IMG/VR virus record: IMGVR_UViG_3300010430_000201
Span: 1-39,012 of that record
Strand: one strand, 5' to 3'
Length of the DNA stretch: 39,012 nucleotides
DNA from: a virus
A model generated the notes under the pieces. That model saw nothing but the letters and a program-made list of their open reading frames with translations, was not told the DNA's origin and made no database searches. The position numbers and the translations under genes are program-made. This document shows, piece after piece, positions 1 through 39,012 of this stretch (position 1 is the stretch's first letter; each line of letters opens with the position of its first letter).

Positions 1-123
1 CTCTCTACCAAGGGGGCACAGGATAAACGTTAATGTTATTAGAGAACTACCAAGGTTCTTTAAGGGGGGTAGCTTTGACTACACAGCAGCAGTCGGAAGA
101 ACAATTACAAGATCGCTCACCAC
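1..123. repeat. Terminal direct repeat (left copy), assembly overlap
   Basis: These 123 bases are identical to 38890-39012 at the other end. The open reading frame that begins at 38644 runs off the right end and finishes at 128-130 when the ends are joined. This shows the two ends are one locus in a circular map of about 38,889 bp. The length is more typical of an assembler overlap than of a genuine packaging repeat. Confidence 0.9.
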
Positions 124-130
124 TAGGTGA
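2..130 (+). CDS. C-terminal part of hypothetical early protein (continues from 38644)
   Basis: This is the 3' part of the gene that starts at 38644. The frame enters in register at position 2 and stops at TGA 128-130, two codons beyond the repeated segment. The joined protein is about 125 residues. The function is not recognised. Its end overlaps the start of the next gene (ATG at 33) in another frame. Confidence 0.65.
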   Translation, partial: SLPRGHRINVNVIRELPRFFKGGSFDYTAAVGRTITRSLTTR

Positions 131-701
131 AGTACTTAGTCGGTTAGATAAGATCGTTGAGTTACTGGACAAGAAGCCACCAAGTAAACCAAGGGCTGAG
201 CCATACAAGGCTACAAGTTCTGATACTTGGTTGGCTTATCTTACTGCATACAAGGATGTGCATGGTCAAGAGCCGTTACGTAATGCAACAGTTAACAGAC
301 ATTTAAAACAATTAGTAGATAAACTTGGCAAGGAGTATGCGCCATTGGTTGCTGAATACTACGTTCGCACCTATAACAAATGGTACTACGCCAAGCTTCA
401 CCCTACCTACGAACTACTAAGGGACGCTGAGAAATTATATATTCTCTGGCAGAAATCCAAGGTGCGTAAAGAATGTGAAGTAACCAGTGACCCATACTCT
501 GAGCCAGGTGTCATCGACAATCAAGCGTTAGATAAAATAAGAAAGGAGTTAGGATATGGTACGGGAGCTACCACCGAGAAGGAAGCCGTACCGCCCTCAC
601 CAAAACGAGGAGGAGGCGGTAATAGTGGAACCAACAAAGGAAGAAAGCGAGCCAGTAAACGACATGCCAAAAGTAAAGCGGCTAAAGATATTCACGATTA
701 A
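33..701 (+). CDS. Probable phage replication accessory / DnaT-like protein
   Basis: A 222-residue protein. Residues about 63-140 form a compact block (TWLAYLTAYKDVHG, then LRNATVN, then YYAKLHPTYELLRDAEKL) that resembles a domain common in gammaproteobacterial phages and prophages, usually annotated as hypothetical or replication-related. The N-terminus is Gln/Glu rich with a short predicted helix (LGEVLSRLDKIVELL), and the C-terminal tail is Gly/Lys/Arg rich, which suits nucleic-acid binding. ATG 33 has AGGA about 9 bases upstream; TTG 75 behind AAGGGGGG is an alternative start. It follows the recombination genes and an HTH gene across the circle junction. A helicase-loader or origin-binding role is inference from its position and the absence of a phage helicase. 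Confidence 0.6.
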   Translation: MLLENYQGSLRGVALTTQQQSEEQLQDRSPLGEVLSRLDKIVELLDKKPPSKPRAEPYKATSSDTWLAYLTAYKDVHGQEPLRNATVNRHLKQLVDKLGKEYAPLVAEYYVRTYNKWYYAKLHPTYELLRDAEKLYILWQKSKVRKECEVTSDPYSEPGVIDNQALDKIRKELGYGTGATTEKEAVPPSPKRGGGGNSGTNKGRKRASKRHAKSKAAKDIHD

Positions 702-1137
702 GAACATGGCGATAGCTAGTGTGTGCGCGTTGGCATTGGTCGCAGCATACAACCACTACTATAAAAAGAATAAGTCAGCACCAATAGCTAGTGCACCAGT
801 GGAACAGGGGACCCACACTCATGAACAGCCTGATTATATAGAGGGTATCCACTATGAAATCAGTGAGCTGAACCAAAGAGTGAACAGCCTGTCCACCATT
901 GAAGTACCAGTGGTAGAGCAGGTGGATCTTAGTGGTGTATACCGTGAGCTAAGAAGAATGAAGAAGGCTATACGTATACTAAGCAAGGAACAACTGAAGC
1001 TACGCAAGGCTAACAACAAGCTAAGGCGAATGGTTAAGTACAACAGGCACAGAGTTACTACCTTTAATCAAATGTTTCAGGTGGTGGACAGGGTGCCAAA
1101 GGGATACAAGGAGTACAGTATCTGGTTAGCGAGGTAA
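556..1137 (+). CDS. Single-pass membrane protein with coiled coil
   Basis: A 193-residue protein, not recognised. A charged N-terminus (residues 1-50) is followed by one hydrophobic segment (about 51-65, IASVCALALVAAY), a short linker, and a helical coiled-coil region rich in Arg, Lys and Leu (about 100-165). The start is supported by AAAGGAG 7 bases before ATG 556, so it begins inside the preceding gene and overlaps it by 146 bases in another frame. A start at ATG 664 would leave the membrane segment intact and shorten the overlap, but it has no clear ribosome site. The likely location is the inner membrane with the coiled coil in the periplasm; the role is unknown. Confidence 0.65.
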   Translation: MVRELPPRRKPYRPHQNEEEAVIVEPTKEESEPVNDMPKVKRLKIFTIKNMAIASVCALALVAAYNHYYKKNKSAPIASAPVEQGTHTHEQPDYIEGIHYEISELNQRVNSLSTIEVPVVEQVDLSGVYRELRRMKKAIRILSKEQLKLRKANNKLRRMVKYNRHRVTTFNQMFQVVDRVPKGYKEYSIWLAR

Positions 1138-1140
1138 GTA

Positions 1141-1395
1141 ATGTTATTCGATGTAAATGAGTTCGATGGATTCAGAGAAGTAATGCTTAAGTCACAGGTG
1201 ATGGGCATTGTCTGCCTTGGTCACATCATGGATGTAAAAGAAAAGGACCCGCGCAAGGCACACAGGCTAGAGATATACCAGTCAGTACCAGACCTGGCAT
1301 CACACATGAGTATGATTCATGAGCACCTTGTTGCTAGTGGCAACCTCGATGTGTTCCTTCATGGTGTACAAAAGATAGAGGGCAAGGATGAATAA
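1141..1395 (+). CDS. Hypothetical early protein (84 aa)
   Basis: A small soluble protein with no recognised domain. It starts 3 bases after the previous stop, with GAGGTAA just ahead of the ATG, and its last codons overlap the start of the sigma-factor gene by 8 bases, so the two are probably translationally coupled. A cofactor or anti-sigma role is conceivable from that pairing, but nothing in the sequence shows it. Confidence 0.6.
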   Translation: MLFDVNEFDGFREVMLKSQVMGIVCLGHIMDVKEKDPRKAHRLEIYQSVPDLASHMSMIHEHLVASGNLDVFLHGVQKIEGKDE

Positions 1396-1912
1396 CCATA
1401 GCATGTTAAAAAAGATTGATGTCATTGTTGCCAGTGTCATGAAAAGGAATAAGCTATACAACATAGAGACTGAAGTCCTTGTGTCTGCTGCTCACCTTGG
1501 TTATGTCGAGGCAACTAAAAGATTTGACGAGAGTCGTGGCGTGCAGTTCAGTACGTTTGCTGACCGTTGGATTGTTGGCATGATAATGAATGAGGTCAGA
1601 AGCATACTCGGCAACAAGAAGAACAAGAGCAAGCGACCAGTGCAGGACCATGACTATGACTTCTCCTTGTATGGAGACAGTGGGTATGGGGCCGCGAAGA
1701 TGGAGGGGGATCTGGACTTACACCTTATGCTTTGCAACCTGCCATTCACCAAAGCAAAGAAGGATATGTTTAGGCAGTACATATATGGTATGTCAGCAAG
1801 GGAAGTGGGCGAGGAGTACGGCTACTCCACATCACACGCATCAAGGATTATATATGAGATGCGAAAGAAGCTAGCCCTAAACAATATATACAAAACACAC
1901 TGGTCAAACTAA
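1388..1912 (+). CDS. Phage sigma-70-family factor (regions 2 and 4)
   Basis: A 174-residue protein with the architecture of a small sigma factor. Residues about 28-72 look like region 2: LVSAAHLGYVEATKRFD, then FSTFADRWIVGMIMNEVRS, matching the sigma pattern of GL-x-A-x3-FD, the F-x-TFA core helix and the I-x-NE-x-R end. Residues about 120-165 form a region-4 helix-turn-helix (YIYGMSAREVGEEYGYSTSHASRIIYEMRKKL, cited here by its ends at about 128 and 160). The linker is basic. It would bind host RNA polymerase core and redirect it to phage promoters, presumably the late leftward unit, because no phage RNA polymerase is present. A GAGGG motif precedes ATG 1388. A recombination-directionality or HTH-only role is less likely given region 2. 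Confidence 0.8.
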   Translation: MNNHSMLKKIDVIVASVMKRNKLYNIETEVLVSAAHLGYVEATKRFDESRGVQFSTFADRWIVGMIMNEVRSILGNKKNKSKRPVQDHDYDFSLYGDSGYGAAKMEGDLDLHLMLCNLPFTKAKKDMFRQYIYGMSAREVGEEYGYSTSHASRIIYEMRKKLALNNIYKTHWSN

Positions 1913-1949
1913 GTTAATGTTAAATGCCTAGGGCTAAGGAGATTATATC

Positions 1950-2282
1950 ATGTATGAATACAAAGCCAAACTTGTCCGTGTAATTGATGGGGATACTATT
2001 GTTGTGATGGTTGACCTTGGATTTAATGTACATACAAAAGAAAGCATAAGGTTATTAAATACTTGGGCACCAGAAAGATACACGCGCAGAGGGAAGCTGG
2101 TCAGATTGCATACAATATACCACCTAGCTATGCTTGGCTGTTACGAAGATGGAGAATATTTAACTATTCAAACTGAATATAATAAGTCCTTTGACCGCTA
2201 CCTGGCCCACATATTTATTGACGACATCTATATCAATGGCGTTATTGATGACATCATTGCACGCGTGCATGGATTAACTTAA
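1950..2282 (+). CDS. Thermonuclease (SNase)-like protein
   Basis: A 110-residue protein matching the staphylococcal nuclease fold. The N-terminal strand pair VRVIDGDTIVV carries the usual Asp residues. IRLLNTWAPE supplies the Arg34 and Glu42 equivalents of catalytic Arg35/Glu43, and SFDRYLA supplies the second catalytic Arg at 83. It is shorter than secreted SNase and has no signal peptide, so it would act in the cytoplasm, for example on host or invading nucleic acid. A strong AAGGAGA site precedes the ATG. It lies 37 bases downstream of the sigma gene in the same rightward unit. Confidence 0.85.
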   Translation: MYEYKAKLVRVIDGDTIVVMVDLGFNVHTKESIRLLNTWAPERYTRRGKLVRLHTIYHLAMLGCYEDGEYLTIQTEYNKSFDRYLAHIFIDDIYINGVIDDIIARVHGLT

Positions 2283-2322
2283 TGCGTAATGATTATTCTC
2301 TGGTAGAATGTACTATACCATT

Positions 2323-2730
2323 ATGCGACTCGTACCAGGCAAGAGATACATAACCAAGTCAGAGCACATAGTCACAGTACAGTCCATCGTCAATGAACCA
2401 GATGGTGGTGACAATGTAGGTGACATGGCAATGACTACCATCGACGGACCACGTGGCCCACAGATGGAGCTGTATTATCTTGATGGTAAGTACCGCAAAG
2501 AAGAAGAGAGTGACTGGGACATAGTCAAGGAGCTGCCAGGTTCTCCTAAGGAATTCCATATGGAGAAGACACCGAAACTCTTTGATGAAAACGGGCAAAG
2601 GTTATATGCTTTCGTTGAGAAGGCATTGGTATGGGGGAGACCTATGCCGCCTATACGATTACGGACCAGCTCTGATCCTGTTGAGGGATACCAGTACTTG
2701 GAAGTAATGGAAACAACTAAGGAGAGATAA
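2323..2730 (+). CDS. Hypothetical protein (135 aa)
   Basis: Not recognised. The protein is acidic and starts MRLVPGKRY; an N-terminal beta-rich part is likely. The open frame allows ATG 2308, but neither start has a Shine-Dalgarno. I prefer 2323 because TACTAT at 2311-2316 would place a transcription start at that ATG, giving a leaderless message. The stop overlaps the next gene's start by one base (TAATG), indicating coupling. Confidence 0.55.
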   Translation: MRLVPGKRYITKSEHIVTVQSIVNEPDGGDNVGDMAMTTIDGPRGPQMELYYLDGKYRKEEESDWDIVKELPGSPKEFHMEKTPKLFDENGQRLYAFVEKALVWGRPMPPIRLRTSSDPVEGYQYLEVMETTKER

Positions 2731-3383
2731 TGGCTAGTACAATTACAGAACTAGAAATCATTCAGCCTAACATCATGGGTGGTCGCAAGATCAAGATGGA
2801 TAGACTGGGTGTAACCAATCATCGCATCCACTGTGCAGGACAGATGGTAAGCATGATGATGGTAGCTAACCTAGAAGGGGATAGCAACAACACAGCTAGC
2901 ACCATGACCCCTCGTGAAGTACGCGAGCACTGGGTACAATGGAGTGCATTCAAAGAAGAGATTCAATTCGCAAGAGATAACAATGATGGTCCTCTTACTA
3001 AGCTAGAAGATAACCTAGCCCTGCTTATTCCTAACGGAGTAGAGATCCAACAGATCAAGAACCAGAAGTGTAAGCGTGTAGCCCTAGAGCTTCGTCGCCT
3101 TGTACGCATCATGGTATCTGTAGATTCTGCTGGCTCACAGGTAAACGTAGGTGACTCAAGCTTTGCTGATATCCAGGCACAGGTTGTGATCTGTGAGAAG
3201 GCAATGATCCACTACTGGGGAACTGGTGCTGACAACGAGAACACAGGCGTAAGTATGCCTGAGTACAAACACGTTGGCGTGATGATCCCTGACATCGACA
3301 ACGATGAGCATAGCCTATCTGAGGCTAGCGTGGATGGACCTGATATCGGATACTCAGACGCACCTGACACCGCTATTAAATAA
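2730..3383 (+). CDS. Hypothetical protein (217 aa), last gene of rightward unit
   Basis: A soluble, mixed alpha/beta-looking protein without a recognised domain; the C-terminal 40 residues are acidic and low in complexity. AAGGAGAG sits just before the ATG, within the end of the previous gene. Base choice is more regular here than in neighbours (frequent GTA, CTA, CGT), which suggests high expression. It is followed within 6 bases by a strong terminator, so it ends the long rightward transcript that crosses the circle junction. Confidence 0.6.
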   Translation: MASTITELEIIQPNIMGGRKIKMDRLGVTNHRIHCAGQMVSMMMVANLEGDSNNTASTMTPREVREHWVQWSAFKEEIQFARDNNDGPLTKLEDNLALLIPNGVEIQQIKNQKCKRVALELRRLVRIMVSVDSAGSQVNVGDSSFADIQAQVVICEKAMIHYWGTGADNENTGVSMPEYKHVGVMIPDIDNDEHSLSEASVDGPDIGYSDAPDTAIK

Positions 3384-3386
3384 TCA

Positions 3387-3415
3387 TTGGGGGGCATGAC
3401 CCCCCTTGTTATACT
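3387..3415 (+). promoter_or_regulatory. Candidate promoter with extended -10, leaderless start
   Basis: TGTTATACT at 3407-3415 is a good extended -10 (TG-N-TATACT). TTGGGG at 3387-3392 sits 17 bases upstream as a weak -35, inside the terminator stem. Transcription would begin at about the ATG at 3422, giving a message without a leader. This matches the absence of a ribosome site for that gene. Confidence 0.5.
3389..3412 (+). terminator. Rho-independent terminator of rightward unit
   Basis: Six G (3389-3394), a five-base loop CATGA, then six C (3400-3405), followed by TTGTTAT. The GC-only stem with a partial U tract is oriented for plus-strand transcripts. The opposite strand lacks a U tract, so it would not stop leftward transcripts. 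Confidence 0.8.
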
Positions 3416-3421
3416 AACAAC

Positions 3422-3679
3422 ATGAGATTAAAGAAGTGCCTGTTCCAAGGGCAGACTGTGTTTGTTGGTGATGAACCCGATTCAATGATTGAGTGCTGGT
3501 GCCTTGGTTGGGTGACTGATGCTGGTGCAGATAAGTATGTGGTCCTACCAGTAGGTGATGGTGCTGGTATATTCCTATACTCTAATGTTGAGCCAATGGG
3601 ATTAGCGCCGGTTCAAAAAGATATGCCTGATATAAACATAGAAGATGAATTAGGATCAGTGATTAAGTTTCCTCACTGA
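3422..3679 (+). CDS. Hypothetical protein (85 aa)
   Basis: Not recognised. It is acidic with two Cys near residue 25 (IECWCLGW) and a small beta-rich look. It lies between the rightward terminator and the end of the leftward late unit, and its last 7 bases overlap the phosphoesterase stop on the other strand. It has no Shine-Dalgarno but carries its own candidate promoter, which suggests independent expression from a leaderless transcript. Confidence 0.55.
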   Translation: MRLKKCLFQGQTVFVGDEPDSMIECWCLGWVTDAGADKYVVLPVGDGAGIFLYSNVEPMGLAPVQKDMPDINIEDELGSVIKFPH

Positions 3680-4365
3680 TAAGCAGCCACGAACCTGAAG
3701 CCCCACTCATCTATCTCGCCCCAGCCTGGTGTCCACTTACTGAACTTCTTCCTAGCTGTATAGCTTAGGGCTTCTGCATTCCTATCACCAAGGAATCCAA
3801 CATCCAATTCAGCTACGATTTTACCCCCCCATGGATGGTACATTGTACCCCCTCTATGGGTATGCCCATGCACTAGGTTCTCGTGCGACTCCATCATGTG
3901 GTCACCGAGCTTAGTCTTGTAGCCATGGATGAAACACACATCATCAATGTGTAATTCTTTCCTTGGATCATAGATGGTCTTCACTCCGCTGAAGCTCATG
4001 ATGCTTTTAAAGTAATCGTTAACTATGTGTGCGAACTCTGGCCCTGACTGTATGATCTTCTTCGATGGACGTATGTCATGGTTGCCTGCCAGTTGGTAGT
4101 ACTCACACTTCCTTGGTGTTGCTGACTGCACGAACTCCCAGAACTCTATAGCTAGATCCTCTGCTTGCTCCATCTCTTGTTGTGGTGTCATCAGGTTATG
4201 GTTACGACCGAACCTATTGAATGAATACATATCGTATAGGTCACCAACCTGTACTACATAGTCAGGCTTGTACTGCTCTAACCGCTTCATCGCTGCGGCC
4301 AACGCTTTAATGTCATGCCACGGGAAGTGTAAGTCCCCGAAGACAAAGCCTCTGCGTCTTGCCAT
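3673..4365 (-). CDS. Calcineurin-like metallophosphoesterase
   Basis: About 230 residues with all core motifs of the family: GDLH near the N-terminus, VGDLYD, AGNHD and VHGHTHR. These bind two metal ions and hydrolyse phosphomonoesters or phosphodiesters. Phage members include lambda phosphatase-like enzymes and nucleases; the substrate here is unknown. It is the last gene of the leftward block but may have its own promoter immediately upstream. ATG 4365 is preferred over the adjacent TTG 4368, and there is no Shine-Dalgarno. It overlaps the 5' end of the upstream plus-strand frame only if that frame uses TTG 4359. Confidence 0.9.
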   Translation of the reverse strand: MARRRGFVFGDLHFPWHDIKALAAAMKRLEQYKPDYVVQVGDLYDMYSFNRFGRNHNLMTPQQEMEQAEDLAIEFWEFVQSATPRKCEYYQLAGNHDIRPSKKIIQSGPEFAHIVNDYFKSIMSFSGVKTIYDPRKELHIDDVCFIHGYKTKLGDHMMESHENLVHGHTHRGGTMYHPWGGKIVAELDVGFLGDRNAEALSYTARKKFSKWTPGWGEIDEWGFRFVAAYQ

Positions 4366-4372
4366 CAAAGAG

Positions 4373-4402
4373 ATTATCCCATACAGTTTTAATTAATACC
4401 AA
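4373..4402 (-). promoter_or_regulatory. Candidate promoter for metallophosphoesterase
   Basis: On the minus strand, TTGGTA (4402-4397) and GATAAT (4378-4373) are 18 bases apart, and TG precedes the -10 with one base between (TGGGATAAT). The ATG follows the -10 by 7 bases, so the message would be leaderless or nearly so. Confidence 0.5.
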
Positions 4403-4415
4403 CACGGTGCAACGT

Positions 4416-4790
4416 ATGAGACCACAGTCAGCAAAAGCAAAGGGAAGACGGCTATGCAAAAGGTTCAAAGAGATATTGGATTACGTATTCAAGTTCGAAG
4501 ACGGGGACGTACGTGTCACTTCTTCAGGAGTCACGGGCGAGGACATATTGCTTTCCCCTCATGCACAGAGATTATTTCCATACAGTACGGAATGCAAGAA
4601 CCAGGAGACATTACAACTGTGGAAGAGTTGGGACCAAGCGCGCCAGCATTCGACGAAAACTGGGAGGACTCCGGTACTTATTATAAAACGTAATGGTTCA
4701 GAGATGCTGGCCGTAATACCAGCAGATCATTTCGTTTCCCTAGTAAGGGATGCCAATGGAACTGTAGTCGGGGTAGATGATAGCCCTTAA
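4416..4790 (+). CDS. PD-(D/E)XK nuclease, Holliday-junction-resolvase-like
   Basis: About 124 residues. The N-terminus has a basic SAKAKGRR segment. SGVTGEDILLS supplies the metal-binding Asp, and YSTECKNQE supplies the E-x-K of a PD-(D/E)XK fold. Phage proteins with the pattern D-I-x-L-S ... ECKNQE are generally annotated as resolvase-like endonucleases that cut branched DNA before packaging. The start is ATG 4416; a TTG at 4359 would add 19 residues. It lies alone on the plus strand between leftward genes and overlaps the endolysin 3' end by 51 bases antisense, so late leftward transcription would run against it. Confidence 0.75.
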   Translation: MRPQSAKAKGRRLCKRFKEILDYVFKFEDGDVRVTSSGVTGEDILLSPHAQRLFPYSTECKNQETLQLWKSWDQARQHSTKTGRTPVLIIKRNGSEMLAVIPADHFVSLVRDANGTVVGVDDSP

Positions 4791-5174
4791 GTCCTTGCGA
4801 TAATTAACTGGTCTGATTCTAATGAAGGCATCATCCCTTGCAGCATCACGCCTATCGTGTGTTCTGCTACCACCACCGGCAGCTTCGATTACCCTATAAC
4901 TGTCAATGAGAAATGCGACGTGGGTGATTCTTTTATTACTCTCCCCGTAAAACACAAGTCCGCCAACTCTTCGCTTATTCCATGAACCGTGCTCAGCAAA
5001 GTAGTCGTACAACTGCTGACTTGTCCGGTCTCTGGGTGGATCTGCCGAAGCTCCACTACTCTCAAGCAACTCTTGTACAAATCCTGAGCAGTCCATGCCG
5101 TCAATGGTGTCATTGCCACCCCACTTGTATGGTAAACCTAAGAAGCTTATTGCATATACAACCAGTAAATCCAT
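4740..5174 (-). CDS. NlpC/P60-family endolysin
   Basis: A 144-residue peptidoglycan hydrolase of the NlpC/P60 cysteine peptidase family. LGLPYKWGG and MDCSGFV hold the catalytic Cys (about residue 29), and RITHVAF provides the His about 50 residues later. It would cut stem-peptide bonds in the cell wall. There is no signal peptide, so it needs a holin. It lies directly after the lipoprotein gene (TGA-ATG adjacency) in a holin/spanin cluster, which favours a lysis role over the tail-tip role that NlpC/P60 proteins play in lambda-like phages. Confidence 0.85.
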   Translation of the reverse strand: MDLLVVYAISFLGLPYKWGGNDTIDGMDCSGFVQELLESSGASADPPRDRTSQQLYDYFAEHGSWNKRRVGGLVFYGESNKRITHVAFLIDSYRVIEAAGGGSRTHDRRDAARDDAFIRIRPVNYRKDLRAIIYPDYSSIGIPY

Positions 5175-5417
5175 TCACCTTCGTCCCTTTAATCCACAGT
5201 AGTTAATGTAGTTCTCCATGCTGGAACCATGGATTAATACATACTCATCGAGCCTGCTTTGATCGACGATATAATACTTACCATCAGCAGTTAATCCATA
5301 GAACTGACCAGTGTCGCTAGAGTATCTAGCTAGATCTAATGACGGTGCACGTTGTGCTTGCAGGTGTGTACACCCACTAAGTCCTACGAATATGAGACTG
5401 TAAATTACGAAGCGCAT
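5175..5417 (-). CDS. Lipoprotein, candidate o-spanin (Rz1-like)
   Basis: An 80-residue protein. Residues 1-18 form a lipoprotein signal ending in LSGC, so Cys19 or close would be lipidated. The mature part is about 60 residues. I chose ATG 5417 because the longer frame only adds a basic leader before the signal peptide. It overlaps the end of the preceding membrane gene by 41 bases in another frame, the overlapping arrangement typical of Rz/Rz1. Its mature part is less proline-rich than usual for Rz1, so the spanin role is inferred from context. Confidence 0.65.
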   Translation of the reverse strand: MRFVIYSLIFVGLSGCTHLQAQRAPSLDLARYSSDTGQFYGLTADGKYYIVDQSRLDEYVLIHGSSMENYINYCGLKGRR

Positions 5418-5577
5418 CTTGAATCTCCCCTTCAGTCTTAGCCTTGCCAAGCAGACTAATTTTATTTTTAGTTTTTGCTGGCAATTCCTCTGGCCGACCC
5501 TCACGAAGATCTTTAATGAAGCCTAATACTTCTGGTAGAATTTTCAATAGAGCTAGTATCAATGAAACTATTTGCAC
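5377..5577 (-). CDS. Small membrane protein, candidate i-spanin or lysis accessory
   Basis: A 66-residue protein with a hydrophobic N-terminus (residues 1-21, IVSLILALLKILPEVLGFI) followed by a charged helical tail. It starts with GTG 5577 behind GAGGAAC and overlaps the previous stop (TAGTG). Its place between a holin-like gene and a lipoprotein it overlaps fits an inner-membrane spanin, but it is short for that family. It could also be an amphipathic lysis accessory peptide. Confidence 0.55.
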   Translation of the reverse strand: MQIVSLILALLKILPEVLGFIKDLREGRPEELPAKTKNKISLLGKAKTEGEIQDALRNLQSHIRRT

Positions 5578-5777
5578 TAGTTCCTCAACCTAATCTTGTC
5601 TTTAGTAATTAATCTTAATGCAATAGCAAGTCCACCCCATACACCGGATACAATTAGTGGGTTGGCTTGGATGAAAGCCATTAAATTAAAGTTAAAGAAC
5701 TCTGCAATGATTGGGCTTAGTGCTGTTAGTACACCAAACCATGCTGTCTTACTTGTCCAAATAGGCTTTTTGTTCAT
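5577..5777 (-). CDS. Holin-like membrane protein
   Basis: A 66-residue protein. A short charged N-terminus with WTSKTAWFGVL is followed by two hydrophobic segments (about 13-31 and 40-58) and a basic end (TKDKIRLRN). This is the layout of small two-segment holins whose N-terminus reads K-x-W-x-SKT-x-W. It would permeabilise the inner membrane to release the endolysin. ATG 5777 has AAGGAGAG immediately upstream; the longer frame to 5849 is not supported. Confidence 0.7.
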   Translation of the reverse strand: MNKKPIWTSKTAWFGVLTALSPIIAEFFNFNLMAFIQANPLIVSGVWGGLAIALRLITKDKIRLRN

Positions 5778-6009
5778 ACTCTCTCCTTGGTATATATTTA
5801 ATTCCGTTGTGTTTAAGCATATCATCTTGCTTGTCTTCAATGCGATCAAGTCTTTTAATGAAGTACTTGTTGCTAACTGCCGTTACATCCTTGGTTGTGA
5901 AGTTTGCGTAAACAAATGTAGTTAACCCACCAACAATCATAGCTCCACCCAGGAAGGTGCTAGCCAACCAGGTGATCCATTGCTTTGGGGTTAAGTACCA
6001 TTCCTTCAT
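5749..6009 (-). CDS. Membrane-anchored coiled-coil protein of lysis cluster
   Basis: An 86-residue protein with one transmembrane segment (about 13-34, ITWLASTFLGGAMIVGGL) and a charged helical tail with RLDRIEDKQDDML. The topology of N-terminal anchor plus periplasmic coil also suits an i-spanin, so it competes with the 5377-5577 gene for that role. ATG overlaps the previous stop (ATGA), and its end overlaps the holin-like gene by 29 bases. Confidence 0.6.
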   Translation of the reverse strand: MKEWYLTPKQWITWLASTFLGGAMIVGGLTTFVYANFTTKDVTAVSNKYFIKRLDRIEDKQDDMLKHNGIKYIPRREYEQKAYLDK

Positions 6010-6308
6010 AGTAGCAAGTCTCTAATTAACTCTATCTTCTGTTGTGTAGAAAGTGTTTGCCAATCGTCCTTAAGCTTCTTATGGTCAGCCATCTTCTTGT
6101 CGAACTTAGCTTGTCGCTCATTAATGATTGCGGTCTTACAAGCAGCCACCTTCGCACCGTAGTCTTCACAGGCAGGCTCTACTAATTCACACTGTGCTTT
6201 AGTATCATAAGAGTTCTTGCCGTGGTTACAGCCCATGCCTACTGGCACCCATGGTGCAGCATTAGCCGTTGATGTAACAAATAGTGATATCAAGATTATT
6301 GTAAACAT
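6006..6308 (-). CDS. Small secreted cysteine-containing protein
   Basis: About 100 residues. A signal peptide (residues 1-17, FTIILISLFVTSTANA, cleavage after ANA) is followed by a mature domain with five Cys (MGCNHG, AQCELVEPACEDYG, AACK) and a lysine-rich helical tail. It is probably exported to the periplasm, where disulfides could form. ATG 6308 has GAGGTG just upstream. The function is unknown; its position between the receptor-binding-type gene and lysis genes suggests a role in lysis or exclusion. Confidence 0.6.
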   Translation of the reverse strand: MFTIILISLFVTSTANAAPWVPVGMGCNHGKNSYDTKAQCELVEPACEDYGAKVAACKTAIINERQAKFDKKMADHKKLKDDWQTLSTQQKIELIRDLLL

Positions 6309-7180
6309 GAACACCTCACTGTTAAGTAATCAGGATCTTGCGAAGAACCCGTATGTGATCCACACAACACCCTTACTGATGTACTAGATCCAGAAATCTT
6401 CCGTGGATTACAATAGATACCACCCTGTTCGCCATTGGCGTTACAGAATGGAGTATCACTACACACAGAGTTTAGATTGATTGTAAGGTCACCAGTCGCT
6501 GTGTCTGTATATGAACTAACCATTGATTCCGGGTCACCGCCTGTTGCTGTAGAAGGTGTACCAGCAGAGTACTGTACTTGAATAGAGAACAGATACCTAT
6601 CAGTGTCAGAGTTGTTGGCGTAGTTTCCTCCACCCCCTCCGCCGCCACCGAAGGTAGTCATTAAATCTAAACCAATCCAGAAGTCATCAACAAAGAGTTC
6701 GGCAGCATCACCAGCCGCTGTCATCTCTACATGTAAACTACCTGATGTTGGGCAGGTAAATGTACTTCTAGCAATGGTGTAGTTGGTGGCCGCCGCACTT
6801 ACTGTAATCGCTGTACCTAATGTTGAACCGTTGTTCGCTTCGATATCAATGTTGGCTGTACCACCACCCTTATACTTTACAAATAATGCACAAGCAGCAC
6901 CATACAGTGCGGGTGGAATAGTCATGCTTGCATTCTCTGCAATCTGTGCAGCAGCAGAGGGATCAAAAGAAAGGGCCAAGCTACCATTAGCTACATTGGC
7001 TGCGGTTGTTGTTGTAGCTAACGTACCACCTGATGTGGTCCATGACCCAATTCCATTCTCGAAGCCTGGGTTCTCTGCCATGTTTTGAAACAGGAAGTAC
7101 TGATCCTCTACCGCCTTAAAGCCAGCGGCTATTAGGAAAGTTAAAACCAGAGCTAAGAAAAGTCCTTTTAAAAAATCCAT
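6296..7180 (-). CDS. Probable carbohydrate-binding surface / tail-associated protein
   Basis: A 294-residue protein. A hydrophobic N-terminal segment (residues 4-20, FLKGLFLALVLTFLIAAG) is followed by a CBM-like beta-sandwich (about 33-180: NPGFENGIGSWTTSGG at the start and LFVDDFWIGLDL at the end). An eight-glycine hinge then leads to a C-terminal domain with six or more Cys. It begins in a TAATG overlap with the tail-fibre stop, so a role in receptor recognition is likely. The N-terminal hydrophobic stretch is odd for a virion protein; a membrane-anchored surface protein is the alternative. Confidence 0.55.
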   Translation of the reverse strand: MDFLKGLFLALVLTFLIAAGFKAVEDQYFLFQNMAENPGFENGIGSWTTSGGTLATTTTAANVANGSLALSFDPSAAAQIAENASMTIPPALYGAACALFVKYKGGGTANIDIEANNGSTLGTAITVSAAATNYTIARSTFTCPTSGSLHVEMTAAGDAAELFVDDFWIGLDLMTTFGGGGGGGGNYANNSDTDRYLFSIQVQYSAGTPSTATGGDPESMVSSYTDTATGDLTINLNSVCSDTPFCNANGEQGGIYCNPRKISGSSTSVRVLCGSHTGSSQDPDYLTVRCSCLQ

Positions 7181-8679
7181 TATACGTTCACCCCGCAAGT
7201 GTCTGCCATTAAACGAACATCTGCTGTGTCCGTATCCGTGGCATAGTCTCGATCTAATTCAATTTTTATCACATCACCAGCCGATACAGCTACAGAGTTT
7301 ATGTCACCACTACCATCAGTTACGTCAATGCTGGCACGTCTGTGCCTGTTAGCGGTAGTAGAGTTAGTTAACGCACCGTTTGTACTGGTATGCTGGTTAA
7401 CACTTGTATCTAATCCGTCGTTATTTGTACGGATAAGTGTAGCTACAGACTGTAAAAGAATAGTGTTTGATGTGCTCGGCGAATACATATCAACACTGAT
7501 GTTGATCTGATCGCCAGCCACATAGTTAGAAGGCACAACAAACTGAGCGTGCAATGATTGAGGAACAGCATCTTGAAACTTATACACCCTGTTGTCGAAC
7601 TCTGTATCCTCTGTTGGAGCAGGGCTAGAACCATCGTGCCAGTTCAAAGGAATAAAGATTGTGCTAACAACAGCAGCGATTGCTAAATCCTCATTGGCAC
7701 CATCGTTGTTTTCAGTAAAGGTAATCCCTGTGCTAGCAGTAAGCTTGCCATTTAAGTATCCAGGTGTTGTATCATTAGCGGAAACAGAAGCTAGCTCATC
7801 TGTACTACCAGGAAGGTTACCAACTTGTACTCTCTTCTTGTTGTTACTGTCAGCGCTATCCTCAATAACAATTAAGTCAGCAGCAATAGGTGTGACCTTC
7901 TCTGTAATTAAAACAATTTCACCAGCTACGTTGTCATGGATTGCATCAGCATCTGTACTAATAGCTGTGTGTGTATGTAATGCATCGGCATTAGAGCCAT
8001 CAGTTAGTGTCTCGGCTTCAGCAGCACTAATGTCTGTACCAGCATCAGCAGTAACGGCTTGAGTAAATGTAACTGAGTGTGGATTGTCAGCAGCTAAAGC
8101 ATCGTGGCGTGTTTCATTTAAATACTGGGCGTGATCGTCATCGGCTAGGCCAGCTAAAGTTCCGTGGTCAATTGCAGCAGAGATGGTAGCAACATCTGTG
8201 ACATCAAAGCCATCTTCAGTGGCATTAGTAACAGGAATATCACCAGCATTTAGGTGCGGAAGCGTTGGATCAAACGCCGAATCGACAGTTTCTTGCAGCT
8301 TAAGAGACCTGTCTCCTTGTTCTTGTTGTTGCTGAACAAGCTTCGTAAGTTTGTCGAGCGCGGCCTCGTTTGTGTCAACCGGAAACGGCGAACTCTCGAT
8401 GAAGTCCGTGGGCTGAGTGATCGGTAATACTCTTTTAATGAAAAGCTTTTCATCTGCCGCCGGTGCTACTGTCATGGTGACCCGTTGTAGGCCAACATCT
8501 ACTGTATAGTCTACACCGTCTGTCTGTACCGTTTCAATGGGTACATCTGGATCTGTTTCGTTCCTAAGAGTTACAACTAGTTCGGAGCCTGCCGCAAACA
8601 CATAGTCAGTAATGTCAAAATCAACAACTGCCCCGGTTCCTGAATAAGATTGCTTAGCATCTGTTAATGAAACTGTCAT
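7180..8679 (-). CDS. Tail fibre with T7-type N-terminal attachment domain
   Basis: A 499-residue protein. Residues 1-100 resemble the T7 fibre attachment domain (Y-x-G-x-G, then LFIKRVLPITQPTDF and a coiled-coil LTKLVQQQQEQ). The middle has fibre motifs (HGTLAGLADDDHAQYL). The C-terminal 150 residues are beta-rich and probably form the receptor-binding tip. The T7 counterpart is gp17. ATG overlaps the stop of the large internal virion protein (ATGA). Confidence 0.85.
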   Translation of the reverse strand: MTVSLTDAKQSYSGTGAVVDFDITDYVFAAGSELVVTLRNETDPDVPIETVQTDGVDYTVDVGLQRVTMTVAPAADEKLFIKRVLPITQPTDFIESSPFPVDTNEAALDKLTKLVQQQQEQGDRSLKLQETVDSAFDPTLPHLNAGDIPVTNATEDGFDVTDVATISAAIDHGTLAGLADDDHAQYLNETRHDALAADNPHSVTFTQAVTADAGTDISAAEAETLTDGSNADALHTHTAISTDADAIHDNVAGEIVLITEKVTPIAADLIVIEDSADSNNKKRVQVGNLPGSTDELASVSANDTTPGYLNGKLTASTGITFTENNDGANEDLAIAAVVSTIFIPLNWHDGSSPAPTEDTEFDNRVYKFQDAVPQSLHAQFVVPSNYVAGDQINISVDMYSPSTSNTILLQSVATLIRTNNDGLDTSVNQHTSTNGALTNSTTANRHRRASIDVTDGSGDINSVAVSAGDVIKIELDRDYATDTDTADVRLMADTCGVNV

Positions 8680-11600
8680 GGAATAACCCTCTCTGGTGCC
8701 CTAACTCCCTTGGCTCTTTCTATATCTATAATACCCTGTTCAATTACCCTGTCTAGTTCAGGGTGCTTACTTCTCCACAGCATTTTACCGTGTTCAGCAT
8801 AAGTTCTAATAATTTTACGGAACTCTGTACGCTTAACCTCATCGGTAAGCCGGTTACCAAATAGGTTTTTATAAGAATAATTAGAGTCCATCATGGCCTT
8901 AAGCGCCTCTCGCAATGTTCTCTTCTTACCAAACATAATTATCCTGCCATCAACTTCCTTGCCATTAATCTCAGCGCTTCGACCTGCAACCAGTCGCGAA
9001 TATTCATAGTACTCGTCAGAGGCCAGTTTGTATGGGACCTCGCCAGCATTGGTTCTAATGTTTAAAATTTTACTTGGTTTTCTAAGGTATAATTCTGTCT
9101 CACCGGGGTGCTGCTCTGGGTCTATGCCAGTGTTGCCATACTTAATTAGCTTTAGTCTTAGGATCTCGTCCACAACAGGGTCTTGTTTAAACTCCCCCCT
9201 GGCTGAAGGAGAGAGAGCATTAAAGATAGGATTGTATTCGTCACCAAGACCATACCTGTATCCCTCTGGGTCACCAAAGAAATCAATCTTAGCCGGAGCG
9301 TCTTCCCCTAATCCCAGGTCAGGCCACTGGTCATTTAAAATATTCCACATTAAAGACACCTGCTCATTGTATGACTCTAGCTGTGCTCTTGTGGGGCCAG
9401 GATCTCTCTTCGTTTTGTCTTGTTCCTTGCGTATATCTCTTACAAAACCAGGCGTAAAGATACCAAGGCGAGCAACAAGATTGGTCATAGATTTTTGTAT
9501 CAGCTCATCGTTGCCGTCAGAAACTGCATCCAACATGCTACCGTAATCGGCTAACATCTGTGGGTTAATAACCTGAGCCATAACCATCATGCCAGAAATC
9601 CACTTATCTTCCCACTCCATGTCACCAGCAGCAGCTACCTCGGTTAAGCCTGCCGGTATCTCTAAGAGAAAAGAAAGCGGCCCAAGAAATCTTCTGTAAC
9701 TAAAGTATTCCTTATCTTTGCCCGTTCTAAATCCATACTGAACCCAGCCCTTTTTCTCCCATAGTTTTCTAACCTCTGGGTTTTGTGGACCACGACCAGT
9801 TAAGTTTCCTTGTAGTGACCATGCACCAGCAATTGTTGCTAATGAAGCGGCGACACCCATCTTTCCATATATGAGGTCGGCCTCTGCACCACCAGCATCA
9901 AGCGCAGCCTTTACATGCGGGATGGTTTTTTGTAACCCAGGTATTAAAGAGAACCGCTGCTTAATCATGTTAAGGTCAGTTCTTCTAAACGGAGTCATCC
10001 ACCTTAGGACAGGCAGAGAAAGAAGTTTATTGGCCGCTTCCCACCCACCATCAAGCGGCAGAGTAAACGTTTCTCTCTTCGCCGAATATGTTCCTTGCAC
10101 ATCAATTTTTATTAACCTGTCTTCATAAGCCTTAGACCAAGCCGCCTGGGTGATTCTATCTGGCGGGTTCCTAACCAGGTCGTCAACAATCTTGTTGTAC
10201 ATCTCTGGCTGTTGGGTCATCTGAGCCTCTCTTGCGGCCAGGGCATATGTTTCCATATCCTTACGAACTGTTTTAATCAGCTCGTCACCCGCAATCATCG
10301 GTCGGACCAATGTGTTGGAGTATTGTTGTATTAAATGAAATCCGTGGTCAATCAGCGAAGCATCTGTTAGGTCTATTTTTTTATCACCGGCCCAGCCCTG
10401 CTCAATTTTTGATGAACCCATCTTGCCAGAGCTTTTACCAGTTTTTAATACCTTGCCAAACCCACGAATGCCCCTTAGCACACCGTTGGCCGCACCAATT
10501 ACAGCAGCGTTTGCCTCACTAAAGGTCATGTAGTCTTGTGGTACGGGGCTTTTTGATATTTCTCCCCTAGCAAAAGCCAGCTTGCCCTCGGCAAACTTTC
10601 TTTCTGTTCCCCTGATCTTACTTGCTGTAGCCCCAGCATACCTGCCAAGCATTTCAAAGCCTATCTGTGGAATACCAGAGGTTATGTTAATAAACATTGT
10701 ACCAAGATCCCATAACAGGTGGGCTTGGTTGAGATTATAAAGAATGTCTGTCTTCTTTACTCCCATCCCTATTCCTTTGCGGAACTTATTAACACCGGCA
10801 ACACCCTGGAACCTAGCAAGCCGCTGAAACTGGCCCAAGTAAGCGTCAAGGTTATCAAGTGGCTCTACCTCAACCATCTTCCGTAGATATTCTAGCCCCT
10901 CTTCTCCGCCAAGCGCCTCGTTCACTCTTCTTTGAGACCTGAATGCTCTAGCCGTTTCTGCCCTGGAACTAAAAAGCGTGGCAATAAGGTTAACTGTATT
11001 TTCTGATGCCTCTTTTGCAGCAAGTTTTGATTCTATTGTGCCAAGCGCGTGCACCTTCTTCATTGATTCTTCAAAAACAAGCAGCGAGTGGTCTAAGGCA
11101 ACAACAAGCCCGGCCTTTTGTTGGTCGTTAAATGTTTCACCGATATGTTTATCGACGACAGAACGAGATTCACCAGTTATTTTAGCAAGCTTATCTAAAA
11201 GCCCATCACTAATGGTGCCCCTCTTAGCTACATTAATTAAATCTTTCCGGTCTATGCCCTTGCCAAGAAGGTCTGAAATTCTGGTTGCATCTTCTCTTGT
11301 TTCAATCCTGGAGTAGTTAACACCAACCGCGTCTATGCCACCAACGTCAATGTTTTTACCATACTGTCGTTGAAGGGCTGCTACGAGCAACGGATCTGGT
11401 TCGCCGTCTGCACCCTTGGTGATAAGCTGCCTGCCATCATCTATCGCATCAATGTGTACAACGCCCGGTCCCTCTGTGGTTGTAAAATCATTTTTCTTGA
11501 ACGGCCTCTTTGGGATTTTATCTATTAACCCAGTGATTCTATCGTTGTAGCCCTTAAGCATTGTCTTGCCAGCGGGAGTTAATCCATCAAGCTCGCTGTT

Positions 11601-14039
11601 AACGAATCCCTTCTTAGCCATAGCCTGTCTTGTTCTCTTTGGAATTTGTTTCATGGCTGTCTTGCTTGGTGGCTTCGTACCGCCAAGGGTGTCAAAAGAC
11701 ATTTTTTCTACGGCAACAAGTTGAGCCTTAGACAGTTTGTTTTCGTTTAAGAAGTCTTGTTTAAGCTTGGTTATTGCCCGCTTGAAGTCGTTGGGGTGAA
11801 GATTTGGTTTCTTTTCCCACTCTATGGGGTCTTTAATTATATTAACTGGTGCTTTTCTCGCGCGAAATCTTGGGTTATCTACTACTCTTTCAATATGAAG
11901 TAGACCCTCTAAGCCTTCCTTCAGGGTTTGTAGGCTATTTAGGGCTTCGTCATCAAGCTTTCCTTCAACCTCTAGTTTATGGGCATGTTCAAATAAATCA
12001 TCAATGCCCCTTAAAATTTCTTCTTCGTTGGGATCGCTTGCGACCCTTGTAAACCAATCATCATCAATCCCTTCTGGCGGGACAACATGATGCGCTTTAT
12101 CCCTGGCCCTAAAAGCATCTTGACCTTCTTCTGGCAACGCTCTGAAGTCGGCATCTCTTTCCGCTTTCAGCCTTTCGATCTTCTTTTCTTTAATATCAAT
12201 AACCTCGCCAGGTTTCTTCTCTGCCTCCTTTATGCCAAACGATTTAAACAGCCGTTCTCTTCTTGCCACCTCATCGGCATCAACTGTAGCTGCCGCCTCT
12301 TTTTTAGGAATATCAACAACATCAGCATCTACCTTAATGCTTCCATCCTCGTTATATATCTTGGCGTGCTCCTCTGGATCATACTTCCTTAAATAAGCCT
12401 CATACTCCCTGTCAATCTCGGCTGCCTTCGCATCGAATCCTTTTTTATCCTTTGCCTTTATAAAGGCCTCAGACTCGTCAACCAGCTTGTTGAGCTTGGC
12501 GATCTCGGCATCCTGAATATCAAATGCTTTCTGATTAATGGGGGTAACATTATCTGGGTCTAGCTTCGCTTTAGCCTTTTCTAGGGCCTCGTCCATCTTA
12601 GCCCTATCAACAACGGGCGGCTTGCCTGGGTCTTGTTGAGCAACCACATTACCCTTAAGCTCTGGTGGCCGGCCTGTTGGTGGAGGTGGTGGAGTTTCTC
12701 TTGGGTTATGAGTAATATTCCCGTTGTCCACGTTGTTTTTAAATGCAACAAATCGCATGACTCTGAATAAAGCAAATGCAAATTCAGAGGCAATACCCAT
12801 TACTGCGCCCTCTATCCCGTTTTTAAGTCGTGAATCCCACACAGTATCATCTGGTTGGCTTTGCAGATAAGGAATAACAAGGTGCTGGTAGTCTGGGTTA
12901 GCAGCAAGCCAGTCAGTAAACCTTTTGCTGTTTGGATCAAATGTTGCGAACGTTGCCAAGAAAGAATCTAATTCTATTTTGCCAATATTCTGAAGGTGCT
13001 GAGGCATTTTAAGTTTATTGCCCCACTTAGCAACGCCAGCGACCTGTCCTATCCAGTTGGTTGCCTTCATTGCAGCAAGGTATGGAATTAAGAAAGAACC
13101 AAACCCACGGATAAGAGTTTCACCACCGCCCTCAGGCTCAGGAACCAGAGAATCAGCAAAATCAAAACGTTTTTCAGTAACAAGGTCTAACTCCAGGCCG
13201 GCCTGCTCATTAATAAGGTTTTCTCCTGCCTGTAGCAAGTCTGCAATAAGGTTGCCAGAACCTTCAATGGTATCAAGAGCAGACCCAGCCAGTTGTTTAC
13301 CAATGCCAACGCCTCTTTTAGCGTGCTTTATATAATAATCAACTGGGCTTTTGTGTAGTTCATTAACTTCATTTAAAAGACCTAGACCCACGGACACACC
13401 AGCACTACTGGCCATCTCTTGTGCCTTAGCAAGTATACTGTCGTCATCGCGCTCTAACGGTTTAAGTGCATCCTTTGCAACCGGGACAAAAGCATCATAT
13501 GCTTCAAGCGCCTTTTGGTGGAGCGGCTTCTCCTCGCTTACTGCCTTCTTTGCCCTAGCAATGTCCTGCTCTTTTTGTTCCTCTTTTGTATCCTCTGCTT
13601 TTAGTTTTTCGTAACTGTCATTTAAGCCAAGAGCATCATCACGCTGTCTAATTTCCCTGTCTATTGTGTTGCCTTGACCTTTGGATTGGGCAACTAAAAA
13701 CGCCTTGTCAGCAAGGTCACCCTTGTCAACCGTTCCACTAAATCTTGCTTCAGGATCATGTGACTCCGTTGCCGGTGATCTAGTAACGGGATCTAGTCTG
13801 GCAGACTTTAGTTCTTGTGGTAGCTCGTCTTGTTCGCCAGAACGAATATCTATTTCTTGTGACTCTGGCAAAAATGTATCTATCTGCTCCTCGAACAAAT
13901 CGAATGGATTTTTGTTTGGGTTATCCTTTGCCAGCCTGTGGATAATATTGCCAACGGCCTCATCTGTTAAACCAAGCTCCGCCAGTGTTCTGTCACCAAG
14001 CGCTGCGGGGTCTCTTGAACTGTTACTTTTCTTAGGCAT
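8676..14039 (-). CDS. Large internal virion protein (gp16-like), 1787 aa
   Basis: The longest gene. Its place just before the tail fibre and after gp14/gp15-like genes matches T7 gp16, the DNA-ejection protein that spans the host envelope. The N-terminal 700 residues are highly charged and low in complexity (many Lys, Asp and Glu with proline stretches). The C-terminal half carries hydrophobic helices (about 1370-1400 and 1430-1460). I do not see the E-S/G motif of the lytic transglycosylase domain found at the N-terminus of T7 gp16, so wall opening may depend on another protein. Confidence 0.75.
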   Translation of the reverse strand: MPKKSNSSRDPAALGDRTLAELGLTDEAVGNIIHRLAKDNPNKNPFDLFEEQIDTFLPESQEIDIRSGEQDELPQELKSARLDPVTRSPATESHDPEARFSGTVDKGDLADKAFLVAQSKGQGNTIDREIRQRDDALGLNDSYEKLKAEDTKEEQKEQDIARAKKAVSEEKPLHQKALEAYDAFVPVAKDALKPLERDDDSILAKAQEMASSAGVSVGLGLLNEVNELHKSPVDYYIKHAKRGVGIGKQLAGSALDTIEGSGNLIADLLQAGENLINEQAGLELDLVTEKRFDFADSLVPEPEGGGETLIRGFGSFLIPYLAAMKATNWIGQVAGVAKWGNKLKMPQHLQNIGKIELDSFLATFATFDPNSKRFTDWLAANPDYQHLVIPYLQSQPDDTVWDSRLKNGIEGAVMGIASEFAFALFRVMRFVAFKNNVDNGNITHNPRETPPPPPTGRPPELKGNVVAQQDPGKPPVVDRAKMDEALEKAKAKLDPDNVTPINQKAFDIQDAEIAKLNKLVDESEAFIKAKDKKGFDAKAAEIDREYEAYLRKYDPEEHAKIYNEDGSIKVDADVVDIPKKEAAATVDADEVARRERLFKSFGIKEAEKKPGEVIDIKEKKIERLKAERDADFRALPEEGQDAFRARDKAHHVVPPEGIDDDWFTRVASDPNEEEILRGIDDLFEHAHKLEVEGKLDDEALNSLQTLKEGLEGLLHIERVVDNPRFRARKAPVNIIKDPIEWEKKPNLHPNDFKRAITKLKQDFLNENKLSKAQLVAVEKMSFDTLGGTKPPSKTAMKQIPKRTRQAMAKKGFVNSELDGLTPAGKTMLKGYNDRITGLIDKIPKRPFKKNDFTTTEGPGVVHIDAIDDGRQLITKGADGEPDPLLVAALQRQYGKNIDVGGIDAVGVNYSRIETREDATRISDLLGKGIDRKDLINVAKRGTISDGLLDKLAKITGESRSVVDKHIGETFNDQQKAGLVVALDHSLLVFEESMKKVHALGTIESKLAAKEASENTVNLIATLFSSRAETARAFRSQRRVNEALGGEEGLEYLRKMVEVEPLDNLDAYLGQFQRLARFQGVAGVNKFRKGIGMGVKKTDILYNLNQAHLLWDLGTMFINITSGIPQIGFEMLGRYAGATASKIRGTERKFAEGKLAFARGEISKSPVPQDYMTFSEANAAVIGAANGVLRGIRGFGKVLKTGKSSGKMGSSKIEQGWAGDKKIDLTDASLIDHGFHLIQQYSNTLVRPMIAGDELIKTVRKDMETYALAAREAQMTQQPEMYNKIVDDLVRNPPDRITQAAWSKAYEDRLIKIDVQGTYSAKRETFTLPLDGGWEAANKLLSLPVLRWMTPFRRTDLNMIKQRFSLIPGLQKTIPHVKAALDAGGAEADLIYGKMGVAASLATIAGAWSLQGNLTGRGPQNPEVRKLWEKKGWVQYGFRTGKDKEYFSYRRFLGPLSFLLEIPAGLTEVAAAGDMEWEDKWISGMMVMAQVINPQMLADYGSMLDAVSDGNDELIQKSMTNLVARLGIFTPGFVRDIRKEQDKTKRDPGPTRAQLESYNEQVSLMWNILNDQWPDLGLGEDAPAKIDFFGDPEGYRYGLGDEYNPIFNALSPSARGEFKQDPVVDEILRLKLIKYGNTGIDPEQHPGETELYLRKPSKILNIRTNAGEVPYKLASDEYYEYSRLVAGRSAEINGKEVDGRIIMFGKKRTLREALKAMMDSNYSYKNLFGNRLTDEVKRTEFRKIIRTYAEHGKMLWRSKHPELDRVIEQGIIDIERAKGVRAPERVIP

Positions 14040-14049
14040 TACTGTCCCT

Positions 14050-15708
14050 TTACTTGTTTCTTACTCTTTCCAGATAAGACTTGTGCTTTTCGCGCTCCTC
14101 TAACAAGTGTTTTCTTTTGCCGTAAGCGTCTTGTGCCTTCCTGTATGTCACCTTGTCTGCCGTTGTTAGCGTACCAGCCAACTTCTTTTCTTCATATGGT
14201 TGCTTATATTTACGAAGAAATGCACCCTCAAGGTCTTCCGTGTTGGTCATGGCTGCATTTGGTATTAGTGGCATATTCTTTAAAGTATAAAATTCTCCGC
14301 CCTTGTGTAGCATTGAGCGCTCAGTTGCAATTCTATTTACAGTTGCCTGCATTTGGTTGTTGGTTGCGTTGGGGTTTTGGGCTATCCAAATTGCCCAGTC
14401 GGTCCTTGCCATAGAAAAACGAATACCGTCTGATGAATCTAAATAATTCTCGTACTTGTCTAGCGCACCAATTCTTGATTTAAGCTGAAACTCAAACGCC
14501 TTCACGATCCGCTTTCTTGATGGGTTGTTTTCAAGCGACTTCATATAACTTGCATAGGAAAGCACCTTAGAGAATGACTGTGAATTTATCTTCCCATCCT
14601 TGGACAACATGTTTGATGCCCTGTTAACAACCGCGTTTATGTTCTTTGTGTCAGTCATGTTATCTAGCAGGTGGTCAAGGTTTTCCTCATTGCCAATAGC
14701 AAACGAGCCATTCATCAAGGCTGTAGCTGCCGTACCCATTTGTGGACTTAGGTCCCCCTTCTTAACAAGTGACCTAATTTTTTTTCCCATTGTTGCCCGG
14801 TTTACCCTTAAGGACATTGTCTCTGGATTAATGTCTGGGATTAAAGCCTGCATGGTATCTAGCTGTTTTTTATCTACAGCTGCCTTAAGTTGTGTTCTCT
14901 CGTTATTTAACAAGGCCCACTGAAATTTTGTTTCGCCCTTTTCTTCAGACTCAATATCGTCTAGCTTCGCCTCAAGCTCTTTAGGACTAAACTTGTTAGA
15001 CGCCAATAAAACTTCTCTGGCTTTGTCGTAGTTGCCACCATCAACCCAGCCCTCAGCCTCAGACGCGGCCATGCTTTTTTGAACTTCACTCTCAAGCGCC
15101 CGTTTCTTGGGTGCACTAAGCTTAAATGCAGCGGCTTGCTGGTCAATAATACCGCCGGGCTTAAAGAGTTCTTGTTTGTTTATTTCCGCACGAAACGGAT
15201 CGCCTCTTGTTTCTGTAAAGAAAGTATCAAACGTGTCGCTAAGCTTGTCTTCTTCAAAGTCTTTTCTGCCGTCCCTGGACGCAGCCATTGCTTGAGAAAA
15301 ATACCCAGCGCCAACGCTGTCATAGCTTGCTTGTGACTGTTTAAAAGAAATCCCATCAGCAAACTTACCAGTGTTACCAAAGTAATTTGATTTTCTCTTC
15401 TTTAGTTCAGCGTCAAACAAGGCTGGGATGTCAGTGCTGTCTTCTTTTTCTGACTTGTCTATAGCAAAAGCAAGGGCAAGCTCGCCATCTCTCTTTGCTT
15501 GTGCCGCAGCACTTACCTTATCGGAACTCCTTAGCGCACGATTTTTTGCTTGTAGTGCTCTGCCAACCGCCAAAGACCCTCGTTCGAGTCCCCGCCCAAA
15601 GGCAGCAATACCCTCACCGGCAAGCCCAGCAGATGCAGGACTAGCAACAGTAACTGGTGTCCCCTGTTGAAATCTTGTTTGTGGTTTTAAATCAGGTATA
15701 TCAGGCAT
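14050..15708 (-). CDS. Internal virion protein (gp15-like)
   Basis: A 552-residue, mostly helical, charged protein. Residues 1-30 are Pro/Gln rich with QTRFQQGTPVTV, followed by AGLAGEGIAAFGRGLERG, an N-terminal pattern seen in podovirus internal core proteins. Order and size match T7 gp15, which forms part of the ejection tube. It begins one base after the preceding gene's stop and ends 10 bases before the large internal protein. Confidence 0.75.
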   Translation of the reverse strand: MPDIPDLKPQTRFQQGTPVTVASPASAGLAGEGIAAFGRGLERGSLAVGRALQAKNRALRSSDKVSAAAQAKRDGELALAFAIDKSEKEDSTDIPALFDAELKKRKSNYFGNTGKFADGISFKQSQASYDSVGAGYFSQAMAASRDGRKDFEEDKLSDTFDTFFTETRGDPFRAEINKQELFKPGGIIDQQAAAFKLSAPKKRALESEVQKSMAASEAEGWVDGGNYDKAREVLLASNKFSPKELEAKLDDIESEEKGETKFQWALLNNERTQLKAAVDKKQLDTMQALIPDINPETMSLRVNRATMGKKIRSLVKKGDLSPQMGTAATALMNGSFAIGNEENLDHLLDNMTDTKNINAVVNRASNMLSKDGKINSQSFSKVLSYASYMKSLENNPSRKRIVKAFEFQLKSRIGALDKYENYLDSSDGIRFSMARTDWAIWIAQNPNATNNQMQATVNRIATERSMLHKGGEFYTLKNMPLIPNAAMTNTEDLEGAFLRKYKQPYEEKKLAGTLTTADKVTYRKAQDAYGKRKHLLEEREKHKSYLERVRNK

Positions 15709-16221
15709 TTATAACCCCGCCGGTTTTCTGCCACCACCAGGGGGCGACCCACCGCCACCTACCCCATAGGTGCCATATATGTTCCCGGCGCTAGACAGAA
15801 GACTGCCGCCGATTTGCCATGGAGCCGCAGCCGCTATGCCGTTGGCCTGTTGTGTGCTGGCCTGTGATCTAAGCATTGCTAGACGAACATTAAAGTTTCC
15901 TTCTTTAAGAATATCAAACTCTTGTTTGTTTGCCCTTATTTGAGCAACCTCTTGTACTCGCTTTGCAGTGCCAGAAAGCTTAATGCCAGCACGAGCAAAC
16001 ACCCCACGCTGCTTGCCCATAAGTTCAGTAAAATGTTCTTGAAAGTTTTCTAGGTTTCTTTCTTTAATATAATCAGCGTTTGCGGCCTGTTCACCAAGAA
16101 ACGCGGCGTTCTGGCGAGCTTGTTCTTCCTTGGCTTTGGCGGCCTTTGCTTGACCAACAGCAGTGGCTGTTGCGCCAGCTACCGCAACACCAGCAAGTAT
16201 AATTGAAGTTGCTGCTGCCAT
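15709..16221 (-). CDS. Internal virion protein (gp14-like)
   Basis: A 170-residue Ala-rich helical protein. The first 25 residues form a hydrophobic helix (AATSIILAGVAVAGATATAVG), followed by a coiled-coil segment (AAKAKEEQARQNAAF) and a glycine-rich end (GVGGGGSPPGGG). This layout is common for gp14-type ejection proteins, which insert into the outer membrane. It lies in the expected position before gp15- and gp16-like genes. Confidence 0.75.
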   Translation of the reverse strand: MAAATSIILAGVAVAGATATAVGQAKAAKAKEEQARQNAAFLGEQAANADYIKERNLENFQEHFTELMGKQRGVFARAGIKLSGTAKRVQEVAQIRANKQEFDILKEGNFNVRLAMLRSQASTQQANGIAAAAPWQIGGSLLSSAGNIYGTYGVGGGGSPPGGGRKPAGL

Positions 16222-16223
16222 CC

Positions 16224-16673
16224 CTATACCTCCATGAGATAACTGCGCTCATGTAAGCGATACCCGCGCTTCACAAGCGAATCTTCTTTAACCGGACTAT
16301 TAGACTCTAACGCCATAATAATCCAGTGTGCGACCTTTTTGCCATAATCATTAAAGCTTTTTAATAATAGAGCACCCGCCCCAGTACCCCTGTATTCTTC
16401 CGGTACCCACCAAAATTGTTCATTCAGTGTTTTAATTTTAGGATTATATGGGTGGTCAATGAGGTAGCCAGATATAAAACCCATTAACTTGCCGTCTCCG
16501 TGTGCCACAAAAACAACATGGTTCTCTATCACGTCACCAACAATCTTTGCGGCGTGTTCTATGTCACCGAACAAAGCATATTTAGAGTCATGGAAATCAG
16601 AAAAATCCTTTAACTGGTCAACAATCCAATCAACATCTGCTCCATCAGCCCGCCTAACCTCAACGCCCACCAT
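16224..16673 (-). CDS. GNAT-type acetyltransferase
   Basis: A 149-residue protein with a GNAT pattern: the N-terminal VRRADGADVDWIVDQL helix, central strands VVFVAHGDGKLMGFISGYL, the WVPEEYRGTGAGALLLKSF acetyl-CoA motif (R-G-x-G-A-G), and a C-terminal LVKRGYRLHERSYL. It would transfer an acetyl group to an unknown substrate. GNAT-like genes at this position, between tail and internal virion genes, occur in other podoviruses. ATG overlaps the preceding gene's stop. Confidence 0.8.
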   Translation of the reverse strand: MVGVEVRRADGADVDWIVDQLKDFSDFHDSKYALFGDIEHAAKIVGDVIENHVVFVAHGDGKLMGFISGYLIDHPYNPKIKTLNEQFWWVPEEYRGTGAGALLLKSFNDYGKKVAHWIIMALESNSPVKEDSLVKRGYRLHERSYLMEV

Positions 16674-17116
16674 TACCTGGTCCTCGCATATCTGTAGTGA
16701 TTTGTTTTGTCTGGCATGTAACCCACCATTAAGCCCTCGTTCTTAAAGCCAAGTTTGTTGGCCCACCGCATACCTTCAGTATAACCCTCACGCACAGTAA
16801 TTTGCATCCTATGCAGGGATAATTCTCTTTCATAGTGTGCAATAACGGAAAGCGTAAGTCTATGGAAACTTATAGGCCTCTCGACGCACTCCTCGCTTGT
16901 TATCGCCCAGCAATCAGCCACCCCCGGCCAATGAACATACAAGCCAAAGATACCGTAAACCTTATTCTCGTCAACAAAACTAACTAGATGGGCATCTTGG
17001 TTGGAGTGCGCCTGCATAACAACCTCAATTAACTCATCCTCAGACATCTCTGAATAGGCGATCTTCTTGTGATTCATTTCACAAACATGTCTGAGCTTAA
17101 AGTGTTCTACCTTCAT
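16673..17116 (-). CDS. GNAT-like protein, acetyl-CoA motif degenerate
   Basis: A 147-residue protein with a GNAT-like outline: FKLRHV start, VSFVDENKVYGIFGLYVH central strands, and ANKLGFKNEGLM end. The usual R-x2-G-x-G/A loop is not clear; VERPISFHRLTLSVI occupies its place. It may be a non-catalytic relative and could act as a virion or tail-assembly protein. It is coupled on both sides (ATGA-type overlaps). Confidence 0.65.
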   Translation of the reverse strand: MKVEHFKLRHVCEMNHKKIAYSEMSEDELIEVVMQAHSNQDAHLVSFVDENKVYGIFGLYVHWPGVADCWAITSEECVERPISFHRLTLSVIAHYERELSLHRMQITVREGYTEGMRWANKLGFKNEGLMVGYMPDKTNHYRYARTR

Positions 17117-19413
17117 ACTTCATTTACTTGGTATCGAGTAATCAAGGACAACACTTCTAGCGGTAGTGGTCCATAGCTTTCTATAATAAGTTGCCCATCC
17201 CGGTCATACCCCTGGTCAAACTTAATGGTTTTGTCACCAGTAAAAACAGGTTGCTTCTGATCTGGTGCAATGGAAACGTCTTCAAACACCTGATTGTCTA
17301 AAATTTCCTCGTTGGCTGTACCAACTTTCATGCCTCTGGAGTTATAAATCCGCACAGTTACTTCATCAATTCGCTTAATTGTTGCTTGCGCCGAGCCAAT
17401 AACGGAACCGGCTTCTAGCTTTACTGGCTTAAGCCTTGAGGTAAATCCAATACCAATGTGTGCACGGCTGATATCACCGTCAGTAAGAGTAATTGATCCA
17501 CCAGCAACAGTCTGAGGAGCGCGCAGGCGACCAGTATCAATGTCAAAAATCTGTACCTCTTCATCTTCCAGGTGAGAAAGGCCAGTGAAAGTGTCGCCAG
17601 GTACAACAGTAGGTGCAGCATCATAAACCCCTGAATCTACATGAAAGGCCTCTAGGTAGTTTTGGTGAAAATCTTCAGTAAACTCAATGTATTCAAGGTA
17701 AAAAGCAGACGACCCATCAATTGTTCTATGAACCAACATCCAAAGCTGATCCTTACCTGATCCACCAACCAGCGCACACATATCCATTATTGTTGGCGAT
17801 ACACTATTTTGACTGCCTTCAGCCAAGAACGCAGTCCAAAAGTCAGAAGACCCGCCAAGCTGTTGATATGAGAACGCCCCAATCTTTTGAGCGTGGTTTC
17901 TTATTAGGGTTGTTAAGCCACCCCGAGAATCAAGAATACACAACAAGTCTTCACCGCCAATAAATAACATTTTCTTTATTGTTGATTTATTAAGAAGAGT
18001 TGTGCTGCTTACTCTGGCCTCGTCTAGCTCAATTTTTTTCTTATCGGTCATGTGTTCTGCAACAAACATAACGTCCTGTGGGATAAATGAGTCGGTGTCA
18101 AAGTCGAACACAAATTCGTTTATACTGTGGCCACCCCTTTTAGTATAAAGAATTGACGATCCTATTCTTGCTGGTGTGGCAGGAAAGCTACCAGAGGTAG
18201 CCTCTTGTTGTACAAATGGAATTGGTAAATTAATATCACGAACCGTAAACTCATCAGTAACAGTTCCCATAGATAAAAATCTTCCAGAGCTTAACCACTG
18301 AATGCCATTTCCTCCGACAGCCGCAAGAGAAAAATCTTTAGCATCATCATCACCGCTTGCTACCAGTGGTTCTTCAGAAAGCTTACTAACATTAAATGCC
18401 CTGCTTGCCCACACAGTATCCGGCGAACCAGTGCACCCACCAAACACAAGCCTAGATTCGTGGTATGCAACAGTTCTAGGCCACCCTCTTTTAGGAGGAG
18501 TAACGCCAGACCTAATCTTGCCGCCCCAAGACTGAGGTGCCCAAATGCCTGTTTTAGCCGTCAAAGAATTACTGACAAACCTAACCGTAACACCACAAGA
18601 TAAATTATCACCAGCAACAGTATCAACCTCAACAATAGTAACCTCTGGTATACCGTTTGCTAGCTTCCAAAAAGAACCAACATCATCTGAACTAAATGGG
18701 ATATGAGTTCCGCCACCACTGCCATCATCAGCAACAAGTTCTAGCTCGTCACCAACAGAGTAACTGACATCAAGAGTTCCTCCGGGCGCTGTGTCCCCAT
18801 CAACGTTCAGTTGAAGTGTATTATCTTTGTTGCTCTCTGGATTATATTCCTCATATGGTACCGATTGATAAGTGTTTGTGTCCCCGGAATTAATAACAGA
18901 ATGAATGCTGGACCAATCAAAAATAGCAAAATCATTCTTGTCGTCTCTGCGAATAAATATTGGCGGTCGATCTCTGTGTACAATAATTAAAAGATCATCT
19001 GCTATTGTCCACTGAATCTCTCTTATGTTTGTGATGTTTACATAATCAAGGCCGCTGGCTCCACCAGAAATAGTTAACCCACTACCATGTGTTAGGCTTG
19101 TTCCGTCAATAGTATTTATACCAACAACAGAAGACCCAGTAGCTAAAAGCGTAAAGTAAAATAAATAAACCTCTTCTGAGTCCTGGTCAATAATCCACGG
19201 AATAAGAACAACAGAACTAAGATTGCCGTTAGCAGTAATATCTTCGTAGAAGCGAGTGCCTGGTCTTCTCTTGGCACCACCCTGTGGATTAATTATAAAG
19301 TTAGTTAACTCTTCGCAACCGTGCTGGTATTGAGGAACATCAACTCTGCCTAGTATCTTCGGACTTAATTCTCCACCAAGAAAACTGGTCCGATTAAAAT
19401 TCGCCCGCCCCAA
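17113..19413 (-). CDS. Tail tubular protein B (gp12-like)
   Basis: About 767 residues. The N-terminus NFNRTSFLGGELSPKILGRVD, cited by its ends, and INPQGGAKRRPGTRFYE are typical of podovirus tail nozzle proteins. The rest is beta-rich with long Ser/Thr/Gly stretches. T7 gp12 is the counterpart; it forms the tail nozzle that carries the fibres. I chose TTG 19413 because AGGGGG lies 6 bases upstream, whereas the TTG at 19455 has no ribosome site. With this start it still overlaps tail tubular A by 20 bases. Confidence 0.85.
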   Translation of the reverse strand: MGRANFNRTSFLGGELSPKILGRVDVPQYQHGCEELTNFIINPQGGAKRRPGTRFYEDITANGNLSSVVLIPWIIDQDSEEVYLFYFTLLATGSSVVGINTIDGTSLTHGSGLTISGGASGLDYVNITNIREIQWTIADDLLIIVHRDRPPIFIRRDDKNDFAIFDWSSIHSVINSGDTNTYQSVPYEEYNPESNKDNTLQLNVDGDTAPGGTLDVSYSVGDELELVADDGSGGGTHIPFSSDDVGSFWKLANGIPEVTIVEVDTVAGDNLSCGVTVRFVSNSLTAKTGIWAPQSWGGKIRSGVTPPKRGWPRTVAYHESRLVFGGCTGSPDTVWASRAFNVSKLSEEPLVASGDDDAKDFSLAAVGGNGIQWLSSGRFLSMGTVTDEFTVRDINLPIPFVQQEATSGSFPATPARIGSSILYTKRGGHSINEFVFDFDTDSFIPQDVMFVAEHMTDKKKIELDEARVSSTTLLNKSTIKKMLFIGGEDLLCILDSRGGLTTLIRNHAQKIGAFSYQQLGGSSDFWTAFLAEGSQNSVSPTIMDMCALVGGSGKDQLWMLVHRTIDGSSAFYLEYIEFTEDFHQNYLEAFHVDSGVYDAAPTVVPGDTFTGLSHLEDEEVQIFDIDTGRLRAPQTVAGGSITLTDGDISRAHIGIGFTSRLKPVKLEAGSVIGSAQATIKRIDEVTVRIYNSRGMKVGTANEEILDNQVFEDVSIAPDQKQPVFTGDKTIKFDQGYDRDGQLIIESYGPLPLEVLSLITRYQVNEV

Positions 19414-19996
19414 AGAATGTCCCCCTACTTCTGGAAGTGATCCAGGTGTCAGCAATGAATGAATCAGGACTTCCCTCTTGAGCGTCGTAACTACGAGCGT
19501 TCCTTAGGTGCCACTGATAAGAAGCAAATATGTCTTGAGCAACGCCACGAGATTGAACAATCGCATAAGCAAGGTCAGCAGCAATTCTCCAGGCTAAAAC
19601 CTCTGCAAAGTCTGCGCTGAATAAAGCTGTTGTTGTTACCTCTGCAATATAGCGAGCGTTTATTGTAGCCGCATCGGTTGCAATCCTGCGATTACCGCCA
19701 TTGTTTTCAATCTTGTATTTCTCGTTTAAATATTCAGTATCTAGGATTCTAAGAAAATCACTAGGAAGAACAAAATAGTTATCAAAACCGTAAGCAGGGC
19801 TAGCGGTGTCCAAAGCCAAAGCAGCACGCTTAATAGCAAAATTCCAAGGATGACTCCGAAGAACTTCATTGCGGAGTTTAGAATATTGTTCTTTGCAAAG
19901 CCTGGCTTCTTTGGAATCTTCATCAAGTGAAGCTATCCTCTTGGCCCCTAGCTTAGCAAGAGCCGAATTACAAATAGACGTTTCCGTGACTGCCAT
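19394..19996 (-). CDS. Tail tubular protein A (gp11-like)
   Basis: A 200-residue protein. The N-terminus TETSICNSALAKLGAKRIASL, then EARLCKEQYSKLRNEVLRSHPWNFA, is the standard signature of the adaptor ring that joins portal and nozzle. Position between capsid genes and tail tubular B agrees. Its AGGGGAG ribosome site lies inside a long hairpin immediately upstream, suggesting that expression of the tail genes is tuned relative to the capsid genes. Confidence 0.9.
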   Translation of the reverse strand: MAVTETSICNSALAKLGAKRIASLDEDSKEARLCKEQYSKLRNEVLRSHPWNFAIKRAALALDTASPAYGFDNYFVLPSDFLRILDTEYLNEKYKIENNGGNRRIATDAATINARYIAEVTTTALFSADFAEVLAWRIAADLAYAIVQSRGVAQDIFASYQWHLRNARSYDAQEGSPDSFIADTWITSRSRGTFFGAGEF

Positions 19997-20035
19997 AGAA
20001 AAGACGCTCCCCTACCAAGAATGATAAGGGAACGT
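19997..20035 (-). terminator. Long hairpin before tail tubular A; terminator or SD-sequestering element
   Basis: On the minus strand, bases 20035-20023 pair with 20016-20004 as 13 base pairs including four G-U pairs, with a six-base loop (ATTCTT). CTTTTC follows, then the ATG of tail tubular A. The descending arm contains the AGGGGAG ribosome site. T7 has its main terminator at the equivalent place, after the capsid gene, so attenuation of downstream transcription is likely. Translational control by hiding the ribosome site is the alternative. Confidence 0.6.
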
Positions 20036-20041
20036 TCTAGA

Positions 20042-20509
20042 TTAGTCTAGTGAGTAATATACCCACACCTTAATCTTGTCGCCGATACCAGCGTCTGTGG
20101 TCTCATTCGCAGTTATGATTAACTGAGTCTCCTCAGCGAACTCAAAGCTGTTGCCAGCCAGAGTTAGGTCATCACTCATGCGAACGTTCGCAGCAGCAGA
20201 TCCAACCTCAACAGCACTCAAGAATGCGTTGGGGTCAGCAGCGTCTGAACCGTTAGCTTCAAACCCAAAATCTAACTCTCCGCTACCACCAGCAGAACCA
20301 AGCTGCGGGCTTTGTAGATGAGCGTCATACATTTTAGCGCCTTTAGGTAGCTTCATACACTTAATTACATCAGCGGCTGTTAATTCAGCAGCTAAAGTAA
20401 TCTCGTCATAGGAAACCCTAAGGCGACCAAAATCCATTTTGGTTTCGATCTTCTCGGCAGGGACGTTAACGTCTCTTAATGTTGCATTTACACCATATAA
20501 AGTAGCCAT
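20042..20509 (-). CDS. Capsid-associated / decoration-type protein
   Basis: A 155-residue beta-rich acidic protein. MKLPKGAKMYDAHL and LDFGFEANGSDAADP recur in small structural proteins encoded directly after podovirus major capsid genes. It is 12 bases downstream of the capsid gene and would be transcribed with it. A head-decoration or minor capsid role is inferred from position. Confidence 0.65.
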   Translation of the reverse strand: MATLYGVNATLRDVNVPAEKIETKMDFGRLRVSYDEITLAAELTAADVIKCMKLPKGAKMYDAHLQSPQLGSAGGSGELDFGFEANGSDAADPNAFLSAVEVGSAAANVRMSDDLTLAGNSFEFAEETQLIITANETTDAGIGDKIKVWVYYSLD

Positions 20510-20521
20510 ATCGCCCTCCTA

Positions 20522-21466
20522 TTAAGCAGAATTCTTACAAGCGATATCAAGAACTTTAACGTCCTCTAGACGTGTAGCTCCAATACCCATGCTTGCATAA
20601 ACCTGAGTTAAATAATGTTTGTCAGGACGAACATCAATTCGACCTTTCATATCTCTACCTACTGATAACATAACGCCATCAGAGGCCCAACATAGAACGT
20701 GGTCTGCATCGGTTTCAGTAGCATCGTTTGAACCCGCATCAACAATACCTGTAGCATTTACATAAGATGCATCTGCCTGAGGAATGCGCTCTGTTCTAAT
20801 GAAAGTAAAGCCCATAAACTCATCAACTTCACCGCGCACAAGTGCTTTTACAGTGTTGTAGTCAGAGCTAGTAACTTCTGTTTCATTTAACAAAGACTCT
20901 AGTTGCTCAGCACCTAAAGCACAATAACGACGAATCGAAGGATCAACCTCCGCTTTGTCTAGCACTTTCTTTGCTCTGCGTAATGCGTCAATGTTCAATC
21001 GAGAAACAACAGTTGGTCCAACACTGGTGTAAGAAATAAGCTTAGAAGCATCAGGTAGAGCAATTGTAGAAATTGTTCCACGACCTTCATAGGCGTTTCC
21101 TTGCATCGCAGTGATGAGCACGTCATCCATTGCACGTCCCAAAGCCCACATTGCCGCTTGGCTGTATGGTCCTTGAGGATCGATTAGTGTTCTGATCTTA
21201 TCTTCTTCATCGATAAAATCGTTGTAATACCAGTCTTCAAGCGTCACACGTCTTTTAGAGTGTGGCGTATCAATCTGGCCCGTATCAGAGTGTCGTCCAA
21301 CTTTCTTGATCGCACTGGCTGCACCAATACGTTCATAGAATGCGGACTCACCCTTTTGTGATTCGTTGCGAACAGCCATTCTAAGTCTAGAACCCTTCTG
21401 TTGTGAAAGGTGAAAGACGTTAGAAGTAAACTGATCTACAAACGACTGAGGAATTTGTTGAGACAT
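20522..21466 (-). CDS. Major capsid protein
   Basis: A 314-residue protein with an HK97-fold capsid pattern of the T7-like/extended type: an N-terminal arm (SFVDQFTSNVFHLSQQKGSRLR), the LEDWYYNDFIDEEDKIRTL region, a helix with AMDDVLITAM, and RRAKKVLDKAEV. No maturation protease is seen. It follows the scaffold gene and has GGAGGGG before its ATG, the best ribosome site in the late unit, fitting high expression. It is preceded by a terminator, so it may have its own promoter in the 190-base gap. Confidence 0.88.
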   Translation of the reverse strand: MSQQIPQSFVDQFTSNVFHLSQQKGSRLRMAVRNESQKGESAFYERIGAASAIKKVGRHSDTGQIDTPHSKRRVTLEDWYYNDFIDEEDKIRTLIDPQGPYSQAAMWALGRAMDDVLITAMQGNAYEGRGTISTIALPDASKLISYTSVGPTVVSRLNIDALRRAKKVLDKAEVDPSIRRYCALGAEQLESLLNETEVTSSDYNTVKALVRGEVDEFMGFTFIRTERIPQADASYVNATGIVDAGSNDATETDADHVLCWASDGVMLSVGRDMKGRIDVRPDKHYLTQVYASMGIGATRLEDVKVLDIACKNSA

Positions 21467-21592
21467 AGTCCCCTCCGTAGGTTAAAGTTTATTTCTGTTT
21501 GTTTTCGCTAGGTTATCTCGTGTACGAGGCCTTACTTGCGGTTTTTACATCACGCCCAGATGGTTCTCATGGACCGTAAAACGGGTACCCAT

Positions 21593-21621
21593 AAAAAAAG
21601 GGTGCCTTATTACGGGCACCC
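21593..21621 (-). terminator. Rho-independent terminator between scaffold and capsid genes
   Basis: On the minus strand, GGGTGCC (21621-21615), an 8-base loop, and GGCACCC (21606-21600) are followed by seven T (21599-21593). This is a textbook terminator. It sits directly after the scaffold stop and would limit read-through into the capsid gene. The remaining gap to 21467 contains smaller palindromes (GGGTACCC; CTCGTACACGAG) and must hold a promoter if the capsid is made independently; I could not identify one with confidence. Confidence 0.85.
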
Positions 21622-21656
21622 AGTCAAGCGTATAAACAAAGAAAGACAATGTTAAA

Positions 21657-22538
21657 TTAGAATGTATCTGTTTGAACGTCTTTTGTCGAGCTAACAATCT
21701 TGGTTAATTTCTGAACCTCTTCAACGATTCGCTCGTGATCTGCGTGGTCCTTATTATAATAAGGGTTTTTGCTTTCATCATAGTTGCCAATGATTTTATT
21801 AATCTTTGCCTGTGCATCCTGTGGTGTTACGCCAAAGTGTGTCACGTCGCCTCCGTCTTCAATCTTACCCTCGGTTACGCGCTCGCCAACCATGGCCATA
21901 AGCTTTAGCATACCTGGATGAGAACCAACCTCTGGCACATCTAAGAGTGACTTAAGTGCTGGAATTTGTTCTTCGTAATATCCTGCGCCAGCTCTTGCGA
22001 ACTTAACTTTTGCATCAAAGGCTGACCCCCATTCTTCGCGAAGGGATGCGATGCCGTTATTAATCTGCTCCTCTGACTGTTTGTTAATACTCGTTGCAGC
22101 GGCCGTAGAGTTTTCCCCGTACCACGCCATGAGGTCATTTGCTTGCCTTTGGCTGAGTCCACTTTTGTATGCGGCCTCTTTAAACCCGTTAACCATAGAT
22201 TCATTTACCTGTCCTCCTTCGCCTAATTGAAACTCATATTTGTCATGGGACTCTGGTCTACCTAGTTTATTGTAGGTATCAGCCCACTGCTCCTCAGTTG
22301 CGTTTTCATCTGGTACAATTAACTTATCTTTACCAACCATGGACTGGGCATGAACAAGAGACTTTACTATATCACCTACGCTTTTTGCATTTTTTACTAC
22401 TTGATAATCCTGGTATTCATCGGGGATCTCGGCCCGCCAAGCTGGGGTCTCTGGTGTTAGGTCCCCTAATAAATTTTCCGGTGCGTCTGGTGTATCTGGT
22501 TTTGTTTCTGGTGTGTTAGATATGTCTGTCGTTGTCAT
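21657..22538 (-). CDS. Scaffolding protein
   Basis: A 293-residue acidic protein. The N-terminal 40 residues are Pro/Asp/Glu rich and disordered. WRAEIPDEYQDYQVVKNAKSVGDIVKSL and KLGRPESHDKYEF are characteristic of podovirus capsid assembly proteins. The C-terminus is helical and ends with a charged segment, consistent with transient binding to capsid protein. It overlaps the Bbp19-like gene by 23 bases. Confidence 0.85.
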   Translation of the reverse strand: MTTTDISNTPETKPDTPDAPENLLGDLTPETPAWRAEIPDEYQDYQVVKNAKSVGDIVKSLVHAQSMVGKDKLIVPDENATEEQWADTYNKLGRPESHDKYEFQLGEGGQVNESMVNGFKEAAYKSGLSQRQANDLMAWYGENSTAAATSINKQSEEQINNGIASLREEWGSAFDAKVKFARAGAGYYEEQIPALKSLLDVPEVGSHPGMLKLMAMVGERVTEGKIEDGGDVTHFGVTPQDAQAKINKIIGNYDESKNPYYNKDHADHERIVEEVQKLTKIVSSTKDVQTDTF

Positions 22539-22785
22539 TTTGATTCTTTGCCTCCTCTAATTGGTTTAAATATTTCTCTGGACTGATCTTACTGATCTCT
22601 ATGATGTTTAGCAGAACATATCTTTGGCCTTCGCGATAGGCCGTTTCTATAGGATCGTTACAAAAAGTGGGTTGCATTACCCAGTGTTTAAGCATCATGT
22701 CATAAAGAACGCGCTTGCCCCTTGCCGTAGCAAAGAGTGCGGAGTAATCCTTGATTACATCCTTTTTCTTATCTGTTTTAACCAT
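22516..22785 (-). CDS. Bbp19-like small structural protein
   Basis: An 89-residue protein with DYSALFATARGKRVLYDMM and DPIETAYREGQRYVLLNI, a pattern found in Bbp19-type proteins located between portal and scaffold genes in many podoviruses. It is virion associated in some of them, but its job is not known. The ATG overlaps the portal stop by one base. Confidence 0.75.
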   Translation of the reverse strand: MVKTDKKKDVIKDYSALFATARGKRVLYDMMLKHWVMQPTFCNDPIETAYREGQRYVLLNIIEISKISPEKYLNQLEEAKNQNDNDRHI

Positions 22786-24392
22786 TATTCCTCAGGTAGT
22801 TTTTGTTGTATGTCAGCTATTTGACCCGCCTGATCTAGTCCCTGCTGTTGTTGTTGAGCCTGTAGAGCTTGTTGCTGAGCTTCCGCCCGGCCCTCTCTCA
22901 TCTCTTCCATCTCAGTGTCACCCCTAATTACATCTAGTGGAACACCGTGGATTTTAATCAACTCCCGCATAACCTTATCAGCATCAAAGTTATCCATAAC
23001 AGATGGGTCCATTTGAATGAAAGGTGCAGCGTCCTGTAGAGCACGAAGAATTGTTTGACCCTCGCTGGTTTTCTGGGCGCGTGCAATTAACCCAGTGTAT
23101 TCGACCTTCAGGGTCTTGCCGCTTAACTCTGGTGGAATTGTATCCTTTGGTATTACCCCGCGCCTCAACAGGATCGCAAAGGCTCTCTTGATTGTAGGCC
23201 GCAAAAACTCCACCTGAAGCCGACTTAACGCAGGTGCTAGAACGCGGAGGTTCTCTTCTGTGCGCTGTATCACTTCAGTTGCAGTCATCTGGGGTCCCTG
23301 GCTTAATTGAAGCTGGTCAATGAAGTAATGGTCCCTAATCCGTGAGCGCAAATCCTGCATATACTGAATGCCAAAATCCACTCGAGCATCAGTAACGATG
23401 GGTTGTATCCTGTCACTGGGTGGGCTACCCGCTCTATAGTAGTTAATTCCACCTGGCACCATGCGAACAGGCATAACAAATCCATCGTCTGGCATCATTA
23501 AAGGTGGATCAACTGTCTTCTGAGCACCACGAATGGTTACCCTGTTAATCTCGTTCATCATCTTAATGTCTGGTAGGCCCTTGATTGAAGGGGATCTTCC
23601 ATAAATTTCACCGCTTGCCTTGGCCCAGCGGGGTACAGCGTAAGGGAATTCCCGGAAGCCACTCTCTTCTAGAATTGTGTTCTCATTTGTTAAGAGATAA
23701 CTACTTGTATATTTTAGATTTGTAGCCTTTCCGGGTAAATCTTCTGATGGATAGATAGCGTGCAGCACCTCAAACTCATCGTCTGGATTGGTGCGCATGG
23801 CTCTTTCAATATGAAGAGAAAGGTCTTTGGCCTTGGGCCATCGCTGGTCAATCTGGCGCGCTGACCACCTAAAGGTGCGGTAAAGGGTGTCCACCACGCC
23901 GTCATGTCCTTCATCTATATAAATTCCTGCGATATGCTGGGCAAGGAAGCGGAGATGTCGGTCATCATCCTCTTCAATAGCCATCGCTGCGGTACCAAAA
24001 CCACCTAAATCTAGGTAGATTTCATGTACTTCTGAGTGAAAATTGGTGTCATTCAATACCCCGTGCATGATTCTGCTGGAGTCTTGTAGCCAGCGCTGTA
24101 TGTCATCACGCTCATCTAGCTCTTTCTCTCCGGTGCTTAGCTCAAACCAGAACTGACTGGGGTTAGTAAGCATGGATTGCAGGGCAGAGGCCAGAACCTC
24201 ATTGGCATGGATGGCAGTAGAGTCATAAATGTGTAGATTTCTGCGGTCACCAGGGTAATAGGTGCGGTTGATACTGGCTTTTCTCGGCATGACATAGTCA
24301 GCTACCTCTTGCCAGTGTGTCTCCCAGGTTCCTCTTAAGCTCTTAAAGTATTGGAGCCTGTCAAATATTTTAGCGCCTCTAGATTTTGCCAT
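22785..24392 (-). CDS. Portal protein (head-tail connector)
   Basis: A 535-residue protein of the T7-type head-to-tail connector family. The N-terminus RTWETHWQEVADYVMPRK is typical, as are IYDSTAIHANEVLASALQSMLTNP, WFELSTG and FLAQHIAGIYIDEGHDG. The C-terminus is a Gln-rich helical tail (QQALQAQQQQQGL). It forms the dodecameric ring at the capsid vertex through which DNA is packaged. One-base overlaps join it to genes on both sides. Confidence 0.93.
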   Translation of the reverse strand: MAKSRGAKIFDRLQYFKSLRGTWETHWQEVADYVMPRKASINRTYYPGDRRNLHIYDSTAIHANEVLASALQSMLTNPSQFWFELSTGEKELDERDDIQRWLQDSSRIMHGVLNDTNFHSEVHEIYLDLGGFGTAAMAIEEDDDRHLRFLAQHIAGIYIDEGHDGVVDTLYRTFRWSARQIDQRWPKAKDLSLHIERAMRTNPDDEFEVLHAIYPSEDLPGKATNLKYTSSYLLTNENTILEESGFREFPYAVPRWAKASGEIYGRSPSIKGLPDIKMMNEINRVTIRGAQKTVDPPLMMPDDGFVMPVRMVPGGINYYRAGSPPSDRIQPIVTDARVDFGIQYMQDLRSRIRDHYFIDQLQLSQGPQMTATEVIQRTEENLRVLAPALSRLQVEFLRPTIKRAFAILLRRGVIPKDTIPPELSGKTLKVEYTGLIARAQKTSEGQTILRALQDAAPFIQMDPSVMDNFDADKVMRELIKIHGVPLDVIRGDTEMEEMREGRAEAQQQALQAQQQQQGLDQAGQIADIQQKLPEE

Positions 24393-24583
24393 TATCTAAT
24401 AAGAACTGGAAAGGCTGAACCCTTGCTGGTCTGCTCGGGACCAGTAACAAGTAGGTTCTGCTTGCCAGAATTTCCCCTAATTAAGTTTAAAGTTTCAAGT
24501 CTGCGTGCTTTTGCTCTTTTGTCTTCTTCAACCTTCTTGCTTGCTTGTGGTTGAATGGCTGGTGTTGCTGTTTGTGCGCTCAT
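24392..24583 (-). CDS. Small hypothetical late protein (63 aa)
   Basis: Not recognised. It has a low-complexity N-terminus (Ala, Gln, Pro) and a basic central helix (EEDKRAKARRLETLNLIRG). It is coupled to the portal gene by a one-base overlap and to the preceding gene by a four-base overlap, so it belongs to the packaging/head block. Confidence 0.6.
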   Translation of the reverse strand: MSAQTATPAIQPQASKKVEEDKRAKARRLETLNLIRGNSGKQNLLVTGPEQTSKGSAFPVLIR

Positions 24584-24780
24584 CGTAAGCCCCCCGGGTC
24601 TACCTGAAAGTCATTTCTAAGTAAGGATTTTTTCTTTTCTTCCATGCGAAGAAGATTAACCATCTCTCTCCTTGGAATCTTAGGACCGTCTGGGTTATTG
24701 GGTTCATCACCAATTTCTTGGCGCATCATCCCCTTGGGTTCCATTGGATTTGGTTTATCTAATTCTATCCGAACGCTCAT
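24580..24780 (-). CDS. Small hypothetical late protein (66 aa)
   Basis: Not recognised. The protein is Pro/Asn/Glu rich with a charged helix (RREMVNLLRMEEKKKSLL) near the end. It overlaps the terminase large subunit stop by four bases (ATGA) and the next gene likewise, so it is co-translated in the packaging block. Confidence 0.6.
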   Translation of the reverse strand: MSVRIELDKPNPMEPKGMMRQEIGDEPNNPDGPKIPRREMVNLLRMEEKKKSLLRNDFQVDPGGLR

Positions 24781-26078
24781 ATGTGACCCCCATACACAGT
24801 ATAGTCTTGACTAGCTTGCCTTGGCAATGAGCGATGGTCAACCTTCTGTTCTTTTACGCCCATAGCAAATGTGCGAAAAGCATCAGCAGCGTGTGAATGA
24901 ATGTCGTGGCGTGGGGTTGCGATGAACATTCCGGCTTGTCGGTCCCACTTCTTCCGGTACGCCTTCATGTGTTCTATCCCCTTAAAGCATTTGGTGCGGT
25001 CAATATAACACTTTGGCAAGAGCATCCTTGTTGCGTGTATGCCATCATCAACATAGTACTTTGGTACTACTTCAACTCGGCCAGAGTTTAAAAGCTTCTG
25101 TAAAGTAACACTCCTCTTCACTCCAGTAGACAAATCTCTGTGGCCACCATCATGTGGAAGCAGGTGAGTGTCGTAATTATAATGAAGAGAGTTTAAATAT
25201 TCAGCGGTCTTAGGAATATCATAGCCCTGCTGCTCCATATAATTAATTACATTCCAGCTTGGCCCACTCTTTTGTATGAACCAAACAATCATCAGGTCAT
25301 CGATTCCTAAATCCCATGCGGTTGTAACCGGAGAATCCTTATGGAATGGAACCTCTCTAATTCTTCCGTCGTTTTCCATGTTGGTCATAATTCTGCCGTA
25401 GTAAGATCCTTTTAATCCTGCATCGAAGGAGCACTCAAACTCTTGTGCGTACTCATCCTCATCCATGATTGCCTTGGCAGAGATAAGCTCATCCTCTTCT
25501 ATGATTCCTGTCTCACTTGCCTTGTACATTTTGGAGTACCAGTTCTTTGCGGTCTTCGCATAAACATAAAGATCATAGAATGTGTTGCGGCCTGCTGGTG
25601 TACCAATAAATACACCCCAACCCTTGCGGTCAGACAGAGCTGGTCGAAGAATCTGTGTCCAGATACGAGGATTCATTTCCGAGTATTCATCGAGAACGGC
25701 CCCGTCAAGATAGATACCACGATGGCTATCAGGATTATCAGCGCCAAAACAAAAAAAGCGAATATTAGTGTCACCAAGCGGTATATCGATACGTAAATCT
25801 TGTTCATTTGATTTCATTCCAGGAATATTTTTAGTGTATTCCTTCATATAATCCCAAGCAATTCTCTTGGCCTGTGAGTACATGGGTGCAACATAAGCAT
25901 ATTGCGGGTTTTTAATCGGGTTGTTGAGTGCCATGTGAATCATGTGGTTGATTGCAAACACGGTCTTGCCGAAGCGCCGATGGCAAACGAGTACATTAAA
26001 GCGTTTCATATTTCTATGAAGCTCTGCTTGTAATTCTCTTGGCGGATAGCCGGTGGATACTTTTTGTGTTTCGCTCAT
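24777..26078 (-). CDS. Terminase large subunit
   Basis: A 433-residue packaging motor. The ATPase has a Walker A variant CHRRFGKT (residues 32-39) and Walker B YLDGAVLDE (about 123-131). The C-terminal RNase H-like nuclease starts at VTTAWDLGIDD with the first catalytic Asp, followed by LLPHDGGHRD and a final DIHSHAADAFR. It cuts concatemeric DNA and pumps it through the portal. Length is typical of short TerL proteins. It is separated from TerS by seven small genes, which is unusual. Confidence 0.95.
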   Translation of the reverse strand: MSETQKVSTGYPPRELQAELHRNMKRFNVLVCHRRFGKTVFAINHMIHMALNNPIKNPQYAYVAPMYSQAKRIAWDYMKEYTKNIPGMKSNEQDLRIDIPLGDTNIRFFCFGADNPDSHRGIYLDGAVLDEYSEMNPRIWTQILRPALSDRKGWGVFIGTPAGRNTFYDLYVYAKTAKNWYSKMYKASETGIIEEDELISAKAIMDEDEYAQEFECSFDAGLKGSYYGRIMTNMENDGRIREVPFHKDSPVTTAWDLGIDDLMIVWFIQKSGPSWNVINYMEQQGYDIPKTAEYLNSLHYNYDTHLLPHDGGHRDLSTGVKRSVTLQKLLNSGRVEVVPKYYVDDGIHATRMLLPKCYIDRTKCFKGIEHMKAYRKKWDRQAGMFIATPRHDIHSHAADAFRTFAMGVKEQKVDHRSLPRQASQDYTVYGGHI

Positions 26079-26278
26079 TAAGCGTTACTTCTTTTTTTAA
26101 ACCAGATGCCATCATTGTTTGCAGCAAACGGTTCATACCAATCTTCTAATAGTTTTTGAATTCTTGCTTCGTCAGCGTTGCCAGCAAACGCAACCTTCCA
26201 CTTGCCATTGGTTGCATTAACGGGACCAACCTCTTTAACTCTTTTGAATTGCTTTGACGGGTTTGATTCAAATACCAT
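26078..26278 (-). CDS. Small hypothetical late protein (66 aa)
   Basis: Not recognised. It is a basic small protein with aromatic residues (EDWYEPFAANNDGIWFKKR). It overlaps TerL and the preceding gene by one base each. Its place suggests a head or packaging accessory. Confidence 0.6.
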   Translation of the reverse strand: MVFESNPSKQFKRVKEVGPVNATNGKWKVAFAGNADEARIQKLLEDWYEPFAANNDGIWFKKRSNA

Positions 26279-26616
26279 TAATCCTCTACCTCTAAAATTA
26301 CGTGGCCTGACATAAAAATTGAACTGCCCTCGCCATTATCTAAACATAAAGCTATCTTCTTTGTCCCGTTGCCTGTCATAGTGGGGAAATCTTCTGCTGC
26401 TTTCTTTGGCATTTCTCCAGAGCCTTTCATGGCCCATAGAATTGTATCTGCTCCGCCGCTATCCCAAATAATTTTAACAGCACTGCTGGCTGAGAAGGCA
26501 GCCTCACCATGAAAATCAATTACAGTAACATCTTTGCCGTTAGGAACAGTGTATGTGTCACAGTCTTCCGTTGAGGCGGATACTGATTTTGCTAAATAGA
26601 GTACTTGCTTTGCCAT
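26278..26616 (-). CDS. Small beta-rich structural-type protein (112 aa)
   Basis: Not recognised by family. Alternating hydrophobic strands separated by Gly/Ser turns (YTVPNGKDVTVIDFHGEAAF, and KIALCLDNGEGSSIFMSG) suggest a compact beta-sandwich like phage decoration or fibre-associated proteins. It is coupled on both sides by one-base overlaps. Confidence 0.6.
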   Translation of the reverse strand: MAKQVLYLAKSVSASTEDCDTYTVPNGKDVTVIDFHGEAAFSASSAVKIIWDSGGADTILWAMKGSGEMPKKAAEDFPTMTGNGTKKIALCLDNGEGSSIFMSGHVILEVED

Positions 26617-27236
26617 TATAAAACCCTAAAATATTGTACAGCCATCACTTGCAGATCAAGAACTGTTAAGTCATCTCTTACTGTTGCCTTAATCATATCT
26701 GAATCATCACCAATTAAAGTAACGGGCTGAGGGAACTGAATCGCACCACTGAAGAAGTTACTGTTAGTGATAAAGCCAGAGCGTCCACCAGCGAAAGTAT
26801 CCTCATTAAAAAACTCCAAGATGTTTTTGTTCTGCTTTAGGTTAAGCATTTCGTAATCTGTGCTGTTAATTGTTTGTTCAATCAGGAGTCCATTAGTTAA
26901 CCCGTTGGTTATACCACCCCAATCAGTGATCTTAGCGTTACCACCATCTGCAATCTGGAAGTTAATTTCTGTTATGTACCAAATCTCACCAGCACCCGGA
27001 CCTGTAGAATAAACAATCTCTGTTACACTACCGTCCTGTGTCTGATCGTTACCATGAGTAACATTCGTTAGCTCTGATAGCGCATGAATGATTGTGCTGT
27101 TAGGAACTAGCTGTGTGTTTCCTGTTACATGGACTGGGTTAGTCGAGTTCTGTCCAATGCTAACATTGCTGTCGTTCTTTAATACTACCGTGGTATTATC
27201 GTTTGAGTCTGAAGCGTTACCCCTACTTTGAGCCAT
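26616..27236 (-). CDS. Beta-rich structural-type protein (206 aa)
   Basis: Not recognised. It has an Asn/Ser/Thr-rich N-terminus (about 1-45) and a predicted beta-sandwich (about 70-200) with EIWYITEINFQIADGG and PVTLIGDDSDMIKATVRDDL. This composition is common in small virion surface proteins. It overlaps the next upstream gene by 14 bases. Confidence 0.6.
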   Translation of the reverse strand: MAQSRGNASDSNDNTTVVLKNDSNVSIGQNSTNPVHVTGNTQLVPNSTIIHALSELTNVTHGNDQTQDGSVTEIVYSTGPGAGEIWYITEINFQIADGGNAKITDWGGITNGLTNGLLIEQTINSTDYEMLNLKQNKNILEFFNEDTFAGGRSGFITNSNFFSGAIQFPQPVTLIGDDSDMIKATVRDDLTVLDLQVMAVQYFRVL

Positions 27237-27450
27237 TCTTCTTCTTTACTTTCTTGCCACTAATCGGTGTGGGTGGTGGATTAATGGTATAATTAATTTT
27301 TCCCACCAAGCCATCAAACCACAATTTAAGTTGGGCGACACGCACCAGCGCATCACCCTTGTTATGGAAGTCAGCAGATTCAATCAACACCTTCATAGCG
27401 GCGTGTTCCTGTAAATCAGTAGGACTGAATCCTTTAACTTCCCCAGTCAT
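27223..27450 (-). CDS. Small hypothetical late protein (75 aa)
   Basis: Not recognised. A helical N-terminal part is followed by a Pro-rich linker (NPPPTPISG) and a lysine-rich tail (KKVKKKNGSK). ATG 27450 overlaps the preceding stop (TGATG), so translation is coupled. The basic tail could bind DNA or acidic capsid proteins, but this is a guess. Confidence 0.55.
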   Translation of the reverse strand: MTGEVKGFSPTDLQEHAAMKVLIESADFHNKGDALVRVAQLKLWFDGLVGKINYTINPPPTPISGKKVKKKNGSK

Positions 27451-28061
27451 CAAGCAAATTCCAGTACTTTAATTGAATTGGTACCAGAAGCTGCAATTGC
27501 AAAGATATTTGCGTTGGCGTCTAAGTCCTGCTCCCAAACATCGCCCTTACTGATTTCATAATCAGTTACAGCAACGCCAGTCACGTCCTTAATGAAGATG
27601 TCGTTACTAGAGAAGTTCTGAATCTCTACTCTCTTGCGTAAAGCAAGTGGTGTAGAAACCAATTCACTCTCTGTAGTTCCAACAGATTCAACCGTTAGCT
27701 CCCAAGAACCGAATCCACCAGGAGAAGCATTAGTGTTAATACTTCCATCAGCGTTAACGGCCAATGTGTCAGTTCCATCGGAAATCGCAACGTTATCCTG
27801 AGATGCACTTAGGTCACGAATGTCTAGGTCAGTAGCCGAAACAGTTACCGAACCATCAACCGTTAATGATCCACCCGCATCGTCAACGGAAATTACGTTT
27901 CCACCGTCTGCAATGTTAACGTCAGCAGTGATACTAGCCAATGCTCCGTTTAAATTGGCAGTTAAAAATCCACTGCCGTCAATTGCTAATGCTTGTCCCG
28001 ACGCATCCTTAATCTCAATCGAATGAAATGCGCTATCAATTTTGGCCAAACTCAAGCTCAT
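27450..28061 (-). CDS. Beta-repeat structural-type protein (203 aa)
   Basis: Residues about 15-115 contain degenerate repeats of the form D-x-x-G-x-L/V-x-V-D/N-A-D/N-G-S (ASGQALAIDGSGFLTANLNG, DDAGGSLTVDGSVTVS, DTLAVNADGSINTN). The C-terminal half is a likely beta-sandwich. Such repeats are common in phage virion proteins encoded near TerL. It lies 15 bases after the preceding gene. The specific role is unknown. Confidence 0.6.
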   Translation of the reverse strand: MSLSLAKIDSAFHSIEIKDASGQALAIDGSGFLTANLNGALASITADVNIADGGNVISVDDAGGSLTVDGSVTVSATDLDIRDLSASQDNVAISDGTDTLAVNADGSINTNASPGGFGSWELTVESVGTTESELVSTPLALRKRVEIQNFSSNDIFIKDVTGVAVTDYEISKGDVWEQDLDANANIFAIAASGTNSIKVLEFA

Positions 28062-28076
28062 AATATACCCCCCATG

Positions 28077-28397
28077 TTATACCCAAACCTTCACAATGAT
28101 GGTCTGAGAGTTCTTGTCTGTCTGGATATATAATGTCTTATTGATAAGATTTAGTCCAGAGTCTTTGTGCGCTGTACCAGCAGGAATAATAAAATAATCT
28201 GTACCCGATTCAGTGGCAGTATAAGCAAATTGTGCGCTTGCATTTAGGCTTTCAACAACAACCTCAACTTGTTTTGTTCCGTCGGGTAAAGCCTGAAGAA
28301 CTTCGGTGTTTGCCGTGGGTGCGGATACATGATAAATCGTCGGGGAGCCGCCAGGTTCTTGCGCTTTACTAATCGACGTGGATGAACTAATCGTCAT
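28077..28397 (-). CDS. Small beta-rich structural-type protein (106 aa)
   Basis: Not recognised. Predicted strands (YHVSAPTANTEVLQAL, KQVEVVVESLNASAQFAY, TLYIQTDKNSQTIIVKVWV) with a short Ser-rich N-terminus suggest a single beta-sandwich. It overlaps the previous gene by four bases and closely resembles its neighbour at 28394-28807 in layout, so duplication is possible. Confidence 0.6.
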   Translation of the reverse strand: MTISSSTSISKAQEPGGSPTIYHVSAPTANTEVLQALPDGTKQVEVVVESLNASAQFAYTATESGTDYFIIPAGTAHKDSGLNLINKTLYIQTDKNSQTIIVKVWV

Positions 28398-28807
28398 GCG
28401 TACTCGCTCACTTTCACACGAATAGTTTTACCCGCTTCTGCTCTGGCGTAAAGGGTAATAGAGTCAGTGATATCAATAGCAAATTTATTTCCGGGGCCAA
28501 TCTCGTCGCCGCTTGTTGTTCCAGCAATATTGTCTGCTGTTAATCCCGTAGGTCCTATATAAAGGGTCTCTACCCCATCTGTATTTAAGATGCTGAGAGA
28601 GTTTCGGCCTGATAGTGCTGTGGCTGGGAGGGCAACTTCTGTATCTGGAACGTCTAGGGTTGTAACCTTGACCTCGGTTGACAAACCGGAGAAGGTGAAT
28701 GTACCCGTAATTGGATCGACGATAATAACTCGTAGTGCACTTTTTGCAAACGAGTGGACATGTCTGAATATATCCCCTAAGTGCCACTGTGGAGGAGTTC
28801 CGCCCAT
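28394..28807 (-). CDS. Small beta-rich structural-type protein (137 aa)
   Basis: Not recognised. The N-terminal 45 residues are variable (GTPPQWHLGDIFRHVHSF). The remainder is strand-rich: TEVALPATALSGRNSLSILN, then ETLYIGPTGL and SITLYARAEAGKTIRVKVSEYA. The ring of Leu/Ile strands and the IGPTGLTADNIAGTTSG turn are common in podovirus proteins of unknown function encoded near terminase. Its ATG overlaps the TerS stop by one base. Confidence 0.6.
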   Translation of the reverse strand: MGGTPPQWHLGDIFRHVHSFAKSALRVIIVDPITGTFTFSGLSTEVKVTTLDVPDTEVALPATALSGRNSLSILNTDGVETLYIGPTGLTADNIAGTTSGDEIGPGNKFAIDITDSITLYARAEAGKTIRVKVSEYA

Positions 28808-29502
28808 TATGATTCCTTGCCATCTATTTTAATACTGGTTTTTCCGTCGTCTACGCCAGTGTTTATAATTATCTTAGCAGGACCCTGGGGTTTTGCACTA
28901 GCTTTCGCATCATAACGCTCAGGATTATCTTTACGAGCGCTCCATTCGTAGGCTTTAACCTTGAGCTTTGCCTTTTCAATCGCGAACTTACCGTCATCAT
29001 CTACTTCTTCAGCGGTTTCAATGATCTCATCAGCATAGTAATCGGCTCGTAACGCCCTGGCTTCATTGACCGCCAGCTTAAATTCATTGTATTCACGCAT
29101 CCACTTATATATGACATCCCTTCCGGGCATACCCTCTTCACTGCAAATCTTCTTTATGGTTTGTCCTTTGGCTAGCAGGTCACAAATATGTGAGGCTAGC
29201 TGCTTGGAGTAGTGCCAAAGCTTACGCGGAAGGTGGGCTGGGTCCACACCGGCAGCAACATTCACCAGTTTTCCATTAGGATGGTAGCACTTCACCACCA
29301 TATCCCTATGAATCCAAACTTCCAGGCCATCCTTATCCCTTAGCAGGTGATAGTTCTTGGGAACAACCTCTACCTCTTTTCCTTTTCGGATTCTTTCTTT
29401 TTGTTTTTTGTTTGCTTTCTGGGTCCAGTGTATTTTACCGCCGCCTTTGTCCTGCTTACGCATTCTGCCGTCCGGTAATTCTATAATTTCAGTATCACTC
29501 AT
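28807..29502 (-). CDS. Terminase small subunit
   Basis: A 231-residue protein when started at ATG 29502 (MSDTEIIELPDG). The central helix-turn-helix (ICDLLAKGQTIKKICSEEG, then VIYKWMREYNEF) is followed by a long helix (ALRADYYADEIIETAEE) and YEWSARKDNPERY, the Sf6/P22-like small terminase pattern. It recognises the packaging site and recruits TerL. A basic 70-residue N-terminal extension is present. The frame stays open to TTG 29622, but that would place coding sequence across a terminator-like hairpin. Neither start has a clear ribosome site. Confidence 0.85.
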   Translation of the reverse strand: MSDTEIIELPDGRMRKQDKGGGKIHWTQKANKKQKERIRKGKEVEVVPKNYHLLRDKDGLEVWIHRDMVVKCYHPNGKLVNVAAGVDPAHLPRKLWHYSKQLASHICDLLAKGQTIKKICSEEGMPGRDVIYKWMREYNEFKLAVNEARALRADYYADEIIETAEEVDDDGKFAIEKAKLKVKAYEWSARKDNPERYDAKASAKPQGPAKIIINTGVDDGKTSIKIDGKES

Positions 29503-29517
29503 GTAGGGATTATGTAC

Positions 29518-29554
29518 AAAAATAAAAGGGCTGGCAAATTTAATTACCAAGCCC
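29518..29554 (-). terminator. Terminator-like hairpin in the TerS leader
   Basis: On the minus strand, GGGCT-GGTAA (29554-29544, one bulged T) pairs with TTGCC-AGCCC (29537-29528). The loop is six bases and TTTTATTTTT follows (29527-29518). This is a convincing intrinsic terminator 16 bases ahead of the TerS ATG. Because it lies upstream of the whole late unit, it may be an antitermination or attenuation point; alternatively the promoter lies downstream of it. Confidence 0.6.
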
Positions 29555-29603
29555 CTTGCGGATTCACCAAGAAGATGTAATCCTTTACTTGAATAAGGTA
29601 TGA

Positions 29604-29634
29604 GATAACAATCCCATGCCAAGTGATAACAATC
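29604..29634. repeat. Tandem 10-bp repeats, candidate regulator sites for late unit
   Basis: GATAACAATC occurs at 29604-29613 and again at 29625-29634, exactly 21 bp apart, i.e. two helical turns on the same face. They lie about 100 bases upstream of the TerS ATG and would suit a dimeric activator or repressor of the leftward late unit. A related GATAAC lies near 29684. Confidence 0.5.
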
Positions 29635-29780
29635 AAGGTATTTCTAGCTCTCCATATAAGAAAGGGCGACGGGGTTTAAGGTCTGATAACGCTACAACCA
29701 CCGGGAACGACCATTACTTTTTAACTGGGTGAGACATGTGCACTCAAAGGGTGTCTCGTCCAAAATATGAGGTAACTATT

Positions 29781-29993
29781 ATGATTCCTTTAATTCTTCC
29801 TAGAAGGTTTTCGGTAAAAGAGGAGAAAGAACTCACGAAACCAGATGGCACTAGCGTGACAATCCGAGTTCGCAAACATAAGCCCAGGAATTGCTCAGCG
29901 GTTCGTAGAATATGTATCATCTGCCAAGACTCAGTTATCCACAAGAACGACAGCAACTATGAATCTAAGATATGCAAGTCTTGTTCTCTTTGA
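29781..29993 (+). CDS. Small zinc-ribbon protein (70 aa)
   Basis: A basic protein with two CxxC knuckles: CIICQD (about residue 44) and CKSCSL at the very end, separated by about 19 residues. It starts MIPLILPRRF with GAGGTAA 7 bases before the ATG; the longer frame from ATG 29736 is less likely. The spacing suits a single treble-clef or ribbon zinc site, so nucleic-acid or protein binding is likely. It lies in the divergent control region, on the opposite strand to TerS, and could be a regulator. Confidence 0.55.
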   Translation: MIPLILPRRFSVKEEKELTKPDGTSVTIRVRKHKPRNCSAVRRICIICQDSVIHKNDSNYESKICKSCSL

Positions 29994-30000
29994 TTGAATC

Positions 30001-30038
30001 GCGGTCTATGTATGGAGCGCAGCGGAATACATAACCGC
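30001..30038. repeat. Long imperfect palindrome / hairpin
   Basis: GCGGT-TATGTAT (30001-30013, one bulged C) is complementary to ATACATA-ACCGC (30027-30038), giving 12 base pairs around a 13-base GC-rich loop. There is no U tract, so it is not a simple terminator. It follows the zinc-ribbon gene by 7 bases. A structured RNA, protein-binding site or origin element are all possible. Confidence 0.55.
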
Positions 30039-30062
30039 AGGCAAGCGAAGCGCGGCAGTACC

Positions 30063-30099
30063 AAATTGTCACTCTAGTACAAAATTGACAATCTAGTTC
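30063..30099. promoter_or_regulatory. Paired 18-bp direct repeats with nested inverted repeat
   Basis: Two 18-bp units (30063-30080 and 30082-30099) share 14 of 18 bases in the pattern AAATTG-CA-TCTAGT-C, 19 bp apart. They also contain ATTGTCA (30065-30071) and its exact reverse complement TGACAAT (30086-30092). Such nesting is typical of operators bound by a dimer. TTGACA at 30085-30090 could be a -35 on the plus strand; TATGAT lies at 30102-30107 but too close to pair with it. Confidence 0.5.
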
Positions 30100-30277
30100 C
30101 ATATGATAGAAGAAGATCGGGATGACCTCGGCGTGGTTAGACACGCGGGACCAACAGTGATGTATCACAGTGGCTAGATTGCTAAATGCTGTTGGCCGAG
30201 CGCACCGTGGCACACCAAAGGGCGCAATCAATTACATACAGATTAGGGCATCCCACCTAATCAAGCGGAGAACATAT

Positions 30278-30361
30278 ATGTTTATGTTGGTTGTATTCTT
30301 TTCATTGGGCATCGTATTTGGGTTTGTCTGTGGGTATCTGGTTGCTTTCTTTATAGAGTAG
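30278..30361 (+). CDS. Single-span membrane peptide (27 aa)
   Basis: Almost the entire peptide is hydrophobic (MFMLVVFFSLGIVFGFVCGY), ending in AFFIE. GGAGA lies 6 bases before ATG 30278, a good ribosome site. An upstream GTG (30170) would add a 36-residue basic leader. An inverted repeat, GATTAGG (30241-30247) and CCTAATC (30256-30262), sits just before the ribosome site. Its role is unknown; small phage membrane peptides often act in exclusion or lysis control. Confidence 0.45.
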   Translation: MFMLVVFFSLGIVFGFVCGYLVAFFIE

Positions 30362-30647
30362 CATTAGGCTCAAGTATCCGAAATCAAAGTGGTTCTTCTG
30401 ACTAGAGAGGTACACACGTAGTATGGGGCGAAGAAAAAATTTGGGGGTAGGGGGTCGCGCGCACGCACACGCACACGAAACAATGTTTACAATAGGGGGA
30501 AAAGGGGTTTCCTTACATTATATACCACGCCTTGTCGGTAGTCCTACCCCTAGGTACATATAGGATATAACCTGCGTCAAAGGATAAGGTATACTACAAC
30601 CGTGATGTTACCCTGCGTGTACGGGACTAGCGGTATTGACCATATGC

Positions 30648-30674
30648 AAAAATTACACGATTGTAAAAATTACA
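30648..30674. repeat. Repeated AAAAATTACA with inverted repeat; candidate operator
   Basis: AAAAATTACA is present at 30648-30657 and 30665-30674, 17 bp apart. The second copy is part of the palindrome TGTAA-AAA-TTACA (30662-30674). Further TTACA words occur at about 30486, 30513 and 30735 in the same gap, suggesting several sites for one regulator. Confidence 0.45.
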
Positions 30675-30703
30675 GTATCAATTTGACACCACCGCAAGAA
30701 TCG

Positions 30704-30764
30704 TGCCAAGTGCAAATTCAATAATTTCAAGTACTTACAAGTTGGCACACAAAATGCATATAGA
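30704..30764 (+). promoter_or_regulatory. Candidate early promoter with flanking inverted repeat and sigma-54-like element
   Basis: TTACAA (30735-30740) and TATAGA (30759-30764) are 18 bases apart, a plausible sigma-70 promoter about 70 bases before the first gene of the rightward unit. The same stretch contains TGGCAC-N6-TGCA (30743-30758), which keeps the GG and GC spacing of sigma-54 promoters. TTGGCAC (30742-30748) is also the exact inverse of GTGCCAA (30704-30710), so the sigma-54 match may be just part of an operator. Confidence 0.45.
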
Positions 30765-30834
30765 AAAATCCCGCTTGAGTAGCTGCCCACAGCTCAGGCA
30801 TTAGGGTAACCATGGGCATAGAGAGAACAACACC

Positions 30835-31131
30835 ATGAGCAACGACAATATCGTAGAACTAAAACCCAACGTAAGCCCTGAAGTCCAAGCCGAGCTTGAA
30901 AAGCTACGGTCTGAGAACTACCGCCTAAAGACTAAGGGACAGGGCCAGCGAATAGGGGAAACCCATATGAGCTTGAAGGTAAGTCAGAAGGGGGCATGTA
31001 GTCTATACGGCATAGGCCGCTTTCCCGCAACCCTGTACAAGGAACAATGGGTAGCCATACTGGACAATGAGCAGGAGATCAGGCAGTTTCTTGCGGACCA
31101 CGATGCCGAACTAAAATCCAAGAAGGCATAA
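30835..31131 (+). CDS. Conserved phage early protein (98 aa)
   Basis: An N-terminal coiled coil (VQAELEKLRSENYRLKTK) is followed by a conserved-looking block, SLKVSQKGACSLYG then RFPATLYKEQWVAIL, which I recognise as common in small proteins of proteobacterial phages and prophages (KVSEKGA-S-YGL-RFPVTLY-QW). The function is not established. It is the first gene of the rightward unit. Its product may be structural to nucleic-acid transactions, but nothing proves it. Confidence 0.65.
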   Translation: MSNDNIVELKPNVSPEVQAELEKLRSENYRLKTKGQGQRIGETHMSLKVSQKGACSLYGIGRFPATLYKEQWVAILDNEQEIRQFLADHDAELKSKKA

Positions 31132-31133
31132 CC

Positions 31134-31265
31134 ATGAACCGGAACGCTGAGATATTAGCCCTGCTCGACGAGTGGGGCACGTTCCTTGAGGAACTAGAAC
31201 AAGCCGTGGACCATGGCTTTAAGTGTACCTGTGCAGATTGCGAGGATTTCCGTGAGACGGCATAG
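31134..31265 (+). CDS. Small cysteine-containing protein (43 aa)
   Basis: A short gene two bases after the previous stop. The product begins MNRNAEILALLDEW and ends FKCTCADCEDFRETA, with three Cys in seven residues. It is acidic and could bind a metal. It has no strong ribosome site of its own but may be coupled to the upstream gene. A terminator-like hairpin follows 16 bases downstream. Confidence 0.5.
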   Translation: MNRNAEILALLDEWGTFLEELEQAVDHGFKCTCADCEDFRETA

Positions 31266-31281
31266 GCGTAGTGATAACCTG

Positions 31282-31301
31282 AGGAGCCCTAAGCGGCTCC
31301 T
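31282..31301 (+). terminator. Hairpin, candidate terminator or attenuator
   Basis: AGGAGCC (31282-31288), a six-base loop, and GGCTCCT (31295-31301), followed by TAATT. The stem is strong but the U tract is weak, so partial termination after the first two early genes is likely rather than a full stop. Confidence 0.5.
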
Positions 31302-31308
31302 TAATTCC

Positions 31309-31325
31309 ACGGCATACTATACCGT
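31309..31325 (+). promoter_or_regulatory. Near-perfect palindrome with promoter-like TACTATACC
   Basis: The 17-bp sequence ACGGCATACTATACCGT is palindromic at all but one base pair besides its centre. It contains TACTATACC, which also occurs at 2311-2319 ahead of another gene start. It may be an operator over a promoter that restarts transcription after the upstream hairpin. Confidence 0.4.
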
Positions 31326-31388
31326 CGTGTTCGTGTGCCTGTTTATTGTGTCCTATGCCATGGTATTGGTCATGGAATTGGTGGGCCT

Positions 31389-31625
31389 ATGACCACGCAG
31401 GTATATGAATCAGGTCACGCTATGACCGTGGCCGTACGCATGAGCCGTGTCCGTCTAGCCAGTAGGATATACTATATGGACATAGCTGAGATAACCAACA
31501 GACTACAGTGTCCACCACATAGTGCCGAGGGATTGCGTGACGAGTGGGTTAAATTCCTTGACGAGTATCGTGGTCCACTGACTAGCCTTGAACATTGCCA
31601 AGAACTATTCCAACTAACGGAATAA
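31389..31625 (+). CDS. Hypothetical early protein (about 78 aa)
   Basis: Not recognised. The C-terminal 49 residues (from MDIAEITNRL) look like a soluble helical protein with two Cys. The start is uncertain: ATG 31389 gives 78 residues, GTG 31335 gives 96, and ATG 31476 gives 49 with AGGAT 7 bases upstream. The last choice has the best ribosome site. Confidence 0.45.
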   Translation: MTTQVYESGHAMTVAVRMSRVRLASRIYYMDIAEITNRLQCPPHSAEGLRDEWVKFLDEYRGPLTSLEHCQELFQLTE

Positions 31626-31828
31626 CTTGAACATTAACTCAGGCACATACCATATAGTGTGTGTCTGTGTGAGTGAGTAAGTATGTATGTGTATGGGATG
31701 CGCATAAACCTTGGATTAATCCCCCTCTGTTTATGTGTTCTTGTATATGGAGTGACCCTATTGGCGACACCTTTATTGTACTCCACTTACATGCGCTCAC
31801 TCAACTTCAGTATAGAAAGGACATCCAC

Positions 31829-32035
31829 ATGTTTAAAGATATGAGCACAGAAGAATTTCTTAAGTGGCACTACGAGTGGACCATGAGCTTTGCATACCCA
31901 GTAAAGATAGACGGTGTTGAACCACCACCATTAGGCAGCGGGCTGGGCTGGTCAGCAAAGGATAAAGAATTAATAGATTCCATTAAGGAAACAACAAAGC
32001 GTAAACAACAACCAAAGGAGAAAGACAATGAGTAA
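31829..32035 (+). CDS. Small protein at head of ubiquitin-like cassette (68 aa)
   Basis: ATG 31829 follows AGAAAGGA by 7 bases, much better than the GTG/ATG-type starts of the longer frame. The product is soluble: an N-terminal aromatic helix (TEEFLKWHYEWTMSFAY), a Pro/Gly middle (GVEPPPLGSGLGWS) and a lysine-rich tail (TTKRKQQPKEKDNE). No family is recognised. Its end overlaps the ubiquitin-like gene by 8 bases, so it is probably co-translated with the cassette and might be a substrate, adaptor or regulator. The 200-base gap before it is TG-rich and has no gene. Confidence 0.6.
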   Translation: MFKDMSTEEFLKWHYEWTMSFAYPVKIDGVEPPPLGSGLGWSAKDKELIDSIKETTKRKQQPKEKDNE

Positions 32036-32228
32036 AGCAAGCGTAAAAGTACAGGTAATCGGTGGTCAAGCACAAGATTTACAAGCCAATAATGTTGGTG
32101 AAGTAAAGAGTGCAATGAATGCTGGTAACTATACTGCTTCTGTTAATGGTCAACCACAAGACGACGGTTATCAGTTGCGTGAAGGTGACTTCATTACATT
32201 GGGACTAGCCACTAAAGGTGGACGATAG
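32028..32228 (+). CDS. Ubiquitin-like beta-grasp modifier ending in Gly-Gly-Arg
   Basis: A 66-residue protein. An N-terminal strand (SVKVQVIGG), a second strand, a short helix (NNVGEVKSAMNAG), a YTASVNGQPQ strand and LREGDFITLG match the ThiS/MoaD/ubiquitin beta-grasp order, including the VNG and GD turns. The last residues are ATKGGR: a diglycine followed by one Arg, so a peptidase would have to remove Arg before adenylation of Gly. AAAGGAGA precedes the ATG. It heads a four-gene cassette with E2, JAB and E1 partners, which strongly supports a modifier role. The C-terminal TKG resembles PRTRC protein C. A sulfur carrier is the alternative but would not need an E2. Confidence 0.8.
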   Translation: MSKASVKVQVIGGQAQDLQANNVGEVKSAMNAGNYTASVNGQPQDDGYQLREGDFITLGLATKGGR

Positions 32229-33720
32229 TAATAACTCTGACCAGGGGAGTACAAGTGACTCCCTTGGTTCTACTTTAAGTAGACTGTTTCGTGAAACATA
32301 CGGACCAGGTGTACGTGCGATTGCAGAGGGACGTGCGGGCAGGGGCAGGATAACAGCAACAGATATAATAGCAAGTGGCACGAGGCCCTTACCTATTAGA
32401 CTTGGTGATGAAGTATGGCGTAACGCATTTGAAAGGCCATCACCCACAATAACAGTTACTGCCTCTAACTTTGATGCACTAAGAGGCATAAGCGTACAGG
32501 GTGTAGTGCTCGACGATCATGATGATCTTATTAGATACAATAAACTACCACAACAACAACAAAGAAAGGACAACAACATGAGTGTAGCTGAAGCATTAAA
32601 GGTCAAGCAGCACATTGATTACTTCCAGCTAACTAATAGCTGGGATAATTTATACGACGACAAAAAAATAACAGCAAAGAAACATGGTGAGCTATTGGAT
32701 ACAGCCCAGTACTTTAGGGATGTAGCACTAGCAGTACAATTAGGCTGGGATAAGATAGACATGACCCCCTTTATAATTGAATCAAAGGGCGGCCACATAA
32801 TTAACACAGATAGAGTAGCACTTAACAAGCTGATATTTGCAGCAGCTAACGGCAAGCAAGAGGACATTGACAGTAAGGTAATACTTAAGGAAGCAATTAA
32901 GATTAACTTCAGTCGCGTGGTTCAAGGGCTACAGGAAGACAAGAACAGGCAGCTTGCATATGCCTATGAAAAGTATTCAGGATACATGGAGTATTTAAGC
33001 AAGGCACTAAGGAAGCAGCTAACAATAGATAAGATAAGAGGCAAGGACTTAGACATTGGCCAACAGATAAAAGATATAGTTAGCTCGGGTAACTATGAGT
33101 TCGTTAGGTATGCACCAGGCAGCAACACAATTATATTTGTAACCAAGCCAGTGTATAATTCTTACGTCGTACCTGAACACCAGATTAATCACAACAACCT
33201 ACCGCTTGGTAGATACGCTGTGTTCTTAAGGATAGACTGTGCTGAACTTAAGGTATACCCATATGAGGATAACTTAAGCGTCGGCAGCTACTTCCACCCA
33301 CACGTAAGTGATACTGGCTATGTTTGTTGGGGTAACGTAAGCGATAGAGCAACAGAGACACACGCAAACTATCAGCTTGTTGAGCTTATGTATCTATTGA
33401 ATGAGGTACTTAATAACTACAACCACGACAACCCATATGCACAGCTCTATCGTTTCCAGAAGCCAGATGAAAATGCAGTACAGCCCAGCTTCTATCGACA
33501 CTACTGTGGTAACTGTGAGGATGAGTACATATATGTAGAGTATGAGACTTATGACTGGGATTGTGGAAACTGTGATGCTAATAACGATACAGTAGGAGAG
33601 TACGCACCCACATATACAAGTGGCAGAGAGACATACATAATAACTAACCCACAAAGCTACTGGCCTATACCATTGGTAGTAAGTGAAGAAACAATAAAGA
33701 AGAAAGGACAAGATAAATGA
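32218..33720 (+). CDS. E2-like ubiquitin-conjugating protein with C-terminal zinc ribbon
   Basis: Up to 500 residues. The E2-like core is about residues 290-400. A strand-rich part (NTIIFVTKPVYNSYV, RYAVFLRIDCAELKVYPY) leads to FHPHVSDTGYVCWG, where HPH is at 360-362 and Cys370 is the predicted thioester site; this mirrors HPN-x-G-x-(I/V)-C of E2 enzymes and Prok-E2 families. The C-terminus has CGNC (430-433) and CGNC (449-452), a zinc ribbon that might bind substrate or act in an E3-like way. Residues 1-120 are an unrecognised Ser/Gly-rich extension. GTG 32218 lies inside the diglycine codons of the previous gene; ATG 32578 behind AGAAAGGA gives a 380-residue form that keeps the E2 and ribbon. 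The 3' end overlaps the JAB gene (ATGA). Confidence 0.78.
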   Translation: MDDSNNSDQGSTSDSLGSTLSRLFRETYGPGVRAIAEGRAGRGRITATDIIASGTRPLPIRLGDEVWRNAFERPSPTITVTASNFDALRGISVQGVVLDDHDDLIRYNKLPQQQQRKDNNMSVAEALKVKQHIDYFQLTNSWDNLYDDKKITAKKHGELLDTAQYFRDVALAVQLGWDKIDMTPFIIESKGGHIINTDRVALNKLIFAAANGKQEDIDSKVILKEAIKINFSRVVQGLQEDKNRQLAYAYEKYSGYMEYLSKALRKQLTIDKIRGKDLDIGQQIKDIVSSGNYEFVRYAPGSNTIIFVTKPVYNSYVVPEHQINHNNLPLGRYAVFLRIDCAELKVYPYEDNLSVGSYFHPHVSDTGYVCWGNVSDRATETHANYQLVELMYLLNEVLNNYNHDNPYAQLYRFQKPDENAVQPSFYRHYCGNCEDEYIYVEYETYDWDCGNCDANNDTVGEYAPTYTSGRETYIITNPQSYWPIPLVVSEETIKKKGQDK

Positions 33721-34553
33721 GCGAGGTAATACTAAGACGTAATGTGTTTAATAAAATTATGCACATGATTGACAAGGCTAAGAAGGATGAGGTAAGTGGC
33801 TTCGGCATGTGTACCTATGAGGATGGAGCGTTCACTGTTAATGAAGCAATCATGATTAAGCAAGAGGAACAAACATCAGCAAGCACAACGATGGATGCAC
33901 AAGCAGCAGCTAATGCCATGTTTGAACTAAAGGATTATGGTGACTACCTTTGGTGGTGGCACACGCATCCTAACATGGGTGTGTTCTGGTCAAGCACAGA
34001 CACAACAGCTATCAACGAGCTAAGTGAGCACGGTGTAGTAGTGGCTACTGTATTCAATGAGAAACAGGAAATGAAATCAGCAGTACAACAAGGCAAGCCC
34101 TTCGGTGTTGCTGACCTAGATATACCTACCTTTATTGAGAATGAATACATCGACGAGGCAACCCTTAAGGCATGGGATAAAGAGTACGAAGATAACAAAG
34201 CGATACCTAAACCATTGGTACCAAACACACCAGCTAGGTGGGACGAATGGTATGATGATGAAGATTATTATTACAGCAACTATGGTATGTACGGCGGTAA
34301 GAATTATATCGGTGGTGCTGGCGGTACTGTTACTGAGATAAAGAAAAAGGAAAAGGCAAAGGACAGTACAATTAAAGAGATACTTGAACAGCTTGGCTTC
34401 GATAAGAAAATCAAACCAAACAAGGCACAACAGAAAGAGATACGCAGGCTGGCACCAGCATGGGCAGCGCTGCTTGAGTCAGAGAGAACAGATGCACTAT
34501 GTAACATATGGAACAACACAGACTGGGACACTAGGATAGGGGGCGTATACTAA
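33717..34553 (+). CDS. JAB/JAMM metallo-isopeptidase (deubiquitinase-like)
   Basis: A 278-residue protein. The N-terminal 130 residues form a JAB/MPN domain with every JAMM ligand: Glu25 (DEVSGFG), His82 and His84 (WWHTHP), Ser92 and Asp95 (SSTD), in the H-x-H-x7-S-x2-D spacing. It would hydrolyse the peptide after diglycine, either maturing the modifier (removing its final Arg) or removing it from targets. Residues about 160-220 are acidic/aromatic and Gly/Tyr-rich. The C-terminal 60 residues form a charged helical domain (ILEQLGFDKKIKPNKAQQKE). It overlaps both neighbours (ATGA, TAATG), so it is made with the E2 and E1. Confidence 0.93.
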   Translation: MSEVILRRNVFNKIMHMIDKAKKDEVSGFGMCTYEDGAFTVNEAIMIKQEEQTSASTTMDAQAAANAMFELKDYGDYLWWWHTHPNMGVFWSSTDTTAINELSEHGVVVATVFNEKQEMKSAVQQGKPFGVADLDIPTFIENEYIDEATLKAWDKEYEDNKAIPKPLVPNTPARWDEWYDDEDYYYSNYGMYGGKNYIGGAGGTVTEIKKKEKAKDSTIKEILEQLGFDKKIKPNKAQQKEIRRLAPAWAALLESERTDALCNIWNNTDWDTRIGGVY

Positions 34554-35251
34554 TGGAACACTTAACAAGACAAGCAGATTTAATACCAAGCAGCGCACTA
34601 ACTAAACAAATTAATATCATTGGTGCTGGTGCAGTAGGCTCATGGCTTACGCTTGCGCTAGCTAAGATGGGGTTCAGTAACCTTACTGTCTTTGATGACG
34701 ATGACATCGAGGTAGAGAACATGAACTGCCAGTGTTATTCTTTCAACGACATTGGTAAGAAGAAAGTAACAGCATTAAAGGAGAGAGTACATGAACTTAC
34801 TGGAACAAATATCAACGCAGTTGTATCACGTTATGAAGGCGACCGTGCCATGGCTGGCATTGTTGTTTCTGCTGTTGATTCTATGGCTAGCCGTCGGCAG
34901 GCATGGGAGATACATGCTAAGTATGGCACTCAAACCAATCTATTCATCGACCCTCGCATGGGTGCGGAAGAAGCTCTATGCTATGCGTATCAACCGATGA
35001 AGCCAGATCACGTCAAGCAATACGAAGCAACACTATACTCTGATGATGATGCAGTACATGAGCCATGCACACGCAAGGCCACCATGTATACAGCACTCAT
35101 GTTGAGTGGGTTGGTGGCACAGATCATCAAAGAATTTTTAACGAACAAAGGAAATCACTTGCAAGTTTCCAACTGGTCGATTAAGAATGGAGCGTTCGTA
35201 GGATTTACAGAGGAAAAAGTTTTAAGTTTAAGTAAAGAACGCACTCAGTAG
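34553..35251 (+). CDS. E1-like / ThiF-family activating enzyme
   Basis: A 232-residue protein with a Rossmann nucleotide-binding start (IIGAGAVGSWL, residues 22-32). The adenylation motif follows: VFDDDDIEVENMNCQ (46-60) with Asp, Glu and Asn, a conserved Lys cluster near 70, and SAVDSMASRR (106-115). HEPCTRK places a likely catalytic or structural Cys at 172, ahead of a helix (YTALMLSGLVAQII). It would adenylate the modifier's terminal Gly and pass it to the E2. It is short, like ThiF/MoeB and PRTRC ThiF enzymes, and lacks a separate ubiquitin-fold domain. It is the last gene of the coupled cassette. Confidence 0.93.
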   Translation: MEHLTRQADLIPSSALTKQINIIGAGAVGSWLTLALAKMGFSNLTVFDDDDIEVENMNCQCYSFNDIGKKKVTALKERVHELTGTNINAVVSRYEGDRAMAGIVVSAVDSMASRRQAWEIHAKYGTQTNLFIDPRMGAEEALCYAYQPMKPDHVKQYEATLYSDDDAVHEPCTRKATMYTALMLSGLVAQIIKEFLTNKGNHLQVSNWSIKNGAFVGFTEEKVLSLSKERTQ

Positions 35252-35316
35252 TTTGGTTGTTCTTTCGATTGTAAGCGTACCTAGCAGGGGTGGCGTGGTA
35301 ACCGCTCATCTTTATC

Positions 35317-35340
35317 GGGGCATAGGCTAGGCTATGCTCC
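35317..35340 (+). other. Stable hairpin after the E1 gene
   Basis: GGGGCATAG (35317-35325) and CTATGCTCC (35332-35340) form nine base pairs, one of them G-U, around a six-base loop. GGTGG at 35290-35294 and CCACC at 35339-35343 could enclose it. No U tract follows, and AAGGAGA and the next ATG come 8 bases later. It may be an RNA processing or stability element that separates the cassette from the membrane-protein gene. Confidence 0.5.
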
Positions 35341-35359
35341 ACCTATTAAGGAGAGACAT

Positions 35360-35734
35360 ATGGATATAAGTAAAGAGTTAGCTAAAGAATTATTAACTAC
35401 AATTAAGGGAGCAAAGGAAGCAGCGGGCGCAGTGAAAGACTTTACACTTGAGCAAGCACCGGATGTAGTGCACCAGCTACTAACATATAACTTGGCTGTT
35501 GCATTGGTGTGGGCCTTGTTTGGTGCCACACTTATTGGGATAGCCATTAAGTTAATAATAGTTTCAATAAATTCAGATGATAGTGATGTGAGTTTCTTTG
35601 CATTTATTGGCATGGTTGTTACTGGAATGCCAGGTACTGCATGTTTTATTACCAATATAGCAACAGCACTTAAGGTTTGGTTAGCGCCCAAGCTATACCT
35701 ATTAGAATATTTTACTAAGATTGTGGGGAACTAA
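35360..35734 (+). CDS. Membrane protein, holin-like motif
   Basis: A 124-residue protein. An amphipathic helical N-terminus (KELAKELLTTIKGAKEAAG) is followed by two or three hydrophobic segments (about 43-68, 79-100) and a WLAPKLYLLEYF end. I associate this last motif with phage membrane proteins annotated as putative holins. It has a strong AAGGAGA site. Its place in the early unit, far from the late lysis cluster, argues against it being the main holin. Membrane tethering of DNA or an exclusion function are other options. Confidence 0.6.
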   Translation: MDISKELAKELLTTIKGAKEAAGAVKDFTLEQAPDVVHQLLTYNLAVALVWALFGATLIGIAIKLIIVSINSDDSDVSFFAFIGMVVTGMPGTACFITNIATALKVWLAPKLYLLEYFTKIVGN

Positions 35735-35943
35735 TGAGCAACATAAAGAATGCAATGCCTGAACCAACAGGTGATAGGCCCTTCATGCCTACACCACAGG
35801 ATCTACAACAACAGATAGACGAGTTGTCTTTCCGTATAGCAGACATGGAACACAACGTAACTAAGACAACAGCTATGCTTGAAAATTTAATTCAGTTAAT
35901 GGGGAAGGTAGTAGTAAACAATGAGAATAGAGAGCAACAGTAG
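35734..35943 (+). CDS. Small coiled-coil protein (69 aa)
   Basis: Pro-rich start (MPEPTGDRPFMPTPQDL) then a coiled coil (QQIDELSFRIADMEHNVTKT) to the end. It is coupled to the membrane protein by TAATG and overlaps the exonuclease gene by 23 bases. It could partner the membrane protein. No family is recognised. Confidence 0.6.
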   Translation: MSNIKNAMPEPTGDRPFMPTPQDLQQQIDELSFRIADMEHNVTKTTAMLENLIQLMGKVVVNNENREQQ

Positions 35944-36856
35944 TATTAACACGGCACTAGAGTGCCCAAAGAAATACCAGTTTAAATATATACACAAGGT
36001 CGAGTCACCCGTGTATCCGCACGCCGCTGCCTATGGCACGTTCGTGCATTACTTTAAGGAGTGTGAACACAAGGGGGTGGACCCAGATAGAACAGCTATC
36101 TTCCGTGAGTATATCGACAAGTACCCTGAGTATGAGGACGACATTCAATGGGACATATGGCTGGCCGAGAAGGTAAGCTACCAACACAAGAGGTTCTGGG
36201 ATAACGTCGATGGTACAATAGGTAGCCCATCCAATGATGTGCTTGAGTTCAAGGATGTCGAGGGTGAGTGGGGATTTAACATCGACCACGAACACAAACA
36301 AGTTGGTAAGCGTGACGGTTATGTATACCATAAGGACATAGAGAAGTTCTTTCTTTACGAGCTAAAGACTAGCGGCACCACCAACCGTGAGGCATACAAG
36401 CACAAGCTAGAGAATGATTCACAGATAGACGTGAACATCCTCGCAATACAAGAGGACAAGCAGCCAGTGAGTGGTGTGTTCTATGATATAATCTGGAAGC
36501 CAGCGATAAGAATAAAGACTGGTCGAAAGAAACTACCCGATGAAACACGGGATGAATTCTATAACCGTATCGTCGATACATATGCCAGTGAGCCACGCAA
36601 ATACTTTGAAAGATTGCCAGTGTTAAGAACACAAGCAGCACTAATACATGGGTACACTGACCTATCACAGAAGTTTAAGTTAATGGATGCAATGAGTGAG
36701 CATGGATACCCACGCAACACAGGTGCATGTCTTAACTTTAATAAGCTGTGTACTTTCTTTGATGTATGTACTCAGCCTGACTCACCAGATTTATTAAAGC
36801 AGTACAACAGGCGGCATAAGAAACTGCCGGAGATAACAGAGGAGGGACAGCAATGA
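35921..36856 (+). CDS. PD-(D/E)XK exonuclease with Fe-S cluster (RecB/Cas4-type)
   Basis: A 311-residue protein. The N-terminal ALECPKKYQFKYI holds Cys15, then GTFVHYF. The nuclease core is at about 120-175, where GKRDGYVYH gives the Asp and FLYELKTSG gives the E-x-K, followed by a QID-x-N-I-LAIQ motif. Three C-terminal Cys (270, 277, 283) with Cys15 make the four-Cys iron-sulfur clasp of Cas4/AddB nucleases. It would resect DNA ends for the recombination system encoded downstream (Sak4-like ATPase and SSB-like protein). Confidence 0.88.
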   Translation: MRIESNSSINTALECPKKYQFKYIHKVESPVYPHAAAYGTFVHYFKECEHKGVDPDRTAIFREYIDKYPEYEDDIQWDIWLAEKVSYQHKRFWDNVDGTIGSPSNDVLEFKDVEGEWGFNIDHEHKQVGKRDGYVYHKDIEKFFLYELKTSGTTNREAYKHKLENDSQIDVNILAIQEDKQPVSGVFYDIIWKPAIRIKTGRKKLPDETRDEFYNRIVDTYASEPRKYFERLPVLRTQAALIHGYTDLSQKFKLMDAMSEHGYPRNTGACLNFNKLCTFFDVCTQPDSPDLLKQYNRRHKKLPEITEEGQQ

Positions 36857-37026
36857 CAAAGGCAGAGGCACTGAAGGAGTTAAACAATCTTGCTGGATTC
36901 GCAGAGGTACAGCTTGATGGGATTCACAGCACCCTAGTACAAGCAACACTAAACAAACTAAGAACATACATAATGTTTTCACAACCAGGAGAGATACATG
37001 AAGATACAACAGACACAGGACAGTAA
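36853..37026 (+). CDS. Small protein between exonuclease and Sak4 (57 aa)
   Basis: A short gene in an ATGA overlap with the exonuclease stop. Its 3' end overlaps the Sak4-like gene by 29 bases in another frame. GAGGGACAG precedes the ATG. The product is mostly a helix (TKAEALKELNNLAGFAEVQL) with an acidic end. No family is recognised; it may be a small partner of the recombination proteins. Confidence 0.55.
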   Translation: MTKAEALKELNNLAGFAEVQLDGIHSTLVQATLNKLRTYIMFSQPGEIHEDTTDTGQ

Positions 37027-37708
37027 GAGTCGGCACTTAAATGTGCTGGTGTATGGGGAGCCAGGCAGTGGTAAGACTACCTTCGCTGGCACATGCATCA
37101 AGAAGTTTAAGCCCATCATCCTGAGCGCAGAGAGTGGATTGCTTTCCCTTCGTGACATGGGTGACTTCGACTACATTAAGATAGAAAAGTTTCAGGATCT
37201 TATTGATGCACACGACTACCTTGCATTGAAGGACAACCCATATGATACTGTAATCATTGACTCTCTTACTGAAATACAGCAGGAGTGTATGGCTCATATC
37301 ATTCAGAGCAAGGACGATGAGGTCGTAGCTCTTGGTGACTACAAGCTGCCGAACATTAAGGACTGGGGTGCGCTTGGCTCAGTGATGACCAAGACTATTA
37401 AGTACTTCCGCAACATGGATAAGAACTTAATCGTTACTGCACTAGCAGACAGGGTAACGAATGAAGAAACACTTGAAACTAAAATCCAACCTAGCCTGCA
37501 AGGTAAGCTTAAGGACACAGTGGCTGCATACTTTGATGAGGTACTCTACCTACACACAAGAGAAAGAATCAAAGACGACAAGAAAGAAACAGTCCACGTC
37601 ATAAGCACAGAGAACAACGGCAAGTGGATAGCTAAGGACAGGAGTGGCAAGCTGGCATCACTGGTTAAGCCTGACTTCTGTGAGATATACGAGGCTATCT
37701 ATGGATGA
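36998..37708 (+). CDS. Sak4-like RecA-fold ATPase (single-strand annealing/recombination)
   Basis: A 236-residue protein with Walker A VYGEPGSGKTTFAG (residues 18-31), an ILSAESGLLSL segment, and Walker B DTVIIDSLTE. It matches phage AAA_24/Sak4 proteins, a core-only RecA relative that promotes single-strand annealing with SSB. The neighbours (Cas4-type exonuclease, SSB-like protein) make a complete recombination module. CAGGAGAG precedes the ATG within the upstream small gene. Confidence 0.88.
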   Translation: MKIQQTQDSKSRHLNVLVYGEPGSGKTTFAGTCIKKFKPIILSAESGLLSLRDMGDFDYIKIEKFQDLIDAHDYLALKDNPYDTVIIDSLTEIQQECMAHIIQSKDDEVVALGDYKLPNIKDWGALGSVMTKTIKYFRNMDKNLIVTALADRVTNEETLETKIQPSLQGKLKDTVAAYFDEVLYLHTRERIKDDKKETVHVISTENNGKWIAKDRSGKLASLVKPDFCEIYEAIYG

Positions 37709-37907
37709 CCCACGAGACGACAGATTACAACGATCATACAATAGGATGGAGCAAGGACTAAGGGACATAGTACTTAAGCCATTCCTTGATTCACCAGTGG
37801 ATATGTTGGCGGCTAACTACAGGCGCACAGCACAGGTTACATTAAAAGAAGCAAGACTAATACTAGAAGGAGAAGAAGAAAATGAAACTAAAATTCACAG
37901 AGGATGA
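37701..37907 (+). CDS. Small helical protein (68 aa)
   Basis: ATG 37701 overlaps the Sak4-like stop (ATGGATGA), giving a coupled start; the longer frame is not supported. The product is a charged helix-rich protein (DDRLQRSYNRMEQGLRDIVL). It ends inside the SSB-like gene with a 26-base overlap. The function is unknown. Confidence 0.55.
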   Translation: MDDPRDDRLQRSYNRMEQGLRDIVLKPFLDSPVDMLAANYRRTAQVTLKEARLILEGEEENETKIHRG

Positions 37908-38289
37908 GATGACAGGCAGTACTTACTTGGGTGAGGGCACACACATTGCCATGCTTACTGATGTTGAGATGAAGAAGACAGAAGCTGGTAACCAGATGGC
38001 TGTGCTTACTCTTAAGTCTGGCATGAAGGAACGCAAGGAACACATCGTGATGACACCAAAGACTAAGTGGAAGATGGGTCAAGTGATGTCGGGGTTTGGA
38101 TTCAAACCTAACCAAGAGATTGATTTCCCTGCCGACGTGGTTGGTAAGTCATGCAACATAACAGTAGCTAAGGATGGAACATATAAGAAGGAGGACGGTA
38201 CTGTCGTCGATAGACACAAGGTAGTTGAGTGGGTGCCTGTTGAATCAAGTACTGCACAGAACTTTGAGACAGACGACATACCATTTTAA
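37882..38289 (+). CDS. Single-strand DNA-binding protein, DUF669-like
   Basis: A 135-residue protein. A beta-rich OB-fold-like body (LKFTEDEMTGSTYLGEGTH, NQMAVLTLKSG) ends with a short acidic tail (NFETDDIPF), the hallmark tip of SSB proteins that recruits partners. The family is found beside Sak4 in many phages. AAGGAGAAG precedes the ATG. It would coat single-stranded DNA during annealing and host-driven replication. Confidence 0.8.
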   Translation: MKLKFTEDEMTGSTYLGEGTHIAMLTDVEMKKTEAGNQMAVLTLKSGMKERKEHIVMTPKTKWKMGQVMSGFGFKPNQEIDFPADVVGKSCNITVAKDGTYKKEDGTVVDRHKVVEWVPVESSTAQNFETDDIPF

Positions 38290-38313
38290 TAACAACAACT
38301 GAAAGGAAAGACA

Positions 38314-38643
38314 ATGAGCGTAGGATGTAAGAACGGAATGACAAGCAAAGAGGTGGCTGAACAGTATAAAAGACTGAGGGCCGAGGGGATGAATGCAACG
38401 AGAGCAGCTAAAGAGATAGGCTTAAGCGCTGCTACTATTGGATACCACGTTAAAAGAAACAAGGGCCTCAGCTCACACGAAGCCTCTGGTGCCACAAGGG
38501 TTGGTAGACCAAAGAGCAAGACAACAGTAACAAGCACACCAGCAATGCAGACGTTTGCTATACCAGACCAGATTGAAAACAACATGGTTATTGTAGTAAA
38601 GGGAACGCCAAGCTTTATAACAGAGACACTGAAAGGAATGTAA
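38314..38643 (+). CDS. Helix-turn-helix DNA-binding protein (109 aa)
   Basis: Residues about 12-52 form a Hin/resolvase-type or MarR-like HTH: KEVAEQYKRLRAEGMNATRA then AKEIGLSAATIGYHVKR. The rest is a basic linker (TRVGRPKSKTTVTST) and a C-terminal beta segment. It has no catalytic domain. CTGAAAGGAAAG precedes the ATG. A regulator of phage transcription or replication is likely; the operator-like repeats at 30.0-30.7 kb are possible targets. Confidence 0.7.
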   Translation: MSVGCKNGMTSKEVAEQYKRLRAEGMNATRAAKEIGLSAATIGYHVKRNKGLSSHEASGATRVGRPKSKTTVTSTPAMQTFAIPDQIENNMVIVVKGTPSFITETLKGM

Positions 38644-39012
38644 TATGCAGTTAGCATTAACAGATAAACAATATGAAAGAACATTAACAACACGACCGCA
38701 AGCAAACAGGATTGTTCGGTACATACCAGAGACTGACATGCGCAACGGACACTATGGTTTGTTTAAGGTTGCACGCAAGGCTGGCCTTGATGTAAGAACG
38801 ATAGACCCAGGTAGTTTTGTTGTGTTCACAAACAGAAACTTAGACAAGATGAAAGTGTTTGGTGGTGGCGGTATGCTTGTTAGTTATATCTCTCTACCAA
38901 GGGGGCACAGGATAAACGTTAATGTTATTAGAGAACTACCAAGGTTCTTTAAGGGGGGTAGCTTTGACTACACAGCAGCAGTCGGAAGAACAATTACAAG
39001 ATCGCTCACCAC
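38644..39012 (+). CDS. Hypothetical early protein, truncated by window end
   Basis: The frame opens at ATG 38644 directly after the HTH gene's stop and runs to the window end; on the circle it continues to TGA at 128-130, for about 125 residues. The start is MQLALTDKQYERTLTTRPQA. The body has mixed strands and Gly-rich VFGGGGMLVSYI, followed by a basic C-terminus. No domain is recognised. The ORF is too long and regular to be chance. Confidence 0.65.
38890..39012. repeat. Terminal direct repeat (right copy), assembly overlap
   Basis: Exact copy of 1-123. It should be counted once in the circular genome. Confidence 0.9.

Follow-up and report, generated by a model that had tools for sequence, protein, structure and literature searches.

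Candidate ubiquitin-like conjugation cassette of a small podovirus and its relatives in other phages

Locus and genome context

The analysed DNA, below called the window, is the IMG/VR record IMGVR_UViG_3300010430_000201 (positions 1-39,012), and all coordinates refer to it. Four overlapping plus-strand genes encode a candidate ubiquitin-like modifier, an E2-like conjugating enzyme, a JAMM protease and an E1/ThiF-type enzyme (Table 1). Their reading frames and junctions, an 11-nt overlap, ATGA and TAATG, are those of the original prediction. Good ribosome-binding sites precede the modifier and JAMM genes. The 68-aa ORF at the upstream end, probably on the same transcript as the modifier gene, has no match in Pfam or PHROG.

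Scans of the window ORFs revealed T7-type portal, head, tail tubular and internal virion proteins together with TerL and TerS, so that the carrier is a podovirus, as had been proposed. A direct terminal repeat of 123 nt (1-123 = 38890-39012) suggests that the record is the whole genome of a terminally redundant podovirus. The structural genes lie on the minus strand; the plus strand carries the cassette and, downstream of it, genes for an exonuclease, a Sak4-like protein and a single-strand DNA binding protein. Since the cassette shares the replication and recombination strand and is divergent from the virion genes, its expression is probably early. A scan for promoters and terminators gave a result no better than shuffles. 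No E3 gene was recognised.

Table 1. Features of the cassette and its context
Feature	Coordinates	Strand	Evidence or remark
68-aa ORF, function unassigned	31829..32035	+	overlaps modifier gene by 8 nt
Ubiquitin-like modifier, 66 aa, beta-grasp, C-terminus ATKGG-R	32028..32228	+	AlphaFold2, homologues with the same tail
Gly64-Gly65 codons of modifier	32217..32222	+	predicted scissile bond before Arg66; overlap E2 start codon
E2-like conjugating enzyme, 500 aa, GTG start	32218..33720	+	AlphaFold2, structure matches, profile match to UBE2A
E2 active-site signature HPHVSDTGYVC (H360-P361-H362...C370)	33295..33327	+	conservation, alignment to E2s
E2 tail CxxC-x15-CxxC (Cys430, 433, 449, 452)	33505..33573	+	sequence
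JAMM/JAB metallo-(iso)peptidase, 278 aa	33717..34553	+	Pfam PF14464, PF01398 above cut-off
JAMM Glu25 codon	33789-33791	+	sequence
JAMM metal motif HTHPNMGVFWSSTD (H82-D95)	33960..34001	+	sequence
E1/ThiF-type activating enzyme, 232 aa	34553..35251	+	ThiF Pfam match
E1 Cys172, predicted thioester cysteine	35066..35068	+	conservation
PD-(D/E)XK exonuclease, context gene	35921..36856	+	family scans
Sak4-like ssDNA-annealing ATPase, context gene	36998..37708	+	PHROG scan, relatives' loci
Single-strand DNA binding protein, context gene	37882..38289	+	phrog_378, 1.2e-8

Components of the cassette

The modifier has no match in the family libraries. The beta-grasp fold, named beforehand as the test of this assignment, was obtained with AlphaFold2 and 26 relatives (mean pLDDT 85.9), and the top match among solved structures is SAMP2 bound to JAMM1 (Z 8.5), followed by TtuB, MoaD, SUMO and ISG15. 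The protein consists of this one domain. The diglycine noted near its end belongs to a TKGGR tail and is retained in 26 of 31 distinct homologues, four more having KAG or KGA; like those of the E2, these homologues from other phages occupy the corresponding position in the gene order. Between 0 and 13 residues follow the GG in relatives. Fusions of about 110 aa occur in loci L065 and L084 and tandem modifiers in L031, and in the crAss/Flavobacterium clade the beta-grasp domain ends in K-x-S-G and is nearly always followed by an extension of 100-200 aa. These variable tails, fusions, tandem copies and extensions are independent indications that the modifier has to be cut. In Xanthomonas phage PhiXhv-12, the one relative whose genome has no JAMM match, the probable modifier ends exactly at GG.

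The JAMM protein exceeds the Pfam cut-offs for Prok-JAB (28.1 bits, cut-off 25) and JAB (26.5 bits, cut-off 22.5). Its residues E25 and H82-T-H84-x7-S-x2-D95 were correctly predicted, and 78 of 82 homologues retain the whole of HxH-x7-S-x2-D; the four exceptions are ORFs cut by contig ends. This protease is predicted both to trim the modifier and to undo conjugates.

The E1 matches ThiF with 81 bits (cut-off 28.1, 9e-23). It has a single adenylation domain with an N-terminal RQ motif as in MoeB/ThiF, and the Rossmann GAGAVG and VFDDDDIEVEN described originally are present. The invariant residues are R6, GxG, D48, D50, N56, Q60, K71, D109, R114, R135 and C172; Cys172 is invariant in seven phage E1s, including those of crAss001 and Fpv4, and also in ten nearer relatives.

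The E2-like domain is recognised by no family library. The protein has a variable N-terminal part, a long helix, a UBC domain and a C-terminal zinc-ribbon-like CxxC...CxxC, whose spaced cysteines may bind zinc. A UBC fold around Cys370 had likewise been set as a test, and AlphaFold2 with 20 relatives gave this fold for residues 225-434 (pLDDT 80.3). The top matches among solved structures are nearly all UBC/E2 proteins, the third being UBE2W (2mt6); the individual matches are weak (best Z 7.9, Foldseek E 0.09, profile E 0.05). The identification as an E2 rests on the top matches being nearly all E2s, on the motif alignment and on the gene context. In the profile alignment HPH is paired with HPN, and Cys370 with the catalytic cysteine of Rad6-type E2s; the signature aligns with HPN...C of UBE2A and Ube2i. 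The predicted HPH-x7-C motif, H360-P361-H362-x7-C370, is conserved: in 20 divergent relatives H360, C370 and G372 are invariant and P361 and H362 are kept in at least 90%. Conservation of this motif and of the GG was the remaining test set beforehand, and both passed it. The motif stands at the right place in 43 of 48 genes, compared with 11 of 500 control ORFs under a loose and 1 of 500 under a strict definition.

HPH is otherwise characteristic of the eukaryotic Ube2W, where it takes the place of HPN at an equal distance from the cysteine (PMC4630614); the phage HPH also lies 7 residues before it. The two proteins are about 8% identical over the aligned part and, unlike Ube2W, the phage E2 has long extra regions and the zinc-ribbon-like tail. 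By analogy, the HPH hints that the phage E2 may conjugate the modifier to protein N-termini.

The conserved E2 bears on the possibility that the modifier is a sulfur carrier of the ThiS/MoaD/CysO kind, with the E1 making a thiocarboxylate and the JAMM protein acting like Mec+. By sequence the E1 is indeed nearest to ThiF/MoeB/TcdA types, and MoaD and TtuB share the fold of the modifier. On the other hand, a UBC-type E2 with catalytic cysteine and HPH is conserved alongside them, and no sulfurtransferase, cysteine desulfurase or cysteine synthase was found among the window ORFs scanned, which covered all but some small ones. We regard this function as most improbable.

Relatives in other phages

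A search of viral contigs with an E1 alignment yielded 334 relatives, compared with approximately 11 full-length cellular matches. All 334 come from the alignment query; with a single E1 or E2 protein as query, scans of the viral contigs gave no hits. Tblastn of the E2 against phage records gave no match, and conservation of the E2 alignments is too low for a viral-contig scan. Using hhalign, the window E2 aligns with the marine-clade E2 (E 5e-6) and weakly with the crAss-clade E2 (E 1e-3).

Gene content was compared in 48 non-redundant loci whose upstream sequence was long enough. The E1 gene is accompanied by a JAMM gene in 47, by a gene with the E2 motif in 43 and by a modifier gene in 38. 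All four parts are present in 34; a search for their shared order in other phages had been proposed as a check. The carriers range from 25-kb contigs to genomes of more than 200 kb and include the gut crAss-like Bacteroides phage crAss001 (gp76-gp79), Flavobacterium psychrophilum phages and PhiXhv-12 among cultured phages, where the genes are mostly labelled 'thiamine biosynthesis', a misleading annotation. In the tree, the E1s of phages make up a single group, separate from cellular ThiF/MoeB and from the PRTRC proteins of plasmids. The closest relatives are viral contigs, which supports the original suggestion that the phage owns the system. The suggestion of a full four-part phage set also stands, but not as a one-off: hundreds of phages, cultured ones included, carry relatives. 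In the accessible literature no account of a four-part system encoded by a phage was found, although subscription papers may contain an earlier notice; the cassette as such is apparently undescribed.

Comparison with known systems

The plasmid PRTRC cassette (operon type 6d, Iyer et al. 2006, PMC1779556) has the same order modifier-E2-JAMM-E1, as in the Cupriavidus plasmid NZ_CP032520, and also consists of stand-alone genes on mobile elements; ParB-like genes are found near some phage cassettes too. However, the phage E1 scores 53.8 bits against PRTRC_ThiF (TIGR03736, cut-off 144.75) and falls outside PRTRC in the tree. The PRTRC E2 (B) has no histidine before the cysteine, in contrast to the phage HPH, and the extra domain of the PRTRC JAMM is N-terminal, whereas the phage JAMM has a C-terminal extension. 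No ParB-family, E or F genes occur among the genes around the window cassette. Profile comparison of E2 and modifier with their PRTRC counterparts, one sequence each, gave no match. The gene order fits PRTRC membership, but the E1 score, the upstream histidine and the lack of ParB, E and F genes do not, and membership was rejected.

Bil operons (PMC11354881) likewise encode a modifier, an E2, a JAMM protease and an E1. BilD has an inactive and an active adenylation domain, BilA two ubiquitin-like domains and BilB a Cys-Glu-His-His arrangement (PMC11354881). Here, the E1 has one domain, the modifier has one domain, HPH precedes the cysteine and the owner is a phage. The single-domain E1, single modifier and different E2 active site rule out a Bil operon.

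The E1/E2/JAMM chemistry is shared with type II CBASS Cap2/Cap3 and with 6A-MBL, and the top PADLOC matches of the E1 are 'E1-E2' models. Those systems have an E1-E2 fusion and lack a gene for a modifier of their own, whereas the phage has separate E1 and E2 genes plus a modifier gene. Membership in the Cap2 group was rejected on account of the separate ORFs; no nucleotidyl cyclase was found among the neighbouring proteins scanned.

In the tail assembly proteins I and K of lambda-type phages, a ubiquitin-like domain lies next to a JAB domain (PMC1779556). They lack E1 and E2 and lie in the tail module; the window cassette has both enzymes and is located outside that module, and thus is not an I/K pair.

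Possible function

The cassette has the general features of a ubiquitin-like system: a beta-grasp protein with an exposable glycine, an E1 with its cysteine and a UBC-fold E2 with its cysteine. Very probably, the four genes form a working, reversible conjugation pathway owned by the phage. We infer the following order. The JAMM protease would strip the last residue, exposing Gly65. The E1, which most likely forms a homodimer as MoeB/ThiF do, would adenylate Gly65 and then carry the modifier as a thioester on Cys172. Transfer to Cys370 of the E2 would follow, with the HPH motif serving the oxyanion and the zinc-ribbon tail perhaps steering attachment. The acceptor would be a lysine or, if the analogy with Ube2W holds, the N-terminus of a protein. 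The protease could also remove the attached modifier.

The most likely use of such a pathway would be as a switch for proteins of the phage, or for captured ones of the host, in the course of takeover and DNA metabolism. That replication and recombination proteins are the target is a tentative possibility. The cassette is close to such genes here and in two clades, and not in the 150-180 kb relatives. A Sak4-like gene lies directly 3' of E1 throughout one clade, and Sak4 is near the cassette in 13 contigs (P 1e-4), mostly of one clade. General nearness to replication genes was tested on whole contigs and rejected, as DnaB (20 contigs) and PolA (19) are on the whole not near (combined P 0.8). 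In the 150-180 kb relatives neither gene is near the cassette, so a replication target would not be general.

The position far from core replication genes in the large relatives is accessory-like, as might be expected if the active pathway tagged and inactivated host immune proteins or the host polymerase. The place in the early arm, and the spread of the cassette over numerous unrelated phages that differ greatly in size, point the same way. However, no known anti-defence genes were found adjoining the cassette in the annotated loci, and in two clades it keeps its place beside Sak4, primase, UDG and exonuclease genes. Such counter-defence is somewhat unlikely.

A ubiquitin-like tag placed on a tail protein by Bil reportedly has a phenotype. 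This is a precedent for attachment of the modifier to virion proteins, either of superinfecting phages, leading to exclusion of competitors, or of the phage itself as a mark. This role is distinctly unlikely, given a cassette outside the tail module, on the strand opposite to the virion genes, and with TerL not near it in relatives (only 7 contigs).

Finally, the modifier could send proteins to an AAA+ unfoldase or protease. A ClpA/B-like ATPase gene adjoins the cassette in locus L013, and a classical AAA ATPase and a ParB-like protein are encoded approximately 3-4 kb downstream in L023, L026 and their kin. The window scans recognised no such gene and none recurs in other clades, and a degradation tag seems very unlikely.

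A broader proposal, that the virus-specific E1, E2, modifier and JAMM form a distinct, old branch of ubiquitin-like signalling in which tagging of N-termini or lysines by a Ube2W-type E2 belongs to the normal course of infection, is speculative and on present evidence unlikely to hold in full. Most of what is known of bacterial ubiquitin-like conjugation concerns its use against phages, and some giant viruses and ASFV encode E2s. If the phage-owned pathway proposed here is real, bacterial viruses run ubiquitin-like signalling of their own. Tagging by phages is testable now, because relatives are present in phages with cultured hosts. The active site of the phage E2 is nearer to eukaryotic E2s than is that of BilB, and so bears on the origin of the eukaryotic E2s.

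Genome and cassette

The 39,012-base IMG/VR record carries a 123-nt direct terminal repeat and is therefore probably a whole genome. It is of the T7-like podovirus type, with portal, major head, tail tubular, internal virion and terminase genes, all on the minus strand. In the plus-strand arm the cassette is followed by genes for a PD-(D/E)XK exonuclease, a Sak4-type ATPase and SSB. None of the window proteins scanned was recognisable as a DNA polymerase. The four cassette genes are real and tightly packed, and the 11-nt, ATGA and TAATG overlaps originally reported were all confirmed. The E1 and JAMM proteins score over the Pfam cut-offs. The modifier and E2 had no convincing match in Pfam, NCBIfam, PADLOC or PHROGs, and thus were examined via their relatives and structure.

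Conservation of the gene set

An alignment of phage E1 proteins (FpV4, crAss001, cr85_1, DAC15, bajarodcaudo, PhiXhv-12) was used as the query against viral contigs. E1 relatives were encoded in 334 stretches, and 80 loci were retrieved. With iterated profiles a JAMM gene was detected next to E1 at almost every locus, and many loci also had homologues of the window's E2 and modifier. When the loci were clustered at 80% E1 identity and only those with 3.5 kb of upstream sequence kept, 48 non-redundant loci were left: 47 contain JAMM, in 43 an E2-motif gene lies shortly upstream of the JAMM gene, and 38 have a recognisable modifier. All four parts occur together in 34 of the 48. Among 500 control ORFs, the loose E2 motif was observed in 11 and the strict one in one.

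Features of the window and of related loci (own coordinates)
Locus	Position	Feature
Window	32028-32228 (+)	modifier
Window	32218-33720 (+)	E2
Window	33717-34553 (+)	JAMM
Window	34553-35251 (+)	E1/ThiF
Window	1388-1912	sigma-70 region 2-like protein, just over Pfam cut-off
Window	3673-4368	calcineurin-like phosphoesterase
L005 (crAss001)	1259-5669	apparently the same conjugation system; this locus and those marked "as L005" are from cultured crAss-like and Flavobacterium phages; genes annotated "thiamine biosynthesis protein ThiF", "metalloprotease", "hypothetical"
L002 (FpV4)	2595-6606	as L005
L003, L006, L008		as L005
L004 (Xanthomonas phage PhiXhv-12)	2736-6612	also E1 and 892-aa E2 with Cys-rich ends
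L017	6927-8933	668-aa protein, E1 domain toward C-terminal side
L031	8876-9286	tandem modifier domains, GG closing each, cf. linear diubiquitin
L003, L005, L006, L008, L035, L051, L054, L055, L064, L068, L073, L079		modifier as N-terminal domain of 200-290 aa protein, K-x-S-G, then long extension
L066		exception: modifier stops one residue past KSG
L013	8941-11457	large phages: ClpA/B-like ATPase, or classical AAA ATPase with ParB-like protein, near cassette
L023	12314-13909	as L013
L026	11074-13569	as L013

E2-like protein

Across 20 relatives with 10-23% identity to the window E2, there is no variation at His360, Cys370, Gly372 and Leu398 and very little at Pro361/His362. The predicted domain consists of a helix, a four-strand meander, the active-site loop and helices. 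UBC proteins account for nearly all of its 50 best rows among solved structures, although the matches are middling (Z up to 7.9). Both the residue conservation and the predicted UBC fold around Cys370 agree with the original interpretation. The first PDB-sequence match of a profile built from this family only is UBE2A (E 0.05), with HPH aligned to HPN, Cys to the catalytic Cys and NPDDPY to NPNSPA; the window segment alone aligns with Ube2i in the same pattern (E 1.3). A characteristic feature of the Ube2W family, whose members attach the tag to N-terminal amino groups, is HPH instead of HPN with a seven-residue gap to Cys (PMC4630614), and the window E2 has the same arrangement.

Two further E2 clades retain H-S-H...C-x-G (invariant in 14) and H-P-[YF]...C-[FM]-G; profile comparison clearly links only the latter to the window E2. 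The first 360 residues of the 668-aa L017 protein match no family and may represent a fused E2-like part.

Modifier

The AlphaFold2 model of the modifier, made with 26 relatives, is the expected beta-grasp (pLDDT 86). Its best solved match is SAMP2 complexed with a JAMM enzyme (Z 8.5), followed by TtuB; MoaD, SUMO and ISG15 rank lower. The usual terminus among relatives is K-x-G-G, with 0-5 residues after it. The L009 modifier continues for 13 residues past GG, and those of L065 and L084 carry a fused domain. For the crAss/Flavobacterium-phage clade, K-x-S-G closes the beta-grasp part, and in nearly all cases the protein continues with an extension of 100-200 aa. Modifiers with tails, fusions, tandem copies or extensions resemble precursors to be cut by the JAMM protease. 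A Pfam-level search of the whole 228-kb PhiXhv-12 genome gave no JAMM match, and its probable modifier ends exactly at GG.

E1 and known systems

E1 has a single adenylation domain with a conserved N-terminal RQ motif, GxGxxG, D48/D50, N56, Q60, K71, D109 and Cys172. A quick tree built from 134 E1/ThiF proteins places the phage E1s and ten MAG copies in one group (SH-aLRT 90) apart from PRTRC and cellular ThiF/MoeB/TcdA-type proteins; the window E1 groups with L009, L010, L011 and L015. The search of cellular genomes gave about 11 full-length relatives, every one of them in a MAG. The whole cassette is present in several, and one immediately precedes a primase gene. One Myxococcales MAG has two copies (L092, L094), one of them followed by a primase gene and perhaps on a mobile element. 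The cassette of a Parcubacteria MAG (L090) adjoins rpoD and alaS and seems chromosomal.

The gene order equals that of the PRTRC plasmid cassette. However, the window cassette does not belong to PRTRC: it differs in the score of its E1, the active site of its E2 and the layout of its JAMM protein, and ParB, E and F genes are missing. Assignment to the anti-phage Bil operons fails on features of E1, modifier and E2. Literature searches, which covered few subscription papers, turned up no account of a four-part system owned by a phage.

Possible function

The composition of the cassette fits activation, transfer, conjugation and removal of a tag. Like the window cassette, those of some clades lie in replication/recombination modules, adjoining Sak4 in one clade and primase, UDG, RusA and exonuclease in the crAss/Flavobacterium clade. 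In a whole-contig test, however, the cassette was not generally close to DnaB or PolA; in relatives of 150-180 kb these are 40-125 kb away, and in some of those relatives genes for an AAA or Clp-like ATPase and a ParB-like protein lie near the cassette instead. Thus a target in replication or recombination is a tentative first guess for this phage, possible rather than probable.

Follow-up and report, generated by a model that had tools for sequence, protein, structure and literature searches.

A phage gene cassette for a ubiquitin-like modifier ending in Gly-Gly-Arg, and its probable maturation by the JAMM protease of the same cassette

The Modifier Gene and Its Cassette

The window analysed here is the whole of a 39-kb virus record (39,012 nucleotides), and since its terminase (24777 to 26078, minus strand) shares approximately 45% identity with terminases from the HTVC010P group of Pelagibacter phages, the phage is regarded as a distant relative of this marine group. 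The window carries four adjacent genes in the order ubiquitin-like modifier (Ubl), E2, JAMM protease and E1, and the features of the locus are as follows:

32014 to 32020, plus strand: ribosome-binding site AAAGGAG of the modifier gene (read directly from the sequence)
32028 to 32228, plus strand: Ubl of 66 aa with a beta-grasp fold, ending in ATKGGR (sequence, alignment, model, fold and profile matches)
32214 to 32228, plus strand: C-terminal Lys-Gly-Gly-Arg-stop (sequence), with cleavage predicted between 32222 and 32223, past Gly65
32226 to 32234, plus strand: triple in-frame stop TAG TAA TAA (sequence)
32218 to 32577, plus strand: open stretch in the E2 frame upstream of the likely E2 ATG, whose first start, GTG 32218, overlaps the GGR codons (sequence)
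32578 to 33720, plus strand: E2 (UBC-like) enzyme of 380 aa from ATG 32578, with a ribosome-binding site at 32563 to 32570 and the motif HPH...GYVC, Cys250 being encoded at 33325 to 33327 (motif, fold)
33717 to 34553, plus strand: JAMM/JAB metalloprotease of 278 aa with E25, H82xH84, S92 and D95 (Pfam, motif, profile)
34553 to 35251, plus strand: E1/ThiF-like activating enzyme of 232 aa with GxGxxG and Cys172 in C-T-x-K (Pfam, alignment)

The modifier reading frame starts at ATG 32028, 3' of the AAAGGAG site, and its last codons, AAA GGT GGA CGA TAG, lie in frame with the 66-aa product (...LGLATKGGR-stop), just as an earlier note on this DNA had read them. Because three in-frame stops follow each other in tandem, read-through is unlikely and Arg66 is taken as the true C-terminus. 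A tblastn search with the Ubl against phage records gave zero matches even at E 1. The 66-aa frame is a real gene, given same-family proteins of up to 45% identity, a beta-grasp model and a profile match to SAMP2. The AlphaFold model, based on an alignment of 36 homologues, has a mean pLDDT of 87.5 and beta-beta-alpha-beta order, with residues 61 to 66 flexible, and it matches TtuB (Z 8.6, 59 aligned residues, rmsd 1.6) and SAMP2 in complex with Pyrococcus JAMM1 (Z 8.6, 54 aligned, rmsd 2.3), as well as the solved structures of MoaD, NEDD8, ubiquitin and Caldiarchaeum ubiquitin. The family profile matches archaeal SAMP2 with E=6e-9, in an alignment that reaches the terminal Gly-Gly of SAMP2, and also MoaD and ThiS. 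The window modifier, which has both the beta-grasp fold and a C-terminal Gly-Gly, is a ubiquitin-like protein.

Among the four cassette genes, Pfam recognises only JAMM and E1. The E1 scores 81.1 bits with the ThiF model (cut-off 28.1), its profile matches UBA5, ThiF and UBA6, and its cysteine is invariant as C-[TNSGA]-x-[KR] in 87 of 87 E1 proteins among the relatives listed, as befits an activating enzyme. The JAMM gene, located two genes downstream of the modifier as previously noted, encodes a member of the JAB group by both Prok-JAB (28.1 bits, cut-off 25) and JAB (26.5 bits, cut-off 22.5). The scan of the window E2 gave no Pfam match, and its assignment as a UBC-fold enzyme with an HPN-like motif and a cysteine is based on VIA-align and the conserved motif: H240-P-H...C250 fits the classical HPN...C and is invariant or near-invariant in close relatives, and the matches listed for the core of the model (residues 153 to 305) are E2 enzymes (best Z 8.8, 122 aligned, rmsd 3.9), while Foldseek gave a weak match (E 0.19).

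The open stretch at 32218 to 32577 comprises 120 codons with no ATG inside, no homologue of it was found, and it could be an N-terminal extension of E2 or be reached by a +1 frameshift from the modifier. A single Ubl-E2 precursor, joined by read-through or by such a frameshift, is not supported, as the modifier ends in three tandem stops, the linking stretch is without a homologue, and in several close homologues E2 starts at about the place that corresponds to ATG 32578, a start preceded by a ribosome-binding site of its own.

Rfam and tRNA searches found no feature, and promoter-like sites were no more numerous than in shuffles. Elsewhere in the window, approximately 840 bases (29994 to 30834) that separate the structural genes, read leftward, from the rightward genes hold only ORFs of up to 88 aa and a low-complexity gcgcgcacgcacacgcacacg stretch near 30457 to 30478, with no Rfam or tRNA match in this interval. 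Two adjoining short genes within the structural block (16224 to 17116, minus strand) have, by eye, the look of GNAT-type acetyltransferases.

The Gly-Gly End and the Tails Across the Family

Homologues were collected from viral contigs by alignment searches, using the best 80 of 295 JAMM relatives and the best 80 of 359 E1 relatives, and a genome scan added two relatives; as single queries in viral contigs, the window E2 or E1 found nothing, whereas the JAMM and E1 alignments did find relatives. From the phage contigs among the relatives listed, Ubl C-termini were counted over 64 clusters at 80% identity, with three tail ends set by eye (GGKTI in L143, GGR in L109 and GGI in L022). A C-terminal Gly-Gly is present in 61/64 clusters and KAG in the other three (L091, L093, L095), in a set whose first seed was partly gathered with a Gly-Gly filter and which was then widened by profile similarity without that filter. 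A tail of 1 to 22 residues follows in 48/64 clusters and 16 stop exactly at the glycine, with lengths of 0 in 16, 1 in 20, 2 in 9, 3 in 6 and 4 to 22 in 13 clusters. The conserved Gly-Gly with a short tail, for which the earlier note had suggested an alignment of homologues, is hence borne out. Beyond the Gly-Gly no sequence conservation is seen: the first residue can be K, R, C, N, D, L, Q, I, V, A, S, W, M, G or H, and Pro and Glu are absent from this position among the 48 tailed clusters, a number too small for inference.

In a control of 1,238 other short genes at the same loci, a Gly-Gly lies at most one residue from the end in 1.1% and at most three residues from it in 1.8%, and a Gly-Gly occurs within the last 24 residues (the last one being no more than 22 residues from the end) in 86 out of 89 distinct Ubls vs 8% of other genes. 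Random stop placement would give a mean tail of approximately 17 residues and the observed tails are short; their shortness is what is constrained. Homologues lacking the diglycine, which would have spoken against a maturation step, are confined to the edges of the family, namely the three KAG homologues, the crAss-like Ubls (K-S-G-A/T/K) and one distant gut element without a glycine end. The KAG modifiers, one of which has an extra Ala, retain JAMM.

In the clade of the window, which has 23 Ubls, tails of 1 to 2 residues are found in 17, no tail in 3 and tails of 11 to 22 residues in 3, and six of the 20 members with a tail have Arg directly after the Gly-Gly. The exact K-G-G-R-stop end is seen again in L092 (JAMM identity 43%), AGGR-stop is found in L109, L029 ends in KVGG-stop, the tails of L097 (the longest, with 22 residues), L107 and L168 begin with GGR, and the Ubl of Flavobacterium phage FpV4 has GGR-GDG. 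Since the Gly-Gly is kept in nearly all clusters, tails vary and KGGR-stop recurs in L092, a Gly-Gly plus a dispensable tail is considered a family trait.

The earlier note had seen an in-built on/off step in the Arg cap. On this view, conjugation would be started by regulated JAMM trimming, a function for which the Arg cap would have been selected; the frequent short tails and the recurrent Arg in the clade of the window favor this idea, and because short tails outnumber none 17 to 3 there, the tail may have some clade-specific value. Against it, the 16 tail-less clusters keep JAMM, tail presence changes approximately 12 times on the E1 tree by parsimony, at least five of these on well-supported (starred) branches, and tail sequence is unconserved. 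Moreover, the family-wide ratio of 16:20:9 for tails of 0, 1 and 2 residues reveals no preference for a tail and is near the roughly equal split expected from a random stop within two codons of the Gly-Gly. The evidence therefore speaks against a dedicated on/off switch, which we regard as unlikely. That the tail is so labile would also suit the notion that the Arg owes its presence to chance placement of the stop codon, with a protein that acts non-covalently and enzymes that are relics, but catalytic motifs that are intact across very diverged phages make this extremely improbable.

The JAMM Protease and Probable Trimming of the Tail

Tailed or tail-less, 112 of 112 loci with a Ubl call among the relatives listed have a JAMM with an intact HxH(7)SxxD motif. 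The single JAMM-less cassette lineage that was found belongs to Xanthomonas/Erwinia jumbo phages, whose Ubl ends in ...KASGG-stop; no Prok-JAB match exists in the whole 228-kb jumbo-phage genome, in a search that was positive in 11 of 14 control genomes, and no further relatives of the jumbo-phage E1 were found in viral contigs. Four other loci without JAMM are contig ends. As only this one JAMM-less lineage is available, the correlation of tail and JAMM depends on a single contrast, and a rule that tails occur only where JAMM is present was not adopted. Xanthomonas phage PhiXhv-12 (L002; 2736 to 3158 and 3238 to 5916) encodes an 892-aa E2-like protein, an E1 and a Ubl ending exactly in Gly-Gly.

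Among solved structures, the JAMM profile gives its best match with Rpn11 of Caldiarchaeum (CsRpn11; E=1.8e-11), followed by eukaryotic Rpn11. CsRpn11 cuts the precursor of the Caldiarchaeum modifier, CsUb, exactly after the Gly-Gly and cleaves conjugates too; it is sensitive to residues past the cut, as Cys79Glu blocked cleavage, and with respect to the glycines it tolerates Gly78Ala, the second one, and is slower with Gly77Ala (PMC6043591). The KAG homologues alter the first glycine, which corresponds to the position where CsRpn11 worked more slowly and not to the tolerated second one. BilC, lambda gpK and Mec+, described below, are further precedents in favor of trimming by JAMM, as is the match of the Ubl profile to SAMP2, of which a crystal structure with Pyrococcus JAMM1 exists.

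Judging from known E1 chemistry, the E1 would be unable to adenylate the modifier before Arg removal, and the analysis favors JAMM trimming ahead of E1 activation as the best reading, the residue past the Gly-Gly being most likely removed by the JAMM of the cassette itself. The maturation that the earlier note had proposed is thus strengthened by the Ubl identity, the kept Gly-Gly, the usual short and variable tail and an Rpn11-type JAMM with an intact motif, while its on/off step is not. Since JAMM is also kept where the Ubl has no tail, its constant job is probably deconjugation. JAMM could even be purely a deconjugating isopeptidase, with the Arg removed by a host carboxypeptidase or kept because the E1 tolerates it, and its retention in tail-less lineages agrees with this insofar as the conserved function cannot be trimming alone. 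However, tails of up to 22 residues exceed what a basic carboxypeptidase would neatly trim to Gly-Gly, the nearest solved JAMM relative performs both reactions and the JAMM-less lineage has a tail-less Ubl, so that we hold an exclusively deconjugating JAMM to be fairly unlikely.

Mec+ is another JAMM protein. It hydrolyses the CysO-cysteine adduct, thereby removing a single cysteine (PMC3227635), which could hint at a sulfur-carrier pathway, with the Ubl as a ThiS/SAMP/CysO-like sulfur donor, JAMM freeing adducts and no protein being modified. TtuB and MoaD among the best folds and the profile matches to SAMP2, MoaD and ThiS point in the same direction. Yet the cassettes contain a UBC-fold E2 with HPx...Cys, which sets them apart from the sulfur-carrier class, no rhodanese, cysteine desulfurase or cofactor gene is present among the nine window genes scanned, and the neighboring genes are replication genes, hence a sulfur carrier appears very unlikely.

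Comparison With Known Systems

JAMM maturation of a Gly-Gly-tailed modifier is already known in archaea and has been reported for Bil. In the Caldiarchaeum subterraneum operon (CsUb/CsRpn11/E1/E2), the CsUb precursor has nine residues past the Gly-Gly (PMC6043591, PMC5654768), and like the phage cassette this system combines a Gly-Gly-plus-tail precursor with an Rpn11-type JAMM, CsRpn11 being the best solved match noted above. In contrast to the phage, Caldiarchaeum is a cellular archaeon with a small-RING E3, and no RING gene was recognised in the phage cassette, whose Ubl profile by sequence matches SAMP2 and not CsUb.

The anti-phage operon BilABCD has the same four activities, Ubl-E2-JAMM-E1, and BilC was reported to expose the C-terminal glycine of BilA; BilA, as described, has two Ubl domains (PMC11354881), whereas a single 66-aa Ubl is found here. 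BilD is large, with inactive and active adenylation domains and a Cys domain, while the phage E1 has 232 aa, and the phage cassette is carried by the phage itself, beside replication genes. No conserved E or H is present after Cys250 at the spacings of the BilB-type CEHH motif, and with the single small Ubl, the small E1 and the missing CEHH motif an assignment to BilABCD was rejected.

Another related arrangement is operon type 6d, which we take to be PRTRC-like. In type 6d, as in the phage, genes for a stand-alone terminal-glycine Ubl, an E2-like, a JAB and an E1-like protein adjoin (Iyer et al., 2006; PMC1779556), and the phage E2 differs in that a classical HPx precedes the Cys. Type 6d was listed for bacteria and not for phages in the 2006 survey (PMC1779556). 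The window cassette was not accepted as PRTRC, since its E1 reaches 53.8 bits vs a PRTRC_ThiF cut-off of 144.75 and no other PRTRC model matches among the nine genes scanned, nor as CBASS type II (Cap2/Cap3), since E1 and E2 are separate genes and no CD-NTase is found among these nine genes (30835 to 36856).

A phage Ubl together with a phage JAMM is also found in the lambda tail assembly pair, where gpK reportedly cuts gpI so as to release its Ubl domain (conference report, PMC12908700). Unlike the window, this pair belongs to a tail module without E1/E2 and its Ubl is the N-terminal domain of a structural protein, and the window cassette was not classified with it. Homologous Ubl-E2-JAMM-E1 order is seen in the "metalloprotease + ThiF" genes of crAss-like phages, which differ in their K-S-G core end and are annotated only as thiamine biosynthesis, metalloprotease or hypothetical. 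Searches of open-access papers did not reveal a complete phage-encoded Ubl-E2-JAMM-E1 cassette, which is weak as evidence.

Spread and Genomic Neighborhood

On contigs of sufficient length, the order Ubl-E2-JAMM-E1 is the rule, and by E1 similarity the same kind of cassette is present in crAss-like, Flavobacterium FpV-type and Xanthomonas/Erwinia jumbo phages. The diverged crAss-like version (L003, L004, L008, L170 to L173) lies between primase upstream and uracil-DNA glycosylase plus exonuclease downstream, and its Ubl core end K-S-G is followed by 2 (KSGKF-stop in cr106_1) to approximately 150 residues. One relative from the genome scan, L168 (1719 to 4887), is a cassette on an 8-kb contig that was assigned to a Lokiarchaeota MAG; it may come from an archaeal virus or from a phage binned there in error. 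In a gut phage-like element (L006; 2185 to 5675), the 78-aa Ubl-like ORF has neither Gly-Gly nor a terminal glycine; it is accompanied by an ORF of 491 aa in the place of E2, a JAMM-like gene and an E1, after which a reverse-transcriptase-like gene follows by eye.

In approximately 27 related cassettes, the genes downstream of E1 frequently code for DNA primases, DnaB-like helicases, Sak4 and Erf annealing proteins, and in the window a PD-(D/E)XK exonuclease follows E1. Replication or recombination proteins are a reasonable guess for the targets of the modifier, with a parallel in eukaryotes, where SUMO and ubiquitin modify PCNA.

Proposed Pathway and Its Meaning

Sequences and structural models show that the cassette comprises the four protein types with intact catalytic motifs, a conserved Gly-Gly and a variable tail, and we consider it probable that the phage encodes a complete ubiquitin-like conjugation pathway of the following kind. 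The modifier would be made in precursor form, with Arg66 as the one residue past the Gly-Gly, and JAMM would take off this residue by cutting after Gly65. The ThiF-type E1 would then adenylate Gly65, hold the modifier as a thioester on Cys172 and hand it to Cys250 of E2, which would join it to lysines of target proteins, from which the same JAMM would later strip it. According to our proposal, JAMM is kept in tail-less lineages for its deconjugation job rather than for trimming, and the tail would be a tolerated, drifting extension instead of a regulatory switch. Constant deconjugation with incidental trimming explains the retention of JAMM, the turnover and sequence of the tails and the tail-length data. 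Several observations weigh against the pathway as a whole: taking off a single residue that bears a free carboxylate is not the same as cleavage within a chain, CsRpn11 is sensitive past the cut, the JAMM-less lineage is a single one, three homologues end in KAG and crAss-like Ubls have a single Gly, and L006 combines a JAMM-like gene and E1 with a Ubl-like ORF without Gly-Gly.

More tentatively, complete Ubl conjugation systems of this type, with a JAMM that both matures and deconjugates, might be widespread in tailed phages (podovirus-like, crAss-like, Flavobacterium and jumbo phages) as a module for the reversible modification of DNA replication and recombination proteins of the phage or its host; we see this as a possibility of rather low probability. 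To our knowledge, bacterial ubiquitin-like conjugation has so far been known mainly as anti-phage defence, while here phages of several unrelated groups carry the whole pathway, with E1, E2 and JAMM intact across great divergence. The natural variation of the tail (0 to 22 residues; GGR or bare Gly-Gly) offers ready matched pairs for studying how JAMM matures the modifier and whether maturation and recycling are done by the same enzyme, and it provides a testable route to the proteins that phages tag. The wider cassette, which is shared by several phage groups and lies beside replication and recombination genes, is more interesting than the tail.
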